DNA of 64,000 nucleotides, taken from contig JASEIU010000001.1 of assembly GCA_030017715.1 (NCBI GenBank), positions 396,677 through 460,676 on the forward strand, read 5' to 3'. A model generated the notes under the pieces. It saw only the letters and a program-made list of their open reading frames with translations. It did no database searches and was not told the origin of the DNA. This document shows, piece after piece, positions 1 through 64,000 of this stretch. The stretch's first letter is position 1, and each line of letters starts with the position of its first letter. The stretch is from Candidatus Saccharicenans sp. GTDB taxonomy: Bacteria > Acidobacteriota > Aminicenantia > Aminicenantales > Saccharicenantaceae. The translations under genes and the position numbers were made by a program.

Positions 1-413
1 CCGCCGAGCACCCGGACCTCGTTGCCGATAGCTGTCTGGGTGAGCCAGGCCTGCCGGAATCTTTCCTCACCGACACCTTCGGTGGCGACTCCAATTGTGA
101 CCTGGTCAGCGGCGGCCCAGCCGAAAACAGGCTGGCCTAAATTCAGGGTGTAATTTATTCCGGCTACACCGATGGCCATTTTTGGTTTCCCGTCCCAGGT
201 GGTCAGGTAATAGCGCGAGGGCTGGGGGTGAGCTATCTGGCCCTTAACCGCAGTGACCACCAGCCGGTCCCTGTTGGTCTTTAAGGCCGGAGAATCCTGC
301 CCGGCCGCATATAATTGAACAAGACTGATGATAAGAAGCAAAATCAACGGTAAAGTTTGCTTACACAGTCGCCATCCGCGGACCTTAATCATTGAATTTC
401 TTCTTTTTGACAT
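1..413 (-). CDS. DUF4438-domain exported protein, N-terminal part (runs off left edge)
   Basis: Reads leftwards from an ATG at 413 preceded by AGGAGGT six bases upstream; an ATG at 392 is a weaker in-frame alternative. The first ~40 residues contain a hydrophobic core (LPLILLLIISLVQL) ending in AAGQ, which looks like a signal peptide. The mature part carries VVTAVKGQIAHP, WDGKPKMAIGVAGINYTL, GQPVFGWAAADQ and IGNEVRVLGG, the pattern I associate with the N-terminal half of DUF4438 proteins (Thermotoga TM1086-like). The biochemical role of that family is not established to my knowledge. Only ~137 residues lie in the window; the C-terminal part is missing. Confidence 0.7.
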   Translation of the reverse strand, partial: MSKRRNSMIKVRGWRLCKQTLPLILLLIISLVQLYAAGQDSPALKTNRDRLVVTAVKGQIAHPQPSRYYLTTWDGKPKMAIGVAGINYTLNLGQPVFGWAAADQVTIGVATEGVGEERFRQAWLTQTAIGNEVRVLG

Positions 414-484
414 GCCGGACCTCCTGACTAATTCATTTAGCAAATTGGCATTATTATAATTTTTTTCTTTCCTGCCCGGCAATT

Positions 485-520
485 AAAAACGGGGGACACA
501 ATACTCATTCCCCGATTCTT
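485..520 (+). repeat. REP-type palindromic repeat, head form, copy 1
   Basis: AAAAACGGGGGACACAATAC continuing to TCATTCCCC. This is the head form of the window's dispersed repeat, placed 70 bases upstream of the DUF4438 gene. No inverted tail copy is visible nearby. Confidence 0.8.
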
Positions 521-827
521 TATAAATCAGTGCAGTTTTTAATTCCATAGCAAAGGTAAATTATATGAAAGTTCGATTCCCGCTGATTGTCATTCATCCC
601 GTCTGAAAAACCTTTACCCGTAAGAATTAAGGCTTTGGTTAAGCTCATATTCAAATCTTGCCTGGCGAGGGAATGCTGAAAGCGATAACAGGCAAAATTT
701 CAGTTCTTTTATGGGAGTCAGAAGGCTTCCGGCCGCGAAATCAGAAATGCTTTTCCTGAAAATCATATCTTTTGCGGAGAAATTGTTTCTTATCCGAAAT
801 CCTATTTATCCGAAAGCTTTTCAATAT
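521..827. other. Non-coding stretch, nothing recognised
   Basis: Only short reading frames lacking ribosome sites. I see no RNA gene, terminator or repeat beyond the REP at its left edge. Confidence 0.5.
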
Positions 828-1178
828 TCAGGCTTTTCCGACGGACGCAGGCGCAGAAACCATGATAGTTGGCGCAGATTCCTCCGAAATTGAGATAAAA
901 CCCCAGAAAAGCGGCCGCCCAAGGATGTGAGCAAAAGTCGGCTGAGAATGAGGCAGAAGATAAATTCCCCAGGTCACCAGAAAGCAGCCTATCACTATTG
1001 ACGTGTGGCCAAAAACCAGAGTGGCCGTCCGGGACCTGGTCCAGCCGACATAGACCAGGCTGCCTCCGATAAAGAAAGGCACTATTGCCCCGAGACTCTG
1101 GTGAGCGATCAGAGTCCAGATTCCCATGATCAGGAGCAATAATCCGAGCGCAAAAGCGATCCAGCCCTTCGGTCTCAC
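828..1178 (-). CDS. Small integral membrane protein, unknown function
   Basis: Reads leftwards from a GTG at 1178 chosen because GGAGGAGAAAAA lies directly upstream; longer upstream starts lack such a site. The ~116-residue product has three strong hydrophobic segments: about residues 5-25 (GWIAFALGLLLLIMGIWTL), 31-50 and 58-78, with short basic loops between them, and a polar Ser/Ala-rich C-terminus. I recognise no family motif. It stands alone, divergent from the TPR-PDZ gene on its right, so context does not suggest a role. The membrane location is well supported; any function would be a guess. Confidence 0.6.
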   Translation of the reverse strand: MRPKGWIAFALGLLLLIMGIWTLIAHQSLGAIVPFFIGGSLVYVGWTRSRTATLVFGHTSIVIGCFLVTWGIYLLPHSQPTFAHILGRPLFWGFISISEESAPTIMVSAPASVGKA

Positions 1179-1559
1179 TTTTTCTCCTCCAGGCAGACAA
1201 TTTATAAAAAAAGGACGAATCAACTTCCATCCCCGGTTCTGCAGGCCCAATATTTAGTGGAATCCATAAGCCGGCACCTCATCGCTCTCTTTGCTAACCG
1301 AGCTTAAGGCCGACGCCTTCTCAGGATAGGCCGGGGTTAGTGCGGGTTGCCTCCTTCATTGCCAGATTATCCGGCAACAAAAGTGCTATTTGACTTGCGG
1401 CCCGATTCTTTCTTACAATAGCCAACGATAAATGAGGATATCTAATTTATCAAACTCCATTTTACCGCCGCCAAAATTAACCTTCCTCATCTTCTAAATC
1501 CCTCAATTAAGGGGTTTTGATTTAGATATCTCTCATCGAATTAGTTTCGGAGGTGTTAA
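1179..1559. other. Intergenic region with an imperfect inverted repeat
   Basis: A divergent promoter region between the small membrane protein and the TPR-PDZ gene. An imperfect inverted repeat is visible: GATATCTAATTTATCAAAC at 1437 and its near-complement ending GATTTAGATATC at 1530, about 50 bases apart. It may be a decayed insertion or a long hairpin upstream of the right-hand gene. Confidence 0.35.
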
Positions 1560-3626
1560 ATGCCACGATTGCTTAGAATCTTGATAACCTGTCTGGTGAT
1601 AGCGGCGCTGGCAATACCGGCAACAGCTCAAAAACAGTACCGTGATGGCCTCGAAGCCTTATATGATGGAAAACTGGATGAAGCCATCGCCTTTTTTAAG
1701 AAGCAAGTGGAAAAAGAAAAAGACACCGGAAAGCTGGCCGCCCACAGCTCTTTTTTGCTGGGGGTTTCGTATTTCAAAAACAGGCAGTATCCGGAAGCAA
1801 TTCAGTACCTGAAAAGAACTGAGGACGTTTATAAAGAAGGAATGCACGTTTATCAGCTTGGCGAGGCCTGGTATTACTGGCTGGGCCGGGCTTACTATGA
1901 GAACGGTAAATATCAGGAAGCCGCCTCCTGGCTTAAGAAGGCAGCCGAGATCGCCAACATGCAACCATCAACAAAATATGACGGAATGCCGAAAATCCCT
2001 GAAATCGAGATCTGGAAGAAGTACTATATTCCTCTCGTGCCTTCAAAGGATGTCTGCTATTACTGGCAGGGTCGGGCGCTTTATTCCGGCGACCAGTATC
2101 AGGAAGCCATCAGCGCCCTGGCCAAAAGCATTGAATTGAATCCCAAAGGGGCGGCGCCGGATTATGCCCTGGTGGCGGCCTGTCTGCGCGAATTGAAAAA
2201 ATACGATGAAGCCTTAGCGGCTGTTAATAAATCTCTTGAACTGGGCCCGGAGGCCTCGACCTATATGATCCTTGGTTCAATTTTCAGGGGAAAAAGAGAT
2301 ACCGGGGCGGCCATCAACGCTTATCAAAAGGCGATAGGGCTGAATCCCTCCTACGTTGAAGCTTATCTTAACATTGCCTCATTGCACATGTCGGAAGAAA
2401 GATACAGCGCGGCCGAAGAAGTCCTGAAAAAAGCCCCGGCTACATCCCTCACCGGAATCAATCTGAGCCTCTGCCTGCTGGCCTCGGGCAAGTACGATGA
2501 AGCGATCGCTCTGAGCGATCAACAAATAAAAAATTGGATGAAAAAAGGAGTCGGAATAGAGGTCACAATAGTTGATAAATATCCGGTGGTCAGTTCTCTC
2601 CTGCCGTCATTTCCGGCGCAGAAAGAGGGAGTTCAGCCGGGCGACAGAATTGTGAAAATAAATAACAAATCGGCCCGGGACCTGGGCGAAGAACTCGTCA
2701 GGCAAGAATTAAATCCAGAGGCCGGCAGCACGGTCAATCTGGTAATTGAAAGGAAAGGCGAGAAGAAACCCCTCAACTTTGTCCTGACCAGCGTGGAGAT
2801 GATCGGCACCGGGGCGGCCTCCAATTACGGAATTAAAAGCCTGGTGGAAGCTGTTAGCGGCAGGCTAAAAGAGGCTCAAAGCGATGCCGCTACGGCCTTC
2901 AATCTGATTCCTGAAAATCCCTGGGCCAGAAGAGCGGAATGTTTTTCGCGCCTTTTTGATCAGACCAGCAAAGAGAAGATAGCCGAGGCCATTGGCTGGC
3001 TCTCAGACAGCCACGACAATTTTGACCGCCTGCTTCTAACGCTGGCTTATGCTAGGGGCGGCGACCTGGAACGGGCGGCCCGGATATACGCCGCCATCCC
3101 GGAAGATTACCTTTATGCTCAGAATGCTTTCCGGGCTGAGTTTTCGAAGGCGGCCCGCGAGTCTTTAAAGCCCTATCTGGACGGCAAATTGGAAACCATA
3201 AAATCATACGAGTCGGCCGGTAAGTTAAAGGAAGCTCTCGACGGATACGCTGAGATTATTGAATTATCTTCGGCAGAGGATGCCGGTAAGATAAGAAAGC
3301 ATGTGGGGCAGCTCATAAAGGGCACAGCATTTCTTACCGACGTTCCTGAAGAAGCCAGGAAGCATATCATCCGGGCCGAAGTATTGAGCGAGAAAAAAGA
3401 ATTCAGCCGGGCCATCGAAGAATACGAAGGAGCGAAAGAGATCGCGCCCTTTTATCCTGAAATCTACAAATCAATGGCCACGATGCACGAAGCTTTGCGG
3501 GAATACCGTCAGGCGATACGAAACCTTAACGCCTATCTTGAGCTCTATCCTGACGCTCCGGAAGCCCGGGACATGAAGGATAAAATCATAAAACTGGAAT
3601 TTTTGCTGGAAGAACAGAAAAAATAA
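1560..3626 (+). CDS. Exported TPR-repeat protein with an internal PDZ domain
   Basis: The start ATG follows TTCGGAGGTGTTAA, a good ribosome site. Residues 1-23 form a signal peptide ending ATAQ, so the protein is periplasmic or surface-facing. Repeated 34-residue TPR units cover roughly residues 25-320 (for example YQEAISALAKSIELNPKG and YDEALAAVNKSLELGP) and again 430-680. Between them, at about 331-410, lies a PDZ domain with LPSFPAQKEGVQPGDRIVKI and the following strand set. TPR and PDZ modules both bind other polypeptides, so a scaffold or protease-adaptor role is plausible, but no catalytic residues are visible. Monocistronic; a REP-bounded element starts four bases past the stop codon. 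Length 688 residues. Confidence 0.85.
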   Translation: MPRLLRILITCLVIAALAIPATAQKQYRDGLEALYDGKLDEAIAFFKKQVEKEKDTGKLAAHSSFLLGVSYFKNRQYPEAIQYLKRTEDVYKEGMHVYQLGEAWYYWLGRAYYENGKYQEAASWLKKAAEIANMQPSTKYDGMPKIPEIEIWKKYYIPLVPSKDVCYYWQGRALYSGDQYQEAISALAKSIELNPKGAAPDYALVAACLRELKKYDEALAAVNKSLELGPEASTYMILGSIFRGKRDTGAAINAYQKAIGLNPSYVEAYLNIASLHMSEERYSAAEEVLKKAPATSLTGINLSLCLLASGKYDEAIALSDQQIKNWMKKGVGIEVTIVDKYPVVSSLLPSFPAQKEGVQPGDRIVKINNKSARDLGEELVRQELNPEAGSTVNLVIERKGEKKPLNFVLTSVEMIGTGAASNYGIKSLVEAVSGRLKEAQSDAATAFNLIPENPWARRAECFSRLFDQTSKEKIAEAIGWLSDSHDNFDRLLLTLAYARGGDLERAARIYAAIPEDYLYAQNAFRAEFSKAARESLKPYLDGKLETIKSYESAGKLKEALDGYAEIIELSSAEDAGKIRKHVGQLIKGTAFLTDVPEEARKHIIRAEVLSEKKEFSRAIEEYEGAKEIAPFYPEIYKSMATMHEALREYRQAIRNLNAYLELYPDAPEARDMKDKIIKLEFLLEEQKK

Positions 3627-3629
3627 CAG

Positions 3630-3912
3630 AAAACGGGGGACACAATACTCATTCCCCAATTTTATAGTTAAGTTAGTTTGTTTCGCCGGGCTGAGCAAAA
3701 CAGGAGATCGGTGGGATGGGCTTTCATCTGCCCGATGTAGCCTGCACGAAAAATGGAACGAGCCGGCCCCTTATTTTTTCGTTCAGGATTTCACTATTCA
3801 AATTATAGAATCTTGTTCTTGTTATCGACCCTTCCGGTAATACAAGCTGGCAACGGAATAAAATTCGCCCGCACCAAAAATAGGAGACAGAGTATTGTGT
3901 CCCCCGTTTTTT
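3630..3912 (+). mobile_element. REP-bounded MITE-like element, copy A (283 bp)
   Basis: Begins with a head REP (3630-3660, ACGGGGGACACAATACTC then ATTCCCC) and ends with an inverted tail REP (3883-3912, GGAGACAGAGTATTGTGTCC then CCCGTTTT). The roughly 220-bp interior has no open frame of note. It aligns by eye along its length with 5737-6010, for example a TTAAG motif followed by CGGGC and GGAGAT on the left and AAGCTG-CAAC-GAATA near the right end. A third, truncated relative lies at 6454-6545. This looks like a non-autonomous element mobilised through its REP ends. Confidence 0.7.
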
Positions 3913-3928
3913 CGAATTGAATATCAAT

Positions 3929-3957
3929 TTGACATACATAGAACTGCTATGTATAAT
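3929..3957 (+). promoter_or_regulatory. Sigma-70 promoter with palindromic PadR-type operator in the spacer
   Basis: TTGACA (3929-3934), a 17-base spacer and TATAAT (3952-3957) make a consensus promoter for the PadR gene at 3995. The palindrome ATACATAG (3934-3941), five bases, CTATGTAT (3947-3954) fills the spacer and overlaps both hexamers, where a bound repressor would block polymerase. PadR proteins usually bind dyads of this sort and often control their own operon. Confidence 0.8.
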
Positions 3958-3994
3958 TGCTCAAGGTATGAATGGATTTTAGAGGATTGCTCTC

Positions 3995-4372
3995 ATGGAA
4001 ATCGACAAGGATCTAGTAGCCGCCTATGCCACACCCCTGGTGCTGGCGATACTCAGCGAAGGTGAAAGCTATGGTTACGCCATCATCAAGCGCGTCGGCG
4101 AGCTGTCCGGCGGCGAACTGCAGTGGACAGACGGCATGCTCTATCCGCTTCTCCACCGCCTTGAACGAAGCGGCCTGGTGGAAGCTTCCTGGCGCGCGTC
4201 AGAATCCGGTCGGAAACGAAAGTATTATCGTCTGACCGCGGCCGGCCGGGAACAGCTCGAACGTCAGCGCCGCCAGTGGCAGGTAGTTACCAGAACCATG
4301 AAGGGCATCTGGTGTCTGGCCGCTGACCCCACAGATCAGCTGGCCCAGCTTACCCCCGCAGGAGAAAAATAA
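3995..4372 (+). CDS. PadR-family transcriptional regulator
   Basis: A 125-residue winged-helix protein. It has the PadR pattern: LVLAILSEGESYGYAIIKRV (residues ~12-31), then DGMLYPLLHRLERSGLVEA (recognition helix and wing) and KRKYYRLTAAGREQLE, followed by a short C-terminal dimerisation helix. It represses or is relieved by ligands such as phenolics, drugs or envelope signals in known members; the ligand here is unknown. It is co-transcribed with the membrane protein at 4372, whose ATG overlaps this gene's TAA by one base. The operator-like palindrome in its promoter suggests autoregulation of the pair. Confidence 0.9.
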   Translation: MEIDKDLVAAYATPLVLAILSEGESYGYAIIKRVGELSGGELQWTDGMLYPLLHRLERSGLVEASWRASESGRKRKYYRLTAAGREQLERQRRQWQVVTRTMKGIWCLAADPTDQLAQLTPAGEK

Positions 4373-5739
4373 TGACCAACAGAGAAACCCTGGAAGAAAA
4401 AATCAGCAGGTGGCGCCATTATCTTCAGAGAAAGCAGGCCATCACGCCGGTCGATGTGGACGAGCTCGAAGACCATCTGAGAAGCCACATAGAAAATCTC
4501 CTGGGCGCCGGCCTGGACGAGGATGAAGCCTTCCTGGTGGCGGTGAAGCGCCTGGGCAGCCTGGACGAAATTTCGCGCGAATTCGCGGTGGAATATTCAG
4601 AGCGTCTCTGGAAGCAGCTCGTCCTTTCTCCGGAAGGCGACAGCGCGTCACCAGCCGACAGGCGTCAGGCGCTTCTGGCAATGGCCATGGCGCTGGCAGC
4701 CGCCCTGGCCATGAAAATTCCCGCTCTTTTCGGCCTTCAGTTTGGCGAGCATTCGCCGGCTATGCCGTTTTATCTGCGCAACCTCTCGTTGTTTGTGCTG
4801 CCCTTTATGGCGACCTTCTTCGGCCTGAAACGCAGAATGTGGGGGACAGGTTGGCTCTGGTTGTCACTTCCGTTTGTAGTTTCGGGATTGATTGTCAACC
4901 TCATGCCTTTTGGCGCCCGGAGTCATACCGGCATGCTGACGGCTATTCATCTTCCGATAGCCCTGTGGTTGTGGGCGAGTTATGCCTATGCCGGCGGCCG
5001 CCAGCCCGGACATGACCAGCGCATGAACTACATCCGTTTCTCGGGCGAATGGTTTATTTATTACACACTTATCGCCCTGGGAGGCGGTTTGCTGATGGCT
5101 CTTACGCAGTTCTTGTTTGAAGCCGTCGGTCTCAACGCCGAGAGGGCTCTTCAGGAGTGGGTCCTGCCGTGCGGGGCGGCTGGCGCCGTAATCATAGCCG
5201 CCTGGCTGGTTGAGCAGAAACAGAGCGTGATTGAGAATATGGCTCCGGTGCTGACCCGGCTGTTCAGCCCGCTTTTTGCTGCTCTGTTGCTGGTGTTTGT
5301 GGCCGCGGTCGTCTGGACCGGGAACCCTATCAACATCCAGCGCGAAGTCCTGATAGGGTTTGACCTGCTGCTGGTTCTGGTGCTGGGCCTCATTCTTTAT
5401 TCCATTTCGGCTCGCGACCCTCAGGCGCCGCCGGGGCATTTCGATGCGCTACAGCTTCTGCTGGTTGTCTGCGCGTTGGTAGTGGATGGACTTGCCCTGT
5501 GGGCCATGGCCGGCCGCATCTCTGAATTCGGGTTCAGCCCGAACAAGCTGGCGGCTCTCGGCTTAAACCTGCTACTACTGACAAACCTGGCCTGGTCGGC
5601 TGTGCTCTATGCCCGCTTCCTGGCCAGGCGCATTCCGTTTATACGGCTCGAGCGCTGGCAGACAGGCTACCTGCCTGTTTTTGCCCTGTGGGCGGCGGTG
5701 GTGGCAATATTCTTCCCGATAATCTTCAACTACCGTTAA
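4372..5739 (+). CDS. Permease-prefix-domain membrane protein, PadR partner
   Basis: 455 residues. The cytoplasmic N-terminus (about 1-85) has the all-helical pattern of permease prefix domain 1, with DELEDHLRSHIENLLGAGLD and EDEAFLVAVKRLGSLDEISR. It is followed by about nine to ten hydrophobic segments spread over residues 100-455. No transport or catalytic signature is visible. PadR regulator plus prefix-domain permease is a common two-gene arrangement; the start overlaps the PadR stop (TAATG), indicating translational coupling. Probably a regulated envelope protein. The head of REP-bounded copy C begins at its stop codon. Confidence 0.8.
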   Translation: MTNRETLEEKISRWRHYLQRKQAITPVDVDELEDHLRSHIENLLGAGLDEDEAFLVAVKRLGSLDEISREFAVEYSERLWKQLVLSPEGDSASPADRRQALLAMAMALAAALAMKIPALFGLQFGEHSPAMPFYLRNLSLFVLPFMATFFGLKRRMWGTGWLWLSLPFVVSGLIVNLMPFGARSHTGMLTAIHLPIALWLWASYAYAGGRQPGHDQRMNYIRFSGEWFIYYTLIALGGGLLMALTQFLFEAVGLNAERALQEWVLPCGAAGAVIIAAWLVEQKQSVIENMAPVLTRLFSPLFAALLLVFVAAVVWTGNPINIQREVLIGFDLLLVLVLGLILYSISARDPQAPPGHFDALQLLLVVCALVVDGLALWAMAGRISEFGFSPNKLAALGLNLLLLTNLAWSAVLYARFLARRIPFIRLERWQTGYLPVFALWAAVVAIFFPIIFNYR

Positions 5740-6010
5740 ACGGGAGACACAATACTCATTCCCCAATTTTTCGTTAAGATGGTCTGATTTTCCGGGCCGA
5801 CCAAGTCGGGAGATATGAAGGACAGGCTTTGATCCTCCTGGCCTGGCCGGAATTAAAGAGAAAACTATCTGTCCTCTATATTTTCGGCGCAGAATTTCGC
5901 CAGCCAAATTATATAATTTTGTTAGAGAAGCCGGCGGTAATTCAAGCTGACAACTGAATAGAGTTTACCCATTAGAAAAATAGGGGACAGAGATTCGCGT
6001 CTTCCGTCTG
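5737..6010 (+). mobile_element. REP-bounded MITE-like element, copy C (274 bp)
   Basis: The head REP (5737-5770, AAACGGGAGACACAATACTC) overlaps the stop codon of the preceding gene. The tail REP at 5982-6010 (AGGGGACAGAG then a degenerate CGCGTCTTCCG) is decayed. The interior matches copy A at 3630-3912 in order and spacing. No coding capacity. From here to 6270 nothing else is recognised. Confidence 0.65.
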
Positions 6011-6270
6011 TTGCAGAACTCCAGTCTTTCTGCTTGCAGTTCAGAGAATTGCCAGCCGGGCAAGATAGTCCCCACCCTCTGATTGTCTTATTGCCTCGCA
6101 CCCCCATCCCGCGCGGCTGGCGTGCTCGCTAAAAGTTTTGGCATTCACCTGCAGCCAGCCGAAATCAGGTATCGATGGCTTTTTTTGAAAAGAGCCTTTA
6201 ATGGCTGAAAATTTTCAGCCGTGTGCCATCTGGAAAAAGGACATTAATCACAAGTGCCAGCGTCCTGCGG

Positions 6271-6453
6271 CTATTTCTTGACTGAGGCGTCTTCTTTTAA
6301 GCCGACCTTTCTGTACAAATCACGGCGGCCGGCTTTGTCTGCCTCCATAATCTTTCTGGCGTATTTAGCCACCTCTTCGGCCCTGGCCCTGGGCACCACG
6401 ACAACGCCGTCGCCGTCAGCCACAATTACGTCTCCCGGGATGACCAGGACTCC
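6271..6453 (-). pseudogene. RraA/HMG-aldolase family protein, C-terminal fragment cut by a repeat element
   Basis: Reading leftwards, 6453 to the TAG at 6271 encodes about 60 residues with PGDVIVADGDGVVVVPRARA, then EEVAKYARKI and RRDLYRKVGLKED. This is the C-terminal third of the RraA-like fold (4-hydroxy-4-methyl-2-oxoglutarate aldolase / RNase E regulator superfamily, PF03737). Everything upstream is replaced at about 6454 by sequence matching the right half of the REP-bounded element. There is no start codon or N-terminal half anywhere to the right, so the gene is dead. Confidence 0.75.
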
Positions 6454-6545
6454 GCTTATAGAATCTTGCGGTAAAACGGGCTGGCAACGGAATAAAATTG
6501 GCCCTTTTATAAAAATAAGGTACAGAATATTGTGTTACCCATTTT
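6454..6545 (+). mobile_element. REP-bounded element, truncated copy D (right end only)
   Basis: CTTATAGAATCTTG, then CTGGCAACGGAATAAAATT and a degenerate tail REP (GTACAGAATATTGTGTTACC) correspond to the right-hand ~90 bases of copy A (3820-3912). The left end is missing. Its junction with the rraA-like fragment is at about 6453. Confidence 0.7.
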
Positions 6546-6638
6546 GTTATCTAGTCAGGAAACACGGAACAAAAGCCGGGAGCATTTCGTTTAGCCTATC
6601 TGTGGCTGAATTAATGCCGAAATTCTGGAGAAGATAAA

Positions 6639-7778
6639 ATGACGGACATCCAATTGCTCCGAAATCGAGTCTTTATTCTGATTTTTATCGGATTGCTTCT
6701 TATTGCTGCCCGGGCTGAACCCTGTTCCACTTTCCTGCTCAAGAAAAATGGGATCCTGCTGGTGGGACATAATCTGGACGAGAGGGCACACGTTCCCGGG
6801 CTGGTGATCATCAACAAGCGCGGAATCGCGAAGACTTCTGTATCCTGGGCCTCGCTCATTTCGGGTAAGCCAGACTCAACGCCACCTCTGACCTGGAAAT
6901 CAAAATACGCCTCGATCACTTTCAATGCTTTCGGTCGTGATTTTCCTGACGATGGGATTAACGAAAAAGGGCTTTTTATAGGCGAAATGACATTGCAGGA
7001 AAGCCGGTTTCCTGATAATCCCGCTTTGCCCAGAATATTCATGTCGCTCTGGATGCAATACGTGCTCGACAGCTTCGATGACATAGATCAGGTCATCGAA
7101 AGTGCTTCCCGGCTGACCATTGATGGCTGGGGCTGGCATTTTTTCACCGCGGATAGCTCTGGTCGGGCGGCGGCCATAGAGTTTCTTGACGGTAGAGTAG
7201 TTGTTAATCAGGGCGAAAACATGCCCGTCCCTGTCCTTTGTAATAGTCAGTATGAAGAAGAATTGGGAAACCTGAGTCTTTATCAGAGTTTCGGGGGCAA
7301 CAAGCCTGTTTCCATGGATAAACAGGAAACACCCCGATTTGTTCAGGCGGCCTGGATGCTTGAGAATTTTTCCCCCGATAAAAAAGAGCCGGTTGACTAT
7401 GCTTTTGAAATCTTGAGTCAGCTTGAACGAGGCGGAACGCAGTGGTCACTGGTCTGTGACCTTAAGAAACAAAGAGTCTGGTTTCGGTCTGCAGCCTCAC
7501 CAAAAATTAAGGAAATTTGCCTCAAAGCTTTTAACCCTGAATGTACAGAGCCGGTAAAATTTGTTGATATTCATTCAGACCTTGAGGGCGACGTGTCCAA
7601 GGATATGGATGACTATTCTTACACAGCTAATAGGAGCTTCTGTGAGAAAGCTATGAAAGCCCTGCTTAAAATTTCCCCGCTTTTTGAAAAAGTGGTTGCC
7701 ATGCAGGGTGGAACAATGGATGGCCTGCTGGAACGCATTGCCACCTTTCCCGAAAAGGCAATTTGCCAGCATCCTTAG
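6639..7778 (+). CDS. Exported linear-amide C-N hydrolase (choloylglycine hydrolase-like, Ntn family)
   Basis: Start ATG after GGAGAAG. A signal peptide spans residues 1-26 (VFILIFIGLLLIAARA). Cys29 in EPCSTFLL is placed where the N-terminal nucleophile of Ntn amidohydrolases is exposed after processing, and VGHNLDE follows as in penicillin V acylase/choloylglycine hydrolases. Further family landmarks are FGRDFPDDGINEKGLFIGEM and the NSQYEEELGN region (family Asn). 379 residues is a usual length. The substrate cannot be read from sequence; it could be an acylated amino acid, a bile-acid-like conjugate or an acyl-homoserine lactone. Expected in the periplasm. Stands alone, converging with the M49 gene; a tail REP lies between the two stops. 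Confidence 0.85.
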   Translation: MTDIQLLRNRVFILIFIGLLLIAARAEPCSTFLLKKNGILLVGHNLDERAHVPGLVIINKRGIAKTSVSWASLISGKPDSTPPLTWKSKYASITFNAFGRDFPDDGINEKGLFIGEMTLQESRFPDNPALPRIFMSLWMQYVLDSFDDIDQVIESASRLTIDGWGWHFFTADSSGRAAAIEFLDGRVVVNQGENMPVPVLCNSQYEEELGNLSLYQSFGGNKPVSMDKQETPRFVQAAWMLENFSPDKKEPVDYAFEILSQLERGGTQWSLVCDLKKQRVWFRSAASPKIKEICLKAFNPECTEPVKFVDIHSDLEGDVSKDMDDYSYTANRSFCEKAMKALLKISPLFEKVVAMQGGTMDGLLERIATFPEKAICQHP

Positions 7779-7842
7779 AAAATTCGCAAAGTCAGGGCAT
7801 CTTTCCCTGCCCCCAGCAGAGATCAAATTGTCTTTAATCAGG

Positions 7843-7874
7843 AAAATGGGGACAGAGTATTGTGTCCCCCGTTT
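7843..7874 (-). repeat. REP-type repeat, tail form, between convergent genes
   Basis: GGGGACAGAGTATTGTGTCC continuing CCCGTTTT. The arms GGGGACA and TGTCCCC form a 7-bp hairpin. It lies in the gap between the stop codons of two converging genes, the usual place for REP sequences, and could help terminate or stabilise both transcripts. Confidence 0.8.
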
Positions 7875-7896
7875 TCTGCGCCCGTTTCTGCTTTAT

Positions 7897-9924
7897 TTAC
7901 AGGATGGAGTAGGCCTTCCCGTAGTGGAGCATCTGCTTGACGTAATCATCCGGGTGGGAAATTTTCACATCAGTCATCCTGCCGTCAACCACCACCGGCG
8001 TGTACTCTGGATTTATGAATCCGGCATAGGGTGCCAGATTCAGCTTGCGGTAGCGCTCGAGGACTTCCCGATGGAGCTCCTGGTCAACCTGGACGCCGTA
8101 TTTTTCCACCAGGGCGCGGGCGGCTTCATAATCGCCCTCGCTCGTTATTCTCTGAATTTCCCGGAGGAGTTCGCCGTAAAGCTGCCGCAGTTTCTGGTAG
8201 TCGTTTATCACGAAGAAGGTTTTTCCATCTCTGGTTACTTTTGAAATGACATTGTCCGGCTGGCCTTTTTCATAGACCCAGTGCGAAATCAGCGCCCGCG
8301 CCCGCATATGTGCCTGCTCAATTGTCTTCCCCGGTTGGATCCGGGTGAGTTGAGTCATCAGGCCGTTTCGAATCTGGACGTCATACTCAGCTCTGGCTGC
8401 TTCCTCATCGGGCAGCACGCCCAGTTCCACCAGTTTGGGGTCCATCATGAAATAAAGGGCGAACAGGTCAGCCCGGGCCTCTTCAACCGGAGAGTGGTAA
8501 TTCTTGAGGGCCTCGCTGCTCACTCCGGGCAGCAGCTTTCCGGAGCCATGGCCGAGGACTTCGTGCAGGTCGGTGTGCACGTTGCCGGCCAGCGAGCCGT
8601 ACTTTTTGATTCTCTCGAGTATTTCCTCGTTGTAGGTGAATTCCGGCCCGAAGGGAGAATCGAGCGACGACTGGTCATAAGCATAGGTTATGTTTTCCAG
8701 GGTGACCGATTTCGAGCCGTGAGTCCGCCGTATCCAGTTGGCGTTCGGCAGGTTGATGCCGATCGGCGTTGAGGGATAGCAGTCGCCGCCGAGCATGGCC
8801 GCGGTGATGACCTTGGCCGAAACTCCGGTGGCTTTTTCCCGCTTGAAGCGCGGGTCTATCGGCGAGTGGTCCTCAAACCACTGGGCGTTTTCGGAAATCA
8901 CGGCCACCCGTTTGGTGGCTTCGGGATTCTTGAAGTTCACCAGGGCTTCCCAGGAAGCCTTCATTCCCAGCGGGTCGTTGTAAACCTCTATAAACCCGTT
9001 GATGAAGTCGACGGCCGATTCGGTGTCGTTTACCCAGAGGATGCTGTATTCGTCGAACTTTCTCAGGTCGCCGGTCCGGTAGTACTCGATGAGCTTTTCA
9101 ATCACCCGGCGCTGCTGGTCGTTTTCGGCCACGGCGGCGGCTTTTTCCAGCCAGTAGACGATTTTCTCTATGGCCGGGCCGTATTTGCCGCCGACGCGGT
9201 AAACTTCTTCGACGATTTTCCCGTCCCTTTTGACCAGGCGGGAGTTAAGGCCGTAGGAGATCGGAGTCGGGTCGTTTTTGTCGATGATGCGGGCGTAATA
9301 TTCCTCGACTTCTTTCTGAGTCAGGCCTTCGTAGAAATTGACGGCCGAGTTGGCGACCAGGTCTCCGCTCGGGTCCTGGGAGACTTTTTTAGGCGCAACC
9401 GTCGGGTCGAAGATTATCGGCTTGAGGAAAGCGATGAAGTCGTCAATAGTCTGGCCCTCTTCCAGGGGAAAGGCGACACCCTGGCTTCCCCTGATGAGCG
9501 ATTCAAAGTATTCGCTGCTGAATTCGGGCATTATTTTGTCGGTGGAATAGTGATGGTGAATGCCGTTTGAAAACCAGACCCGCTTGACGTAGACCATGAA
9601 ATTTTCCCAATCGGGGGTCGTGCGGTCTCCCTGATATCCTTCAACGATGGCGTCGAGGGTTTTCCGGATTTTCAGGTTGTGCTTGTAATTCTGGTCGAAA
9701 ATAATGTCACGGCCCCAGAGGGCGGCTTCGCTGAGGTAGTAGATGAGTTCTTTCTGCCGGGGAGTGAGCTGCTCAAAGCCGGGCACCTGATAGCGCAGAA
9801 TCCGGATATCGGCAAAACGGTCTATTTCCCATTTGAAGGTCTGCCTGGTTTCCGCCGGCTTCCTGCATCCCGCGGTATAGCAGGCCACAATTCCTAACAA
9901 AACCATCGCCAAGAATTTTTTCAT
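7897..9924 (-). CDS. Dipeptidyl-peptidase III family (M49) lipoprotein
   Basis: Starts at ATG 9924 behind AGGAGAAAGGGTG; a GTG one codon earlier is also possible. The N-terminus is a lipoprotein signal, MKKFLAMVLLGIVACYTAGC, with the lipobox Cys at residue 20. The zinc site of M49 peptidases is present: HEVLGH at about residue 455 (family HExxGH) and EEARADLFALYFM about 28 residues later supplying the third ligand. M49 enzymes cleave dipeptides from the N-termini of oligopeptides. Anchored outside the cytoplasm, this one would process imported or extracellular peptides. About 675 residues, full length for bacterial members. Monocistronic. Confidence 0.9.
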   Translation of the reverse strand: MKKFLAMVLLGIVACYTAGCRKPAETRQTFKWEIDRFADIRILRYQVPGFEQLTPRQKELIYYLSEAALWGRDIIFDQNYKHNLKIRKTLDAIVEGYQGDRTTPDWENFMVYVKRVWFSNGIHHHYSTDKIMPEFSSEYFESLIRGSQGVAFPLEEGQTIDDFIAFLKPIIFDPTVAPKKVSQDPSGDLVANSAVNFYEGLTQKEVEEYYARIIDKNDPTPISYGLNSRLVKRDGKIVEEVYRVGGKYGPAIEKIVYWLEKAAAVAENDQQRRVIEKLIEYYRTGDLRKFDEYSILWVNDTESAVDFINGFIEVYNDPLGMKASWEALVNFKNPEATKRVAVISENAQWFEDHSPIDPRFKREKATGVSAKVITAAMLGGDCYPSTPIGINLPNANWIRRTHGSKSVTLENITYAYDQSSLDSPFGPEFTYNEEILERIKKYGSLAGNVHTDLHEVLGHGSGKLLPGVSSEALKNYHSPVEEARADLFALYFMMDPKLVELGVLPDEEAARAEYDVQIRNGLMTQLTRIQPGKTIEQAHMRARALISHWVYEKGQPDNVISKVTRDGKTFFVINDYQKLRQLYGELLREIQRITSEGDYEAARALVEKYGVQVDQELHREVLERYRKLNLAPYAGFINPEYTPVVVDGRMTDVKISHPDDYVKQMLHYGKAYSIL

Positions 9925-9927
9925 CAC

Positions 9928-10236
9928 CCTTTCTCCTGTGTCATCGATTTTATGATTGAAATAATCACCAAAATTGCCTTATTTTTGTCAAACTATCCTA
10001 TATAACATAGCATAATAAATTTCAATCTTCAGCTACCAGCCAGCGGACCCAGAAACGGGTGACACAATATTCATTCCCCAATTATTGATAGATAATTTGG
10101 CCCACCAACCTTAATGCAAAATGTGAGACGGGTATGGCATACTGCCTACAAAAAATGATTTTAACGAGTATTGTATTTTCTTAAAACGGTCAAGGTATGC
10201 CTCAGTAGTAATTTTTATTTTCGGATGCTTCTTGAT
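9928..10236. other. Intergenic stretch with a head REP (10053-10083)
   Basis: Holds a head-form REP at 10053-10083 (ACGGGTGACACAATATTC then ATTCCCCAATT). A weak AACGAGTATTGTATTTTC near 10160 may be its decayed inverted tail. An AT-rich segment at 9955-10020 probably carries the M49 promoter; no clear hexamers were assigned. Confidence 0.6.
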
Positions 10237-10896
10237 TTAACCCTTAAATACATTCTCGTTATGCCATATCAGGAATTCTTTAGCCGGGCGGTCTTCGGGG
10301 TTGTCGGGAAGTACCACTAAAGGCTTTCCGTGATATGGGTAATAGCTTTTTCCATTTTCGAAATCTTCCTTTAGTTTCCGGCTGACTTCAACCGTGTACT
10401 CAGGAGTTATGGTGATATATCCGGTGTCCATCAACTTGTGGAAGTCGCTTCTCAGCAACACTCCGTTAAAAACTTCATGCGGCCCGCTCAGGCTGAAGGG
10501 CTTGATGTGAGCAGCCTCCAGTGCGGGGAGTGAATGCTCCGTGGTAATGGCGCAGGCCCGCTTGTAACTATCTGTGACTATTATTCTGAAAGCGGCCTGG
10601 CCGAGCCTTGGTCTGATGACTGTTTCCCTGCCATATCTATCTCGTTCTTCTTGAACTCGCATTGTCTCTCTGGCTAAATAGTCATAATTGCTTGAGTGCC
10701 AGGCTATCTGGAGGTTGGTTATTAGATAATTCCATTCAGGAGAGTTAAATTCAATTTTCTTCCCGCGCACTATGGATTTTTGCCATCCGCGCATTTCAAA
10801 CCAATTTTCCTGAGAGAAAAAGAATGCCTCGCTGAGGACAGCGCAACCAATGTGTTCTTTCAGGTTAAGACATGCTATCCGGCTTGAGGTGAGCAT
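10237..10896 (-). pseudogene. HNH endonuclease, 5'-truncated
   Basis: The C-terminal HNH nuclease domain is intact by eye: RLGQAAFRIIVTDSYKRACA, LPALEAAHIKPF, a short Gly-Pro loop, NGVLLRSDFHKLMDTGYI and a YHG ending. Proteins of this HNH family that I know are about 300 residues and start with a separate ~100-residue domain. Here the reading frame begins at an ATG directly after an in-frame TAA, in the middle of the segment preceding the nuclease domain (GCAVLSEAFFFSQENW). No upstream frame restores the N-terminal part. It may be a dead remnant or a minimal nuclease; the family often associates with restriction or mobile DNA. It borders the accessory island. Confidence 0.6.
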
Positions 10897-11087
10897 TTAG
10901 ACGCGGCGAGGTGGCTACCTAGCAGTGGAGAAAGTATTGAAAAGGCTCGGTTAGCTACTCTTCATTCTTTGGACAGAAGAAAGACCTCAATAAGATGCAT
11001 TTTTGACCTGCCGGTTTTGACCCTCGATTTATTTTTAAGCATTACATATCCTCAGCTCAACAGATTTGACACCGCCGGATAGTCAAA

Positions 11088-11652
11088 TTAAGCCTTATGC
11101 GCATTCCGATAGTTTAGAGCCTTATGCCGCTCTGGGTTGTAAAACTCAAAGTAGGCACCAAGGCTTTTGCCTGCTTTAGCCGTCGTCTGATAATCGTTGG
11201 GATCTAGCACTTTGTATAAGCCTGATCAAATACAGATTGTAATCACCCTCTCCTGCAGAGCGATAATAATAAGACGACCTGGGAAGCTCCAGTAAATCCA
11301 CTGCCGGGACACAAATATCTCCTCCTTGTTCTCTTCCACCAGCTGCCTCTTCTCTTCTAATGAAGTTGCTGAAATTTTTCTTAAGCCACTCGTTCTCAAC
11401 CCGTAACTGCCCTATCTGCAGGAAGAGCTCAGCTTCCAGCTCCTCACGCTCTATCACCTCCCTCTTCCTGCGGTCAGAAAATATGTCCGGAAGCATCCTT
11501 ACCAGCTTCTCCTTCCTCTCGCGAACCTGATTCGGATTAACCCCATACTCGCCGGCCACCCGGGCTATGGTCTTCTCCTACTTGACCGCCTCCAGAGCCA
11601 CTTCAGCCTTAAATGCTGCTTCGCATTGTTTCCTCCTCATAATACCTGCCAT
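11088..11652 (-). pseudogene. IS3-family transposase remnant (OrfA plus fused OrfB ends)
   Basis: Reading leftwards from ATG 11652 (AGGAGGTGTGATAGA upstream): MAGIMRRKQCEAAFKAEVAL, then an in-frame TAG, then EKTIARVAGEYGVNPNQVRE. This is the helix-turn-helix OrfA of IS3 elements with a nonsense mutation. It runs into LLELPRSSYYYRSAGEGDYN, the N-terminus of OrfB, then after a large deletion SLGAYFEFYNPERHKALNYR at 11100-11150, the OrfB C-terminus. The catalytic DDE core is missing, so it cannot transpose. Confidence 0.8.
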
Positions 11653-11717
11653 TCTATCACACCTCCTGTGATCTTATGACAGGCCTATTTGCACCTTATT
11701 CCCCTTTCCAGTTTTTG

Positions 11718-12374
11718 GGAAGCACTTTAGCCTTCGCTCTTGTCCTCCACCATGAGTTCATCTCTGAAGCCCTGTTGGAGAAGATCTCTGGCGGTCGCTA
11801 CTCGGGCTTCTCTGTTCACATCAAAGTCCGGGCCAAAACAAGATAAGAAGCAGAATCGGCAAGTACATGATCCGGCCTCTTTTGTCCCTCGAACGCCTCT
11901 CCCTCGATGAACGGGAAGGTAAGGTCTGATTCCAGTACGGGAAATCGCCTGAAGAGGTGGAGCGTATGGATTATCTGGAATTCATCGCCCGGGTCACCTC
12001 CCATATTCCAGACAAAGGCCAGGTCACGGTCAGATATTACGGCCTCTACGCCAATGCTCACCGGGGGAAGGTCAGGAAGGCGAGCCTGGCGCATCTGGCC
12101 GCTCCGGATCGTCATGAAGGAGCTTCGTCGTCTCCCCGCTAAAGGCTGGGCTGAGATGATCCGGAAGGTCTATGAGGTCGACCCCCTGCGCTGTCCCCAC
12201 TGCGGCAGCGCGATGAGGGTCATTGCCTTCCTCACCGAGCCGGCCGTCGTCAACCGCATCATCGATTACCTGAAGCTGACATTCGTCGCCGAGCGCCCCC
12301 TGCGCCTCGGGCCGCTTTGCAGGAGCTTCTTTGGGAAGCCAACCCTCCGGCCGAATATGTTCCATGATCATTGA
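11718..12374 (+). pseudogene. IS91-family (IS801-type) transposase, C-terminal remnant
   Basis: Broken reading frames together spell the C-terminal half of an IS91-type rolling-circle transposase: LLEKISGGRYSGFSVHIKV, then in a new frame RIGKYMIRPLLSLERLSLD, an in-frame TGA, EEVERMDYLEFIARVTSHIP and GQVTVRYYGLYANAHRGK, then another frame change to KGWAEMIRKVYEVDPLRCPH and CGSAMRVIAFL. A final shift restores LQELLWEANPPAEYVP. At least three frameshifts and one stop are present, and the N-terminal Tyr/HUH domain is absent. Confidence 0.8.
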
Positions 12375-12689
12375 GCTGGGCGGCGAAGTGCGTCCGGATA
12401 ATCGTCCCGCGGAGGTCGGAGCCCGCCGCTTTCGCTTGAAAGGACCGCTCTCCGGCTCTCCCGGCCACGCTTGACCCAGCCTGCGGGCCAGAATACCCTC
12501 GTTGAAGAGGTCGGAAGGGAGATCAAAGCCGCGTCCGCATGCGCTTGGGGCTCCAAGCGGAAAAAGCAAATTATTATTCTCAAAAAGAGCCAATGAAGAG
12601 GAACTTGAAGAAGCTATTCTCATTCATAACCCTAATATTGCATTATGCGCTTTTAAAAAGACCGAACGAATATACACAATATTTTTCGG
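12375..12689. other. Intergenic stretch, downstream flank of the IS91 remnant
   Basis: GC-rich to about 12560, then abruptly AT-rich. No gene, hairpin terminator or repeat recognised. The composition step may be the boundary of the transposon remnant. Confidence 0.4.
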
Positions 12690-13082
12690 CTATTCTTTCT
12701 CAGGGAAAACATAAATGGCAAGAGCTTTACCTCTTCGTTCACCTCCAACACCAAGAAGTACATATGATATAACTTTTGTGCTCGCACTTGGCTCACTCAT
12801 AGCGTCTAAAATTATGGCGTTTGCCCCCAGTTTACCAGCTTTCTTTCTCATCTCTTTGTACATTTCTTCTTCCTTTGTCCACATAGAATCACCAGAGGCA
12901 GTTAAGAGCGCTATTTCCTCATATTTTCCAGGAACCTGATCTGCTGTCCTATAAATTATTACCTGATCCCAGGGAACCGGGGGACGTATGGGGCCGCGCC
13001 CAAGCCTGACTGCCTGCGTTGTAACACAGGCATGGACTATAACTGCACATATCACAAGAATAATAAATTGAAACTTTTTCAT
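12690..13082 (-). CDS. Small lipoprotein, unknown function
   Basis: Reads leftwards from ATG 13082 behind TCGGAGGATAAGCTA. The N-terminus MKKFQFIILVICAVIVHAC is a type II signal peptide with the lipobox VHAC (Cys19). The mature ~110 residues contain PWDQVIIYRTADQVPGKYEE, a charged helix (EEEMYKEMRKKAGKLGANAI) and a hydrophobic C-terminal strand pair. The layout, a short lipoprotein with a GANAI/LGANAIIL-type segment, resembles small envelope lipoproteins of the YdgH/DUF4156 kind, but I cannot assign it firmly. Isolated within the accessory island. Confidence 0.65.
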   Translation of the reverse strand: MKKFQFIILVICAVIVHACVTTQAVRLGRGPIRPPVPWDQVIIYRTADQVPGKYEEIALLTASGDSMWTKEEEMYKEMRKKAGKLGANAIILDAMSEPSASTKVISYVLLGVGGERRGKALAIYVFPEKE

Positions 13083-13154
13083 TAGCTTATCCTCCGATTA
13101 TTTTTTATAGCATCCTTTATTGGACTCCTTAAGGAATATGTGAAAATGTTGCTC

Positions 13155-13301
13155 TCATAGCTTATTCTTCTCCCTCATCCTCTTCAATTCTTGAAGAATA
13201 ACCGGGGCCACGGCTTCACGTTTGGTCTTCTTTTCGATCTCCTTCACATGCTGATACTGGACTCTTACTTTGTATTCCTTAATCATCATCTTAGTGCCCA
13301 T
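13155..13301 (-). CDS. Possible 48-residue basic protein
   Basis: ATG at 13301 to TGA at 13155 encodes MGTKMMIKEYKVRVQYQHVK and continues to a lysine-rich end (RMREKNKL). It is highly charged and looks helical. There is a weak purine stretch upstream but no strong ribosome site. It matches no family I know. It could equally be a fragment of a decayed gene in this island. Confidence 0.25.
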   Translation of the reverse strand: MGTKMMIKEYKVRVQYQHVKEIEKKTKREAVAPVILQELKRMREKNKL

Positions 13302-13712
13302 TTTCCCATTCAGCTATCATTGGGAAATATAAATAATGACAGAAAGCATGTCAAGCCTGTTCTTCTTTCAGGCACAGACATGGTATCCAGGGTAAGGGGA
13401 GTGTATGGACGGGGCGTGATGGTCGGCCGGCAGTTAGGTCGGGTGGTGCGGAAACCCGGGATTAATCAAGCTAACTCTTGAAATAGCAAGTATTTACAGT
13501 TAAGATATTTGATAATAATTTGAACTGAAGGAGGGCTATACCAATTTTTAGATGTAAGATTGGATCTAAAGTTAATTTCGAAAAATAACTTAAATCTGGA
13601 GAAGGAGTTCAGGGTGGTTTACCGGGGGTAAATTTGACCTTATAAGGTATGAATAAGCTCGAAGTTGCCTTTCAAAATTAAATTCATATCTTATTGTTTA
13701 AGGGAGAAATCG
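13302..13712. other. Intergenic, AT-rich leader of the HEPN-DUF6884 pair
   Basis: A GC-rich block at 13385-13460, then AT-rich sequence. The promoter of the downstream pair should lie here; I did not find a convincing -35/-10 pair. Confidence 0.4.
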
Positions 13713-14693
13713 ATGAAGGCGATTGATGTCAGGGAATATGAGGAAGTATTTAATAAAATAACCCGGCAGAGATATGGAAGAACTGTCGATTTTGCGAGTA
13801 TTGAGGGGCAACTGGCAGAACTGAGAGAGGGAGGGGCCCTGACCTATGAGCATCTGGAGATCATAGCTGATGAAAAATACTGGCCATTCAAGAAATACTG
13901 GATGTGGCCCTCAAGAGAGCAGGTTGAAGATAAGCTTAATGAAACCCAGGGGTTATTTGTTAATCCTCTGTCTGAAAATAAAGGGGAGGTAAAAGAGAAA
14001 GCGATAATATGCAGGTTGCTTGAGATATTCAAAATTCTCTCTTTAGTATCGATAGTATTGAGATTCGTCTGGCCTGAATATTATGCCATTTATTCCCGGC
14101 CAAATTTATGGATTCTGAGGGTTGAGCGCGGAGCTTCTGATTTAGAAGAATATATGAACTATCTAAGATTAATGCGGTTGTTGAGACAAACTTTTAAGTT
14201 AGAAAGAACTGCTGATGTTGATATGATTGTATGGGCTGCGGCAAAAGAAGACAGTGCAAGTAAAAATTTTCTAGATTTTCTTCTGGAGAGTTTTCCTGAA
14301 AATATGATTCCTCTTGAGCTTATCTGGAACATCTATAAAAACCCTTTGAAAATATCGAGTGCATTTCTGGCTAAAAGAGATTATAAAACTTCAGGTTTCT
14401 GGTCATCTCAGGCCTTTGAGCTACTGGTTAAGCAAGAATACTTCATGTTAATTACTCCCCCGCGGAGAAATAAGAGTAAGGGCGAGATTGAAGATATGAT
14501 AGATCAGTTGTGTGAAAAGCAAGAATACAAAATGATGAGAGGAAGGTTGCATAGATTAAGGATACTTAGAAATAAGGCTATTCACCCAGATGAAAGTTTT
14601 TCTGAAGATGAATCATTAAAATTATTAAATGGAGTTAAACAGTTTAACAAAAAAGTTAAATTGTTTGAGATTAAAGGAGGCATAGATGGGTAA
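13713..14693 (+). CDS. HEPN-like protein, first gene of a two-gene cassette
   Basis: The start at ATG 13713 is preferred over 13665 because AAGGGAGAAATCG precedes it. 326 residues, mostly helical. The C-terminal ~110 residues (GFWSSQAFELLVKQEYF to the end) end with LRILRNKAIHPDE, giving an R-x4-H motif like that of HEPN domains, many of which are RNases in toxin or defence proteins. The middle part has EIFKILSLVSIVLRFVWPEY followed by YAIYSRPNLWIL, reminiscent of the 'FL-P-RFPIYD' segment seen in other defence-associated proteins. The N-terminal domain is unrecognised. It overlaps the next gene by 8 bases, so the two are translated together. AT-rich against its surroundings, suggesting transfer. 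Toxin, sensor or RNA-processing roles are all open. Confidence 0.6.
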   Translation: MKAIDVREYEEVFNKITRQRYGRTVDFASIEGQLAELREGGALTYEHLEIIADEKYWPFKKYWMWPSREQVEDKLNETQGLFVNPLSENKGEVKEKAIICRLLEIFKILSLVSIVLRFVWPEYYAIYSRPNLWILRVERGASDLEEYMNYLRLMRLLRQTFKLERTADVDMIVWAAAKEDSASKNFLDFLLESFPENMIPLELIWNIYKNPLKISSAFLAKRDYKTSGFWSSQAFELLVKQEYFMLITPPRRNKSKGEIEDMIDQLCEKQEYKMMRGRLHRLRILRNKAIHPDESFSEDESLKLLNGVKQFNKKVKLFEIKGGIDG

Positions 14694-15120
14694 AATCATT
14701 GCATTGGTAGCCTGTGTTTCCAAAAAGAAAGTGTCTGCCGATAAAGCGGAAAACTTATATATTTCCGACTGGTTCCGGAAAGCTTCTGAGTATGCAAAAA
14801 GAAAGGCCGAAGAATGGTATATTCTTTCTGCCGAACATGGAGTGTTAAATCCAGAGGATGAAATAGCTCCATACGAAAAAACGTTAAAGAAGATGAAAAA
14901 GGACGAAAAAATAAAATGGGCTGAAAGGGTAAAGAGCCAGCTGGAAAAAATTGCTAGCCCGGGCGATACTCTAATTATTCTTGCTGGAAATGAATACAGG
15001 AAGCTGCTGCTGGATTTCTTCTTCGAGAAAGGTTGTAAGGTTGAAATTCCGATGAAAGGGCTAAGAATAGGTGAACAGATAAAATGGCTTCAGCAGCAGC
15101 TCGAGAATCCAGAAAATTGA
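14686..15120 (+). CDS. DUF6884-domain protein, second gene of the cassette
   Basis: Starts at ATG 14686 inside the end of the HEPN-like gene, with AAAGGAGGCATAG upstream. The 144-residue product begins IIALVACVSKKK, then ENLYISDWFRKASEYAKRKA, WYILSAEHGVLNP and IAPYEKTL, the signature I associate with DUF6884 (a small alpha/beta domain found near mobile and modification-related genes). The C-terminal half has TLIILAGNEYRKLLLDFF. The conserved Cys near the N-terminus and the EHG motif look like an active or binding site, but the reaction is unknown. Tight coupling to an R-x4-H protein suggests the two act together. Confidence 0.65.
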   Translation: MGKIIALVACVSKKKVSADKAENLYISDWFRKASEYAKRKAEEWYILSAEHGVLNPEDEIAPYEKTLKKMKKDEKIKWAERVKSQLEKIASPGDTLIILAGNEYRKLLLDFFFEKGCKVEIPMKGLRIGEQIKWLQQQLENPEN

Positions 15121-15124
15121 GCTT

Positions 15125-15400
15125 TTATGTTTGTGATTTTCTTTTATTCAGGACGAAAAACGAAGCCACAGCGATGCCGATTGTAATAATTTTTATGATA
15201 GACCAGAGCTCTCTGTTTAGGTGGATTCTGAATATCGGGTTGTAAATGGCCGCTACAATTCCGGAGATCCAGACCCAGTTTTCCTTTTGCCTTTTTGAAG
15301 CTTGAACCGCCAGATACGCAAATATTCCGCAGCATACCCATCTCAATAAGATGTAATATTCAAAAGGGTTATCCGGGTTAAGAGCCCATAGCAGCATCAA
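15125..15400 (-). CDS. DUF6804-like small membrane protein (probable 5' frameshift)
   Basis: Convergent with DUF6884, four bases apart. The visible frame gives about 91 residues with three hydrophobic segments and EYYILLRWVCCGIFAYLAVQ, GIVAAIYNPIFRIHLNRELW and IIKIITIGIAVASFF, as in DUF6804 proteins. The frame has no start with a ribosome site: upstream codons are in phase up to about 15427. A good start, ATG 15435 behind CCGGAGGACCAAAA, is one base out of phase across a run of six A residues. Adding one A would give MKKIWISQIIAILMLLW and a normal signal/TM start. This is either a sequence error, a slippery start or a recent inactivation. Confidence 0.6.
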   Translation of the reverse strand: MMLLWALNPDNPFEYYILLRWVCCGIFAYLAVQASKRQKENWVWISGIVAAIYNPIFRIHLNRELWSIIKIITIGIAVASFFVLNKRKSQT

Positions 15401-15717
15401 TATGGCTATAATCTGAGAAATCCAGATTTTTTCATTTTTGGTCCTCCGGAATTAGTTATTCCAATTCTCCGGCAAGAGCACGAAATCTGACTCTACTTGC
15501 ATAGGTAAGAATTGCCAGCAAACGAGCCCGATGAAATATCCCTCTCCTTTTTCAGTACAAAAAAACAATTTGTTTGTCAAAAAATTTTCTCAGGAAAAGA
15601 CGGTAATTATGGTCAGGGGAAAGATTGTCAAAGGAAGGGGATTCTGTTATTTTAGAAGCTAAATTTGAGATAATTTGAGTTAAACCGGGATAATAAGGGA
15701 TAAGAGGAAGATTAAAG

Positions 15718-17574
15718 ATGGCGGTGGCGGGATATCACGGCAGGGTGCTCGAGGTAGATCTCAGCTCCGGAGACATCAGGGTGAGGCCGCTTCAGGCAGA
15801 GGATGTGCTGCTCTATCTGGGAGGCCGCGGGCTCGGCACGAAGCTCCTTTACGACCGGATTGACCCGACGGTTGACCCGCTCGGACCGGACAACGTCATC
15901 GTCATCGCCACTTCGCCGCTAATCGGCTCGCAGGCGCCAACCGCTGCCCGCGGGCACATGGTTTACAAATCCCCCCTCACCGGCTACATCGGGACTTCCA
16001 ACTCGGGCGGAGCCTGGGCATACGGTTTCAAAGCCACTGGCTACGACGCCCTGGCCATCCGCGGCCGGGCCCCCCATCCGGTGTTCATTGACATCACTCC
16101 GGAGAAGGTGGAAATCCGCGACGCCGGCCACCTCTGGGGGAAAAACACCCACGAAACGACCGACATCCTGACAGCCGAAAGCGCCCCGGGAAATCCCTGC
16201 CGGGCTCTGGTTATTGGACCGGCCGGGGAAAACCTCGTCCGCTACGCCGCCGTCGCCAACGAGAGAAACCGCGTATACGGTCGCTGTGGTCCGGGAGCGG
16301 TTTTCGGCAGCAAGCGCCTTAAAGCCATCCGTGTTCGCGGCAAGGAAAAAATCACCATCGCCGACGAAGCCCGCTACCGCGCCGGCCTCGACCAGGCGCT
16401 CTACCTGATGAAGCAAGCCCCGATCACCAAACGGCTGCTGCGCGAGCTCGGCACCTCGGGTCTCATCCTGCTCATCAACCTCATCAACATGCTGCCGCAC
16501 CGTAACTTCCAGGATGTCGAGCACGACGAAGAAAAGCTCGAGCGGGTGAGCGGCGAATATATAGCCCGCAATTACCTGGAAAAAGCCGGCTCCTGCTATC
16601 TATGTCCGATCGGCTGCCAGCGTCACACGGCGGTTAAAGGCGCCGACGGCTCGGTTCGTCGCGGCGAAGGTCCCGAGTACGAAACAGCCGTCCTCATGGG
16701 TCCTGTCTGCGACATCTACGATATGGACGCCATCATCCGGGCGAATTACTTGGCGAATGAGCTTGGCCTCGACACGATTTCTTTCGGCGGTACGGTGGCC
16801 TGCGTCATGGAGCTTTATGAGCGCGGCTATCTCACGCCCGAGCAGACCGGCGGTCTTGAGCTGCGTTTCGGCCGCGCTGACCTTCTGGAAAAGCTGGTTG
16901 AACTTACCGCTCACCGCCAGGGAATCGGCGATCTCCTGGCCGAAGGCTCCTACCGCCTGGCTGAACGCTGCGGCCACCCGGAACGCGCCATGCACGTGAA
17001 GAAGCTGGAAATCCCCGGCTACGACCCGCGAGCCTCCTACGCTCAGGCTCTCGGTTATATGACCTCTCCCACCGGAGCCTGCCACCTGCGCGGCGGTTAT
17101 GCCGTCTCGTTAGCCTTTTTCGGCGGCACCCGCGAAATTCCGCGCTTCAGTCTGCTGCAGTCGCCGATTGCCATCCGCAACATGCAGAATACCGGGATTC
17201 TTCAGGACAGCCTGGGCATCTGTCGGTTCACCGGGTTTGCCTTTTCGGTTGACCCGTGGGCAAGAATCGTAAGCGGGCTGACAGGCCAGGATTTTTCAAC
17301 CGCCCGCCTGGAGGAAATCGCCAACCGCATCGCCTCGCTCGAACGCCTGTTCAACCTTGAAGCCGGCCTTAACCCGGAGGAAGAAGACCTGCTTCCCGCC
17401 CGTTTTGCCGAAGTGCCCATCATGGCTGAAGGCAAGCCGCGCGCGGTGACGCTCGAAAGTCAGCTTCAGATGCGCCGCGATTACTACCGGGCCCGGGGCT
17501 GGAACGACGACGGACGCCCCGGCCAAGAATTCCTGCGCCATATGAAGATTCAGAGAAGAAATAATCGAATCTAA
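15718..17574 (+). CDS. Aldehyde:ferredoxin oxidoreductase (tungsten/molybdopterin)
   Basis: 618 residues from ATG 15718 (AGAGGAAG upstream). The N-terminal domain has VLEVDLSSGDI, YLGGRGLGTKLLYD and SPLTGYIGTSNSGGAWAYGF, typical of the pterin-binding fold. The [4Fe-4S] ligands are CYLCPIGC at about residues 293-300 with a fourth Cys in DSLGICRFTG near residue 500. These enzymes oxidise aldehydes to carboxylates and pass electrons to ferredoxin in the cytoplasm of anaerobes. The class II aldolase gene follows 28 bases downstream on the same strand, so aldehyde produced there may be its substrate. Full length for the family. Confidence 0.93.
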   Translation: MAVAGYHGRVLEVDLSSGDIRVRPLQAEDVLLYLGGRGLGTKLLYDRIDPTVDPLGPDNVIVIATSPLIGSQAPTAARGHMVYKSPLTGYIGTSNSGGAWAYGFKATGYDALAIRGRAPHPVFIDITPEKVEIRDAGHLWGKNTHETTDILTAESAPGNPCRALVIGPAGENLVRYAAVANERNRVYGRCGPGAVFGSKRLKAIRVRGKEKITIADEARYRAGLDQALYLMKQAPITKRLLRELGTSGLILLINLINMLPHRNFQDVEHDEEKLERVSGEYIARNYLEKAGSCYLCPIGCQRHTAVKGADGSVRRGEGPEYETAVLMGPVCDIYDMDAIIRANYLANELGLDTISFGGTVACVMELYERGYLTPEQTGGLELRFGRADLLEKLVELTAHRQGIGDLLAEGSYRLAERCGHPERAMHVKKLEIPGYDPRASYAQALGYMTSPTGACHLRGGYAVSLAFFGGTREIPRFSLLQSPIAIRNMQNTGILQDSLGICRFTGFAFSVDPWARIVSGLTGQDFSTARLEEIANRIASLERLFNLEAGLNPEEEDLLPARFAEVPIMAEGKPRAVTLESQLQMRRDYYRARGWNDDGRPGQEFLRHMKIQRRNNRI

Positions 17575-17602
17575 TCCGTGAAATTTTAAGAGGAGTTCTG
17601 AG

Positions 17603-18991
17603 ATGGCAACTCACAAATGGCAGACCAGCGAGGAAATCTTCCGTCTCTTTCGCTCGATCGGCCGGGCCTCGCTCCTCTACGACATTCAGGACAGCCACAG
17701 CGGGAACATGGCCATGCGCTGGCGCAACCAAGCAGGCGAAGAAATCGTGGTGATAACCGCCACCGGCTCTCAAAAAGGCGACCTCGAGCCCAACCACCTC
17801 TGCTACCTCTCGCCGGCGGAGACTGATTTCGGCTATTACAAAGCCTCTTCCGAGACCGACATCCACGTGCGCATACTTTCTCTTCCGGGTGCTCAGGCTT
17901 CGATGCACGCACATGTGAAGGAGCTGGTGATGGCCACACTCGACGACCAGCCGGGGCCGAAAACGCCGCCGCCATTCGTGCCGGTCGACCCGCTGGCTTT
18001 TTACCATCTCGGGCCGGAAATCCCGGTCGACTGGTTTGCCGTGCCGAGCGGTTCTCCGGAGATGGCTAAAACCATTCCCGCCCGCCTGGCCGAGCATCCG
18101 CTCACCATCATCTACGGACACGGCGCGATGACTCGCGGGCGAACGCTCAAGGAGGCTTTTTACCATCTCTGCCTGGCAAACAACGCCGGTTATATCGTGA
18201 GGTTAATCGAAAGGCAGATAACGCCGCGAAATGTCGATTCCGGCTCTAAAGACGATGCTTCTGAAGTCCTGAAGGCCCGCCGCCAGGCTTTTCTCCAGGA
18301 GCTGCGAACGAAAATAAAGGCCGCGCCCGAGCGGCATTTTCATTTTAAACCGCCCGCCTACAACATCGAAATCGACGGCCGCTGCGATTTTCCCGACGAG
18401 GACGAAATTCTTAAAGAATTCCGAAAGGCCGGAAACCGCATTTTCGAGTCGCGCCTTTCCCCTTTCCACACCGGCTCGATGTCAGTGCGCGGAGTGGATT
18501 ATCTGCTGTATGCGCCGCAGGCTTCGAGGCCGTATGAAGTTGGCGGGCCGCTTTTGAGGCTTCCGCTTGCGCCCGCGCCGGGCGATGACCGCGAGCTTGA
18601 ACTCCACAAAAAAATTTACGCTGAGAGCGACTTCCAGACGGTTATGCACTGCTATCTGCCTGAAGCCGAAGCCCACGCTCATTACATCTACCCGGGCGAG
18701 GACCGACCGCTCGACCGGATTGTGCCGGTTGACGCCGAAGGAAGCTTCCTGTACTTAGCGATACCGGTCACCGGTCCCGACGTAAGCGATGAGGAGCTCA
18801 TCCGGCTGCTTCATGACTACAAGCTGGTGGTGGTGCGCGGCGGTGGAGTCTGGGCGGTGGGCAGCCAGTCGCTGAGCGAGGTCCTCCACCACCCTTCATC
18901 GCTTCGCGAAATCTGCCTGTACCGCATCGCCGCCAGCGAACGAGGCCTCGACCTCCGCCGGATGGAGCCGGAAAAAGCCAGCCGCTGGTAG
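17603..18991 (+). CDS. Tandem class II aldolase/adducin-domain protein
   Basis: ATG 17603 behind AGAGGAGTTCTG. 462 residues fold into two consecutive class II aldolase (fuculose-1-phosphate aldolase-like) modules. Module 1 (~1-210) keeps SHSGNMAMR, the metal pair HAHVKE at about residue 101 and GHGAMTRG at about 172. Module 2 (~255-455) has the same order of landmarks (HTGSMSVR, MHCYLPEAEAHAHY) but VVVRGGGVWAVG where GHG should be. The second metal site is therefore altered and that half may be structural or regulatory. Paired with AOR upstream: retro-aldol cleavage would yield an aldehyde for it. Substrate unknown. Confidence 0.8.
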   Translation: MATHKWQTSEEIFRLFRSIGRASLLYDIQDSHSGNMAMRWRNQAGEEIVVITATGSQKGDLEPNHLCYLSPAETDFGYYKASSETDIHVRILSLPGAQASMHAHVKELVMATLDDQPGPKTPPPFVPVDPLAFYHLGPEIPVDWFAVPSGSPEMAKTIPARLAEHPLTIIYGHGAMTRGRTLKEAFYHLCLANNAGYIVRLIERQITPRNVDSGSKDDASEVLKARRQAFLQELRTKIKAAPERHFHFKPPAYNIEIDGRCDFPDEDEILKEFRKAGNRIFESRLSPFHTGSMSVRGVDYLLYAPQASRPYEVGGPLLRLPLAPAPGDDRELELHKKIYAESDFQTVMHCYLPEAEAHAHYIYPGEDRPLDRIVPVDAEGSFLYLAIPVTGPDVSDEELIRLLHDYKLVVVRGGGVWAVGSQSLSEVLHHPSSLREICLYRIAASERGLDLRRMEPEKASRW

Positions 18992-19791
18992 GCCCAGACT
19001 GTGAAAAAATCATTTTTGAAATTTCCAGGCGGGGTTGTTTGCCCGTCATATTTTCCGATGTCATATTTTTGCCTCGTATTTTGTTCCGGAAATTTTAGTA
19101 GGGCTTATAACTTAAGGCTATATTTTCGTTTGATTAAAAATTCTTAAAAGCGGGCCAGAAAAAATTTCCCCTTTCTTCTGCGATAGAAAAAATCGTTGAA
19201 ATGCCCGGAACCGTGAATATTTTGTGAGCGAACGATAAACGCTTCGTTGTCAGGGCCGGTGTTTAGAAGAACGGACGTAAAAAGAAGTATCCACTCAACG
19301 TTCTGGTCAGGCCCGGTTCTAAACAAAAGGGCAAACCCCTTTGGTTTCTGTGACCTTCGGCAGTTAAGTCCGGAGGGTGGCGCACCCTGTCTCCGGCCGC
19401 CCGCAGCGGAAGAGGTTCCCCACGGGGGAGGTGTGGAGTGAGGACGGAGAGTGGCCTGCGGCGACAGGATTCTCCGGCTAATATCAGCCGCCACGAAAAC
19501 GGAGAGAATATTAATGCCAGAGGGCGGCCCGGACTGTCTTCTGCCACTTAAAGCTTAAGCGGCTCCTTACGCCGGGTCAGTGTTGCGAGGAAGGTGGCAG
19601 TGCTCAGCGACTGGAGTCCATTCCCAATTGGAGCCATCAATGAAACGAAGCTGATTTTATGAAAAGAAACATTTAACACTCTCCCTTCATTTGTGATATA
19701 TAAAATTTCGCCAATTAATCTGGAGGATATTCGGATAAAATTGGAGTAAAATCAAAGTCGGAACGTTAAAGCCGACTAAAAAATAAAATGA
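18992..19791. other. Long intergenic region holding one structured repeat module
   Basis: AT-rich on both flanks. The middle (19375-19515) is a GC-rich block of short hairpins, annotated separately, that recurs upstream of hcp. No open frame with a ribosome site and no terminator with a T tract. Confidence 0.5.
19375..19515 (+). repeat. Hairpin-rich repeat module, copy 1
   Basis: Contains GGGTGGCGCACCC (perfect 5-bp hairpin), TGTCTCCG, CCGCCCGCAGCGG (hairpin) and GGAAGAGGTTCC (hairpin), followed ~60 bases on by AATATCAGCC and AAAACGGAGAG. The same ordered elements recur at 22461-22542. Two copies with conserved helices and variable linkers suggest a structured repeat or small RNA family. Confidence 0.45.
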
Positions 19792-20382
19792 TTGAATCAG
19801 GTTGAAAGAACCGTGAAAGAAACCCAACATCTGACTGCACTGTTCAAGCAAAAGGCCGAAGCGGTTTCGGCTGAAGTCTTTATCGCCCCCGACTTTCCGG
19901 GCGCTTTAAGCCTGGCTCTGGATTGGCTGAGGAAAGAACAAAAAACGAAAATCACGGCCGACGACAGAATTGCCGGGCTGCTGGCCGGCCAGGAGCTTTC
20001 TGGCCTCGGCCTGGTGTTTCCCGACCGCCCGGAAAAATTCGCCGAGCTTCAGGCCGCTTTGGTGGAGGCTGATTTCGGGGTGGCCGAAACCGGGACCCTG
20101 GTCCATCTGAGCGCCACTCCTCGCGACCTGTGGCGCTGGACTCTTCCCGAAAACTGCCTGGCCTTTCTTGACAGGGGGAAATTGGCCGCCAGCATGGATA
20201 ACCTCCTGGAAGCGCTCAACGCCTATCTGTCGTCGGGCCAGGTTGAGGGCCAGGGCAGCCCGGCCAACGAGGTCAAGCAGATTTCCTTTGTCACCGGGCC
20301 GAGTCGCACGGCTGATATTGAAGGCCAGCTTGAGCTCGGCGTCCACGGACCGCTGCGCCTTTTGATTTTTATCTACGGCTGA
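19792..20382 (+). CDS. LUD-domain protein, LutC-like
   Basis: 196 residues from a TTG at 19792; there is no good ribosome site, and a GTG at 19813 is an alternative. The pattern fits LutC/YkgG proteins of the lactate-utilisation (LUD) family: a middle strand-turn ending EADFGVAETGTLVHLS and the C-terminal FVTGPSRTADIEGQLELGVHG, in which SRTADIE and the final HGP are highly characteristic. LutC partners iron-sulfur proteins LutA and LutB in oxidising L-lactate to pyruvate. Here it stands alone, 6.4 kb upstream of a LutB-LutA fusion on the same strand with unrelated genes between. Call firm, start uncertain. Confidence 0.8.
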   Translation: MNQVERTVKETQHLTALFKQKAEAVSAEVFIAPDFPGALSLALDWLRKEQKTKITADDRIAGLLAGQELSGLGLVFPDRPEKFAELQAALVEADFGVAETGTLVHLSATPRDLWRWTLPENCLAFLDRGKLAASMDNLLEALNAYLSSGQVEGQGSPANEVKQISFVTGPSRTADIEGQLELGVHGPLRLLIFIYG

Positions 20383-20422
20383 GCCTTTTGCGGGCGTCTG
20401 GCCTGGATTGGCCCGCCGACCC

Positions 20423-21985
20423 CTAATTTATTTTTAAGCCGGAAGCCTCGGCCATGGCCTGAAAAATCTGGGTGTTGTCTATTAGTTGAGTGCCAGGATA
20501 CCAGGCGCCCCGGTATTTTTTTACATATTCATGGCCGCCGCCCTTTCTATAAACATAAACCATGACCGGTTCGTTGGTGTGTCCGGTGGTCGAGTAAGTG
20601 ACCAGGTCGTAGACGCCGGGTTGGCCGTTTTGAGCTGGTTGACCGACCGGCAGCCGGCCCTGGCCGAGAAGCGGTTTTCCCTTTTCATCTCTTTTAAGCC
20701 TCATATAACTGTTGGCATGGTCGACAGTAACGATGAGCAGGGTATTGGTCCAATCCATATCATCGCCGGGTCGGTTGACGAAGTCGATGGCTGTTTTGAC
20801 CGCCTCATTTAAGTCCCAGACAGCTCCGATCATATGCGGATAGTCGTTGTCGTGATTGGCCCAGTCGATGTCGCCCTGCTCAAACATAACGAAAAAGCCG
20901 TTGGGGTTTTCCGAAAGGACTCTGAGGGTAGCCGCCACCGCTTCCTTGAGCAGGGGGTTTTCGTGAGTTTGTCTTTTGATAGCCGGGTGTCCCGGGTTGT
21001 TTTCGGGGAGAGGGGGCTCAAAACTGCCGTCCGGCCCGCCAAAAAGGGCGAACAGTTTTTTCCTGTTCCACACGGCTAGCTCGGCGGCTTTCAGCAGGGC
21101 CTGACCACCGTCCTGGCCTGGTTCTCTCTCGATGAAAATATAGTCGGGCAGATGGCCGTTTTTAAGGTCGTTGTAGTCAGGCTCTGAGATGAAATTGAAT
21201 TGGCCGGTGCCGGAGGGGCCGGGATAGCCGCCTCCGATGACCACCTCGGGCCTGGTTTCCTTTATTATTTCCCCGGCTATCTGGAGATAATTGCTCCGCT
21301 TGACGTTGTGGCTGACAAAGGCCGCCGGCGTTACGTGGCTGAAAGGGACGGTGCTGACCGCCCCGATGGAGGCGCCCCTTTGTTCACGCATCATTTCAGC
21401 CACTGTCTTCAAGCGCCCGTCCGGCGGATCTCCGGGCAGCCAGGACAGATTGCCTTCGTCGGTCTTGTAGCCGGTGCCCATGGCTGTGGCCGCGGCGGCC
21501 GAATCGGCAGCCGGAATCTTGGCCTTTTTTCCTTCGGGCGGAACGGGGAGAGGGGTCAGAAAATAATCTTTCCGGCCTGACCGATCGAGCGGGAAGGGCC
21601 ATTGCCCGCCCAGGTTCGGATCGTAACCCAGCTTCGGGTCGAAGGAGGCCGGGTCGTAAAAGGGCCGGCTGTGCTTAAAAGCGAACTGGTTATAGGTGGT
21701 CACGTCCCAGGTGGTGCAGGGCAGACGGTAGAATTCAGAGCTGTGCCAGGCGAGATTCATCTGTTGTCCGTAAAGATACAGGCTGGCTGCGATTTCGTGC
21801 TCGAGCTGCATGCCGTCGCCGATGAAAAGAATGATGTGTTTTACCGGATGTTCGGGCGCTTCCGGCTGAAGCCTGGCCAGTCTGAAGAGGTGAGAACGAT
21901 TGAGGTAGAGAAGGAAGATAGAAGAAATAACTAGAACGATAATTATGAATAAGGTTGTTTTTTTGTTGAAAGTTTTTGTGGCCAT
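20423..21985 (-). CDS. Membrane-anchored alkaline phosphatase
   Basis: The start at ATG 21985 is chosen for AAAGGAAAA upstream; a TTG five codons earlier lacks a site. Residues ~10-30 are a hydrophobic anchor (LFIIIVLVISSIFLLYL). The PhoA superfamily core is clear: HIILFIGDGM (metal Asp), AADSAAAATAMGTGYKT with the nucleophilic Ser after Asp, FSHVTPAAFVSHNV, FVMFEQGDIDWANHDND and TVDHANSY, and a late GHTNEPVMVY metal His. About 520 residues. It hydrolyses phosphate monoesters outside the cytoplasm. The C-terminus converges on the LutC-like gene with a 40-base gap. No Pho-box-like sequence noticed. Confidence 0.9.
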   Translation of the reverse strand: MATKTFNKKTTLFIIIVLVISSIFLLYLNRSHLFRLARLQPEAPEHPVKHIILFIGDGMQLEHEIAASLYLYGQQMNLAWHSSEFYRLPCTTWDVTTYNQFAFKHSRPFYDPASFDPKLGYDPNLGGQWPFPLDRSGRKDYFLTPLPVPPEGKKAKIPAADSAAAATAMGTGYKTDEGNLSWLPGDPPDGRLKTVAEMMREQRGASIGAVSTVPFSHVTPAAFVSHNVKRSNYLQIAGEIIKETRPEVVIGGGYPGPSGTGQFNFISEPDYNDLKNGHLPDYIFIEREPGQDGGQALLKAAELAVWNRKKLFALFGGPDGSFEPPLPENNPGHPAIKRQTHENPLLKEAVAATLRVLSENPNGFFVMFEQGDIDWANHDNDYPHMIGAVWDLNEAVKTAIDFVNRPGDDMDWTNTLLIVTVDHANSYMRLKRDEKGKPLLGQGRLPVGQPAQNGQPGVYDLVTYSTTGHTNEPVMVYVYRKGGGHEYVKKYRGAWYPGTQLIDNTQIFQAMAEASGLKIN

Positions 21986-22743
21986 TTTTCCTTTTATCAA
22001 TTATACGCCGGTTTAATTTCTGGCCTGTTTCTGAATTTGAAATAATATTTTGCCTGAAAATCTGACCTTTTTCTAATACTTTTCTGTGAATAAGCGCCAA
22101 AGATTGATGATTTTTTCAAATTCATCTCCCGACTGGTTGATCAAAAGAAAAATATCTGGTCGAATAACAATAAGATTTCCTTGGACCGGGAGCGGCCTTT
22201 AGAGGCACAGCCTCAAAGAGAGATTAAAAGAAGTGTCTTCGCAGCCTTTTGATCAGCCCCGGCTCTGACCAAACGATGAAGCCTCTCTGTTTCCCTGACC
22301 GGCGGCAATAAAGGCCGTAGGGTGGCCCGGCCTGACAGGCCCCTCCTTAAATTTTCAGCCAAAAAAACGGCGAGAATCCGATCTCCGGAGCGCGGCCCAG
22401 CCCGGCAGGACGTTCTTTTCAATCGGGCCAATAATGAATAGCAGAGCCTGGGTTTTAAGAGGGTGGCACGGCCTGTCTCCGAACCGCACGCAGCGGAAGG
22501 GGTTCCCGGAATTTCAGCCAAAAAAGAAACGGAGAGGCTATCACAAAAAGAAAAATTTATTAATTTTCCCTCCATTTATGGGGTGCAACGTTTTGCTAAC
22601 TAATCTGGAGCGGACTGTCGAAAAGGTAGCAGGGGAAAGATAATTTTTTCATTTCAGTTTCAGGCGGCCTGAGGATTGGGTATAATGTAAGCCAAGGTCT
22701 TAATAGAAAATATGTTAAGTTTCGGGCGAAAAGGAGAATTTTT
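21986..22743. other. Long intergenic region with the second structured repeat and hcp promoter
   Basis: Contains a repeat block (22319-22542, annotated separately). Downstream, TATAAT at 22681-22686 lies about 60 bases before the hcp start; a matching -35 is weak (TTTCAG region). The rest is AT-rich and unassigned. Confidence 0.45.
22319..22542 (+). repeat. Hairpin-rich repeat module, copies 2 and 3 in tandem
   Basis: Two related units: GGGTGGCCCGGCCTGACAGG followed by AAATTTTCAGCC and AACGGCGAGA (22319-22379), and GGGTGGCACGGCCTGTCTCC, CCGCACGCAGCGG, GGAAGGGGTTCC, GGAATTTCAGCC, AAACGGAGAGGC (22461-22542). The second matches copy 1 at 19375-19515 in sequence and order. GCCTCTCTGTTTC near 22290 is an inverted counterpart of the end of the block. 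Confidence 0.45.
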
Positions 22744-24393
22744 ATGAGCATGTTCTGTTATCAATGCCAGGAAGCGTTAAAAAACGTCGGCTGCACTCAG
22801 ATCGGGGTTTGCTCCAAGACCGCCGGGGTGGCCAACCTCCAGGACCTTCTGATTTACAGTCTGAAGGGCATCTCCGTTTTGAATTTGAAGGCCCGGGAGC
22901 TGGGATTTAATCGGGAAGAAACAGATAAGTTCATCATAGAGGGGCTTTTCTCCACGGTAACCAACGTCAATTTCGATAAGAAATTTTTTCTGGAAAGGAT
23001 AAAGCAGGCCGTCGGTTTGAGGGAAAGCCTGAAAACCGAACTCCAACAGGCGGGAGTTGATGCTTCTGAGCTCGAGAAAAACCCGGCGCTTTCCTGGAAG
23101 TACAGTTCTGAAAGCGAGCTTGAGACGCTGGCGGCTAAAGTTGGTGTGCTGGCGACGGCGGATGAGGATATAAGGTCACTCCGGGAAATCATAACTTACG
23201 GCCTTAAAGGAATAGCCGCCTATGCCTACCACGCCCGGCAACTCGGTTTTAGGGATGAAGGCATCCACGAGTTTATGGAAAAGGCCCTGGCGGCCACCCT
23301 CGACGATTCGGTTGGCCTGGAGCGGTATGTGGCCATGGTGCTGGAGACAGGAAAGTATGGCGTTGAGACCATGGCTCTTCTCGATAAAGCCAACACTTCC
23401 ACCTACGGTCATCCGGAAATCACCAAGGTTGATATCGGGGTACGGCAGAACCCTGGAATTCTGGTCAGCGGCCATGACCTGAAGGATATGGAAGAGCTTC
23501 TGGAGCAGACGGCCGGGACAGGGGTGGACGTTTACACTCACGGCGAGATGCTTCCGGCTCAATACTATCCGGCCTTCAAGAAGTATCCGCACTTTGCCGG
23601 AAATTACGGTAGCTCCTGGTGGCTTCAGTATAAGGAATTTGAGACCTTTAAGGGGCCGATTCTGATGACCACCAACTGCCTGATACCGCCGCGGGATTCC
23701 TACCGCGACCGGGTTTATACCACCGGAGTAGTTGGATTCAGCGGGCTCAAGCACATTCCGGAAGGGAAGTATGGCCGGAAGGATTTCTCGGAGATCATAG
23801 AGCACGCCAAGCGCTGCCAGCCGCCGGTTGAGATTGAGAGGGGTGAGATTGTCGGCGGTTTTGCCCATCATCAGGTAACGCTGCTGGCGGATAAAGTGGT
23901 TGAGGCCGTAAAGAGCGGGGCTATCAGAAGATTCTTCGTTATGGCCGGCTGCGACGGGCGGATGAAGAACCGGGAGTATTACACCGAGTTTGCGAAGGCT
24001 CTACCCAAGGATACGGTAATTCTGACTGCCGGCTGCGCCAAGTACAGATACAACAAGCTCCCGCTGGGCGAGATAGGCGGCCTTCCGCGGGTGCTGGATG
24101 CCGGTCAGTGCAACGACTCTTACTCGCTGGCTGTTATCGCCCTGAAGCTCAAAGAAATTTTCGGGCTGGCCGACCTCAATGAGCTTCCGATTTCCTACAA
24201 TATCGCCTGGTATGAGCAGAAGGCGGTGATTGTGCTGCTGGCTCTGCTTTACCTCGGGGTGAAAAACATTCATCTGGGACCGACGCTGCCGGCTTTTCTG
24301 TCGCCGAACGTGGCTAAGGTGCTGGTGGAAAAATTTGGCCTTGCGGGTGTCGGCACGGTCGAAGACGACCTTAAGCTTTTCCTGGGCCAGTGA
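22744..24393 (+). CDS. hcp: Hybrid cluster protein (hydroxylamine reductase)
   Basis: 549 residues from ATG 22744, with AAAAGGAGAATTTTT upstream. The N-terminal cluster ligands are Cys5, Cys8, Cys17 and Cys23 ([22 protein letters not shown]), the C-x2-C-x8-C-x5-C arrangement of strict anaerobes. Hybrid-cluster ligands follow: the [11 protein letters not shown] region, [29 protein letters not shown] and [10 protein letters not shown]. Hcp reduces hydroxylamine and is now mainly seen as a nitric-oxide reductase/S-nitrosylase in the cytoplasm, protecting against nitrosative stress. No Hcr reductase gene is adjacent. Single gene with a long leader containing a repeated structured block. Confidence 0.96.
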
Positions 24394-24914
24394 ACGGGCG
24401 CCGCGGGGAATCGGCAGTTCAGAACGACTCCGGAACGACCTGAGCTATTTTCCTAACCTCGAAATAATAGGATACTTAACGGGTGATTGCTCTCTCTTTC
24501 TGCCTCAGGAACTTCTGTGTCCTCCGGTTTATGTGAGGTGTGAGAGAAGGCGATTGTTTTAAATGTCAATTAAAATAAGAGACAAAACACAGGTTAGTTT
24601 TATTTATCGAATTAAAACAAAAAGCAAAGGGAAATAACTTTTTTATTAAGAAAGGCTTTTTATATAAAAACGGACCATGGAAAACAAAACCTTGATAATC
24701 TTAGGTGAAAACTGATTAAGGTCAGAAATCACCAGCCAGGAAATTGATCTGGTTTTTGCCTTTCGTCTCTCCTTTCCGAAGATGATGGGTAGATAAGAGT
24801 TTAGAAGCCAGATTTCTAAAAGTTATGGTCAGGCCGTGATAAGGGGAAAGTTCATGGTCGAAGGTTTATATGAGAAAGGCAAGCGGTCAGTAAATAAAAT
24901 GAGAAGTGGGGGGC
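24394..24914. other. AT-rich intergenic region, nothing recognised
   Basis: Lies between the converging stop codons of hcp and arsM. No T-tract terminator, repeat or RNA gene recognised. Confidence 0.5.
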
Positions 24915-25751
24915 TCAGGGTTTTTCGGCCCGGATACTTATGCTCACCACCGAGGATAGACTCTCCATAAGTTTCTCCGGAGAAAGACCGAGTGCCCGGC
25001 TCATTTCGCTCACCCGGGCTTCTTCGACCAGGAGTTCGGCCGGAAAGTTCTTTTCAGCCACAATTTTTATGTTCATAAAACCCGCGGCTTCGACGGTTGA
25101 GATGTAATCTTCCTCAGTCAGGGCGCCGGCCACGCAGGCCACATAAGCCTCAAGCGAGCGGCTGAGCTCTTCCGGCAGCGGCCGGGTAAGCGCCAGGTCG
25201 GAGACCACCAGCCTTCCGCCCGGGCGAAGCGCGCGGAAAGCTTCGCGCAAAACTCGTGGCTTGTCGGTTGACAGGTTGATTACACAGTTGGAGATGATGA
25301 CGTCAACGCTGGAGTCGGGCACGGGAAGATTTTCGATTTCTCCCAGCCTGAATTCCACATTGGAGTAGCCGCCCCGGCTGGCGTTGGCTCTGGCCCGGTC
25401 GATCATTTCCGGCGTCATGTCCACGCCGATCACCCGGCCGGCGGGGCCGACGCGGCGGGCGGCCAGAAAACAGTCAATTCCGGCGCCCGAACCGAGGTCG
25501 AGGACGACGTCGCCCGGTTTGAGTTCAGCCAGCGCCGTGGGATGGCCGCAGCCCAGCCCGAGATTGGCTTCTGCGGGAATTGTTTTCAGCTCTTCCTCTG
25601 AGTAGCCGACTGCCAGCCCAGACGTTGGCGAGGCATCTGGTTCGGAGCAGCAGCAGGAAGATGGTTGCTGACAGCAGGATTGCCCGGACCGGGCTAAGGA
25701 GCCATACCGTTTGCGGACTGTCTTTTTTATTTCCTCGTCTTTTATCTTCAA
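24915..25751 (-). CDS. arsM: Arsenite S-adenosylmethionine methyltransferase
   Basis: Starts at a TTG (25751) 8 bases after AGGAGG. 278 residues: a Cys-rich N-terminus (SCCQQPSSCCCSE), then the SAM-binding Rossmann core VVLDLGSGAGIDCFLAARRV and GVDMTPEMIDRARANA. The three cysteines used by ArsM to bind As(III) are visible in GLGCGHP (~68), SNCVINLS (~150) and AYVACVAGAL (~200). It methylates arsenite to volatile or less toxic forms. The AbrB-type regulator gene ends 20 bases upstream on the same strand, so the two form an operon and the regulator may sense the metalloid. Confidence 0.9.
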   Translation of the reverse strand: MKIKDEEIKKTVRKRYGSLARSGQSCCQQPSSCCCSEPDASPTSGLAVGYSEEELKTIPAEANLGLGCGHPTALAELKPGDVVLDLGSGAGIDCFLAARRVGPAGRVIGVDMTPEMIDRARANASRGGYSNVEFRLGEIENLPVPDSSVDVIISNCVINLSTDKPRVLREAFRALRPGGRLVVSDLALTRPLPEELSRSLEAYVACVAGALTEEDYISTVEAAGFMNIKIVAEKNFPAELLVEEARVSEMSRALGLSPEKLMESLSSVVSISIRAEKP

Positions 25752-25771
25752 GGGCCACCTCCTGTTCAGGT

Positions 25772-26044
25772 TCAGACTAAATCCTTTATCATCGGGCTGA
25801 GCTTTTCGCGGATGAGTTCTTTGAGCTCGTCGGTTTTAAGCAGTGTCAGGCAGCAGGCTCCTTCTGTTCCGCACCACATAATTACCGCCAGCTTGTCGCC
25901 GGGTTTCAGTCCGGCGGCCTCGCGGACTTCTTTGGGGATGACCATCTGACCGCGTTCGTCGACGGTAACCACCGATTCCAGGGTGCAGCAGGGGAGATCC
26001 CGGGTGCCGGATTTATTGTCTTTTGCTTTTAGTCTCTCCGTCAT
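25772..26044 (-). CDS. AbrB/SpoVT-type DNA-binding protein with paired cysteines
   Basis: 90 residues from ATG 26044. The swapped-hairpin AbrB domain is clear: VVTVDERGQMVIPKEVREAA then GLKPGDKLAV. Unusually it has cysteine pairs on both sides, PCCTLES before the domain and WCGTEGACCLTLL after it, and a helical C-terminus ELIREKLSPMIKDLV. I have seen this type next to arsM, and relatives are named HgcAB-associated proteins, although no hgcAB is in this window. The cysteines suggest As(III) or thiophilic-metal sensing. Likely autoregulates the arsM operon. Confidence 0.8.
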   Translation of the reverse strand: MTERLKAKDNKSGTRDLPCCTLESVVTVDERGQMVIPKEVREAAGLKPGDKLAVIMWCGTEGACCLTLLKTDELKELIREKLSPMIKDLV

Positions 26045-26795
26045 GATAATCTCCCAAAAATCAGAATATTCAGATTATACTGAATTTTACCACAATAAAT
26101 GGTTCTGTCAAGCGGGGTCGGGGAGCGGGACAGGATACATTTTTGTTTCTGCGATGGCCTGTATTAGGAAGTGAGGCTGCTGCTTCCCCCTCCATTTCTC
26201 GCCATGGCCGAACATATGTTCGAAAGCTGTTATCACACCGGCCGCAGGAGACAGGTTGGGCCGGCCTCCTGCCGCTATCTATCCGGGTTCCAGCTGCCTT
26301 GAGATCCGGTAAAGATAGCGTTTTTTCCGGGAAAATAAGCCATCATATCCTTTTTTTACATTATAATTTTACATTATAATTCGTGATAGCAAAGAGGGCT
26401 CTGCCACCAGGCGCCTCCTTCTGTTACCGCCTGACTGATTTCTTCCGGGTGGCCAGTTTCGCCGTGGCCGTCAGGATAGAGTCCGTGCCACCCTTACTAA
26501 ATCATTGCCCATCTGTTTCCGTGAGGGCTCAATTTTTGATAGAAAAGCTGGAAAGAATGAGAAAAACCGGAGGTGAATCCCTTCTGCCCCGTGGCGTGGG
26601 GAAACTGAAGTCGCACCGTCTTGCGGCCGGCATGGCCGCAAATCCAGGTCAAAGAGATGCTCCCCGGTCTAACAAGCCGGCAGGTGTCTGGAAGCTCATT
26701 TTCGACAAGTAAAGCAGGGTAGCTGCCAGCCGGCTGCCGGCTTGAAACTTTGAATGGTAAAATGTATTGTTATAAGGAAAATTTAAGGGAAAAGA
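26045..26795. other. Intergenic region, divergent promoters, no gene recognised
   Basis: The AT-rich left end (26045-26110) holds the leftward promoter: on the minus strand a TATAAT lies about 25 bases before the regulator ATG. 26150-26680 is GC-rich with several short dyads, including GCAGGAGACAGG, faintly like the repeat module upstream of hcp, but too weak to call. A reading frame at 26383-26712 lacks a ribosome site. Confidence 0.4.
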
Positions 26796-29090
26796 ATGAA
26801 AAAGATCAGTCCGGAACTGGTGAGGACGCTTCAGGAATTCAGCCGGAGCTATATTCAGAAGCGAGAGAAGGCATTTTCCGGGCTGGATTTTGCCGCGCTG
26901 CGAGAAGAGCTGGCCCGGATTAAAGACCGGGCGATCGAGCGGAGCGACGAGCTTCTGGACATTTTTATGGCCAGGGCGGCGGCCAGGGGCAGCCACGTTC
27001 ATTTTGCCAGCGGCAGCCAGCAGGCCAACGAAATTATTTACCGGGTGCTCAAAGAGCGGGGGATAAAGGTCCTGGTCAAGGGCAAAAGCATGGTCAGTGA
27101 GGAGACCGGACTCAATGATTATCTGAGCCGGCGGGGAATCGAGGCCAGGGAAACCGACCTGGGCGAGTGGATAATTCAGCTGGCCGGGGAGGCTCCGACC
27201 CACATGGTCATGCCGGCGATTCATCTTAACAGGAGGCAGGTGGCCGAAGTTTTCCGGGAGCGGCTGGGCGAGGAGGTCCCGGAAGATATCAGCCGGCTGG
27301 TTAAAGTCGCCCGGCGCCAGGTGCGGAAAAAGATCCTGGAAGCCGGAGCCGGATTGAGCGGAGCCAATGCTCTTCTGGCCGAGGAGGGGGCGGTTTTGCT
27401 GGTGACCAACGAGGGCAACGGACGGCTGGTGACCAGCGTTCCGCCGGTTCACATCGTACTGACCAGCCGGGAGAAGGTGCTGCCGTCGCTACCGGAAGCC
27501 CTGAAGCTGTTGCGGGTTCTGACCAGGAATGCCACCGGCCAGGAAATTTCGAGTTACGTTACGGTGATTGCCGGCCCGCCGCGGGAAGAGCAGCACATTG
27601 TGATTGTCGACAACAACCGCAGCCGCCTGAAGCGGGATTATGAATTCAGAGAAGTCCTGAGGTGCATCAAGTGCTCGGCTTGCCTGAATGTCTGCCCTGT
27701 GTATCAGCTGGTCGGCGGGCAGGAATTTTCTCATGTTTACATGGGCGGGATCGGCAGCCTGCTGACCGCCTGGGTGCACGGATTGAAACAATCAAAGGAC
27801 CTGGTTTCTTTCTGTTTGAGCTGTCATCGCTGCCATGAGATCTGTTCGGCGGAAATTCCGATTGCCGAACTGGTAAGAAAGCTGCGGGCGAAAATCGTAA
27901 GGGAGGAAGGCGGAAAGCTGTGGAAGAAAGCGGCTTTCGGTCTGGTGCTGGGGAAGCCTCCGGTAGAAAGAAAGATTTTTGCCCTGGGGCGGGCGGCCAG
28001 GCCGGTCATCAGCCGGGAAGGAAAAATGAGAATTCCGCTGGCGGCGGGAATGTTGAAAAGAGTGGAGAAGTTTCCGGCTCCGGCTGTGAAGAGCTTTTCG
28101 TCGATGTTGAAAGAAGAAAAGCAAAAAGAGAAAGAATCAGGCGTAGAAAGAGAAAAAGGCGGGAAAAAAGTGGCCCTTTTCCCGGGATGCCTGATCGAAA
28201 ACTTTTTCCCGGAAACAGGATTGGCTGCTTACAGGGTATTGCGGAGGAGCGGTTTCGAGGTTGAAGCGCCCTTTGACGGCTGCTGCGGATTTCCGGCCGC
28301 AAGCTCCGGTTTTGTCGAGGAGGCCAGGAAGGAATTTAAGATGGCGGCCGATAAGCTCCTGGCCGGAGATTATTATAGAATCGTGACCTTCTGCCCGACC
28401 TGCACTTCCATGCTGCGGGAGCTGGGACCGGGACTGATGACGGAAATCGTGCTGGATGAGGAGAAGGCAAGGATTTTTAAGGAAAGAGTCAGGACGTTTG
28501 TGTCGTTTGCGAATGAGGAAGGGATGTGTGCCAGAGGGCTGGAAGAGGCGGGCGGGGAGTTTGGCGCTGAAAAGCAGATCGGGCAAACGGGAGCCGGGAC
28601 AGAATCCCGGGCTGAGGAAGGATTCGGATCTGGGGAAGTGACCAAACAAGCAAACGAGACTGAAGTCCGGAACGTGATTAAACATGAAATAGAATTTAAG
28701 GGGGGACCTGAAACTGAATCCGGATTAAAAACTGAAGGTGAAGCTGCAAAAATACCTAAAACCAAAATCACCTATCATGACTCCTGCCATCATAAATTTG
28801 TGCTGAAAGAAGAGCGACTGTCGCGGGAGCTTCTGGAGAAAGCCGGCTACGAACTGGCGGAGATGGAAAACTCAGATATCTGCTGCGGTTTTGCCGGCGT
28901 TTTTTCGGTGGAAAAGGCTGAGATTTCAGAAGAGCTGCTGCGGCAGAAGCTTGAGGCCATAGAGAAGAGCGGCGCCGAGGTGGTGGCGGTCGACTGTCCT
29001 GGCTGTCTGCTGCAGATTAAGGGCGGCTTGCTGGCGGCCGGGAAGCAAATCAGGGCCCAGCATACTGCAGAATTGATAACCGGCGAATGA
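26796..29090 (+). CDS. LutB-LutA fusion: LUD, ferredoxin and CCG-domain iron-sulfur oxidoreductase
   Basis: 764 residues, ATG 26796 after AAGGGAAAAGA. Order of domains: LUD domain (~1-280) with ASGSQQANEIIYRVLKERGI and GANALLAEEGAVLLVTNEGN; two [4Fe-4S] motifs, CIKCSACLNVCPVYQ (~290) and CLSCHRCHEICS (~340); a linker; then two CCG cysteine-rich domains with CCGFPAASSGF (~497) and CCGFAGVFSVEK (~696). A ~90-residue Glu/Gly-rich insert (about 570-650) separates the CCG halves. LutB and LutA are normally separate subunits of the L-lactate oxidation complex; here they form one chain. The third component, a LutC-like protein, is encoded at 19792. Electron acceptor not determined. Confidence 0.88.
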   Translation: MKKISPELVRTLQEFSRSYIQKREKAFSGLDFAALREELARIKDRAIERSDELLDIFMARAAARGSHVHFASGSQQANEIIYRVLKERGIKVLVKGKSMVSEETGLNDYLSRRGIEARETDLGEWIIQLAGEAPTHMVMPAIHLNRRQVAEVFRERLGEEVPEDISRLVKVARRQVRKKILEAGAGLSGANALLAEEGAVLLVTNEGNGRLVTSVPPVHIVLTSREKVLPSLPEALKLLRVLTRNATGQEISSYVTVIAGPPREEQHIVIVDNNRSRLKRDYEFREVLRCIKCSACLNVCPVYQLVGGQEFSHVYMGGIGSLLTAWVHGLKQSKDLVSFCLSCHRCHEICSAEIPIAELVRKLRAKIVREEGGKLWKKAAFGLVLGKPPVERKIFALGRAARPVISREGKMRIPLAAGMLKRVEKFPAPAVKSFSSMLKEEKQKEKESGVEREKGGKKVALFPGCLIENFFPETGLAAYRVLRRSGFEVEAPFDGCCGFPAASSGFVEEARKEFKMAADKLLAGDYYRIVTFCPTCTSMLRELGPGLMTEIVLDEEKARIFKERVRTFVSFANEEGMCARGLEEAGGEFGAEKQIGQTGAGTESRAEEGFGSGEVTKQANETEVRNVIKHEIEFKGGPETESGLKTEGEAAKIPKTKITYHDSCHHKFVLKEERLSRELLEKAGYELAEMENSDICCGFAGVFSVEKAEISEELLRQKLEAIEKSGAEVVAVDCPGCLLQIKGGLLAAGKQIRAQHTAELITGE

Positions 29091-29750
29091 GAAGGCCGGA
29101 TGTCTGGGGGCAGAAGGACAGGCAAATAAAAAGAACCAAATAGCTGGATATTAGCCGGGCTTTCTGAATTCGGGCGATACGGCCGGAAAGAGGCGAGCCC
29201 GGAGCTATCCAGGCGGTCGGCCGATATATAAACATGAAAATGTCAGGGGCCGGCTATTCTGAGGTTTAATAGAATTAAAAAAACCGATACTTTCCTTCAA
29301 AATTCAGGCAGAGTGCAAATCTAAAAACTTAAAGAAATAACCCGGGATAAAACCTTTTTACATTCTCCCCGATCAGAACCATTCATCAACCTGATTGAAA
29401 GCGACTTAATAGAAAACTGGAAACAGGCAGCCGGCATTATTCAGTCTTGCCCGAACCGGCAGTTTTTAGGAAAATGGTAAAGAACTTCGATGATATTGAT
29501 AACAAATTTTTCTGGAAATTTCTTGTTAAATGAAATTGACAAAATTTCACGGGGATTTTTTGATAGGTGATTAAAAAAAGTTAAGGAGAAAGCAGGGAAG
29601 AGCGATTGGATTGAAAATTTTTCGAAGGCCCGGTAAAGAAATCTTGAGAAGAATTTTAATAAAGAACTGAAATAGCTTCAGGCGGTGTGTTTGAAATTAA
29701 TATGGCGATATTTAAATAAGGCTGATGAGTAGAAAAAGAGGAGGGTGATA
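29091..29750. other. AT-rich intergenic region, nothing firmly recognised
   Basis: Leader of the S9 peptidase gene. A TTGACA occurs near 29537 but without a good -10 at the right distance. No repeats or RNA gene seen. Confidence 0.4.
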
Positions 29751-31841
29751 ATGAAAAAAGGACAGAGATATTTTACCCGGTTTATGGTTTTAATCATTTT
29801 TTGTTTTTCTGTTCTGGCTGATTATGCTGAAACCGGGCCGCCTTCTTTCAACCTGGAAGCGGTGATGAGCGCTCCGCATACTTCGCAGCTGGTGGCTGCA
29901 CCTGGCGGGAGCAGAGTGGCCTGGGTTCTGCAGGTCAGGGGCCAGAAAAGCATCTGGCTGGCTGAAGGCCCTGGTTATGCAGCTCGCAGGCTGGTGAATT
30001 ATGAGCAGGATGACGGGCAGGCCATTTCTGGTCTGCAGTTTACGCCCGATGGGGAAGCGCTGATTTATGCTTATGGCAGTACTTTTAACCCGACCAGCAA
30101 TCCGCGGCCAGCAGAGCAGGCCATTAAGTTGATGGATCTCAAGAGTGGCAAAGAAACAGAACTGGTGAAGGGTGCCTCGCCGTCTATTTCTCCGGATGGT
30201 CGGAATCTTCTTTTTATAAGGGGCAGCGAACCCTGGCTGATGGCTCTGGACGGAAGCGCTGCGACCAGGAGGTTGTTTCAGGCGAGGGGAAGAAGCGGGT
30301 CTTTCAGCTGGTCGCCGGACAGCAGAAAGGTAGTTTTTGTCAGCAGTCGCGAGGCTCACAATTTTATCGGGGTCTATGATCTGGAAAAAGATACTATTAC
30401 CTGGTTGCTGCCTGATGTTTACCGCGATGAGTCGCCGGTTTGGTCGCCCGACGGTAAGCGGGTGGCTTTTCTGAGGCTCCCGCCTGGAAAAGAGCGGGAA
30501 AAACCGCTGTCGCGCAGGTCGGACGTTCCCTTCTCCATCTGGGTGGCAGAGGTGGAGAGCGGCACGGGAAAGGTGGTGCTGGAGCTCGAAAAAGGCGGCG
30601 GTTTTGCCCAGAGCTACAGTTCGAATCCGCTGGTCTGGGCCGACGGCGACTGGCTGGTTTTCTATTCGGAACATACGGGCTGGATGCACCTTTATTCGGT
30701 GTCGGTCGGAAGCGGGAAAATGGTGGCTCTGACTTCAGGCGAGTTTGAGGTGGAGCAGATGAGCCTGGCTCCCGACAGAAAAACTGTGCTTTTTAATTCC
30801 AACAGAGGCGACATTAATAGAAGGCATCTGTGGAAGGTGTCGGTGGCCGGAGGAAAGGTTGAGCCGGTGACCGGAGGGAAAAGCGTTGAATGGAGTCCGG
30901 CAATTTCGGCTGACGGTCAGATGTTGTTTTTCGTTCAATCGACCGCCAGGAGGCCGGGGCTTCCGGTTATGATGGACCTGAAAAAAAGGGAGGTTGTGCC
31001 GCTGGTAAAGGTTGAGGCTGTGGCGCCCGAGTTTCCGGCCGGCAGGCTGGTCGAACCGCAGCAGGTGATTTTTCAGGCAAAGGATGGATTGACGGTTCAT
31101 GGACAGTTGTTTTTACCTGAGGGATTAAAAGACGGGGTTAGAGTTCCGGCTGTAATTTTCATGCACGGGGGACCGATCAGGCAGATGTATCCAGCCTGGC
31201 ATCAGAGCCCTTATTATCATAACTGCTATGCTTTCAATCAGTATCTGGCAGCCTGCGGTTACGCGGTTCTTTCAGTTAATTTCAGATGCGGGATTGGCTA
31301 TGGAGCTGCTTTCCGGGAGGCAGCCAATCAGGGTCCCGAGGGGGCTTCGGAGTATCTGGACATCCTGGCGGGAGCCGCGTATCTTAAGGGCCATTCGAAT
31401 GTCGACGCAAGCAGGATAGGTTTATGGGGAGGTTCATACGGCGGTTATCTGACCGCTCTGGGGCTGGCCAGGAATTCGGACCTTTTCGCTGCCGGGGTAG
31501 ATTTTCACGGAGTTCACGACTGGGCAATGCGGGGCAGAAGGAGAAGCGGCGGAGGCTGGGGAATTTTTGAGGAGCAGGAAAAGCTGGCCATCGAGTCGTC
31601 ACCGGTAGCTGATGTGGAGAAATGGACTTCTCCGGTGCTTTTTGTCCATGGCGATGATGACCGCAATGTCGATTTTATCCAGACGACCGACCTGGTAGCC
31701 AGGCTGAAGGAGCTGGGGAAAGCGCCGGTTGAGACGCTGGTTTTCCCCGACGATGTCCACAGTTTTCTGCTGCACCGGAATTGGGTGAGGGCGTTCAGCG
31801 CCGCCCGGGATTTCTTCGACCGGCATTTAAGGAAGAAATGA
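29751..31841 (+). CDS. Exported S9-family (prolyl oligopeptidase-like) peptidase, 1st copy
   Basis: Starts at ATG 29751 behind AGAGGAGGGTGATA (a GTG at 29745 overlaps the ribosome site). Signal peptide ~1-24. Residues ~35-420 form a beta-propeller with PD40-type repeats (SPDGRNLLFI, WSPDSRKVVFVSS, WSPDGKRVAFLR). The alpha/beta-hydrolase domain follows: oxyanion strand FMHGGP, nucleophile GLWGGSYGGYLTALG (Ser about residue 561), catalytic Asp in HGDDDRNVDF and His in DDVHSFLLH. Such enzymes cleave oligopeptides, often after proline or alanine, in the periplasm. About 697 residues. Monocistronic; a REP-like hairpin follows the stop. Confidence 0.9.
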   Translation: MKKGQRYFTRFMVLIIFCFSVLADYAETGPPSFNLEAVMSAPHTSQLVAAPGGSRVAWVLQVRGQKSIWLAEGPGYAARRLVNYEQDDGQAISGLQFTPDGEALIYAYGSTFNPTSNPRPAEQAIKLMDLKSGKETELVKGASPSISPDGRNLLFIRGSEPWLMALDGSAATRRLFQARGRSGSFSWSPDSRKVVFVSSREAHNFIGVYDLEKDTITWLLPDVYRDESPVWSPDGKRVAFLRLPPGKEREKPLSRRSDVPFSIWVAEVESGTGKVVLELEKGGGFAQSYSSNPLVWADGDWLVFYSEHTGWMHLYSVSVGSGKMVALTSGEFEVEQMSLAPDRKTVLFNSNRGDINRRHLWKVSVAGGKVEPVTGGKSVEWSPAISADGQMLFFVQSTARRPGLPVMMDLKKREVVPLVKVEAVAPEFPAGRLVEPQQVIFQAKDGLTVHGQLFLPEGLKDGVRVPAVIFMHGGPIRQMYPAWHQSPYYHNCYAFNQYLAACGYAVLSVNFRCGIGYGAAFREAANQGPEGASEYLDILAGAAYLKGHSNVDASRIGLWGGSYGGYLTALGLARNSDLFAAGVDFHGVHDWAMRGRRRSGGGWGIFEEQEKLAIESSPVADVEKWTSPVLFVHGDDDRNVDFIQTTDLVARLKELGKAPVETLVFPDDVHSFLLHRNWVRAFSAARDFFDRHLRKK

Positions 31842-31844
31842 AAC

Positions 31845-31868
31845 AGGGGACATCGTACAGTGTCCCCT
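31845..31868 (+). terminator. REP-like hairpin after the S9 peptidase gene
   Basis: AGGGGACA, eight bases, TGTCCCCT: an 8-bp perfect stem three bases past the stop, followed by CTTCGTATT rather than a T tract. It is a diverged member of the REP family and may double as a transcript end. Confidence 0.5.
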
Positions 31869-31875
31869 CTTCGTA

Positions 31876-31904
31876 TTGACTAAGAGGGGTAGCTCGTATA
31901 AAAT
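31876..31904 (+). promoter_or_regulatory. Promoter of tRNA-Met and tilS
   Basis: TTGACT (31876-31881) and an AT-rich -10 (TATAAAAT, 31897-31904) with a 17-base spacing to TAAAAT, ending 10 bases before the mature tRNA 5' end. Confidence 0.6.
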
Positions 31905-31914
31905 TCACATACCC

Positions 31915-31988
31915 GGCGGCGTAGCTCAGTTGGTCAGAGCATGCGGCTCATATCCGCAGAGTCGGGGGTTCAAATCCCTCCGCCGCCA
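31915..31988 (+). tRNA. tRNA-Met (anticodon CAT)
   Basis: 74 bases fold as a standard cloverleaf. Acceptor arm GGCGGCG (31915-31921) pairs with CGCCGCC (31981-31987); the D arm is GCTC..GAGC; the anticodon stem TGCGG/CCGCA has loop CTCATAT; the T arm GGGGG TTCAAAT CCCTC is usual. Discriminator A, CCA not encoded. The body resembles elongator tRNA-Met of other bacteria (GGCGG acceptor, TTCAAAT). CAT could also be the unmodified anticodon of tRNA-Ile2, the substrate of TilS, whose gene starts 8 bases downstream. I favour Met on acceptor sequence. Confidence 0.92.
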
Positions 31989-31996
31989 TTTTCATT

Positions 31997-33415
31997 ATGA
32001 TTTATCAGAAGTTTAAGAAGTTCGTAGAAACCCACCGGCTTTTCTCTCCAGAATCCCGCCTGCTGGCGGCAGTTTCCGGCGGCCAGGACTCAGTGGCTCT
32101 GGTCCATTTGCTGATGGAATTGAAGAAAGACTGGCCCGGGCTGGATATCGCCCTGGCTCATTTCAATCATCAGCTGAGAGCCGGCGCGGCGGCTGATGAA
32201 CGCTTCGTCAGGGGGCTGGCCAGAAAGCTGCGGCTGAAGCTTTTTGTCGGGCGAGGCCGGGTGAGGGAATATGCCCGGCGCAATAAACTGAACTTAGAAG
32301 AGGCCGGCCGGCTGAAGCGCTATGAGTTTCTGGAAAGGGCGGCCGAGAAGTGGGGAGCGGACCTGGTGCTGACAGCTCACACCATGACCGACCAGGCGGA
32401 AACCGTGTTGATGAGGATTTTCAGAGGGACGGGAGTCGAAGGATTGCAGGCAATAAGGCTTCGGGCGGGAATGGTTATGCGGCCGCTGCTCTGTCTGAGG
32501 CGGGAGGAAATTGAGGAGTATCTCAGGGAAAGAGGTCTTAAATTCAGAGTTGATGAAAGCAACCTGGATACTTCAATACTGCGAAATAAAATAAGGCTGG
32601 AGCTTTTGCCAGAGCTGGAGAAGGAATTTGATCCTGAGGTTGTCAAGCATTTAGCCCGGCTGGCTCTAATCGCTCAGGATGAGAACGAGGCCCTGGCCGA
32701 GATAGCGGAGGGCCTGTGGCCGGTGGCAACGCGGGGCTGCTGCGGCCGCCATAAAAACGGGGGACACAATACTCATTCACCAATTTTAGAGCTGGATATT
32801 AAAGCTCTGCGAGAGATGCCGGTGGCGCTGGCCAGGCGACTGGTGAGAAAGTTCCTTCATCTGGCGACCGAACTGGAATCGCCGAGCTTTGAACAAACGC
32901 AGGCGGTGCTGGAGCTGGGCGAAGGGCAGATGTTCAGCTGGGGTAAAGGAAAGGTGATAGTAAACGAGGCCGGCTGGCTTAAGAGGCTGGCTGGTGGGAA
33001 GAAAAGTGCCGGTTCCGGGAATTTTTCAGTCGTCTGGGACGGCGGCGGGAAAATCAGGATATCTGAACGCTGGGAATTCTCGGGGAGATTTCTGGACGCG
33101 GAGAAGGTTAAAAAGCTCAATTATGACGACGCCAACCGTTGCTATCTTGATGCCGAACGGCTGGAATTTCCGCTGGAAATTAGGAGTCGCAGGGCCGGCG
33201 ACAAATATCGGCCGCTGGGGATGAAAGGGCAGAAAAGGCTGAAGGAATTTCTCCGAGAGAGGAAGATATCGCAGGCCGAAAGGGAAATTCTTCCGGTATT
33301 CCTTTCGGGCGGAAAAATTGTCTGGGTGCCCGGCCTTCCGGTGGCTGAGGCCTTCAAGGTAACCGATCAAACCCGGAAGATTTTCCTGATAGAAAAATCA
33401 GACCTTGCTTCCTGA
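31997..33415 (+). CDS. tilS: tRNA(Ile)-lysidine synthetase, with an in-frame REP
   Basis: 472 residues from ATG 31997. The PP-loop ATPase motif SGGQDSVALVHLL is at about 27-39, followed by IALAHFNHQLR, LTAHTMTDQAETVLMRIFRG and GVEGLQ, all TilS hallmarks. The C-terminal substrate-binding domains include RRAGDKYRPLGMKGQKRLKE. TilS converts C34 of tRNA-Ile2 to lysidine so it reads AUA; it is essential. At residues ~253-264 the reading frame passes through a head REP (32753-32787), giving KNGGHNTHSPIL inside the linker between the catalytic and C-terminal domains. No stop is introduced, so the insertion seems tolerated. Another REP begins at the stop codon. Probably co-transcribed with the tRNA. 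Confidence 0.92.
   Translation: MIYQKFKKFVETHRLFSPESRLLAAVSGGQDSVALVHLLMELKKDWPGLDIALAHFNHQLRAGAAADERFVRGLARKLRLKLFVGRGRVREYARRNKLNLEEAGRLKRYEFLERAAEKWGADLVLTAHTMTDQAETVLMRIFRGTGVEGLQAIRLRAGMVMRPLLCLRREEIEEYLRERGLKFRVDESNLDTSILRNKIRLELLPELEKEFDPEVVKHLARLALIAQDENEALAEIAEGLWPVATRGCCGRHKNGGHNTHSPILELDIKALREMPVALARRLVRKFLHLATELESPSFEQTQAVLELGEGQMFSWGKGKVIVNEAGWLKRLAGGKKSAGSGNFSVVWDGGGKIRISERWEFSGRFLDAEKVKKLNYDDANRCYLDAERLEFPLEIRSRRAGDKYRPLGMKGQKRLKEFLRERKISQAEREILPVFLSGGKIVWVPGLPVAEAFKVTDQTRKIFLIEKSDLAS
32753..32787 (+). repeat. REP-type repeat, head form, read in frame inside tilS
   Basis: AAAAACGGGGGACACAATAC continuing TCATTCACCAATTTT. It matches the dispersed head consensus except one base (CACC for CCCC). 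The tilS frame reads through it without a stop. Confidence 0.85.
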
Positions 33416-34357
33416 AAACGGGGGACACGATATTATTTCACCAATTTCTTGATATCGCGATTTCAATAAACTAATGATTATTTAGTGAACGAGTATTGTG
33501 TCACCCGTTTTTGGGGGACGGCCCGGGCGTCTTTTTCTCAGTGAAATTCCCGTGAATTTCTCTAACATGTCGATAAATTCTTCACCTCCAAGTGGTCGCC
33601 CAGAAGATTGAATTTTTCTAATCTGTTCTAGGTCATCATCCTTTTCGTCATCTCGTAAGAAAGCACTCCAGTCTTGAATCTGATTAGCCAAAGGTATCGG
33701 GCTTAGCAAGGAGTCTTTAAGTCCATCGACATGCGCTCTGGCGCTGGACCAGGGGTATTCCTCAGCAAGTTTTACAAGGCCAGCTCTAACTGGATTACGT
33801 TCCACATATCTAATGCAGCGATAAAGATAAGCTTCATCCATTGGGAATGAGCTGAATCTTCCTTGAAAGAGATATCCTTTCCAATTATTGCGAATGTTTA
33901 TCATATAGGTATATTTTCTGTGGGTTTCACCAATGGCTCGGGCCAGACTTTCAGCTTCCTGGGGAACAGCAATTAAGTGGATATGATTATCCATCAAGCA
34001 ATAGCACCAGATTCTAATCTTATTCTTGGTGCAGTTATAACCGAGTATTTTGCAGTAGAGCTCTTTATCATCATCAGAGAAGAAGACTTTCTGGTTCCGG
34101 TTACCGCGTTGCATAATATGATGCGGTATGTCTGGTACAACGATTCTTGGTAGCCTGGCCATTTTTCCCCTTTCTGTTATTAAAGACGATTTAATTAATG
34201 TTGTTGTATCACTAAGAAAATTAGAATAAGGGTGACACAAGAATGAAAAACGGGGGACACGATATTATTTCACCAATTTCTTATTAATGGATTCTGGGAA
34301 TTTGCAATAAAAATTTGCAAGAAAATTAGGGAAATAGTATTGTGTCCCCCGTTTTAA
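33415..34357. mobile_element. REP-associated transposase unit: RAYT gene between identical REP pairs
   Basis: Left boundary: a 36-base repeat at 33415-33450 (AAAACGGGGGACACGATATT, then ATTTCACCAATTTCTT) and an inverted tail at 33487-33512. Right boundary: the identical 36 bases at 34247-34282 in the same orientation and an inverted tail at 34330-34355. The transposase gene lies between, antisense. Head-tail REP pairs on both sides of a Y1 transposase gene are the standard architecture of a REP-generating unit. Confidence 0.85.
33482..34162 (-). CDS. REP-associated tyrosine transposase (IS200/IS605-like Y1)
   Basis: Starts at ATG 34162 with GAAAGGGGAAAA upstream; the open frame continues further 5' without a site. 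226 residues: MARLPRIVVPDIPHHIMQRG, then the HUH metal-binding motif in YCLMDNHIHLIAVP (~50-63), the helix carrying the catalytic tyrosine (ETHRKYTYMIN, ~85), KGYLFQGRFSS and YVERNPVRAGLV, all typical of RAYT proteins. These nick single-stranded REP hairpins and rejoin them, spreading REPs. The last residues, KTGDTILVH, and the stop codon are encoded by the left tail REP itself. Likely the source of all REP copies in this window. Confidence 0.92.
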   Translation of the reverse strand: MARLPRIVVPDIPHHIMQRGNRNQKVFFSDDDKELYCKILGYNCTKNKIRIWCYCLMDNHIHLIAVPQEAESLARAIGETHRKYTYMINIRNNWKGYLFQGRFSSFPMDEAYLYRCIRYVERNPVRAGLVKLAEEYPWSSARAHVDGLKDSLLSPIPLANQIQDWSAFLRDDEKDDDLEQIRKIQSSGRPLGGEEFIDMLEKFTGISLRKRRPGRPPKTGDTILVH

Positions 34358-35129
34358 AGAGGGAGAGGTACCAGGTGATGAGCGGGTCGCCCCAGATTAA
34401 AGCCACAAAGGCCGCCGGGGCGATGAAGCTTCCGAAGGGCAGGGCGAATTTCATGTCTTTTCCCCGGAATTTCATAAGCAGCAGGCCGAATATCGTTCCG
34501 ACCACCGAGGCCAGCAACAGCGTCAGAATCGTCCGGCTGAGCCCCAGGTAAGCTCCGACCATCAGCATCATCATCACATCGCCCATGCCCAGCCCTTCCT
34601 TCTTTCGCCACAGCAAGTACGCCAGATAAACGACGAGCAAAAAGCCGCCGCCGACAACCGACCCGATCAGAGCCTGTCTCAAATTCAGGTCGTATCTGAA
34701 CGGCGCATAAACCAGCGCCAGCACCAGCATCGGGATCGAAATGTGGTCCGGTATCACCTGGTGGTAGAAATCTATAAACCCCAGGGCAATCAGACTGCTC
34801 ACGAACAGGCAGTCGGCAAAAAACTGGAGGTCAAAAAATCTCAGGTTATGAAAATAGACGATGATAAAGCAGACCGCGGTCAGAGCTTCAACCGCCGGAT
34901 AGACGGCCGATATCTTCGCCCGGCAAAAGCGGCACTTTCCTCCGAGCAGTAAATAAGAAAGAACCGGAATATTATCATACCATTTTATCCGCTGCCCGCA
35001 CCCGGTACAGCTCGACGGCGGCTTTACCAGGCTCTTCCCTCGCGGCAACCGGTAAATCACCACATTCAGGAAACTGCCCCAGACCAGCCCGAACACCGCC
35101 AGCAGAGTTATTCTCAGCGTTTCCACCAC
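34326..35129 (-). CDS. Prepilin peptidase / type IV leader peptidase (A24)
   Basis: GTG start at 35129 overlapping the end of the TPR gene by 16 bases. 267 residues: GLVWGSFLNVVIYRLPRGKS, zinc-finger pair CTGCGQRIKW and CRFCRAKISAVYPAVE, then the two catalytic aspartates in LGFIDFYHQVIPDHIS and GLGMGDVMMMLMVGA, with about seven membrane helices. The enzyme cuts and N-methylates type IV prepilins or type II secretion pseudopilins at the inner membrane. The C-terminus, KTGDTILFP plus TAA, is contributed by the right tail REP of the RAYT unit, so the native end has been replaced or extended. Last gene of a four-gene leftward operon. Confidence 0.93.
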   Translation of the reverse strand: MVETLRITLLAVFGLVWGSFLNVVIYRLPRGKSLVKPPSSCTGCGQRIKWYDNIPVLSYLLLGGKCRFCRAKISAVYPAVEALTAVCFIIVYFHNLRFFDLQFFADCLFVSSLIALGFIDFYHQVIPDHISIPMLVLALVYAPFRYDLNLRQALIGSVVGGGFLLVVYLAYLLWRKKEGLGMGDVMMMLMVGAYLGLSRTILTLLLASVVGTIFGLLLMKFRGKDMKFALPFGSFIAPAAFVALIWGDPLITWYLSLFKTGDTILFP

Positions 35130-36016
35130 ACCCTCGCCGGTTTCACTTCACCCGTTTTCGGGTCATAAACATAGTCCTTGCCGTCCAGGTCTTTCGGCAC
35201 TTCTTTTATCAACCCGACCCTGGCCAGTTGCCCCAGGTCGGCGGGCGACCTCCCGAATCGCCCCCTGTACCTATTCACCGCTGCTCTCAGCGCCTCCGTA
35301 TCCACCGCCGATTTGACCCGGTAGAGGTGGTTATAGGCGATTTCTTTCACCCAGTCTTCCTCGGAAGTTTCGTAGACTTCCTTCCACATCTCCCAGGCTT
35401 CCTGGTAATTCATCGTCCGGAAAGAGGCGTTGGCATAAAGCCTCTTGACGATCGGCGGCGCGCCGGGAATCTCCATGGCTTTCCGATAATACTCTCTGGC
35501 CTTCTCAAAGTCCTTCAGGTTCATCTGGGCGATGTGCCCGGCCTGGAAAGGAAATATCCACATGTCGGGATTTTTCTCCAGCCCCATATCCAGAATCTTG
35601 AAAGCCAGCTCAGCGTCGTGAGCGTCGTAGATGGCGATCAAGGCCCCGACTTCATAGGGGTCGACGTACTTGGGGTCCAGCTCGGCGATGATGGAAAATA
35701 TGTGCTGCAGGTACTGGAAGCGGTCGGCGATTTCGTATGTTCCGTAGTACTGTATCGCCCAGAGATAAATGATGTCGGCCACCAGTCCGGAATAGCCAAA
35801 AGTCATATGCTTCAGGTATTTTCCCGAAGGCAGGTAAATTATGGACGAGCCCGGAACTCTGGTCCGCGACACCTTATCTGTCTTTATCTTCAGCCAGGAA
35901 AAAAGAAGCAGCGAGGCCACCAGTCCGAAAACCAGCAGGTTCCTCTGGCGGCGCAGCAAACTCTGTCCGCCGTTCCCGGCCTCCACGGTCGCTTTATCTC
36001 CTCTAACTTCCGTCAT
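35114..36016 (-). CDS. Membrane-anchored TPR protein
   Basis: 300 residues. One transmembrane segment at about 25-43 (NLLVFGLVASLLLFSWL), then periplasmic TPR-like helices (FQYLQHIFSIIAELDPKYVD, DFEKAREYYRKAMEIPGAPP, YQEAWEMWKEVYETSEEDWV). The last 60 residues (RYRGRFGRSPADLGQLARVG, DLDGKDYVYDPKTGEV) look like the C-terminal domain of type II secretion pseudopilins, which end in PKDPWGNPYVYDPKTG-like motifs. That similarity and coupling to the prepilin peptidase gene suggest a role in assembling a pilus or secretion apparatus. No exact family name recognised. Confidence 0.7.
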   Translation of the reverse strand: MTEVRGDKATVEAGNGGQSLLRRQRNLLVFGLVASLLLFSWLKIKTDKVSRTRVPGSSIIYLPSGKYLKHMTFGYSGLVADIIYLWAIQYYGTYEIADRFQYLQHIFSIIAELDPKYVDPYEVGALIAIYDAHDAELAFKILDMGLEKNPDMWIFPFQAGHIAQMNLKDFEKAREYYRKAMEIPGAPPIVKRLYANASFRTMNYQEAWEMWKEVYETSEEDWVKEIAYNHLYRVKSAVDTEALRAAVNRYRGRFGRSPADLGQLARVGLIKEVPKDLDGKDYVYDPKTGEVKPARVWWKR

Positions 36017-36072
36017 TGTTCCTGTTTGTTCTTAATCCGAACTTTTCTCCCCGTCTGCCCGCGGCCGCGGCC

Positions 36073-36837
36073 TCAGACAAAATCGCGCCGCCTGAAAACC
36101 AGCATGGCCAGCAACAGCAGAAATGCGGTGTAGACGACACCGTATATAAAGCTCACCCCCAGCAGCTTTCCCGGAATCGGCAGATTATGGACAACCTCGG
36201 TCTTAAAATTAAAGTTCTCCAGGTCAGGCAGCACCGTGTACAGTACCCGCAGAGCCACCCGCCCGGCGCCGCTCTTCACCTTCTTGATCAGCATTTCCAG
36301 GCTCCAGGAGAGATGCCCGATGAGATAAAAAGCCAGCGAGTAGAGCGAAGCCAGAATGGGCGTGGTGAAGGTGGAAAACAGCAGAGCCACCGCGGTCATC
36401 AGACACAGCTCAAAAAATATGTACAGGATGGCCAGCAGGATTTTCCAGTCCACGGCGAAGGTGTGCAGGAAAAGAATCAGCATGAAAACGGCGGTCATCA
36501 GCACGGTCATGATGAAAATCGTCAGCACCAGGCCCAGAAATTTGCCCAGCAGAAACTCCGCCCTGTGAATCGGCTTGGACAGCAAAGTGAAAATCGTTTT
36601 CTTGTCTATTTCCTTGTAAACCAGTCCGGTGCCCATCAGGATGGCCATCAGCATGCCGAAGAGCGAAATGGAAGCCAGCCCGACGTCTTTGATGATCTTA
36701 ACCCGGTCGCCGACGGTCAGCAGGGCCAGGAAGCGAGAGAACAGCAGGCAGACGGCCACAAAGAAAAACAGCAGATACAGGACCCGGTCCCTTTTGGCTT
36801 CCTTGAAGGTGTTGAGAGCAATGGTGGTTATTTTCAT
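36073..36837 (-). CDS. ABC transporter permease (ABC-2 / NosY-like)
   Basis: 254 residues with six membrane segments, beginning KITTIALNTFKEAKRDRVLY, the entry helix usual for ABC-2 permeases. LVYKEIDKKTIFTLLSKPIH matches the cytoplasmic coupling helix region of NosY/YhaP types. Its ATG overlaps the end of the ATPase gene by four bases. With that subunit it would form an exporter in the inner membrane. Substrate unknown; the downstream TPR and prepilin peptidase genes suggest an envelope role. Confidence 0.85.
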   Translation of the reverse strand: MKITTIALNTFKEAKRDRVLYLLFFFVAVCLLFSRFLALLTVGDRVKIIKDVGLASISLFGMLMAILMGTGLVYKEIDKKTIFTLLSKPIHRAEFLLGKFLGLVLTIFIMTVLMTAVFMLILFLHTFAVDWKILLAILYIFFELCLMTAVALLFSTFTTPILASLYSLAFYLIGHLSWSLEMLIKKVKSGAGRVALRVLYTVLPDLENFNFKTEVVHNLPIPGKLLGVSFIYGVVYTAFLLLLAMLVFRRRDFV

Positions 36838-37751
36838 TGGTTCTTCACCATGTTGACAAAGATATCTTCAAGGGTTTCAGTCCTGGGCAGAAGCGAAATG
36901 ATTTTTCCCTTATTCTGCTGCACCAGGTTTATGACCCGGTCGATTTTTTCTTCCTCAAAAACTTTGAGCAGCACCCGGTCGCCGCTGGTGGAAACGCTCT
37001 CTCCCAGGTGACTGAATTCAGCCGCCGGAACTCCGCCGATTATCACCTCGGTGAACAGCACCTTCTCCGAGATCAGGTCGCCCAGGTAGCCCTGATTGAT
37101 GATTTCGCCGGCCAGAATGATGGCTACCCGGTCGCAAATCATCTCGATGTCCTGCAGGATGTGAGACGACAGAAAAACGGTCTTGCCTTCCTTCTTCAGG
37201 TTGACGATGATGTCGCGGAATTCCTTGCGGCCAATCGGGTCCAGACCGCCCATCGGTTCGTCCAGAATCACCAGGGCCGGGTCGTTAAGCAGGGCCTGAG
37301 CCAGTCCGATTCGCTGCAGCATGCCCCGGGAGTATTTCCGGAGCTGCAGGTCGGCGGCTCTCTCCATACCAACCAGCTTGAGAAAATATTTAATTTTCTC
37401 TTCCCGTAATTGACCGTGGATTCCCAACAGGTCGGCGTAAAAAGCCAGAAACTCCCGCCCGGTGAGATAATCGTAGAAGTAGGGATTTTCCGGGAGGAAC
37501 CCGACTTTCTGGCGGGCTCGCGGCCTGAGGGAATCTTCGCCGAAAATGGTTATCCGGCCGGAGTCTGGAAAAATCAGGTTCAGAATGCACTTGATGGTGG
37601 TCGTCTTGCCGGCTCCGTTAGGGCCCAGATAGCCGAAGATTTCTCCTTCGTTGACATGGAAGGATACGCCCTTCAGCACCGGTTTCTTTTTCAGTATAAA
37701 ACCGAGTTTGTAAGCCTTATGAACGTTTTCTAATTCCAGTACTTTGCCCAT
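36834..37751 (-). CDS. ABC transporter ATP-binding protein
   Basis: Starts at ATG 37751 (MGKVLELENVHKAYK); the longer frame upstream overlaps the promoter. 305 residues: Walker A GYLGPNGAGKTTTIK, Q-loop VGFLPENPYFYDY, signature YSRGMLQRIGLAQALLND, Walker B LVILDEPMGGLDPIGRKE, H-loop FLSSHILQD. The C-terminal ~70 residues (after DRVAIILAGEIINQG) match the DUF4162-like tail of ABC-2 exporters. First gene of the operon ATPase-permease-TPR-prepilin peptidase. Its promoter leaves almost no leader. Confidence 0.93.
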   Translation of the reverse strand: MGKVLELENVHKAYKLGFILKKKPVLKGVSFHVNEGEIFGYLGPNGAGKTTTIKCILNLIFPDSGRITIFGEDSLRPRARQKVGFLPENPYFYDYLTGREFLAFYADLLGIHGQLREEKIKYFLKLVGMERAADLQLRKYSRGMLQRIGLAQALLNDPALVILDEPMGGLDPIGRKEFRDIIVNLKKEGKTVFLSSHILQDIEMICDRVAIILAGEIINQGYLGDLISEKVLFTEVIIGGVPAAEFSHLGESVSTSGDRVLLKVFEEEKIDRVINLVQQNKGKIISLLPRTETLEDIFVNMVKNQ

Positions 37752-37761
37752 CTTGTATAAT

Positions 37762-37790
37762 CCTATATAAAAATAAAAGCTTTCTGTCAA
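37762..37790 (-). promoter_or_regulatory. Promoter of the ABC/TPR/prepilin peptidase operon, nearly leaderless
   Basis: On the minus strand: TTGACA (37790-37785), 17-base spacer, TATAGG (37767-37762). The ATG begins 10 bases after the -10, so the transcript should have only a few untranslated bases. Confidence 0.55.
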
Positions 37791-37833
37791 CGACCCCGAC
37801 CGGCCGGGAAGCCTACCGACCGCCTTCAAAGCT

Positions 37834-40248
37834 TCATTTTTTCAGATGGCTTTCAAACAATTTAAGGATCCTGCGGTACTCGTCCACCCAGGATGAAGTG
37901 TTCCGGAAGGAATGGTCTTCGGCCGGGTAGATAGCCACTTCCCAGTTCTCCTTTCCCAGCTCAATCAGCCTCTGAGCCAGCCGGACTGTGTCCTGGAAAT
38001 GGACGTTGGTGTCGACCATGCCGTGGCAGATGAGCAGGGCGCCCTTCAGACCTTCGGCAAAATAGATAGGGGAGCTTTGCTGGTAAGCTTCAGGATCTTT
38101 CTGGGGAAGGTTCAGAATATCGACGGTATAGTTCGGATGGTAGTGAGCCCAGTCGGTAACCGGCCGCAGGGCCGCCCCGGCCTTGAAGGTCTCGGTGGTG
38201 AACATGGCCATCAGCGTCAGGAAGCCGCCGTAGCTTCCGCCGTAACAGCCGATGGCCCCGGGATTAACCTGGTAATTTTCCACCAGGAATCTTGCCCCGT
38301 CGACCACGTCCTCCAGGTCCTTCCCGCCCATATGACGGTAAATTCCCGTTCGGAAATCGCGTCCATATCCGCTGCTGCCGCGGTAATCGACATCCAGAAC
38401 AAAATAGCCGCTGTCCCGGAGCAGGTTGTGAAACATGAATTCCCGTTCATATGTGCTCCAGCCCTTATGGGCATTCTGGAGATAACCGGCTCCGTGGATG
38501 AAGACCACCGCCGGGCGATGGGGATGAGGATTGTCCGGCCTGAACAGCCGGGCATAGATTTCGACCCCGTCCCGGGCCTTGAAGGTTACAACCTCCGGCT
38601 CAGGCCAGGGATAGGCGCGGAAATCCTCGGTTGTCGACAGGGTGATCTGTTTTGGCTGGGCCGCCGGCCTCAGTCCCTGCAGGTAAAGTTCGGGCGGCCT
38701 GGTGCTGTAAGAATGAATTATGGCCACCGCGCTTTCGTCGGGGGAGAGATAAAATTCGTTCAGGCCGGTAAGGGAGGTCAGCCGGGTTTTCTGGCCCGTC
38801 CTTAAATCCAGCGAATAATAATGCCGTTCTCCGGGATGAACTTCGCTGGAGACAAAATATATTTTCCGGCCATCCCTGGAAAGCTCGGCCTGGGTAACCT
38901 CGTACCTGCCCTCGGTCAGCGCCTTCTTCTCTTGGCCGTCGACCGTCAGCCGGTAGAGATGGGCATAGCCGTTCTGTTCCGAGATGAATGAAATCTGGCG
39001 GCTGTCGGGCCACCAGAAGATATTGGTCAGCCCGAGAGACCCCACCCAGGCTTCGTCGTGGACGTTTTCCAGAACGGTTGTCTTTCCCCCGGCCACATCC
39101 AGCAGGAATAGCCAGGCATCCTTGCGGTCTTCCGACTGGGCGACCAGCAGGCACTTCTTTCCGTCAGGCGACCACAACCACTGGCGCGGATTTATCTGGC
39201 GTTCACCCTGACCGTAATCCACCCAGCGCACCTCACCGTTTTCGCTGTTAACAATGCCCAGTCTGGTGTGCTGCGGATTTTCGGCGGCCTTGGTGTGGGA
39301 GTTTATGGTCTCGGTATAGCCGCTCCTGGTGACGTAATTCGGGACGATGGTATTCCGGGCGGCGGTTGCCGATTCCATAATCATGAACAATACATATTTT
39401 TCGTCAGGGGACGGCTCGGCCATCATCAGCCGCTGATTTTCTGTCAGCAGAAAAGGTTTTCTCCTGGCGGTGACCTTGCTCAGGGCCGGCAGCAGGTCGC
39501 CGGCTCCTCCGCCCCGGCCGAAACCCTCAAAGCCCATCCGGAAGATGTCCTTGAACAGCGTCCGCTGCTGGTCTTCATACCATTTCTGGATTTCTGTCGG
39601 CTTTGGCGGTTCTGGCTGCTTTTCCCGGGTAAAGGAAGTGAGCTGGCGCAGACTGCGGTCGGCCAGCCCCAGAACAAAAAGGTTATCCCCGCTTTGAAAA
39701 TAAACTTTTTTCTGGTCATGAGTGAAACCCAGGCTGGATTCGGCCTGGTCGGTGGCCGTCAGCTGCTCGGTTTTCCTGGCGGCCAGGTCGTAAAGGAAGA
39801 TATCGCCGTTCTGGTTGACCAGTAGCCTTTTCCTGTCCCGGTCCCACTGCCAGGAAGTTCCGAATCGTCCGAAGCCGAAGAAACCGCGGAGACGACTGGC
39901 TCCGCCCGCCGGCGGATTTTCCAGGATCTTTTCTCGGGTGATTTTAACCGGCACCGGATTGGCCAGGCTGACGGCGTAGATTTCGGCCGATTTGTCTTCC
40001 GGCCTTTTCCAGCGGAAGTACAGAGTTTTTCCGTCGACAGCCCAGACCGGACCGGATGGAGGCTGGCCGATAAAATCCTGGCCGGCCATTATTTTTTCAA
40101 GGGCCAGTCGTGGCCGCTCTTCCCCGGCGCGGGGTGAACTGGCCGCAGCCCGGTCTGGCCGGGCTAAGAAAAAAAGAGCCAGAAAAAGAAGCGGCAAAAT
40201 TAACAACAGGTTTTTGGCCTTCAGGCGGCCGATGGCTTTGCGGGACAT
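37834..40248 (-). CDS. Exported S9-family peptidase, 2nd copy
   Basis: ATG 40248 after AGAGGAGGAAATC. 804 residues, signal peptide ~1-36 (LLLILPLLFLALFFLA). N-terminal ~1-540 is a PD40/DPP4-type beta-propeller (DLAARKTEQLTATDQAESSL, WSPDGKKCLLVAQS). The hydrolase domain holds VVFIHGAGYLQNA, nucleophile IGCYGGSYGGFLTLMAMF (Ser ~ residue 675), Asp in CHGMVDTNVHFQD and His in PAEDHSFRN. Longer than the peptidase at 29751 and more like dipeptidyl-peptidase IV/aminoacyl peptidases. It would attack peptides in the periplasm. Monocistronic, convergent with nothing nearby. Confidence 0.92.
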   Translation of the reverse strand: MSRKAIGRLKAKNLLLILPLLFLALFFLARPDRAAASSPRAGEERPRLALEKIMAGQDFIGQPPSGPVWAVDGKTLYFRWKRPEDKSAEIYAVSLANPVPVKITREKILENPPAGGASRLRGFFGFGRFGTSWQWDRDRKRLLVNQNGDIFLYDLAARKTEQLTATDQAESSLGFTHDQKKVYFQSGDNLFVLGLADRSLRQLTSFTREKQPEPPKPTEIQKWYEDQQRTLFKDIFRMGFEGFGRGGGAGDLLPALSKVTARRKPFLLTENQRLMMAEPSPDEKYVLFMIMESATAARNTIVPNYVTRSGYTETINSHTKAAENPQHTRLGIVNSENGEVRWVDYGQGERQINPRQWLWSPDGKKCLLVAQSEDRKDAWLFLLDVAGGKTTVLENVHDEAWVGSLGLTNIFWWPDSRQISFISEQNGYAHLYRLTVDGQEKKALTEGRYEVTQAELSRDGRKIYFVSSEVHPGERHYYSLDLRTGQKTRLTSLTGLNEFYLSPDESAVAIIHSYSTRPPELYLQGLRPAAQPKQITLSTTEDFRAYPWPEPEVVTFKARDGVEIYARLFRPDNPHPHRPAVVFIHGAGYLQNAHKGWSTYEREFMFHNLLRDSGYFVLDVDYRGSSGYGRDFRTGIYRHMGGKDLEDVVDGARFLVENYQVNPGAIGCYGGSYGGFLTLMAMFTTETFKAGAALRPVTDWAHYHPNYTVDILNLPQKDPEAYQQSSPIYFAEGLKGALLICHGMVDTNVHFQDTVRLAQRLIELGKENWEVAIYPAEDHSFRNTSSWVDEYRRILKLFESHLKK

Positions 40249-41511
40249 GATTTCCTCCTCTCCGGGATTTACGGTTTAGATTCAGGAGCGCCGGTTGTTC
40301 TTCCGGTTTTGGCGCTCGGTTCTTTAATTATTTTCAAACCTCGTCGTCGGCCTTCCGGCGGACAATCATTTCAATAATATAAGCCATGGCGGCGAAAATT
40401 ATAAAGAAAATTTTTTTATGAGGCCTGAGGACAGAGAGCTCCAATTCGGTTATCGGCGCCGGGTGATTTTATTATTTCCGCGGGTGATTGTTCCTTCATC
40501 CCTGTTCGGTTTTGCTTTCCGGCCGCCGCCGATAGAGTCGCCCCAGGGAATAAAAATTTATAGCTCTTCGGGCACTTTAATTAATCAATCAGGTTTTAGA
40601 GCGGCGCGGGCGCGGACAATCTTAAGTTCCGCCCTTTCCGACCGGGTCGAGGTCGGCCCGGGGAGTTCACGGGACGTCTCCTTATCGACCGGCATTTTTA
40701 ACCGGCAGGGAGGGAGCGAGCGGATTGACCCCTGACTCTTTCCGACTTTCGGTTAAATTCTTTATTTTCAGCATGGTGGGCCTCAGGGGGGTGAGAGACG
40801 ATGAGGCGGAGGGGGCTTTAAATTTCACCCTGTTATACATCCTGATGGGTGATTGTCAGCCTTGCGGCGCCATGAGATAGTGGGCTCGCCTCAGTTTGAG
40901 GCGAGGCCAAGGTTGCTGAGGAAAGGGAGGGGGAGGAAGATCCTTCTCCTCTTTCCTCCTTCTTCCTCATACGACCCCTGACCTCTTTTTTTATCCTCGC
41001 CCGGTCAATTATTCTCCTTGTCACCTTTCTGCGCCTCCCTCTTTTTCTTTCGACTTGAATTGCCGGCAGATAGAGCGATCGCCCCCGTCCCGTTCGGACA
41101 GGCCTCTCCGGGAATCAGGCGGCAATAAAGAACGGAATGAGTCATAAATAAGAAATAAAAAACATGAATAAAAAAGAATGTCGGGATGAAATAGAAAAAG
41201 CTTTCGGCAGCCCGTGGCCACCTGTTGAAGTCTCAGGCTGTTTTACCTGTCGGCTGAAGATGAGGCCTTTATCCTGCCCGAAAAAACTCCGAATGACCGA
41301 ACGGTTTTGATGGAGAGCGCACGACTGCCTGTTTTCACGGGCCCGGGCTATAAGCTGAATAGAGGCAGCTAATGTTCTTTCCGTCAGTTCTGGAAAAATT
41401 CCCGCTCATCTGGTATTAATAAATTGTAAATCTGGTTAAAGGGAACTTTAGTCTCAAAGTCATGCTTAGCATCGTGGTTTTCGGTCGAGGATTAAAGAGG
41501 TGAACCGGTCT
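40249..41511. other. Long intergenic region with one perfect hairpin
   Basis: 1.26 kb without a credible gene. It includes a perfect 9-bp hairpin at 40885-40905 (CTCGCCTCA, GTT, TGAGGCGAG) without a T tract, purine/pyrimidine-rich stretches at 40915-41060, and a short promoter region for the MEMO operon. A frame at 40418-40735 lacks a ribosome site and looks non-coding. Confidence 0.45.
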
Positions 41512-42735
41512 ATGGAACAGAAGTCGTCGCTCAAACTGAGGCCTGACCTGGAGATTCAGCCCCTGGAATTCCAGGGCCGGCAAGGGGTGCTGGTCAACGA
41601 CCGCCTGGGACTCATCCAGAACCCGGTTTTTCTCCAGGGGGAAGCCCTCGAAGTCCTGTCGCTTATTGACGGTCGGCGGGAGGCCAGGGACATTCAACTG
41701 GAATTCCTGCGCCGGCGCGGTTACAGTCTGTCAGGAGCGGGGGTGGTCGAAGAGATCCTGAAGAGTTTCCGGCAGCTGGGGCTCCTGGATACTCCGGAGT
41801 TTCAGGCGAGGAAACAGAAATTGATTCAGGATTTTGCCGCTCTCCCGGTAAGGACGCCGGCTCTGGCCGGGGAGGCTTATCCGGAGGACAGCGAAGCACT
41901 TCGGAAATTCCTGGCAGAGATGTTGGAAACGGGCCCTCTGCCGCCGCAAAGTCAACCGCTCGGCTCGGACCGCAACCCGGCGACGCTGATCGCTCCCCAC
42001 ATCGACCTGCCGCGCGGGCGGAGGCTTTATTCGCTGACTTATCGCTTGCTGACTGGAAAGAAGTACCGGAGAGTCCTGGTCCTGGGGACGGGACATCTGG
42101 TAGAAAACGGGGCCATTTCCCTGACCGAAAAAGATTTTTCCACGCCGCTCGGCCTGGTGAAAACAGATAAGGAGTTGGTCAGGGAGCTAAAGAAGGCCGG
42201 CGCCGACCTTCTGGCGCCGGATGATTTTGCCCATAAAAAAGAGCATTCCATTGAGTTTCAGCTTCTCTTTCTTCAGCATTTTCTGGGGAACGATTTCCAG
42301 CTCGTTCCGCTTCTTTTTGGCTCGTTCCAGCCCTGGCTGCAGACCGCTGGCCGGGCGGCCGGCATTCCCGGGTTGGGGCCATTTCTGAGTTGCCTGGCCG
42401 AGGCGGCCGGCGGGCCCGAGACCCTGGTGGTGGCCGGTGTGGATCTATGCCATGTCGGCCCGAAATTCGGACATCGGCAGACCGCTTCCGAGCTGAAGGA
42501 AGAGGTGGTCGCCTTCGACCATGACCTGGTGGAGGCTTTGATTCGGCGGCAGCCGGAATCGTTCTGGAGCCTGGTCCAGGCTAATGATGACCGGTTCAAC
42601 GTCTGCGGTTTCCCGGTGCTGGCTGCGCTCCTGGAAATTCTTTCCGGACGGGAGGGAATTTTCCTCGGTTACGAACTGGCCGAGGAATCGGCCACTAACT
42701 CGGCTGTCAGCTTCGCCTCCATCGTCTTTTTCTGA
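41512..42735 (+). CDS. MEMO-family protein (AmmeMemoRadiSam system B) with N-terminal PqqD-like domain
   Basis: ATG 41512 preferred (AAAGAGGTG 9 bases upstream); a GTG at 41500 overlaps that site. 407 residues. Residues ~1-95 resemble the small winged PqqD-like fold (FLQGEALEVLSLIDGRREAR, DIQLEFLRRRGYSL). From ~125 the MEMO domain follows: ALAGEAYPEDSEALRKFL, LIAPHIDLPRGRRLYS, VLVLGTGHL, HKKEHSIEFQLLFLQHFLG and VAGVDLCHVGPKFGH. These give the His/Asp/Cys set of the dioxygenase-like MEMO site. Its AMMECR1 and radical-SAM partners are not in the window. Heads an operon with agmatinase and an M64 peptidase. Function of the family is poorly known. Confidence 0.82.
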   Translation: MEQKSSLKLRPDLEIQPLEFQGRQGVLVNDRLGLIQNPVFLQGEALEVLSLIDGRREARDIQLEFLRRRGYSLSGAGVVEEILKSFRQLGLLDTPEFQARKQKLIQDFAALPVRTPALAGEAYPEDSEALRKFLAEMLETGPLPPQSQPLGSDRNPATLIAPHIDLPRGRRLYSLTYRLLTGKKYRRVLVLGTGHLVENGAISLTEKDFSTPLGLVKTDKELVRELKKAGADLLAPDDFAHKKEHSIEFQLLFLQHFLGNDFQLVPLLFGSFQPWLQTAGRAAGIPGLGPFLSCLAEAAGGPETLVVAGVDLCHVGPKFGHRQTASELKEEVVAFDHDLVEALIRRQPESFWSLVQANDDRFNVCGFPVLAALLEILSGREGIFLGYELAEESATNSAVSFASIVFF

Positions 42736-42794
42736 TTTCAGTTTTTGCTTTCTCTCCTGTATAATTCTGCCTGAAAAACATTCGGGAGGAAAAA

Positions 42795-43640
42795 ATGACC
42801 GATTTCGGCGGAGCCCTGAAGAATTTACATGAAGTCAAGAAATATGAACTGGCCATTGTCGGCGTTCCCTTTGACGAAAAATCCAGCTACCGGCGCGGCT
42901 CGGCTGCCGGGCCCGATGCTATAAGGAAGATTTCGACCGGAAAATGTTACAACCCCGACACCGAGCTGGGTGTGGACCTGGCCGAGGAAACCGTCCTGGT
43001 TGACCTGGGGGATGTGGACACCTCGGGCGACGTGCTCAAGACCTTTGCCGGGATTGAAGAAAAAGTCGCCCGGGTGGTGGCCGACGGAGCGGTGCCTATA
43101 ATCCTGGGCGGCGACCATTCAATAACCTATCCGGCTGTCAGGGCTGTGGCCGGCCGCCACAGGAACCTTGACCTGCTGCATCTGGACGCCCATCCCGACA
43201 TGTACCAGGAACTTTATGGCGACCGGCTGTCCCATGCCTGCCCGATGGCCAGAATCCTGGAAGACCGTCTGGTGAAGAACCTGGTCCAGGTCGGCATCAG
43301 GGCCACCACCCCGGAAATGGAAGCCATGGCCAGAAAATACGGGGTGCGGACGATAACCGCCCGGGAGTACCCGGAAAAACTCAAGCTGGAATTCAAAAAT
43401 CCGCTCTATCTCTCGCTTGACCTGGATGTCTTTGACCCGGCTTTCGCCCCCGGTGTTTCCCATCATGAACCCGGAGGTCTGACTTCCAGGCAGGTTCTGG
43501 ATTTGATCCAGAATCTGAAGGCCAGGATTGTGGCCTTTGATATTGTCGAGCTCAATCCCGGGCGTGATATTTCGGAGATAACGGCCAGTCTGGCTTTTAA
43601 GCTGATAAAAGAAATTGCCGGAAAAATCGTCAGACCCTGA
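42795..43640 (+). CDS. speB: Agmatinase (ureohydrolase)
   Basis: 281 residues, ATG 42795 after TTCGGGAGGAAAAA. The binuclear manganese site of ureohydrolases is complete: ILGGDHSITYP, DLLHLDAHPDMYQELYGD and LSLDLDVFDPAFAPGVSHHE followed by PGGLTSRQVLD. The N-terminus (GVPFDEKSSYRRGSAAGPDA) is typical of agmatinases rather than arginases. It would hydrolyse agmatine to putrescine and urea in the cytoplasm for polyamine synthesis; related guanidino acid ureohydrolases cannot be excluded. 59 bases after the MEMO gene and 19 before the M64 peptidase gene. Confidence 0.9.
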   Translation: MTDFGGALKNLHEVKKYELAIVGVPFDEKSSYRRGSAAGPDAIRKISTGKCYNPDTELGVDLAEETVLVDLGDVDTSGDVLKTFAGIEEKVARVVADGAVPIILGGDHSITYPAVRAVAGRHRNLDLLHLDAHPDMYQELYGDRLSHACPMARILEDRLVKNLVQVGIRATTPEMEAMARKYGVRTITAREYPEKLKLEFKNPLYLSLDLDVFDPAFAPGVSHHEPGGLTSRQVLDLIQNLKARIVAFDIVELNPGRDISEITASLAFKLIKEIAGKIVRP

Positions 43641-43659
43641 GGAGAAAAGGAGGGGAGCC

Positions 43660-45141
43660 ATGAAAAAATACTTGGTCTGGTTGCTGGGAGCAATCATTGT
43701 CGCCGTTGTAATTTTTTCCGCGGGAGGCCAGGAGAAACCTGTCTTTGACCGCTATTTCCTGGCGGCGACCATGCGGATTGATTATTACCATGCCGGCGAC
43801 CATCAGGAAGAGCTGGTGGCTCTGGACCGGGTTTATAAGCAGGGAGTCTGGGCCGGGCCGGTTAAAAATATGATTGATCCCTTCATGCGAGGTCGGTACT
43901 GCGCCAGGATTTATGATGCTGCCTCCGGCCAGCTGCTCTACGCCCGGGCTTTTGACAGCCTGTTCGGGGAGTACAGGACCACAGCCGAAGCCCTGAAGGG
44001 CGTCAAGCGGACTTTCCACGAGTCGGTGCTGATTCCCTATCCGAAAAATAAAATCGTGTTTAGGCTTGAGGCCCGGGACCGGGAGAATAATTTTCATGAA
44101 ATCTTTTCCGAAGAGATTGACCCGGCCTCGGTCTACATCGTCAGAGAGAAGAGCGAGCCCGGGGTGAAAGTCTTTGAGCTGTTAAAAAACGGGCCGCCCG
44201 GCGAAAAGGTGGACCTGGTTTTTCTGGCCGAAGGTTATACCGCGGAAGAAGAGGCCAAGCTCAAAAAAGACCTGGAGCGGTTTGTCCAGGTCTTTTTCAG
44301 CCTGGAGCCTTATCGGAGCCTCAAGAATAAATTCAATATTTACGGAGTCTTTAAGCCCTCGGCTGAAAGCGGCTGCGATGAACCTTCCCACGGCCAGTTC
44401 AAACAGACCGCCCTGGGCTGCACCTTTGATTCCTTCGGCTCCGAGCGTTACCTGCTGACCGAAGACAACCGTCGGATTCGTGACATCGCCGCGGCCGCTC
44501 CCTACGATGCTCTGCTGATCATGGTCAACCACAGTCGTTACGGAGGCGGTGGAATCTATAATCTGTATTGCACCTTTACCACCGATAACCAGTGGTATGA
44601 ATACTTGATGCTGCACGAGTTCGGGCATTCCTTCACCGGTCTGGCCGATGAGTACTACACTTCCCAGGTGGCTTATAACGAATTTTATCCCCGCGGAGTG
44701 GAACCGGTTGAACCCAATATCACCGCCCTGCTGAATCCGGCCGGGCTGAAATGGAAAAAACTGGCCGCGCCCGGGATCGAAATACCGACACCGTGGGAAA
44801 AAGAGGACTTCGACCGAATGGATAACGCTTACCAGAAGGTCAGAGCGGAAGTGAACGAAAAAATTGCCCGGCTGAAAAGAGAAGGAGCTCCGAAAGAAGA
44901 AATTGCCAGGCTGGAAGAAGAAAGCGAGCGGCTGTCGGCCGAGCAGGCCAGGAAGGTTGATGAATTCCTGTCCAGGAGCAGGTATGCGGGCAGGGTCGGA
45001 GCCTTCGAGGGGGCGGGCTATTCTTCGACCGGTCTTTACCGCCCGGCGATTGATTGCATAATGTTCACCAAGGGCAAAAAGCCGTACTGTCCGGTCTGCC
45101 AGGACGCGGTGCGCCAGATGATAGAGTTCTATTGCCGCTAA
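43660..45141 (+). CDS. Exported M64-family (IgA peptidase-like) metallopeptidase
   Basis: ATG 43660 is chosen because AAAGGAGGGGAGCC precedes it; the frame extends 15 codons further into speB. 493 residues with signal peptide ~1-22 (WLLGAIIVAVVIFSAGG). An N-terminal beta-rich domain runs to ~175, then EKVDLVFLAEGYTAEEEAKL, which opens the M64 catalytic domain, and the zinc motif MLHEFGHSFTGLADEYY (~320) with the third ligand Asp after HExxH in the family pattern. A coiled Glu/Lys/Arg-rich stretch lies at ~410-440. M64 enzymes include IgA-cleaving and other secreted endopeptidases. Third gene of its operon. Confidence 0.88.
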   Translation: MKKYLVWLLGAIIVAVVIFSAGGQEKPVFDRYFLAATMRIDYYHAGDHQEELVALDRVYKQGVWAGPVKNMIDPFMRGRYCARIYDAASGQLLYARAFDSLFGEYRTTAEALKGVKRTFHESVLIPYPKNKIVFRLEARDRENNFHEIFSEEIDPASVYIVREKSEPGVKVFELLKNGPPGEKVDLVFLAEGYTAEEEAKLKKDLERFVQVFFSLEPYRSLKNKFNIYGVFKPSAESGCDEPSHGQFKQTALGCTFDSFGSERYLLTEDNRRIRDIAAAAPYDALLIMVNHSRYGGGGIYNLYCTFTTDNQWYEYLMLHEFGHSFTGLADEYYTSQVAYNEFYPRGVEPVEPNITALLNPAGLKWKKLAAPGIEIPTPWEKEDFDRMDNAYQKVRAEVNEKIARLKREGAPKEEIARLEEESERLSAEQARKVDEFLSRSRYAGRVGAFEGAGYSSTGLYRPAIDCIMFTKGKKPYCPVCQDAVRQMIEFYCR

Positions 45142-46357
45142 AAAATATAATCAACTCAACCTGAGAAGATATCAATCCCGGTGACGGGGTTCTGACTGGT
45201 CCCACCCGGCCGCCGGCTTTATCAAGCGCGGTCAGGCCTGCCGGATATGTCCATGACCATTTTTTTCCCGCGGCTGTTTAAGCCGGGACCGGCCGAGGAA
45301 TGGTCTGACTTTTAGTGACTTTTAATTAAGGTTGTCAGTGGGCGAAGGCTCCGGGTTGAAATTGGAACTTCCATTCGGGGCGCGATTGCTGGCAAATGGA
45401 AATTTAAGCGGTATGCGCTTGCCTGACAGTCTGGCCGGTCGGAATTTTTTAAAAAACCGGCGTCGTAAGTCGGAGCTGGCTGATGATAACAGAAGTTCCG
45501 GTGCGTCCATTAGCTTTGAGCCGGTGAGTAAAATCACGGAGAGTTATCCCGGCAATGAAAGGGAATCGCCCACCGCATGATTTTATGCTCCGGATGGAAT
45601 TATCGGCCTGGTATTTTCCTCCGGCCACAGAGAGTTAGCAAACCGCGTTTCTGGACCGGCAGAAATTCCGGCGTCTTCAGAGGAGACCGCCGGCAGGAGA
45701 AAAGAACCCGGAGACCGCAAAATAACAAACCGAGGTCGCGGCCTTACAAATTTTGTTCGGTAAGAAGTGCGGGCTGTTGTCAGCAAAAGGGGGGTTGATG
45801 ATGGGAACCAAAAAGGTGGGGGCTTTCCCCAGCCCGCCCAGAAAAGCCAATATTATTATATTCTTGCTGGACATAAAATCAAGTATTTTTTTTAATTATA
45901 TTTTTTTTGGTATCAATATCTTAGGAAAAAATTTTTCTTGTGTGTTAACGTTTTCATTTTTTTTGCTCCGATGGCGTTTAAGAATCAGCTGGTTTTGAGG
46001 AGCGGAAACTGAGCCGCTGTTATTCGTTTTCGGATCCCGAGATTTTTGGCCGCTGGTCTATGGCGGTAACTCCTGCCGGCCGACCGGAATTCATTTTGTC
46101 CGGCATAAATTTCCGGGCCACGGAAACCGGCCGGAGAGAATTGAAGTTGCCAGTCCAGACCGTCGGGTATAGAATTCGATCATCAGAGGAAAATTAGTAA
46201 CCAAAACCTGCCAGGAAGGAGGCTGACCCGAGCGGGAGTTGGCCCCGGGGATCGGTTCGGCCAAGCCTCCTTACCCGCCGGTTGACCAGCAGTCGTGATT
46301 TTAATGGTGAGTTGTGGTAAGCGTTATATGAAATTAATTAATAAAGGAGCAAGAAGA
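45142..46357. other. Long intergenic region; candidate structured RNA at its right end
   Basis: 1.2 kb with no convincing gene. 45850-45970 is very T-rich. A frame at 45753-45998 runs through that tract and is probably chance. The compact dyad-rich element at 46214-46274 is annotated separately. Confidence 0.45.
46214..46274 (+). ncRNA. Candidate compact structured RNA (three-way junction)
   Basis: Outer stem AAGGAGGC (46216-46223) with GCCTCCTT (46265-46272). Inside are two hairpins: CCC-GAGC-GGG (46227-46236) and TTGGCC/GGCCAA (46239-46244 with 46259-46264), the latter extended by CCG/CGG (45-47 with 53-55). No T tract follows, so it is not a simple terminator. It lies 84 bases upstream of the DUF3467 start. 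It matches no riboswitch I know. Confidence 0.45.
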
Positions 46358-46654
46358 ATGAACAGGGATGACTTAAAGGACAAGAAAATCGATATCAAGG
46401 TTGATGAGCACATTGCCGTCGGCCAGTACTCCAACCTGGCGGCCATCAGGCACAGCCGGGAAGAATTCATCTTTGATTTTGCTTTTATCTTTCCGGACGG
46501 ACCGATGGGTAAACTGGTTTCCAGGGTTATTCTCAGCCCGGCTCACGCCAAGAGGTTTGCCGAGGCCCTGGAAAGCAATATAAAGAGGTATGAAGAAATG
46601 TTCGGTCCGCTCGTTCCGGCCGACGTGCCGCCGGGAGTCGGCTTCATCCAGTAA
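46358..46654 (+). CDS. DUF3467 protein
   Basis: ATG 46358 after AAAGGAGCAAGAAGA. 98 residues: DIKVDEHIAVGQYSNLAAIR, HSREEFIFDFAFIFPDG, VSRVILSPAHAKRFAEALES and NIKRYEEMFG are the hallmarks of DUF3467, a small beta-sandwich family of unknown role widespread in bacteria. No signal peptide, so cytoplasmic. It stands alone behind a candidate structured RNA and immediately before an IS remnant. Confidence 0.88.
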   Translation: MNRDDLKDKKIDIKVDEHIAVGQYSNLAAIRHSREEFIFDFAFIFPDGPMGKLVSRVILSPAHAKRFAEALESNIKRYEEMFGPLVPADVPPGVGFIQ

Positions 46655-46661
46655 GGCAATG

Positions 46662-47089
46662 AAATTTTCCTGCTGGCTGTTAGCAAAAGTTGAAAAGTAG
46701 ACGGTTATAAAGTTCAAAAGTGGACTCCTGGAAAAGCCGTTAAAGCGAAGACTACTCTCTGAACTGTTTGGTTATGCCACCAAATTTGGTCCAACCGTAA
46801 AGGACTGGTCCTTTGATAGTCAATCGAAAAACTTTCGGGATCCTGACGATATTGCCTGAGAAGAGCAAAAAATCGAGCTTTCCGGATGGCAAGAAGGTGC
46901 TAAATCTCAGTGCGATCTAAAAGCCCCTGGCAATAGCTACGAAAAAGATTCTTGACTTGCTCGCTACTGAAGCGCTTGTGAATATGGTCCATACATTCCT
47001 CCTGATTGAGGAATGTCTCTCAGACTGTCCACTTTTCAAGCTTAAACTGTCCACTCTACAACTTTAAATAACAAATTTTCCTGCTGGCT
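46662..47089. mobile_element. Internally deleted IS (394 bp) with terminal inverted repeats and 17-bp target duplication
   Basis: AAATTTTCCTGCTGGCT occurs at 46662-46678 and again at 47073-47089. Between them, 46679-47072 begins GTTAGCAAAAGTTGAAAAGT and ends, on the opposite strand, GTTATTTAAAGTTGTAGAGT. Each end has two copies of an AGTGGACAG-like motif about 20 bases apart. Inside is only the 5' part of a transposase gene. The element is thus bounded exactly by the direct repeats, as expected for an insertion that created a long target duplication. Confidence 0.8.
46722..46992 (-). pseudogene. Transposase N-terminal fragment (HTH integrase type)
   Basis: ATG 46992 behind ATCAGGAGGAATGT. 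It encodes MDHIHKRFSSEQVKNLFRSY then GLLDRTEI, an in-frame TAG, and HLLAIRKARFFALLRQYRQD followed by PESFSIDYQR. The helix-turn-helix segment and the RFFALLRQYR motif belong to DDE transposases of the integrase-core group. The catalytic domain is deleted; the frame runs into the left terminal repeat. Confidence 0.7.
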
Positions 47090-47169
47090 TGACAACCCCG
47101 GATAAATTTAATAAAAGAAAGCCAGAATAATTTATGATTATTAGCTGCTGAGGAACAGGAGGGATGGAA

Positions 47170-48432
47170 ATGAAAAAAACTCTAAACGGACTTGTTGTTT
47201 TTATTCTTATTTTGAGCTCTTCGGCTTTTGGTTCGGGATTTCTGATTTATGAACACGGGACTGCAGCTATGGCCCTGGCCGGGGCTTTTGTCAGCCTGGC
47301 CAATGACCCGAGTGCCATTTTCTACAATCCGGCCGGAATTGCCTGGTTGCCTGGAACCCGGGTCAGCGCCGGCGGAACGTTCATTTTTCCGGCGGGGAAA
47401 CTTCTGCTGCCGGCCTGGCCTGACCCGAGCTTTAATAAAGTCTATCAACTGGACCAGACGTTTTTTCCGCCTCATTTTTATTTGACCCACCGCTTCGGCT
47501 CCAGGGTGGCGTTTGGAATCGGGGTTTTTGCTCCTTACGGGCTGGGGACAGCCTGGCCGGTAAACTATCCGCTTAAGTATATCTGCACCGAAACCTCGAT
47601 GCAGACCCTGTTTGTTAACCCGACCCTGGCCGTCAAGCTCAATGATAACCTATCGCTGGGCTTTGGCGTTTCCTACATTCATTCCACTCTGAAACTCAGC
47701 CTGGTGCGGCATATTGAAATTCCCGAGGTCTGGACGGGAGATGTCCCGGCCTCGCTGAAGAAGGCGACCGGCGAAGCGGTGGCTTTTAATGCCGGCCTGT
47801 TGTTCAAGAAGGACAGATTCTCGGCCGGTTTTAACTGGAGAAGCAATTTTACCGTGGACTACAGCGGAGACTTTTTCCTTGATAAGACCCGGGTGCCGGC
47901 GCCCATTCAGCCATATATTCCGGGAACCGGAGTCGTAACTACCTCTTTCAAGCATCCCAACATTTTCGACCTGGGCTTTTCCTACCAGCTCAGCTCTAAG
48001 TTTCTGCTGTCCGTGGCCGGCCAGTATATTACCTGGAAGGTCTACGACAGTTATGAAATTAACATCGTATTTGATAACTCGATGACCGAGCAGGAAGTGG
48101 TGGAAGAAAATTTCAAGAATTCCATCCTGCTGCGGGCAGCTCTGCAGTACCTGCTGAAAAACAATCTGGCTCTTCGGGGCGGCGTTATCTATGACCAGAC
48201 CCCCCAGCCGGTGGAAACCATGGACCCGAGCCTGCCCGATGCCAGCCGGGTGGCATTTACTCTGGGATTAGGTTATACTAAGGGAAAGTTTAGCGTTGAT
48301 GTGGCTTATATGTACGAAATATTCCAGGACAGAACTTCTCCCAACAGAGACATCTACCCGCTGGGACTCGGCGCCGGAACATATCAGACCAGCGCCCAGC
48401 TTCTGGGTGTTACTCTGGGCTATCGGTTTTAG
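47170..48432 (+). CDS. FadL/OmpP1-family outer-membrane transporter
   Basis: ATG 47170 preferred: AGGAGG sits 7 bases upstream, while ATG 47164 abuts it. Signal peptide ~1-21. The mature start GSGFLIYEHGTAAMALAGAF then SLANDPSAIFYNPAGIAWLP is the hallmark FadL N-terminus plugging the barrel. Alternating strands run to the C-terminus ending LGYRF, an outer-membrane sorting signal with terminal Phe. 420 residues. The family takes up long-chain fatty acids, aromatics or other hydrophobics across the outer membrane. A candidate promoter TTGACA (47089) with TAAAAG 17 bases on starts at the IS boundary. Confidence 0.92.
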   Translation: MKKTLNGLVVFILILSSSAFGSGFLIYEHGTAAMALAGAFVSLANDPSAIFYNPAGIAWLPGTRVSAGGTFIFPAGKLLLPAWPDPSFNKVYQLDQTFFPPHFYLTHRFGSRVAFGIGVFAPYGLGTAWPVNYPLKYICTETSMQTLFVNPTLAVKLNDNLSLGFGVSYIHSTLKLSLVRHIEIPEVWTGDVPASLKKATGEAVAFNAGLLFKKDRFSAGFNWRSNFTVDYSGDFFLDKTRVPAPIQPYIPGTGVVTTSFKHPNIFDLGFSYQLSSKFLLSVAGQYITWKVYDSYEINIVFDNSMTEQEVVEENFKNSILLRAALQYLLKNNLALRGGVIYDQTPQPVETMDPSLPDASRVAFTLGLGYTKGKFSVDVAYMYEIFQDRTSPNRDIYPLGLGAGTYQTSAQLLGVTLGYRF

Positions 48433-48463
48433 TTTGGAAAAAATTTTTTTGGAGGTTTAATTC

Positions 48464-48661
48464 ATGCCATACGCTTTCACCAACAAAAAGGGAGTAACCT
48501 ACTATCTGCATTCGCGCGAAGTGAAGCTGCGGGGTGGCAAGATGCAGACAATTTACTATTTTGCCAGAGAAGTCAGGCCGGGCGCCCTGGACAACGTTCC
48601 CGCCGGATACTCGGTAGTAGAAACTGCCAAGACCGGCATGCCGATTCTCAAGAAGGCCTGA
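48464..48661 (+). CDS. Small conserved-looking protein, unknown function
   Basis: 65 residues from ATG 48464 after TTGGAGGTTTAATTC. It reads MPYAFTNKKGVTYYLHSREV, KLRGGKMQTIYYFAREV and YSVVETAKTGMPILKKA. No signal peptide or membrane segment; rich in Tyr and Lys with alternating strands, so probably a small beta protein. I have seen short proteins of this style in anaerobes but know no name or role. It lies 31 bases after the fadL-type gene and before a strong terminator, so it is the last gene of that transcript. Confidence 0.75.
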   Translation: MPYAFTNKKGVTYYLHSREVKLRGGKMQTIYYFAREVRPGALDNVPAGYSVVETAKTGMPILKKA

Positions 48662-48706
48662 TTCGCTTTCTCAGTTTGAAGCTCTGAATAGTTCTGTAAT
48701 CGAGAG

Positions 48707-48747
48707 GGAGGACAACTGTCTTCAGAGTTGTTCTCCTTTATATTTTT
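48707..48747 (+). terminator. Rho-independent terminator
   Basis: GGAGGACAAC (48707-48716), ten-base loop, GTTGTTCTCC (48727-48736), then TTTATATTTTT. It ends the fadL transcript before the sugar ABC operon. Confidence 0.8.
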
Positions 48748-48758
48748 AAAATTCGATT

Positions 48759-48788
48759 TTGACTTAATTCCAGAGCCTGATTTATACT
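48759..48788 (+). promoter_or_regulatory. Promoter of the sugar ABC operon, probably leaderless
   Basis: TTGACT (48759-48764), 18-base spacer, TATACT (48783-48788). The ATG at 48795 is six bases past the -10, at the expected transcription start, and no ribosome site precedes it. Confidence 0.6.
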
Positions 48789-48794
48789 GAGGCC

Positions 48795-49805
48795 ATGAAA
48801 CCGAGAAGAAAAATCCGTCTGGCCATTCTTTGCCTGTCGCTTGCGGTCGCAACCTGGTCGCTGGCCTCCTGCCGTTCGGGGGATCGGCCGGCCGACAACT
48901 CTGCCGCCCGGACCTACCAGATTGCGGTCATTCCCAAAGGAACGACCCACGAATTCTGGAAGGCGGTTCAGGCCGGTGCGGTCAAGGCCGGCCAGGAGTT
49001 GGGAGTGGAAATTTTCTGGAAGGGGCCGCAGAAAGAAGACGACCGGGCCCAGCAGATAACCGTGGTTGAGGATTTTATCAACCGGAGGGTGGACGGAATA
49101 GTCCTGGCTCCGCTTGACGACCGGGCGATGATGCGACCGGTGGATGAAGCTATGAGAGAAGGTATCCCGGTGGTCATCATGGATTCCAACCTGCAGGGCG
49201 ATAATTACATCAGCTTTGTGGCCACCGATAACTATCAGGGCGGGGTGCTGGCCGCCCGGCGCCTGGCCGAAGTCCTCGGCGGAAAAGGAAAGATTTTCCT
49301 GATCCGCTATCTGGAAGGCTCGGCCAGCACGACTTTCCGGGAACAGGGTTTCCTGGAGACCATAACCGGAGAATATCCCGGGATCGAGCTGCTGGTCAGA
49401 GACCAGTTTGCCGGAACCACCACCGAGTCGGCCTACCAGCTGACTGAAAATCTCCTCAGTCGCTATCCGCAGGTGGAAGGAATTTTCGCCCCCAACGAAT
49501 CCAGCACCTTTGGAGCCCTGCGAGCCCTGCAGCATTTTGGTCTGGCCGGCCGGGTTAAACTGGTAGGTTTTGACAGTTCGGTCAAGCTGATTCAGGCCCT
49601 GGAGAAAAACGAAATCCAGGGACTGGTGCTTCAGGACCCGATGAAGATGGGCTACCTGTCGGTCAAGGTGCTGGTGGACTATATCCAGGGACGGTCGGTG
49701 GAGAAACGAATCGACACCGGAGTCACCCTGGCTACCCCGGAAAACATGAACCAGCCGGAAATCAGGAACCTGCTGGAACCTGATTTCGCCAGCTACGTCC
49801 GCTGA
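48795..49805 (+). CDS. Sugar ABC transporter substrate-binding lipoprotein (type 1 PBP)
   Basis: 336 residues. Lipoprotein signal with lipobox LASC (Cys26), then YQIAVIPKGTTHEFWKAVQA, RRVDGIVLAPLDDRAM, GIPVVIMDSNL, FVATDNYQGGVLAARRLAE and VEGIFAPNESSTFGAL, the RbsB/periplasmic-binding-protein-1 order. It captures a pentose, hexose or related ligand (autoinducer-2 is possible) and delivers it to the permease. First gene of a three-gene operon with ATPase (11-base gap) and permease. The ligand cannot be read from sequence. Confidence 0.9.
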   Translation: MKPRRKIRLAILCLSLAVATWSLASCRSGDRPADNSAARTYQIAVIPKGTTHEFWKAVQAGAVKAGQELGVEIFWKGPQKEDDRAQQITVVEDFINRRVDGIVLAPLDDRAMMRPVDEAMREGIPVVIMDSNLQGDNYISFVATDNYQGGVLAARRLAEVLGGKGKIFLIRYLEGSASTTFREQGFLETITGEYPGIELLVRDQFAGTTTESAYQLTENLLSRYPQVEGIFAPNESSTFGALRALQHFGLAGRVKLVGFDSSVKLIQALEKNEIQGLVLQDPMKMGYLSVKVLVDYIQGRSVEKRIDTGVTLATPENMNQPEIRNLLEPDFASYVR

Positions 49806-49816
49806 GGGAAGGTTCG

Positions 49817-51379
49817 GTGGAGCGGCTGGAATCAACCGCCACAAGCCCGGATACGACCAGGCCCGATAAACCGCTCCTGAATTTGACGGAAATAAGCAAG
49901 AGTTTCGGCCATAATCCGGTCCTGGAGGCGGTGGATTTCGACCTGCAGGCGGGAGAGGTTCATGCCCTCCTGGGAGAGAACGGGGCCGGCAAAAGCACCC
50001 TGATAAAAATTCTTAGCGGCGCCTATAAGCCCGACAGCGGCCGGATGTTTATTTCGGGAATTGAATACCGTCCGACCGGTCCGCTCGACGGGCGCCGTCA
50101 GGGCATCGCGGTCATATACCAGGAACTGAACCTGGCCCCCCATCTGACAGTGGAAGAGAACATCATGCTCGGCCAGGAAGAATCAAGGTTCGGCCTGGTC
50201 GACAGGAAGAAAAACCGGGAGAAAATTAAAAAGGTGCTGGAGTTCCTGTGTCATCCGGAAATTTCTCCCGACATTCCCGTCCGAAAATTAACGGTCGGTG
50301 CCAGGCAGGTGGTGGAAATAGCCCGGGCCCTGGTCAGTCGAGCCCGTATCCTGGTGATGGATGAGCCGACCAGCAGCCTGTCCCAGGAGGACACCCGCCG
50401 CCTGTTTGAGATCATCAGGAAACTCCGGGCTGAGGGAACGGGCATAATTTACGTCAGCCATTTTCTGGAGGAAGTCCTGGAAATTGCCGACCGCTTCACT
50501 GTTCTGCGAGACGGCCGGGTGGCCGGCCGGGGCCTGATCAGGGAGACTTCGGTCGAAGAACTCATCCGTCTGATGATCGGCCGCCGGATTTCGGAACTTT
50601 TCCCGCGGCTACCCCATCAACCGGGAGAAATAATTCTGAGCTGCTCCGGCCTCCAGAGCGTCCGGATGAACCGCCCGGTCAACCTGGAACTCAGGCGCGG
50701 CGAGATTCTGGGGGTGGCCGGACTGGTGGGAGCCGGAAGGACAGAATTTCTGCGGGCGCTGTTTGGGCTGGATAAGCTGGAAAAAGGTCTGGCGGTGATG
50801 GACGGCCGAAAGTTCCGGCCCTCCTGCCCGGCCGTCAGCATCGGGCGGGGGCTGGGGATGCTGAGCGAAGACCGGCAGGTCGAGGGACTGGCGGTCAGGA
50901 TGAATCTGGTCGATAACCTGACTCTGAGCCGACTGAAGCCCTACGTCAGTTCCGGATTCCTCAGCGGTCGGAGACAGCGGGCGGCCGCTTCTGACTGGAT
51001 GAGGCGACTTGGGATCAGAGCCCGCACCCCGGAACAGAAGCTCTGGACCCTGTCGGGCGGCAACCAGCAGAAAGTGGCCCTGGCCCGGCTGCTGCACCAG
51101 GAGGCCGAAGTCTTTCTGCTGGATGAACCAACCCGGGGAATTGATGTTATGAGCAAAGCACAGATCTATGAGCTGATGGGGCGGCTGGCGGCGGATCATA
51201 AAGCGGTCATTTTTGTCAGCTCCTATCTTCCGGAATTGCTGGGAGTGGCCGACCGGATTGCCGTCTTCCATCGGGGGCAGCTGGTTGAGGTCCGTCCGGC
51301 ATCTGACTGGACCGAGGCCGAGCTGATGAAAGCCGCCGTCACCGGAAAAGAAAGCGAGGCGGTTGCCACAGGAGAATGA
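49817..51379 (+). CDS. Sugar ABC transporter ATP-binding protein (RbsA-like, two nucleotide-binding domains)
   Basis: 520 residues from GTG 49817 (GGGAAGG upstream). Domain 1: Walker A LLGENGAGKSTLIKIL, signature TVGARQVVEIARALV (variant, as in RbsA), Walker B ILVMDEPTSSLSQEDT. Domain 2: degenerate Walker A GLVGAGRTEFLRAL, signature LSGGNQQKVALARLLHQ and VFLLDEPTRGIDVMSKA. This is the carbohydrate-uptake class-2 ATPase type, energising import through the permease at 51376. The stop overlaps the permease start in ATGA. Confidence 0.94.
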   Translation: MERLESTATSPDTTRPDKPLLNLTEISKSFGHNPVLEAVDFDLQAGEVHALLGENGAGKSTLIKILSGAYKPDSGRMFISGIEYRPTGPLDGRRQGIAVIYQELNLAPHLTVEENIMLGQEESRFGLVDRKKNREKIKKVLEFLCHPEISPDIPVRKLTVGARQVVEIARALVSRARILVMDEPTSSLSQEDTRRLFEIIRKLRAEGTGIIYVSHFLEEVLEIADRFTVLRDGRVAGRGLIRETSVEELIRLMIGRRISELFPRLPHQPGEIILSCSGLQSVRMNRPVNLELRRGEILGVAGLVGAGRTEFLRALFGLDKLEKGLAVMDGRKFRPSCPAVSIGRGLGMLSEDRQVEGLAVRMNLVDNLTLSRLKPYVSSGFLSGRRQRAAASDWMRRLGIRARTPEQKLWTLSGGNQQKVALARLLHQEAEVFLLDEPTRGIDVMSKAQIYELMGRLAADHKAVIFVSSYLPELLGVADRIAVFHRGQLVEVRPASDWTEAELMKAAVTGKESEAVATGE

Positions 51380-52350
51380 CTTTGAAAATAAAAGGAAGCG
51401 GATTGAAGAAAGTTGCCGGTCTGGCCGGGCCGTTTATCGGACTGCTCCTGGTCATTTCCATCTTTTCCTTGATGCCGGAGGTCTCCGACCGTTTTCTTAA
51501 TCTGGCCAATATCAAGAGCGTGGCCACCCAGTCGGTAATCGTGGCCCTGTGCGCGCTGGGCATGACCCTGATCATAGTCAGCGGCGGGATTGACCTGTCG
51601 GCGGCTTCCAACCTGGCCCTGAGCTGCGTCCTGGTGGCCTATGCCATCAACCTGGGACTGCCGCCGTTGCTGGCCGCTCTGGTCGGGGTGGCCGCCGGGG
51701 GGACAGTCGGCTTTCTCAACGGATTCTTGATCACCAGACTGAAGCTGGTGCCTTTTATCGTCACCCTGGGCATGATGGGCATTGCCCGCGGCCTGGCCAA
51801 GTGGGTGGCCAGGAACCAGAAAATAGACGCTCCTTTGAGCTGGCTCAACGAACTTATGGTCAGGACTCCGAAGCCCTCCTGGCTGCTGGTTTCGCCCGGA
51901 ATCTGGATCATGATTATTCTTTCGCTGGTCATGGCCGTTCTGCTGAGGAAAACGGTCTTCGGCCGGCATTCCTTTGCCGTCGGTTCCAACGAACTGACAG
52001 CCAGGCTGTGCGGAGTCAGGACCGACCGGATCAAGGTCATAGTCTATACAATTTCCGGGCTGCTCTGCGGGCTGGCCGGAGTGATGGAATTTTCCCGGCT
52101 GACAGTGGGCGACCCGACAGTGGCCATGGGCCTGGAGCTGGACATAATCGCGGCTGTGGTCATAGGCGGGGGAAGCCTGAGCGGCGGCGAGGGCAGCATC
52201 CTGGGCACCCTGGTCGGGGTGTTCATAATGGCCTTTCTCCGCAACGGCTGCACCATGATGGGCTGGCCTAATTATTTTCAGGAAATAATCATCGGAGCCA
52301 TCATCATCGCCGCGGTTACCCTGGACCGGCTGCGCCACCGGCAGGAATGA
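51376..52350 (+). CDS. Sugar ABC transporter permease (RbsC-like)
   Basis: 324 residues, ATG overlapping the ATPase stop. About nine to ten transmembrane helices. Family motifs GMTLIIVSGGIDLSAASNLA, VPFIVTLGMMGIARGLA, FGRHSFAVGSNELTARLCGV (coupling region) and LDIIAAVVIGGGSLSGGEGS identify the BPD_transp_2 family. It forms the channel for the sugar bound by the upstream lipoprotein. Last gene of the operon; the Spy-like gene follows 78 bases later. Confidence 0.94.
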   Translation: MTLKIKGSGLKKVAGLAGPFIGLLLVISIFSLMPEVSDRFLNLANIKSVATQSVIVALCALGMTLIIVSGGIDLSAASNLALSCVLVAYAINLGLPPLLAALVGVAAGGTVGFLNGFLITRLKLVPFIVTLGMMGIARGLAKWVARNQKIDAPLSWLNELMVRTPKPSWLLVSPGIWIMIILSLVMAVLLRKTVFGRHSFAVGSNELTARLCGVRTDRIKVIVYTISGLLCGLAGVMEFSRLTVGDPTVAMGLELDIIAAVVIGGGSLSGGEGSILGTLVGVFIMAFLRNGCTMMGWPNYFQEIIIGAIIIAAVTLDRLRHRQE

Positions 52351-52428
52351 TTTTTCCAAGGAATTGCCGCCGGCTCTGTCTAATATTGATGAACCATGAG
52401 AAAGAAATTTGAGACAGGAGGAAATAAA

Positions 52429-52956
52429 ATGAAGAACAAAACCTTGCCGGTTCTCATGATGATCATTTTTGTCGGTATGCTGCTGGCGGCCAGCTTAAAT
52501 GCCCAGCCGGCATTCGGGCGGAGGATGATGGGACAGGGCGCAGGCGCCGGCCATCAGCTCTTGAAGGATGCCCTGCAGTTGACTCCCGAACAGGAAAAGA
52601 AACTGGAAGAGTTCCGTAAGGCCCGCCTGGAGGAAGCCAGAGCCCACCAGGAAAAGATGGCCAAACTACGCCAGGAGTTCAGGAAGCTTGTGGAGGATCC
52701 CGGGGCCAATGAGAAGAAGGTCAACAGCCTGATAGACGAAATGTCGAAGCTGAGGGCCGAGCGGATGAAAGCTATGTTCAAGAACAGAAAAGAATGGGAA
52801 AAAATCCTTACTCCCGAACAGCTTAAAAAACTGGAAGAATACAGAAAAGACTTCAGGCTGCGCCGGGATCTGTTCATGGGACCAGGGGGCCGGATGGGCG
52901 TCAGAGGAAAGATGCTTATGCGCCACTGGAGGCCAATGGGCTTCTTCTGGTGGTAA
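52429..52956 (+). CDS. Spy/CpxP-like periplasmic protein (heavy-metal-sensor-like)
   Basis: ATG 52429 chosen for ACAGGAGGAAATAAA; 11 earlier codons lack a site. 175 residues: signal peptide ~1-25, then the LTPEQEKKLEEFRKARLEEA and ILTPEQLKKLEEYRKDFRLR pair (LTxxQ motifs) that define Spy/CpxP chaperones, with a long Lys/Glu/Met-rich helix between and a Met/Arg/Gly-rich C-terminus (MGPGGRMGVRGKMLMRHW). Such proteins bind unfolded periplasmic proteins or metals under envelope stress. Ends at a strong terminator. Confidence 0.85.
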   Translation: MKNKTLPVLMMIIFVGMLLAASLNAQPAFGRRMMGQGAGAGHQLLKDALQLTPEQEKKLEEFRKARLEEARAHQEKMAKLRQEFRKLVEDPGANEKKVNSLIDEMSKLRAERMKAMFKNRKEWEKILTPEQLKKLEEYRKDFRLRRDLFMGPGGRMGVRGKMLMRHWRPMGFFWW

Positions 52957-52989
52957 GCCCACAACCGGTTGATTTAAGCAACCGAATCA

Positions 52990-53025
52990 GGGGGCGGCCG
53001 CGTCCGGCGCCCCCTTTTTTATTTT
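52990..53025 (+). terminator. Rho-independent terminator
   Basis: GGGGGCG (52990-52996), loop, CGCCCCC (53008-53014), TTTTTTATTTTATT. It ends the sugar ABC/Spy region. Confidence 0.9.
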
Positions 53026-53299
53026 ATTCTTTGTATGTTCCAATTTAAGACACCGGCTTGCTCTTCCAGCGCCAGTGCCGGTAGAATCAGGTGGAAGTTC
53101 TCCCGGCAGAAGCCCCGAGCATCCGGATTAATCAAACCAGGAGAAGCTCGCCGGGACCGGCAAATCACAGGGTTCCAGAAATCTTTTTTTCTGCTCTTAA
53201 ATGAGCCGGCTCTGTTTTTATGTCGTCTTATTAGCGTCATAAATTTTAATTTCCGGAAGCCATTTCTCATCACCTCAGCGATGTTAGTAGGGAGTTTGT
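53026..53299. other. Upstream region of the sigma-54-dependent gene, no gene recognised
   Basis: Short frames only. A sharply structured enhancer-like site and a -24/-12 promoter follow and are annotated separately. Confidence 0.5.
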
Positions 53300-53337
53300 T
53301 GTCCTGTTTTCAGGACAGGATTGGATTCGACAGGACA
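53300..53337 (+). promoter_or_regulatory. Palindromic enhancer-binding site (UAS) with a third half-site
   Basis: TGTCCTG (53300-53306), TTTT, CAGGACA (53311-53317) is a perfect 7-bp dyad; a further CAGGACA is at 53331-53337. Centred ~85 bases before the expected start, a typical position for a sigma-54 activator. Confidence 0.7.
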
Positions 53338-53366
53338 TCCGGCTTCGGCTCTCTGCCTGTCAATAC

Positions 53367-53382
53367 TGGCACAATTATTGCA
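53367..53382 (+). promoter_or_regulatory. Sigma-54 (-24/-12) promoter
   Basis: TGGCACAATTATTGCA matches TGGCAC-N5-TTGC exactly, with correct spacing between GG and GC. The predicted start is about 15 bases before ATG 53409. Confidence 0.85.
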
Positions 53383-53408
53383 CTTTAGTGGGGTGAAAGG
53401 AGAAGAAG

Positions 53409-55439
53409 ATGAGAAAAGAAGCTTTGATTGGCCTGGCGGCCACGGTCCTTTTCTTCTTCTCAGGCGCCATTGCGGCCGATGAATCTTATTATTCCGGCTC
53501 CTTTGCCCGGTTGAGTTATGTGCAGGGTGATGTTCGGGTTGACAGGGGGCAGGAGCTGGGCATCGAGTCCGGCGAAGTCAATTTCGTCCTGACCGCCGGA
53601 GATAAATTGTTGACCGGAGACGGGCTGGCCGAGGTCGGCTTCGGTCATAACAACTACCTGCGAATCGGCAGCTATTCTCTGGCGGAGATGGTCAGACTGC
53701 CGGAGTCGGGTTATGACGACCTTTCTCTTCACCTCCACCGGGGCAGATTTTATTTCAGGGTCAGCTCGCTGCCCGGAGAAAAAAGCTTCGGCCTCCATAC
53801 TCCGGATGCTTCTTTTTACCTTCTGGAAGAAGGTCTGTACCGATTCGAAATTGATGAAGAGGGGCGGACTGAAGCGGCGGTTGTGGAAGGTCGGCTGGAA
53901 GCCGCCGGGCAGGAAGAGTCCGTTGTTCTGAGCCGGGGAGATTCGGTAACGGCAGAGAATGGTTACCTGATGGATTCCGGAGGGTATCGTCTTTCCGACG
54001 ACAATTTTGAGCGCTGGAATGAGAGGCGGGAGGAGCAGCTGGCCAGGGCCGTCTATGTCGCCGATTCCTATCTCCCGGAAGAGATAAGAGAGTACGAACC
54101 CGAGCTGGCCGCCCACGGCCGCTGGGTTTACGAACGTCCCTACGGTTATGTCTGGGTTCCCGTGGTTACTTACGTTGACTGGCGGCCCTATCTTTACGGG
54201 CGCTGGGTCTGGTATCCGCGCCTTGGCTGGACCTGGATTTCAGCCGAACCCTGGGGCTGGACGGTCTATCATTATGGCCGCTGGCACTGGCGTCTGGGCC
54301 TGGGCTGGTACTGGATCCCGACGGTGCACTGGGGCCCGGCCTGGGTGCACTGGTACTGGGATTCGGACATCGTCGCCTGGTGTCCGCTTGGCTACTGGAA
54401 CCGGCCGGTGGTAATAATCAATAATCATTTCTATGACCGGTATGGCGACCCGTTCGTTCCGGTTCATTCCCGGTCCCTGGTGATGGTCAGGAAAAATCAG
54501 CTGCAGGCTCCTCATCATTCCAGGACGCTGCTCAGGCCTGAAGCTCTCAGAGGAGTGGACAGGATCAGGCTCCAGGCCCGTCAGCCCGAGATTAAGCCTG
54601 TGGTCGGCAACACCCTGAAAGCGCCCGGTTTGAGAACCGGGTCTTCTATGGTCAGAGAGCATAACCCGAACGGCCTGAAACGTCTTTCCGCTTCGCAGCT
54701 CAGGTCGACAGAGAAGGCCGGCTCGGGCGGTCGGCTGTCTGGGGGCCTTTCTTCCGGCCAGCTGAGAAGGGAAGGCCAGGCAGACGTCCGGCAACCTGAG
54801 AAGGCCGGGTCCATAAGAACTTATGCTCCTTCTTCTCGAAATAGTTCCGTCGGTTCCAGGTCGGGCTCCGACCGGGCCCCAACGAGAATTTCCGGTGATC
54901 ATCAGCGCCAGACTGCCAGCCGCGGTGACGACTCCCGGCTGAGAATTGATGACAGCCACAGGCGACCGGTGTCCGAACAGAATCATTTCCGACAAGTAAA
55001 ACCCGACCAGGATTCACGGTTGCGGACGGGAATCGAGCCCGGGCAGTCAGCGGTCAGGGAAAACCGACCGCCGGCGCGCCCGTCGGCTGAACGGCGTGGT
55101 CACATAAAGGAAAGACCGGCTTCGTCTTACCAGTCCCGTTCTCCACGTGTTCCTCCCAGGCCGGTTGATACCGAGCGGAACTCCGGGCAATCCTCTTCCT
55201 CGTCCAGGAATTCCGGTCTGAGGGAAAGCAAGCAGAGCCAGGAAGGGAAATTATCCTATAATTTGCCTTCTTTATCGCCTCCCGATGGATCATCTTCTGT
55301 CAGAAAAAGCAACCACCAACAGGAACGGCCGGCTGCCGTTTCTCCCGACGCCGGAGCTCGCTCCCGGTCTTCCGGAACTCAATCCTCTTCCGGTTCCAGC
55401 TCCCGCGCCGGTCATTCCGTCAGGAAAAAGAACGGCTGA
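53409..55439 (+). CDS. FecR-domain and DUF6600 exported protein with long disordered tail
   Basis: 676 residues, ATG after AAAGGAGAAGAAG. Signal peptide ~1-22. Residues ~30-190 form a FecR-type beta domain (RLSYVQGDVRVDRGQEL, LLTGDGLAEVGFGHNNYLRI, EGLYRFEIDEEGRTEAAVVE). Residues ~230-345 are a Trp/Tyr-rich DUF6600 repeat region (GRWVYERPYGYVWVPVV, GRWVWYPRLGWTWISAEPWG, HYGRWHWRLGLGWYWIP). The last ~290 residues are Ser/Arg/Pro/Gln-rich and look unfolded. No enzymatic site. The extracellular aromatic repeats suggest binding to glycans or surface structures, but this is inference. Controlled by a textbook sigma-54 promoter and palindromic enhancer site. Confidence 0.85.
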   Translation: MRKEALIGLAATVLFFFSGAIAADESYYSGSFARLSYVQGDVRVDRGQELGIESGEVNFVLTAGDKLLTGDGLAEVGFGHNNYLRIGSYSLAEMVRLPESGYDDLSLHLHRGRFYFRVSSLPGEKSFGLHTPDASFYLLEEGLYRFEIDEEGRTEAAVVEGRLEAAGQEESVVLSRGDSVTAENGYLMDSGGYRLSDDNFERWNERREEQLARAVYVADSYLPEEIREYEPELAAHGRWVYERPYGYVWVPVVTYVDWRPYLYGRWVWYPRLGWTWISAEPWGWTVYHYGRWHWRLGLGWYWIPTVHWGPAWVHWYWDSDIVAWCPLGYWNRPVVIINNHFYDRYGDPFVPVHSRSLVMVRKNQLQAPHHSRTLLRPEALRGVDRIRLQARQPEIKPVVGNTLKAPGLRTGSSMVREHNPNGLKRLSASQLRSTEKAGSGGRLSGGLSSGQLRREGQADVRQPEKAGSIRTYAPSSRNSSVGSRSGSDRAPTRISGDHQRQTASRGDDSRLRIDDSHRRPVSEQNHFRQVKPDQDSRLRTGIEPGQSAVRENRPPARPSAERRGHIKERPASSYQSRSPRVPPRPVDTERNSGQSSSSSRNSGLRESKQSQEGKLSYNLPSLSPPDGSSSVRKSNHQQERPAAVSPDAGARSRSSGTQSSSGSSSRAGHSVRKKNG

Positions 55440-55577
55440 GCTCAAGCCGGAATTTTTTTTCTTTACTTTTATCAAAATCAATGGTATAAAGATTCCTTCC
55501 TGTTGCCGCGAATGCGGACGGGCGGAAGAATACCAATAGGCTTTTAAGTCTTAGATAAAGAAATGGAGGTATTGGAG

Positions 55578-56300
55578 ATGGTTTTCCGGAAAAATGGACT
55601 TCTGTCATTCGTTATTATTGCCAGCGTAATAATTCTGGTTTCGGCAGTGGCTTTCGGTCAGCAAACCCAGTCTCAGCCCCAGACCAAAGATTACGAGGGC
55701 ACGGTAAAAGCGGCTGTGGCGCATTATCTTTATATCCCCCAGGCCCAGGGACTTGACATCTTTGTCGCCGGCAGCGTCCAGGGCGGCCTGGAAAATCTGG
55801 TCGGCAAAGAGGTCAGGGTTAAGGCCAGCCCCATAGCCGATAAACCCAACCTGATTCTGGCCGAGTCGATCGAAATCAAAGAAGGCGCCGCCTACACCAG
55901 TGTTTACACCCGGTCGGCTGAACCTGATTTTGCCGGTTATCTGAGCCCTCACGACCGCGAAGGTTATGCCGCCCTGAATATTACCAATATAAATAAGCCC
56001 GAAGAGTGGGAAGGCAAGGAAAAGGTGAAGGTTTACGGGAAGCTCCAGACATCGAAGGTTAAAGAGGGCGGCCAGGAGAAAGAAGTGACTCACATCGTCC
56101 TGACCGATAAAAAAGGCAAAGAAATCGGGCGGGTCATTGTCAACGGTCTTTCGGATTATGCCAATTTCTATCTGAAGAAGCTCAGACTGTTCGATAAGTT
56201 CTGGTTTTACCTTGAGGTCACCGACCAGGTGGACAAAAGAGTCAGAGCCAGAACCAGAGAACTTTTCTCCGGCAACGTGGTTTTCGTCGGGCTGTTTTAA
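55578..56300 (+). CDS. Exported protein of unknown function
   Basis: ATG 55578 is chosen because GGAGG lies 8 bases upstream; ATG 55563 has no site. 240 residues with signal peptide ~1-25 (LLSFVIIASVIILVSAVAFG). The mature part is beta-rich: DYEGTVKAAVAHYLYIPQAQ, LENLVGKEVRVKASPI, KVKVYGKLQTSKVKEG and ITHIVLTDKKGKEI-like strands suggest one or two OB/SH3-type barrels. No motif I can name. It is 138 bases after the FecR/DUF6600 gene and ends at a terminator, so it may share its sigma-54 transcript. Confidence 0.7.
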   Translation: MVFRKNGLLSFVIIASVIILVSAVAFGQQTQSQPQTKDYEGTVKAAVAHYLYIPQAQGLDIFVAGSVQGGLENLVGKEVRVKASPIADKPNLILAESIEIKEGAAYTSVYTRSAEPDFAGYLSPHDREGYAALNITNINKPEEWEGKEKVKVYGKLQTSKVKEGGQEKEVTHIVLTDKKGKEIGRVIVNGLSDYANFYLKKLRLFDKFWFYLEVTDQVDKRVRARTRELFSGNVVFVGLF

Positions 56301-56330
56301 TTAGATTAAGGCTTCGGACTGAATTAGAGC

Positions 56331-56359
56331 GGGGGAGCGTTAAGCTCCCCCTTTTTTTA
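56331..56359 (+). terminator. Rho-independent terminator
   Basis: GGGGGAGC (56331-56338), loop GTTAA, GCTCCCCC (56344-56351), TTTTTTTA. Perfect 8-bp stem. Confidence 0.95.
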
Positions 56360-56386
56360 TTAAAATCAGTCGGCGGTCCGGGGAGC

Positions 56387-58051
56387 TCAGATTTTTCGTA
56401 TGATTTCACCGAGGCTGAAGATGGTCTCTACCGGATGACCCACAAACCGCAGGGACATGATCTCCCGGCCTTTTTGCTTCAGGGCAGCGAAATCGGCCAG
56501 AGCCTGGGCCATAAAAAGCTGCTTAAATGAACCGGCCAGGGCCGGGGAACCTGGCAGAGAGGGGATGGCCAGGTCAACCGGGTCGTCATCTATCAGGCCG
56601 AGGAATTTTCCCCGGCCGGCATCTCCCTTGAAGAGCTGTCCGGTGGAATGGAGATAGGCCGGTCCGTAGTTCCAGAGACAGGGCAAGTGGAATTTTTCCG
56701 AAAATTGCCGGGCCAGGTTGTCCAGGGCTATGTCCAGGTTGCCGCCGGGGGCCAGGAAACAGAGAAGGGCCAGGTAACCGGGCCGGAAGTTTTTATCTTC
56801 GAAATATGACTTCAGCTGTGCGGCCAGAAGCTCTCGGTCGGCGGACAGCAGACCGGATTCGGTCGAACTCGGGGTTCCGGAGGCCAGAAGTTCTCTGGTC
56901 TTTTTCTTGGTCAGTTCCACATCGGGCTGGTCGAAGGGATTTATGCCCAGAAAATAGCCGGCGACGGCAGTGGCCAGCTCCCAGAGATAAAAATGAGCGG
57001 CCAGTTCTTCCCGGGCCAAGGAAATCTGGATGACCGGCTGTCCGGACGCCTTCAGCTTTTCCAGCCTGTCCTGCCAGAAAATATCAGGCTGTGATTCGAG
57101 CTCGTAAAATATGAGCAACCTGTCCAGGCCGTAGCTGTCTTCCGAAACCGGCAAATTTTCCAGGATCGGCAGGATCCCTTTTCCTTCCTTCCCGGTGCTT
57201 TCAGCCACCAGCTGCTCCAGCCAGCGTCCGAGGCTTCTTAATGGCGACGGAAGAAGCAGAGTCAACTTATCCCGCCCGGCCCTGAACATTACTCCCAGAA
57301 TGCTGCCCAGAACCAGTCCGGGATGGACCGGCTCTCCCCGGCGGAGCTGCTGATAACTGCCTGAAGCCGGTGCGAGAAATTTATCGAGGTCCAGGCCCAT
57401 CAGGGCAGCCGGAAAGAGTCCGAAGGGGGACAGGGCTGAAAAACGGCCGCCGATGTCCGGGAAACCGTTGACGGTCAGGCTGAAGCCCAGCTCTCCGGCC
57501 AGCTTTTCCAGAGGAGTTCCGGGGTCGGTTATGGCCACAAAATTTTTCCCGGCCTGGGGGCCGCGAATTTCGATTTGCCGGGAGTAGAAATAATTCAAAA
57601 GGCTCAGGGTTTCGGCCGTGGTGCCGCTCTTGGATGACACCAGAAAAAGCGGCCGGCAATCCTTAGCCAGAGCAGCTTCCGCAACGGCTTGCACCGCTCC
57701 GGGACTGGTTGAATCCAGCATCAGTAGACGGGGCCAGCCCGGGCGGGAGCCGATTATCTGGCTTATAGCTTCTGGAGCCAGACTGGAGCCGCCCATTCCC
57801 AGGAGAATCAGCAGGTCGGTCCCGGCTGACCTGATTTTTTCTGCCTGATGCCTGTAATCCTGGAGCAGGCGGTTCATCCGAAGCGGACTGTCCAGCCAGC
57901 CCAGCCGGCTGGAGATTTCCCGGTCCTGTTCCTGCCAGAGGCTGTGGTCCTTTCTCAACAGTCGCCCCGAAAAATTGACCCTTTGAATTTCGTCCAGAGC
58001 GGAGCGGATGTCTTTTTGCCAGAGGTCAAGGTTGTGGGTTTCAAACTTCAT
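56387..58051 (-). CDS. pgi: Glucose-6-phosphate isomerase
   Basis: 554 residues from ATG 58051. Two SIS-type sugar isomerase domains: ILLGMGGSSLAPEAISQIIG, then the phosphate-binding SSKSGTTAETLSLLNYFY, the signature GGRFSALSPFGLFPAALMGL, and late TVEL/KKKT and catalytic-Lys region. It resembles the isomerase half of bifunctional transaldolase/isomerase proteins more than short Pgi. It interconverts glucose-6-phosphate and fructose-6-phosphate in glycolysis and gluconeogenesis. Its minus-strand -10 TATAAT is only six bases before the ATG and there is no ribosome site, so a leaderless mRNA is likely. Monocistronic. Confidence 0.9.
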   Translation of the reverse strand: MKFETHNLDLWQKDIRSALDEIQRVNFSGRLLRKDHSLWQEQDREISSRLGWLDSPLRMNRLLQDYRHQAEKIRSAGTDLLILLGMGGSSLAPEAISQIIGSRPGWPRLLMLDSTSPGAVQAVAEAALAKDCRPLFLVSSKSGTTAETLSLLNYFYSRQIEIRGPQAGKNFVAITDPGTPLEKLAGELGFSLTVNGFPDIGGRFSALSPFGLFPAALMGLDLDKFLAPASGSYQQLRRGEPVHPGLVLGSILGVMFRAGRDKLTLLLPSPLRSLGRWLEQLVAESTGKEGKGILPILENLPVSEDSYGLDRLLIFYELESQPDIFWQDRLEKLKASGQPVIQISLAREELAAHFYLWELATAVAGYFLGINPFDQPDVELTKKKTRELLASGTPSSTESGLLSADRELLAAQLKSYFEDKNFRPGYLALLCFLAPGGNLDIALDNLARQFSEKFHLPCLWNYGPAYLHSTGQLFKGDAGRGKFLGLIDDDPVDLAIPSLPGSPALAGSFKQLFMAQALADFAALKQKGREIMSLRFVGHPVETIFSLGEIIRKI

Positions 58052-58057
58052 ACTGGA

Positions 58058-58063
58058 ATTATA
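58058..58063 (-). promoter_or_regulatory. -10 element of pgi, leaderless arrangement
   Basis: TATAAT on the minus strand, six bases upstream of ATG 58051. A -35 is not clear (CATAAA at the right distance). Confidence 0.45.
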
Positions 58064-58165
58064 CTATAAAGGCCGCATTTTTATGGCCAGCAGATTGCTT
58101 GATTTTTTCTGGCCAAAATTATATCTATTCCCCCGGAGTTCGAATTCAAGGAGGAAGACTGAAAT

Positions 58166-58585
58166 ATGTTATCAAGGAAGTGCTTTCTTCTGACGTTGAC
58201 CATGCTGTTGATTTTCTTTTCTGGATTGGTAACGGCTCAGGAAAAGCCGGCGGTAAAGCCGGAAGACCTGGTCGGCGATTGGGAATTGACGGTTGAGGCC
58301 GGGGAAATGGTCATCACCCTGAAACTGACCCTGGCTCTGGAGAACGGAGTGCTGGGCGGAAAGATTTCGGAAGCCTACGGAACTTTCGCCGAGATGCCGG
58401 TGGCCGACCTCAAGGTTGAAGACTGCAGCCTGAGTTTTAATCTTACCGTGCCTTCGCCGCCGGACGGAATGACCCGGACCTGGACTTTTGAACTTCAGGC
58501 CAGCGGCGAGGATCTGAGCGGCCTGGTTTATAATAACGATGTTCAGGTTTCGGTTCCGGTCAGGGGCAAAAAGCTCAGCGGCTGA
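58166..58585 (+). CDS. Small exported beta-barrel-like protein, unknown function
   Basis: 139 residues, ATG 58166 after AAGGAGGAAGACTGAAAT. Signal peptide ~1-24 (FLLTLTMLLIFFSGLVTAQ). The mature protein opens VGDWELTVEAGEMVITLKLT and continues with regularly alternating strands (LENGVLGGKISEAYG, LSFNLTVPSPPDGM, WTFELQASGEDLSGLVY), the pattern of small lipocalin-like proteins that start with a GDW motif. No catalytic residues. The GxW start and length fit a periplasmic carrier, but the ligand is unknown. Confidence 0.7.
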   Translation: MLSRKCFLLTLTMLLIFFSGLVTAQEKPAVKPEDLVGDWELTVEAGEMVITLKLTLALENGVLGGKISEAYGTFAEMPVADLKVEDCSLSFNLTVPSPPDGMTRTWTFELQASGEDLSGLVYNNDVQVSVPVRGKKLSG

Positions 58586-58633
58586 CCTTTGTTTTAAGAG
58601 ACCGGAGCAGGTTGTTAATTTTTTTGGCAGCTT

Positions 58634-60367
58634 TTATTTTAGTTTTTTGTCCGGTGCCCCGGCCTCCGGTTTATCCAGCCGGCTGAGATCCGGATGTTTG
58701 AGGTGCCAGCCGGTGGCTTCCTGGTAGGCTTTAGCCAGTCGCAGAGCCTTGCCTTCTTCAAACAGGTTGCCGATGAAAGAAATGCTCAGCGGGTGACCGC
58801 TATCGTCAAAACCGCAGGGGACCACCACCGCCGGATGTCCGGTCAGGTTGGTCAGCAGCAGGTTCGGTCCGGCCGATGGCGTCAGGTAGACATCGATGTC
58901 TTTTAAGATTCTGGCCAGGTCCTCGATTAGCAGCGTCCGGATACGATTGGCCTGCAGGTATTCGACCGCGGGAATAAAACGCGCCTGACGGAAGACGTTT
59001 GGCCAGGCGTTTCTTCCCTGTCTGACCATGAGGTCGTCCAGGTTATTCCTGGTCAGTTCGTCAAAGGCGGCCGCCGCCTCGACATTGAGGATGAAGCTTA
59101 AGATATTCGGGTTGATGGCAGGAAGTTTTATTTCCACCGGTTCCAGGCCGATCTCTTTCAGGACGTCCAGCACCGCCAGGTATTTTCCCTGGTTGTTTCT
59201 GACCCGGTCGAAAGCTTCTTTCAGATATCCGACTCTAATTTTTTTCAGGTCCAGTCGGCTGTGGTATGAAAACGGCAGGTCGTAGACCGTCCGGTCTTTT
59301 CCGTCCGGACCGGTGATGTATCTGAAAATCAGGGCCAGGTCGTCAGCGCTCCTGGCAATCGGGCCGATTTTATCCATGCTCCAGCTAAGGGCCATGGCCC
59401 CGTAGCGGCTGACCCGGCCGAAGGTGGGACGAAGGCCTGAGGTGCCGCAGCGAGTGGAAGGGGAGACAATCGAGCCCCAGGTTTCGGTGCCGATGGCGAA
59501 AGCCACCAGGCCGGCGGCGGTGGCCGAGGCTGAACCAGCCGAGGAACCGCTTGAGCCCTGCTCCAGGTCCCAGGGATTCAAGGTCTGGCCGCCGAACCAG
59601 ACGTCTCCCCAGGCCAGCTCGCCCATGCTGAGCTTAGCCACCAGCACGGCCCCGGCTTCGGTCAGTTTTTCAAAGACGGTGGACTCGATATCCAGTTGCT
59701 GGTCTTTGAAAATGGGCGAACCCCAGGTAGTGGGATAACCGCGGACAGCCAGCAGGTCTTTCAGGCCATAGGGAATGCCGTGAAGGGGACCGCGGTAGAG
59801 CCCGGCCGCCAGCTCGCGGTCGGCCCGGGCGGCCTGCTGCAGCGCCAGGTCTTCGGTCAGGGTTACCAGGCAGCGCAGTTTCGGCCCGTATTTTTTTAGC
59901 CTTTCCAGATAGAGCCGGGTCAGGAACTCGGAGCCTATTCTTCTGTGTTTTATCAGCCAGGCCAGGTCGGTCACCGGATAGAAAGCCAGGTCTTCCAGAT
60001 TATCGGGCAGCCGGACTTCATCCGGTTCTTCCGGGTTAAAACCGGTATCGTTCCGGAACCGGGTTAAATCAAAACCGGAAGGCAGGGGATTAAAAATAAG
60101 AGACGGTGCGATTGAGTTTTCCAGAGAAATTTCCCGCATTTCCCGGAAGTTACGCAGATTGGCTTCCAGATCGGTGAGCATCAACCTTTTTTCTTTTTGA
60201 TTGAATTCCAGGCCTGATATTTTGCTGGCCGCTGAAATGTCCTGAAGAGTTATCGTCCTGCCCTTAAAATAATAGAGGGCGAGAGCACCGCCCAGGACCA
60301 GGACGAGGCTCAGCAGTAAGCCCAGCGCCGCCAAATTGACCTGTCCGGAATTTGTCTGGTTAGTCAT
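58634..60367 (-). CDS. Membrane-anchored amidase (amidase signature family)
   Basis: 577 residues from ATG 60367. An N-terminal anchor is at about 12-30 (LGLLLSLVLVLGGALALYYF). The amidase-signature triad is visible: Lys in GIPYGLKDLLAVRG, cis-Ser and the nucleophile in QGSSGSSAGSASATAAG, with GTETWGSIVSPSTRCGTSGL the family's glycine/serine region. It hydrolyses amides; Glu-tRNA amidotransferase GatA is ruled out by the anchor and the altered flanks. More like the peptide or aryl amidases of this clan. The anchor suggests a periplasmic site, which is unusual for the family. Monocistronic. Confidence 0.9.
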   Translation of the reverse strand: MTNQTNSGQVNLAALGLLLSLVLVLGGALALYYFKGRTITLQDISAASKISGLEFNQKEKRLMLTDLEANLRNFREMREISLENSIAPSLIFNPLPSGFDLTRFRNDTGFNPEEPDEVRLPDNLEDLAFYPVTDLAWLIKHRRIGSEFLTRLYLERLKKYGPKLRCLVTLTEDLALQQAARADRELAAGLYRGPLHGIPYGLKDLLAVRGYPTTWGSPIFKDQQLDIESTVFEKLTEAGAVLVAKLSMGELAWGDVWFGGQTLNPWDLEQGSSGSSAGSASATAAGLVAFAIGTETWGSIVSPSTRCGTSGLRPTFGRVSRYGAMALSWSMDKIGPIARSADDLALIFRYITGPDGKDRTVYDLPFSYHSRLDLKKIRVGYLKEAFDRVRNNQGKYLAVLDVLKEIGLEPVEIKLPAINPNILSFILNVEAAAAFDELTRNNLDDLMVRQGRNAWPNVFRQARFIPAVEYLQANRIRTLLIEDLARILKDIDVYLTPSAGPNLLLTNLTGHPAVVVPCGFDDSGHPLSISFIGNLFEEGKALRLAKAYQEATGWHLKHPDLSRLDKPEAGAPDKKLK

Positions 60368-60481
60368 GGCCCTCTCCTTCTTTTTTTATATGGGCTATTA
60401 AACCCCAAATTGACCGGGCCGGTCAATAATCGCCGGGAACAGGCGATGTTTCCGGGTTCATCTGGCAGGCCCGCGGCCCCG

Positions 60482-60518
60482 AAAAAATTGGTGAAAATGT
60501 ATTGTGGCCCCCGTTTTT
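60482..60518 (-). repeat. REP-type repeat, diverged tail form
   Basis: AATTGGTGAAAATGTATTGT followed by GGCCCCCGTTTTT. It keeps the ATTGTG and CCCCCGTTTT core with several changes. It lies just upstream of the MFS promoter. Confidence 0.6.
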
Positions 60519-60521
60519 CCC

Positions 60522-60548
60522 TTGACTTATTGTGAGGCTTGATATATT
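60522..60548 (+). promoter_or_regulatory. Candidate promoter of the MFS transporter gene
   Basis: TTGACT (60522-60527) and TATATT (60543-60548) with a 15-base spacer; the shifted ATATTT gives 17. It lies 66 bases before the preferred start. Confidence 0.4.
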
Positions 60549-60614
60549 TTGCCTGTTAATATATTTCTTTTTAAGAGATGCGCCCTGGATGACCAAATAG
60601 CAAGGGAAAAGGCA

Positions 60615-61913
60615 GTGTTGAACCCGGCCAGCAAGTTTTATCGTTTCCTGATGCTGGCTTTTATCGCCTCGCTGTCTTTTGGCAGTTATTTTGCCTATGA
60701 CATAGTTTCGGCTATCGCCCCCTCGCTGATTGAAGAACTCCAGGCCGCCCGCTCGACGGTCGGGACTTTTTTTACCATGTACAGCCTGGCGGCCATTCTG
60801 GCTGTCCTGGTGGGCGGGCTTCTGGTTGATAAGCTGGGCACCAGGAAGGCCAGTCTGCTTTTCTCTCTTCTGGTGTTTATCGGAGCCGCGCTGGTCTGGA
60901 AGGCCCGGAGCATTCCGGTCTTTTTCCTGGGCCGGTTTATCTTCGGGGCTGGCTCCGAACCGCTGATCGTGGCTCAGAGCGCCATGCTGGCCCGCTGGTT
61001 CCGGAGCAAGGAACTGGCCTTTTCCTTCGGGGCCACTCTGACCGTCAGCCGGCTGGGCTCACTTTTTGCTTTTAACACCGGGGAGCTGATTTCCAGGTAT
61101 TTCGGTGGCTTCCGTTACGCTCTGCTGGCCGCGGTTCTGGCCTGCGCCGTCTCTTTGCTTGGAAACCTGTTCTATATCGTGCTCGACCGGCGGGGCGAGA
61201 AAGTGCTTGACCTCAAGAAGGAAGCTGAAACCGAGAAAATCAATCTCAGGGATATAAAAGAATTCAAGCCGACCTTCTGGTACATTACCGCCCTCTGCTT
61301 TACTTTTTATTCGGCCATCTTTCCTTTTACTGCTCTGTCCACTGACTTTTTCGTGGATAAATGGGGGATAGCCAGAACGGCCGAGTCCTCGGGCGGATTT
61401 CTGGCCCAGGTGTTCAATAATTTCCTGCACCTGTTCAGCACGGCCGGCGGCATCAGCTCCATAATCATCTTCGCCTCCATGATTTTTGCCCCCTTTGCTG
61501 GCAGCCTGGTTGACCGTATCGGACGGCGGGCGACATTGATGATTTTTGGCTCCCTGATTCTCATTCCCTGCCACCTGCTGATGGGTCTGACCCGGATTTA
61601 CCCGGCTTATCCGATGGTTTTTCTGGGAATTGCTTTTGTCCTGGTGCCGGCGGCTATGTGGCCCTCGGTGCCGATGGTGGTCAGGGAAGAAAGGACCGGA
61701 ACCGCTTTTGGCCTGATGACGGCCATTCAGAACATCGGCCTGGGTTTATTTCCGCTGATTAACGGTTTCTTGCGTGATAAAACCCATTCCTACACCGCCT
61801 CCTCGGTCATGTTTGCCAGCCTGGGAATGGTTGGTCTGGCTTTTGCCCTGTTGCTTAAAAGGGCCGACGGGCGGGAAAGCAACATTCTGGAAAAGACCAC
61901 CCGGAAATCATAA
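60615..61913 (+). CDS. MFS transporter (anion/carboxylate-type)
   Basis: GTG 60615 is preferred (AAGGGAAAAGG upstream); a TTG at 60549 would add 22 residues with no site. 432 residues, 12 membrane helices. MFS loop 2-3 motif GGLLVDKLGTRKASLLFS and its equivalent GSLVDRIGRRATLMIFG in the second half are clear. ARWFRSKELAFSFGATLTVS resembles the glycerol-3-phosphate/anion exchanger and nitrate/oxalate-type MFS branches. The substrate is not determinable. Stands alone. The C-terminal tail is short and basic. Confidence 0.88.
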   Translation: MLNPASKFYRFLMLAFIASLSFGSYFAYDIVSAIAPSLIEELQAARSTVGTFFTMYSLAAILAVLVGGLLVDKLGTRKASLLFSLLVFIGAALVWKARSIPVFFLGRFIFGAGSEPLIVAQSAMLARWFRSKELAFSFGATLTVSRLGSLFAFNTGELISRYFGGFRYALLAAVLACAVSLLGNLFYIVLDRRGEKVLDLKKEAETEKINLRDIKEFKPTFWYITALCFTFYSAIFPFTALSTDFFVDKWGIARTAESSGGFLAQVFNNFLHLFSTAGGISSIIIFASMIFAPFAGSLVDRIGRRATLMIFGSLILIPCHLLMGLTRIYPAYPMVFLGIAFVLVPAAMWPSVPMVVREERTGTAFGLMTAIQNIGLGLFPLINGFLRDKTHSYTASSVMFASLGMVGLAFALLLKRADGRESNILEKTTRKS

Positions 61914-62066
61914 TCTCAAGCCGGCTGTCGCGGAAGCCTCAACTTTTCTGATTTAAGGATGCCCCTTCCCGGTCAGGCCGGAATTCTTCCGCTTACTTCA
62001 GATATTTAATAATAGGTTTTTCTGTGTTTCCTGTCCGTTTCAAGAAAGTAGGGCCGGGATCTCAAG

Positions 62067-62471
62067 TCAGCCTTTTCCAGACTCCAGGAGTTTGACCAAG
62101 ACCTTCCGGTTTCGGGGACCGTCAAACTCGCACAGAAAGATACCCTGCCAGGTGCCGAGCACCAGTTCTCCGTTCTCAATCAATACCGAAAGCGAACTGC
62201 CCAGCAGAGAGGTTTTAAGATGGGCGGGAGAATTGCCCTCGCTGTGGGCCCAGGGCAGGTTGTCGGGGACGATTTTTCTCAGGGCCATCAGGATATCGGC
62301 CCTGACCTCAGGGTCAGCCTGCTCGTTGATGGTCAGGCCGCAGGTGGTGTGAGGGCAGAAAATAACGGCCAGTCCGGACCTTAGCCCGGATTCCCTGACC
62401 AGCGCCTGGATCTTCCCGGTTATGTTCAAGAATTCTTCCCGGCCGGAGGTTAACAGGTTAAGCTGAAGCAC
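62067..62471 (-). CDS. YjbQ/UPF0047 family protein
   Basis: GTG start at 62471 behind CAGGGGGAAAAAA. 134 residues containing the complete family signature: VIFCPHTTCGLTINEQADPE, HSEGNSPAHLKTSLLGSSL and LVLGTWQGIFLCEFDGPRNR. These give the conserved His/Cys/Glu pocket that binds a metal or phosphate. Some members show weak thiamine-phosphate synthase activity, but the true role is unsettled. Divergent from nrdD. Confidence 0.92.
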   Translation of the reverse strand: MLQLNLLTSGREEFLNITGKIQALVRESGLRSGLAVIFCPHTTCGLTINEQADPEVRADILMALRKIVPDNLPWAHSEGNSPAHLKTSLLGSSLSVLIENGELVLGTWQGIFLCEFDGPRNRKVLVKLLESGKG

Positions 62472-62517
62472 TTTTTTCCCCCTGAAAAAAATTATTAAAA
62501 AAAGTTCATATTTTTCC

Positions 62518-62574
62518 TTGACAAAGCATTTCCGATGTATTTATATATAGTGTCGAAAGCACAAGATTTAGTAT
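62518..62574 (+). promoter_or_regulatory. nrdD promoter with two NrdR-box-like sites
   Basis: TTGACA (62518-62523) and a -10 of TATATA (62542-62547), 18 bases apart. The -10 lies inside TATTTATATATAGTGT (62538-62553), whose right half is a perfect NrdR box half (ATATATAGTGT). A second weaker box, GCACAAGATTTAGTAT, is at 62559-62574, two helical turns downstream. NrdR boxes normally come in such pairs over nrd promoters. Confidence 0.55.
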
Positions 62575-62703
62575 CAAGGAGCCATGAACAGCACTAAATA
62601 TTGTTTTTTCAAGCTTTTTTCCTGCCTGAAAAATAATAGCATAAAAGGGGCGTCTGAAGTTAGCGCAGAAACGAAAAAATTTTAAGTTTATAGGGAGGAA
62701 GGG

Positions 62704-64000
62704 ATGGTCAAAACCAGCAAAATCACCCGCATTAAGAAAAGGGACGGAACTATCGTTGATTTCACCCAGGACAAAATCACCAACGCCATTTACAAAGCGA
62801 TGCAGTCGCAGGGAATCGACGACCTGATGGAAGCCCAGCATGTCTCGGACATAGTAGTTTTCGTTCTGGAGGAAAAATTCGGTGGTTACACCATCCCCTC
62901 GGTGGAACAGATTCAGGACATCGTGGAAATGGTTCTGATGAAGCAGGGCTACCACGAGGTGGCCAAGGCTTACATCCTCTATCGCGAAAAGCACAAAGCC
63001 ATCCGCGAAGCCAGAGAAACGGGCATCAACCTGGAAAGGTTGATCAAGGATTACATCAATGACCACGACTGGAAAGTCAGGGAGAACAGCAACGAGGGAG
63101 TGGTCAGCTTCTCCGGCCTGAACGCCAGGATTTCCGGCGAAGTGCTGTCCAACTTTGCTCTGAACAACCTTTATTCGGAAAGAATAAAGAAAGCCCACCA
63201 GGAAGGTGATTTTCACATCCATGACCTTTCCTATCCGATTGTCGGTTACTGTGCCGGCTGGTCGATGGAAAATCTGCTGCGGAAGGGTTTCGGCCATGTT
63301 CCCAACCAGGTTCATTCCCATCCGGCCAAGCATCTGGAAACGGCCACCCTGCACATGGTGAATTACATCGGCACCATGCAGGCTGAATTCGCCGGAGCCC
63401 AGGCTTTTTCCAGCGTCGATACCTTCCTGGCGCCTTTTGTCAGGGCGGACGGCCTGAGCTACGACCGGGTCAAGCAGGATATCCAGAAACTTATTTTCGG
63501 CCTGAACGTCCCCTGCCGCTGGGGCTGGCAGACGCCCTTCTCCAACCTGACCTTTGACTGGACGGTTCCGGAAGACCTGAAGAATAAGAAAGTCATCGTC
63601 GGCGGAGAGGAGCTCGACTCCTGCTACGGCGATTACCAGAAAGAAATGGACATGATTAACCGGGCTTTCCTGGAGCTGATGATCGAAGGCGACCTCAAAG
63701 GTCGGGTGTTCACCTTCCCCATTCCGACCTATAATATTACCAAGGACTTTGACTGGGACCATCCCAACGCCAGACTCCTGTTTGAAGCCACCGCCAAGTA
63801 CGGCATTCCTTATTTTCAGAATTATCTCGGGACCAACCTCAATCCGGGCGATATCCGGGCCATGTGCTGCCGGCTGAACCTGGATATGAGAGAGTTGAGA
63901 CACCGGCCGGGCAATATGTGGGGGGCGGGCGACCAGACCGGTTCGATCGGCGTGGTCACCATCAACCTCAACCGCATCGGCTATGAATCCCGCTCCAGGC
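62704..64000 (+). CDS. nrdD: Anaerobic ribonucleoside-triphosphate reductase, N-terminal part (runs off right edge)
   Basis: ATG 62704 behind TAGGGAGGAAGGG. The first 432 residues are in the window. An ATP-cone allosteric domain occupies ~1-95 (ITRIKKRDGTIVDFTQDKIT, VLEEKFGGYTIPSVEQIQDI). The class III reductase core follows: HDLSYPIVGYCAGWSMENLL, FGLNVPCRWGWQTPFSNLTF with the thiyl-radical Cys region, and CCRLNLDMRELRHRPG. It reduces NTPs to dNTPs with a glycyl radical installed by NrdG; the glycyl loop lies beyond the edge. Marks a strictly or facultatively anaerobic host. Probably under NrdR control from the sites upstream. Confidence 0.95.
   Translation, partial: MVKTSKITRIKKRDGTIVDFTQDKITNAIYKAMQSQGIDDLMEAQHVSDIVVFVLEEKFGGYTIPSVEQIQDIVEMVLMKQGYHEVAKAYILYREKHKAIREARETGINLERLIKDYINDHDWKVRENSNEGVVSFSGLNARISGEVLSNFALNNLYSERIKKAHQEGDFHIHDLSYPIVGYCAGWSMENLLRKGFGHVPNQVHSHPAKHLETATLHMVNYIGTMQAEFAGAQAFSSVDTFLAPFVRADGLSYDRVKQDIQKLIFGLNVPCRWGWQTPFSNLTFDWTVPEDLKNKKVIVGGEELDSCYGDYQKEMDMINRAFLELMIEGDLKGRVFTFPIPTYNITKDFDWDHPNARLLFEATAKYGIPYFQNYLGTNLNPGDIRAMCCRLNLDMRELRHRPGNMWGAGDQTGSIGVVTINLNRIGYESRSR

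Follow-up and report, generated by a model that had tools for sequence, protein, structure and literature searches.

A conserved sigma-54 promoter and palindromic activator site point to a DUF6600-centred envelope regulon in Acidobacteriota

Introduction

What switches on the gene for an exported FecR/DUF6600 protein in Candidatus Saccharicenans, and does the element in front of it recur at other genes? The gene lies in a 64-kb stretch of a 2.9-Mb genome (G000:C10:396677-460676), analysed here as a whole and referred to as the window. A first-pass annotation of this DNA had placed a consensus sigma-54 promoter and a palindromic enhancer site upstream of the gene. We examined this control region, its conservation in relatives, the genes that carry similar elements and the candidates for the activator.

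Results

A sigma-54 promoter and a predicted activator site precede the target gene

Re-reading the sequence returned the element at the coordinates first given for it and the same exact match to the -24/-12 consensus. The promoter, TGGCACAATTATTGCA, occupies positions 53367-53382 (+ strand), is kept in orthologues and is the single match in the window to TGGCAYn5TTGCW with 0 or 1 mismatch. Upstream of it lies the dyad TGTCCTGTTTTCAGGACA (53300-53317, no strand assigned), a predicted palindromic activator (enhancer) site composed of TGTCCTG (53300-53306), TTTT (53307-53310) and CAGGACA (53311-53317). A third half-site, CAGGACA (53331-53337, + strand), is found 20 bases 3' of the second arm, and its GGACA is retained at that position in the closest relatives only. 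Setting the C of TTGC (C53381) as -12, we predict a transcription start at ~53393 (+ strand), which would put the dyad centre at ~-85; the distance of "~85 bases upstream of the start" claimed in the first-pass annotation thus holds for the predicted transcription start but not for the ATG at 53409, which is 109 bases 3' of the first base of the dyad. A likely ribosome-binding site, AAGGAG, was picked out by eye at 53397-53402 (+ strand).

The target gene (53409-55439, + strand) encodes a 676-aa protein with a FecR-fold domain, a DUF6600 domain and a long Ser/Arg/Pro-rich tail, and the sequence of its N terminus resembles a signal peptide, which suggests that the protein is exported. Its earlier description as a FecR/DUF6600 protein was upheld on both counts. 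DUF6600 (PF20245; residues 232-329, positions 54102-54395, + strand) scored 96.8 bits against a curated Pfam cut-off of 27. A FecR-like beta domain (about residues 31-195, positions 53499-53993, + strand) emerged from profile search, modelling and structure search: Foldseek, run on residues 1-364 as modelled by AlphaFold2 (mean pLDDT 78.5), returned the FecR-type domains 4m0h and 6ovk with E of about 1e-5, and a profile search agreed in matching 4m0h. Pfam's own FecR model did not match the protein. The N-terminal domain therefore has the fold of the FecR/PupR periplasmic signalling domain, but the protein differs from FecR/PupR in carrying a predicted N-terminal signal peptide in place of the anti-sigma region, as well as the additional DUF6600 domain and a long basic tail. 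Inspection of the neighbouring genes revealed neither an ECF sigma factor nor a TonB receptor, a setting unlike that of an anti-sigma FecR; we propose a role in the envelope.

The target gene is flanked by a conserved upstream gene for a Spy/CpxP-type (LTXXQ) protein identified with Pfam (52396-52956, + strand), for which a scan of the window showed no sigma-54 box of its own, and by a conserved downstream gene for a 245-aa protein of unassigned kind, without a Pfam match (55563-56300, + strand). A phosphoglucose isomerase-like protein, named by eye, is also encoded nearby. Both the Spy/CpxP-type and the 245-aa neighbour are kept across much of the class, and the retained pairing of the Spy/CpxP-type gene with the DUF6600 gene hints at an envelope-stress context. 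PADLOC gave no defence match.

The promoter and dyad are conserved in orthologues with helical spacing

The closest named relatives of the target protein belong to Candidatus Saccharicenans (class Aminicenantes), and all 34 family genomes matched it, although in a few of them the match was to a paralogue only. Where upstream DNA was available, the orthologues had a -24/-12 box shortly 5' of the start. Together with the promoter, a dyad fitting the class consensus TGTCCT-N6-AGGACA at 9 or more of 12 positions was found in 39/39 distinct orthologue upstreams scored, a set picked for having a -24/-12 box, so that the dyad count is independent and the promoter count is not. The fit was at least 11/12 in 31 of them, whereas shuffled upstreams reached a score of 11 in 0.03% of cases. 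Six loci with a visible promoter or dyad fell outside this scoring.

The distance between dyad and promoter varied by lineage (35-36, 47-49, 54-62, 66-72 and 77) in steps of about 10.5 bp, or about one helical turn, as expected if an activator occupies a single face of the DNA. Across 31 lineage-reduced values, the 10.5-bp periodicity had P of about 5e-5 against a uniform null, and 0.0015 when the period was scanned from 9 to 12; these values serve as guides, given the simple null, the hand-drawn lineage list and lineages that are not fully independent.

Two other readings were weighed against this pattern. The first concerns the palindrome alone. It can be drawn as a stem of 7 bp closed by a TTTT loop, as would suit an RNA hairpin or a terminator of the upstream gene that has nothing to do with the promoter. 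However, the palindrome is not followed by a T-run, and the Spy-like gene already has a G+C-rich inverted repeat with a T-run directly 3' of it (about 52990-53025, read from the sequence). Moreover, the arms change without kept pairing (as in CGTCAT-N6-AGGACA) while the promoter distances shift in helical steps, which favours a DNA-bound protein over an RNA hairpin. We consider the hairpin or terminator reading extremely improbable and rejected it. Alternatively, the promoter could depend on sigma-54 while a repressor, a co-regulator or some other DNA-binding protein reads the dyad and the true activator is bound elsewhere; many families of regulators bind inverted repeats, and the protein proposed to bind this one is a candidate. 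Against this, the position at about -85, the helical-step spacing to the -24 box and the presence of sigma-54 boxes in all 39 upstreams are traits of activator sites, and we regard a different reader as improbable.

The same unit recurs at other DUF6600 genes

A single copy of the exact dyad at this spacing exists in the 2.9-Mb genome, and TGTCCTGn0-20CAGGACA matches at just one other place, where the spacer is 12 bases long. The genome-wide search proposed in the first-pass annotation thus yielded no second exact dyad at home, but a DUF6600 regulon came to light in relatives. Within the genome itself, a DUF6600 lipoprotein paralogue (C10:1100764-1101915) is preceded by TGTCCCCAAAAAGGGACT and CGGCATATTTCTTGC, arranged as at the target gene; this promoter is one base off TGGCAY and the dyad scores 9/12, and the DUF6600 lipoprotein genes of relatives have stricter versions. 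Two further DUF6600 paralogues of this genome do not have the unit. A beta-barrel protein behind a promoter at C13:234085 is homologous to the dyad-bearing barrels of family f7, and its own weak dyad (9/12) is suitably spaced, making it a possible third member of the regulon.

Scanning 297 Acidobacteriota genomes with the pattern TGTCC-N8-GGACA-N25..55-TGGCAY-N5-TTGC produced 24 matches in 21 genomes versus 0 for a reversed-pattern control, and many of these matches precede DUF6600 genes, including those in two genomes outside the class (G055 and G237). A relaxed scan of 90 genomes of the class gave 47 matches in 36 genomes, again with 0 for the control. Among the downstream ORFs read from the class scan, 28/44 were flagged as DUF6600 (a further one, L362, whose frame was misread, is not in the 28), and most of the remaining ORFs encode exported proteins, namely members of a beta-barrel family, VWA-like proteins, lipoproteins and an Oar-like receptor. 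Starting instead from 30 DUF6600 loci in 24 genomes, the promoter was present in 24/30 and the dyad as well in 21/30, some loci being without one or the other; since the genomes were partly chosen for their phylum-scan matches, these are not unbiased rates. All three fractions are approximate, as a crude motif rule was used to assign ORFs, starts and DUF6600 flags.

The occurrence of the dyad in 39/39 orthologue upstreams, the 0.03% reached by shuffled sequences and the 24 matches versus 0 in the control indicate that the promoter and dyad at 53300-53382 are real and above chance. Conserved throughout Aminicenantes, a class of uncultured bacteria, the unit recurs at DUF6600 genes in other families, in other orders and in two other Acidobacteriota classes among the relatives sampled. 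We conclude that these genes very probably form an ancient DUF6600-centred envelope regulon that is apparently unreported.

In three genomes of one genus (G327, G328 and G359; loci L377, L379 and L381-L384), several promoters carry tandem dyads, GTCCTAAAAATAGGACA and GTGTCCTAAAAATGTGACAC, apparently an enlarged version of the regulon.

Sigma-54 promoters elsewhere in the genome

It had been suggested that few exported structural proteins of this type are known to be under sigma-54 control, and our results do not support this as a surprise. Where a TGGCAYn5TTGC site of the genome is followed by a recognisable gene, that gene mostly encodes an exported protein, among them a pilin, Oar-like outer-membrane proteins and a beta-barrel, and sigma-54 has been argued in a published survey (Francke and others) to be a general controller of the bacterial exterior (PMC3162934). 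With this theme established and also visible in the genome itself, sigma-54 control of an exported target is not surprising. The targets in that survey are exported, as here; its text contains no match for "Acidobacteri".

Four Oar-like carboxypeptidase-regulatory outer-membrane proteins (L015, L016, L030 and L032) lie behind sigma-54 promoters, and much of the exterior of this bacterium therefore seems to be under sigma-54. At L132 (G000:C10:580228-581689), TTGCAATATTGCAAATTGCAA and a sigma-54 promoter lie between the gene of a response-regulator activator and a glutamate-dehydrogenase-like gene. TGTAAAATAAATTTACA-like repeats precede three sigma-54 promoters at L133 (G000:C10:509946-513171) and L017, two of which adjoin one activator gene. 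L137 (G000:C15:1-14000) includes a radical-SAM and peptidase-ABC-transporter region resembling a modified-peptide cluster; the two activator-like proteins that flank it have no recognisable DNA-binding helix.

An orphan NtrC-type regulator is the probable activator

The genome encodes one rpoN, the lack of which had been named beforehand as grounds for discarding the promoter; its presence, along with the deep conservation, supports both promoter and palindromic enhancer. Ten strong sigma-54 activator-domain matches were found in the genome. None lies in the window, in line with the earlier statement that the activator is encoded outside it. Flanks of up to 5 kb at 36 loci, searched with a positive control included, contained no activator beside the target gene.

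We consider it likely that the activator is an orphan NtrC-type response regulator, here L003-type (G000:C10:1089213-1090670). This regulator is universal in the genomes searched and has no adjacent sigma-54 promoter. In this genome and eleven other family members, 9-13 kb separate it from the DUF6600 lipoprotein gene, and in G259 and G081 the FecR-DUF6600 gene is 4 kb away; five order-level genomes have a DUF6600 gene 11-33 kb from it, and G055 has one at 19 kb. Such linkage is absent in several other genomes, among them G034, where no DUF6600 gene occurs within about 18 kb of the regulator, and where present it may be plain synteny.

Under the same sigma-54 regulon, the activator might instead be the L005-type response regulator (G000:C10:354642-356021), which adjoins its possible kinase, a protein of 949 aa that contains a PDZ domain. 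It too is near-universal in the genomes examined and has no adjacent sigma-54 promoter of its own; its clade and that of the L003-type are both phylum-wide, so co-occurrence does not separate them. In several family members and in G034 it is about 30 kb from the FecR-DUF6600 gene. However, it is 95 kb from the target gene in this genome, and it is unlinked to DUF6600 genes in G259 and G055, where the L003-type regulator is 4 and 19 kb away. We therefore judge the L005-type regulator an unlikely activator.

Other candidates fared less well. PilR was rejected on its motif, the pilA sites here being GACAA-n-TTGTC. The L007-type regulator was set aside as well: TGTAAAA...TTTACA-like repeats lie beside its own gene, and it has no clear counterpart in G259. 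The gene of the L006-type regulator is adjoined by a TTGCAATATTGCAA repeat. At L004 (G000:C11:29960-33457) and its relatives (L153-L164 and L173), a PilR-type regulator sits beside a histidine kinase and pilus genes, and GACAA-n-TTGTC lies upstream of a sigma-54 promoter, which in this genome is that of pilA; an IHF-like AATCAATAAGTTA is often found between the two.

Discussion

The region upstream of the target gene is very probably a sigma-54-dependent control region with an NtrC-type activator at the dyad, and part of a DUF6600-centred regulon. We propose that the activator would bind TGTCCT-N6-AGGACA some 85 bp ahead of the transcription start, assemble an AAA+ ring and, by way of a short loop in the DNA, reach sigma-54 RNA polymerase poised at the -24/-12 box; ATP-driven promoter opening would then switch on the exported FecR-fold/DUF6600 protein. 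The same element would control the DUF6600 lipoprotein of this genome and DUF6600 genes across Aminicenantes and the two other Acidobacteriota classes sampled. In this scheme we infer the binding, the activation, the identity of the activator, its phosphorylation and the signal. The mechanism is ordinary, and the novelty lies in the DUF6600 regulon.

The closest parallel in design that we compared is GlrR (QseF/YfhA), which activates glmY and rpoE in Enterobacteriaceae from a TGTC-N10-GACA site (PMC4987338, PMC8745638). The dyad here, TGTC-CTGTTTTCAG-GACA, fits that shape, and both systems combine such a site before a sigma-54 promoter with an envelope-related output, but the GlrR target is a small RNA whereas the target here is a DUF6600 protein. 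TGT...ACA half-sites are common among activators (PMC4641369), the DNA-binding domains of the candidates are not especially like that of GlrR, and we rejected GlrR orthology for the two candidates scanned, the L003- and L005-type regulators, which scored 374 and 368 bits versus the NCBIfam GlrR cut-off of 763. The dyad system may thus work like the GlrR system, while the orthologue search does not support membership in the GlrR regulon. PilR and pilA offer another sigma-54 activator of an exported protein with TGTC/GACA half-sites, but the pilA sites of these genomes have the opposite arm order to the dyad.

More tentatively, the orphan NtrC-type regulator reading TGTCCT-N6-AGGACA might form a dedicated, ancient sigma-54 circuit for a DUF6600-based envelope layer, with beta-barrels and lipoproteins as partners, throughout Acidobacteriota. 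Such a circuit would be a hitherto unrecognised envelope response with a role like that of GlrR-type systems. DUF6600 is a family without an assigned function, and the term had no match in any of the literature searched. The conserved handle of TGTCCT-N6-AGGACA and a -24/-12 box links DUF6600 proteins with a sigma-54 activator and with a few envelope partners, and makes both the function of DUF6600 and its activator directly testable in cultivable Acidobacteriota.
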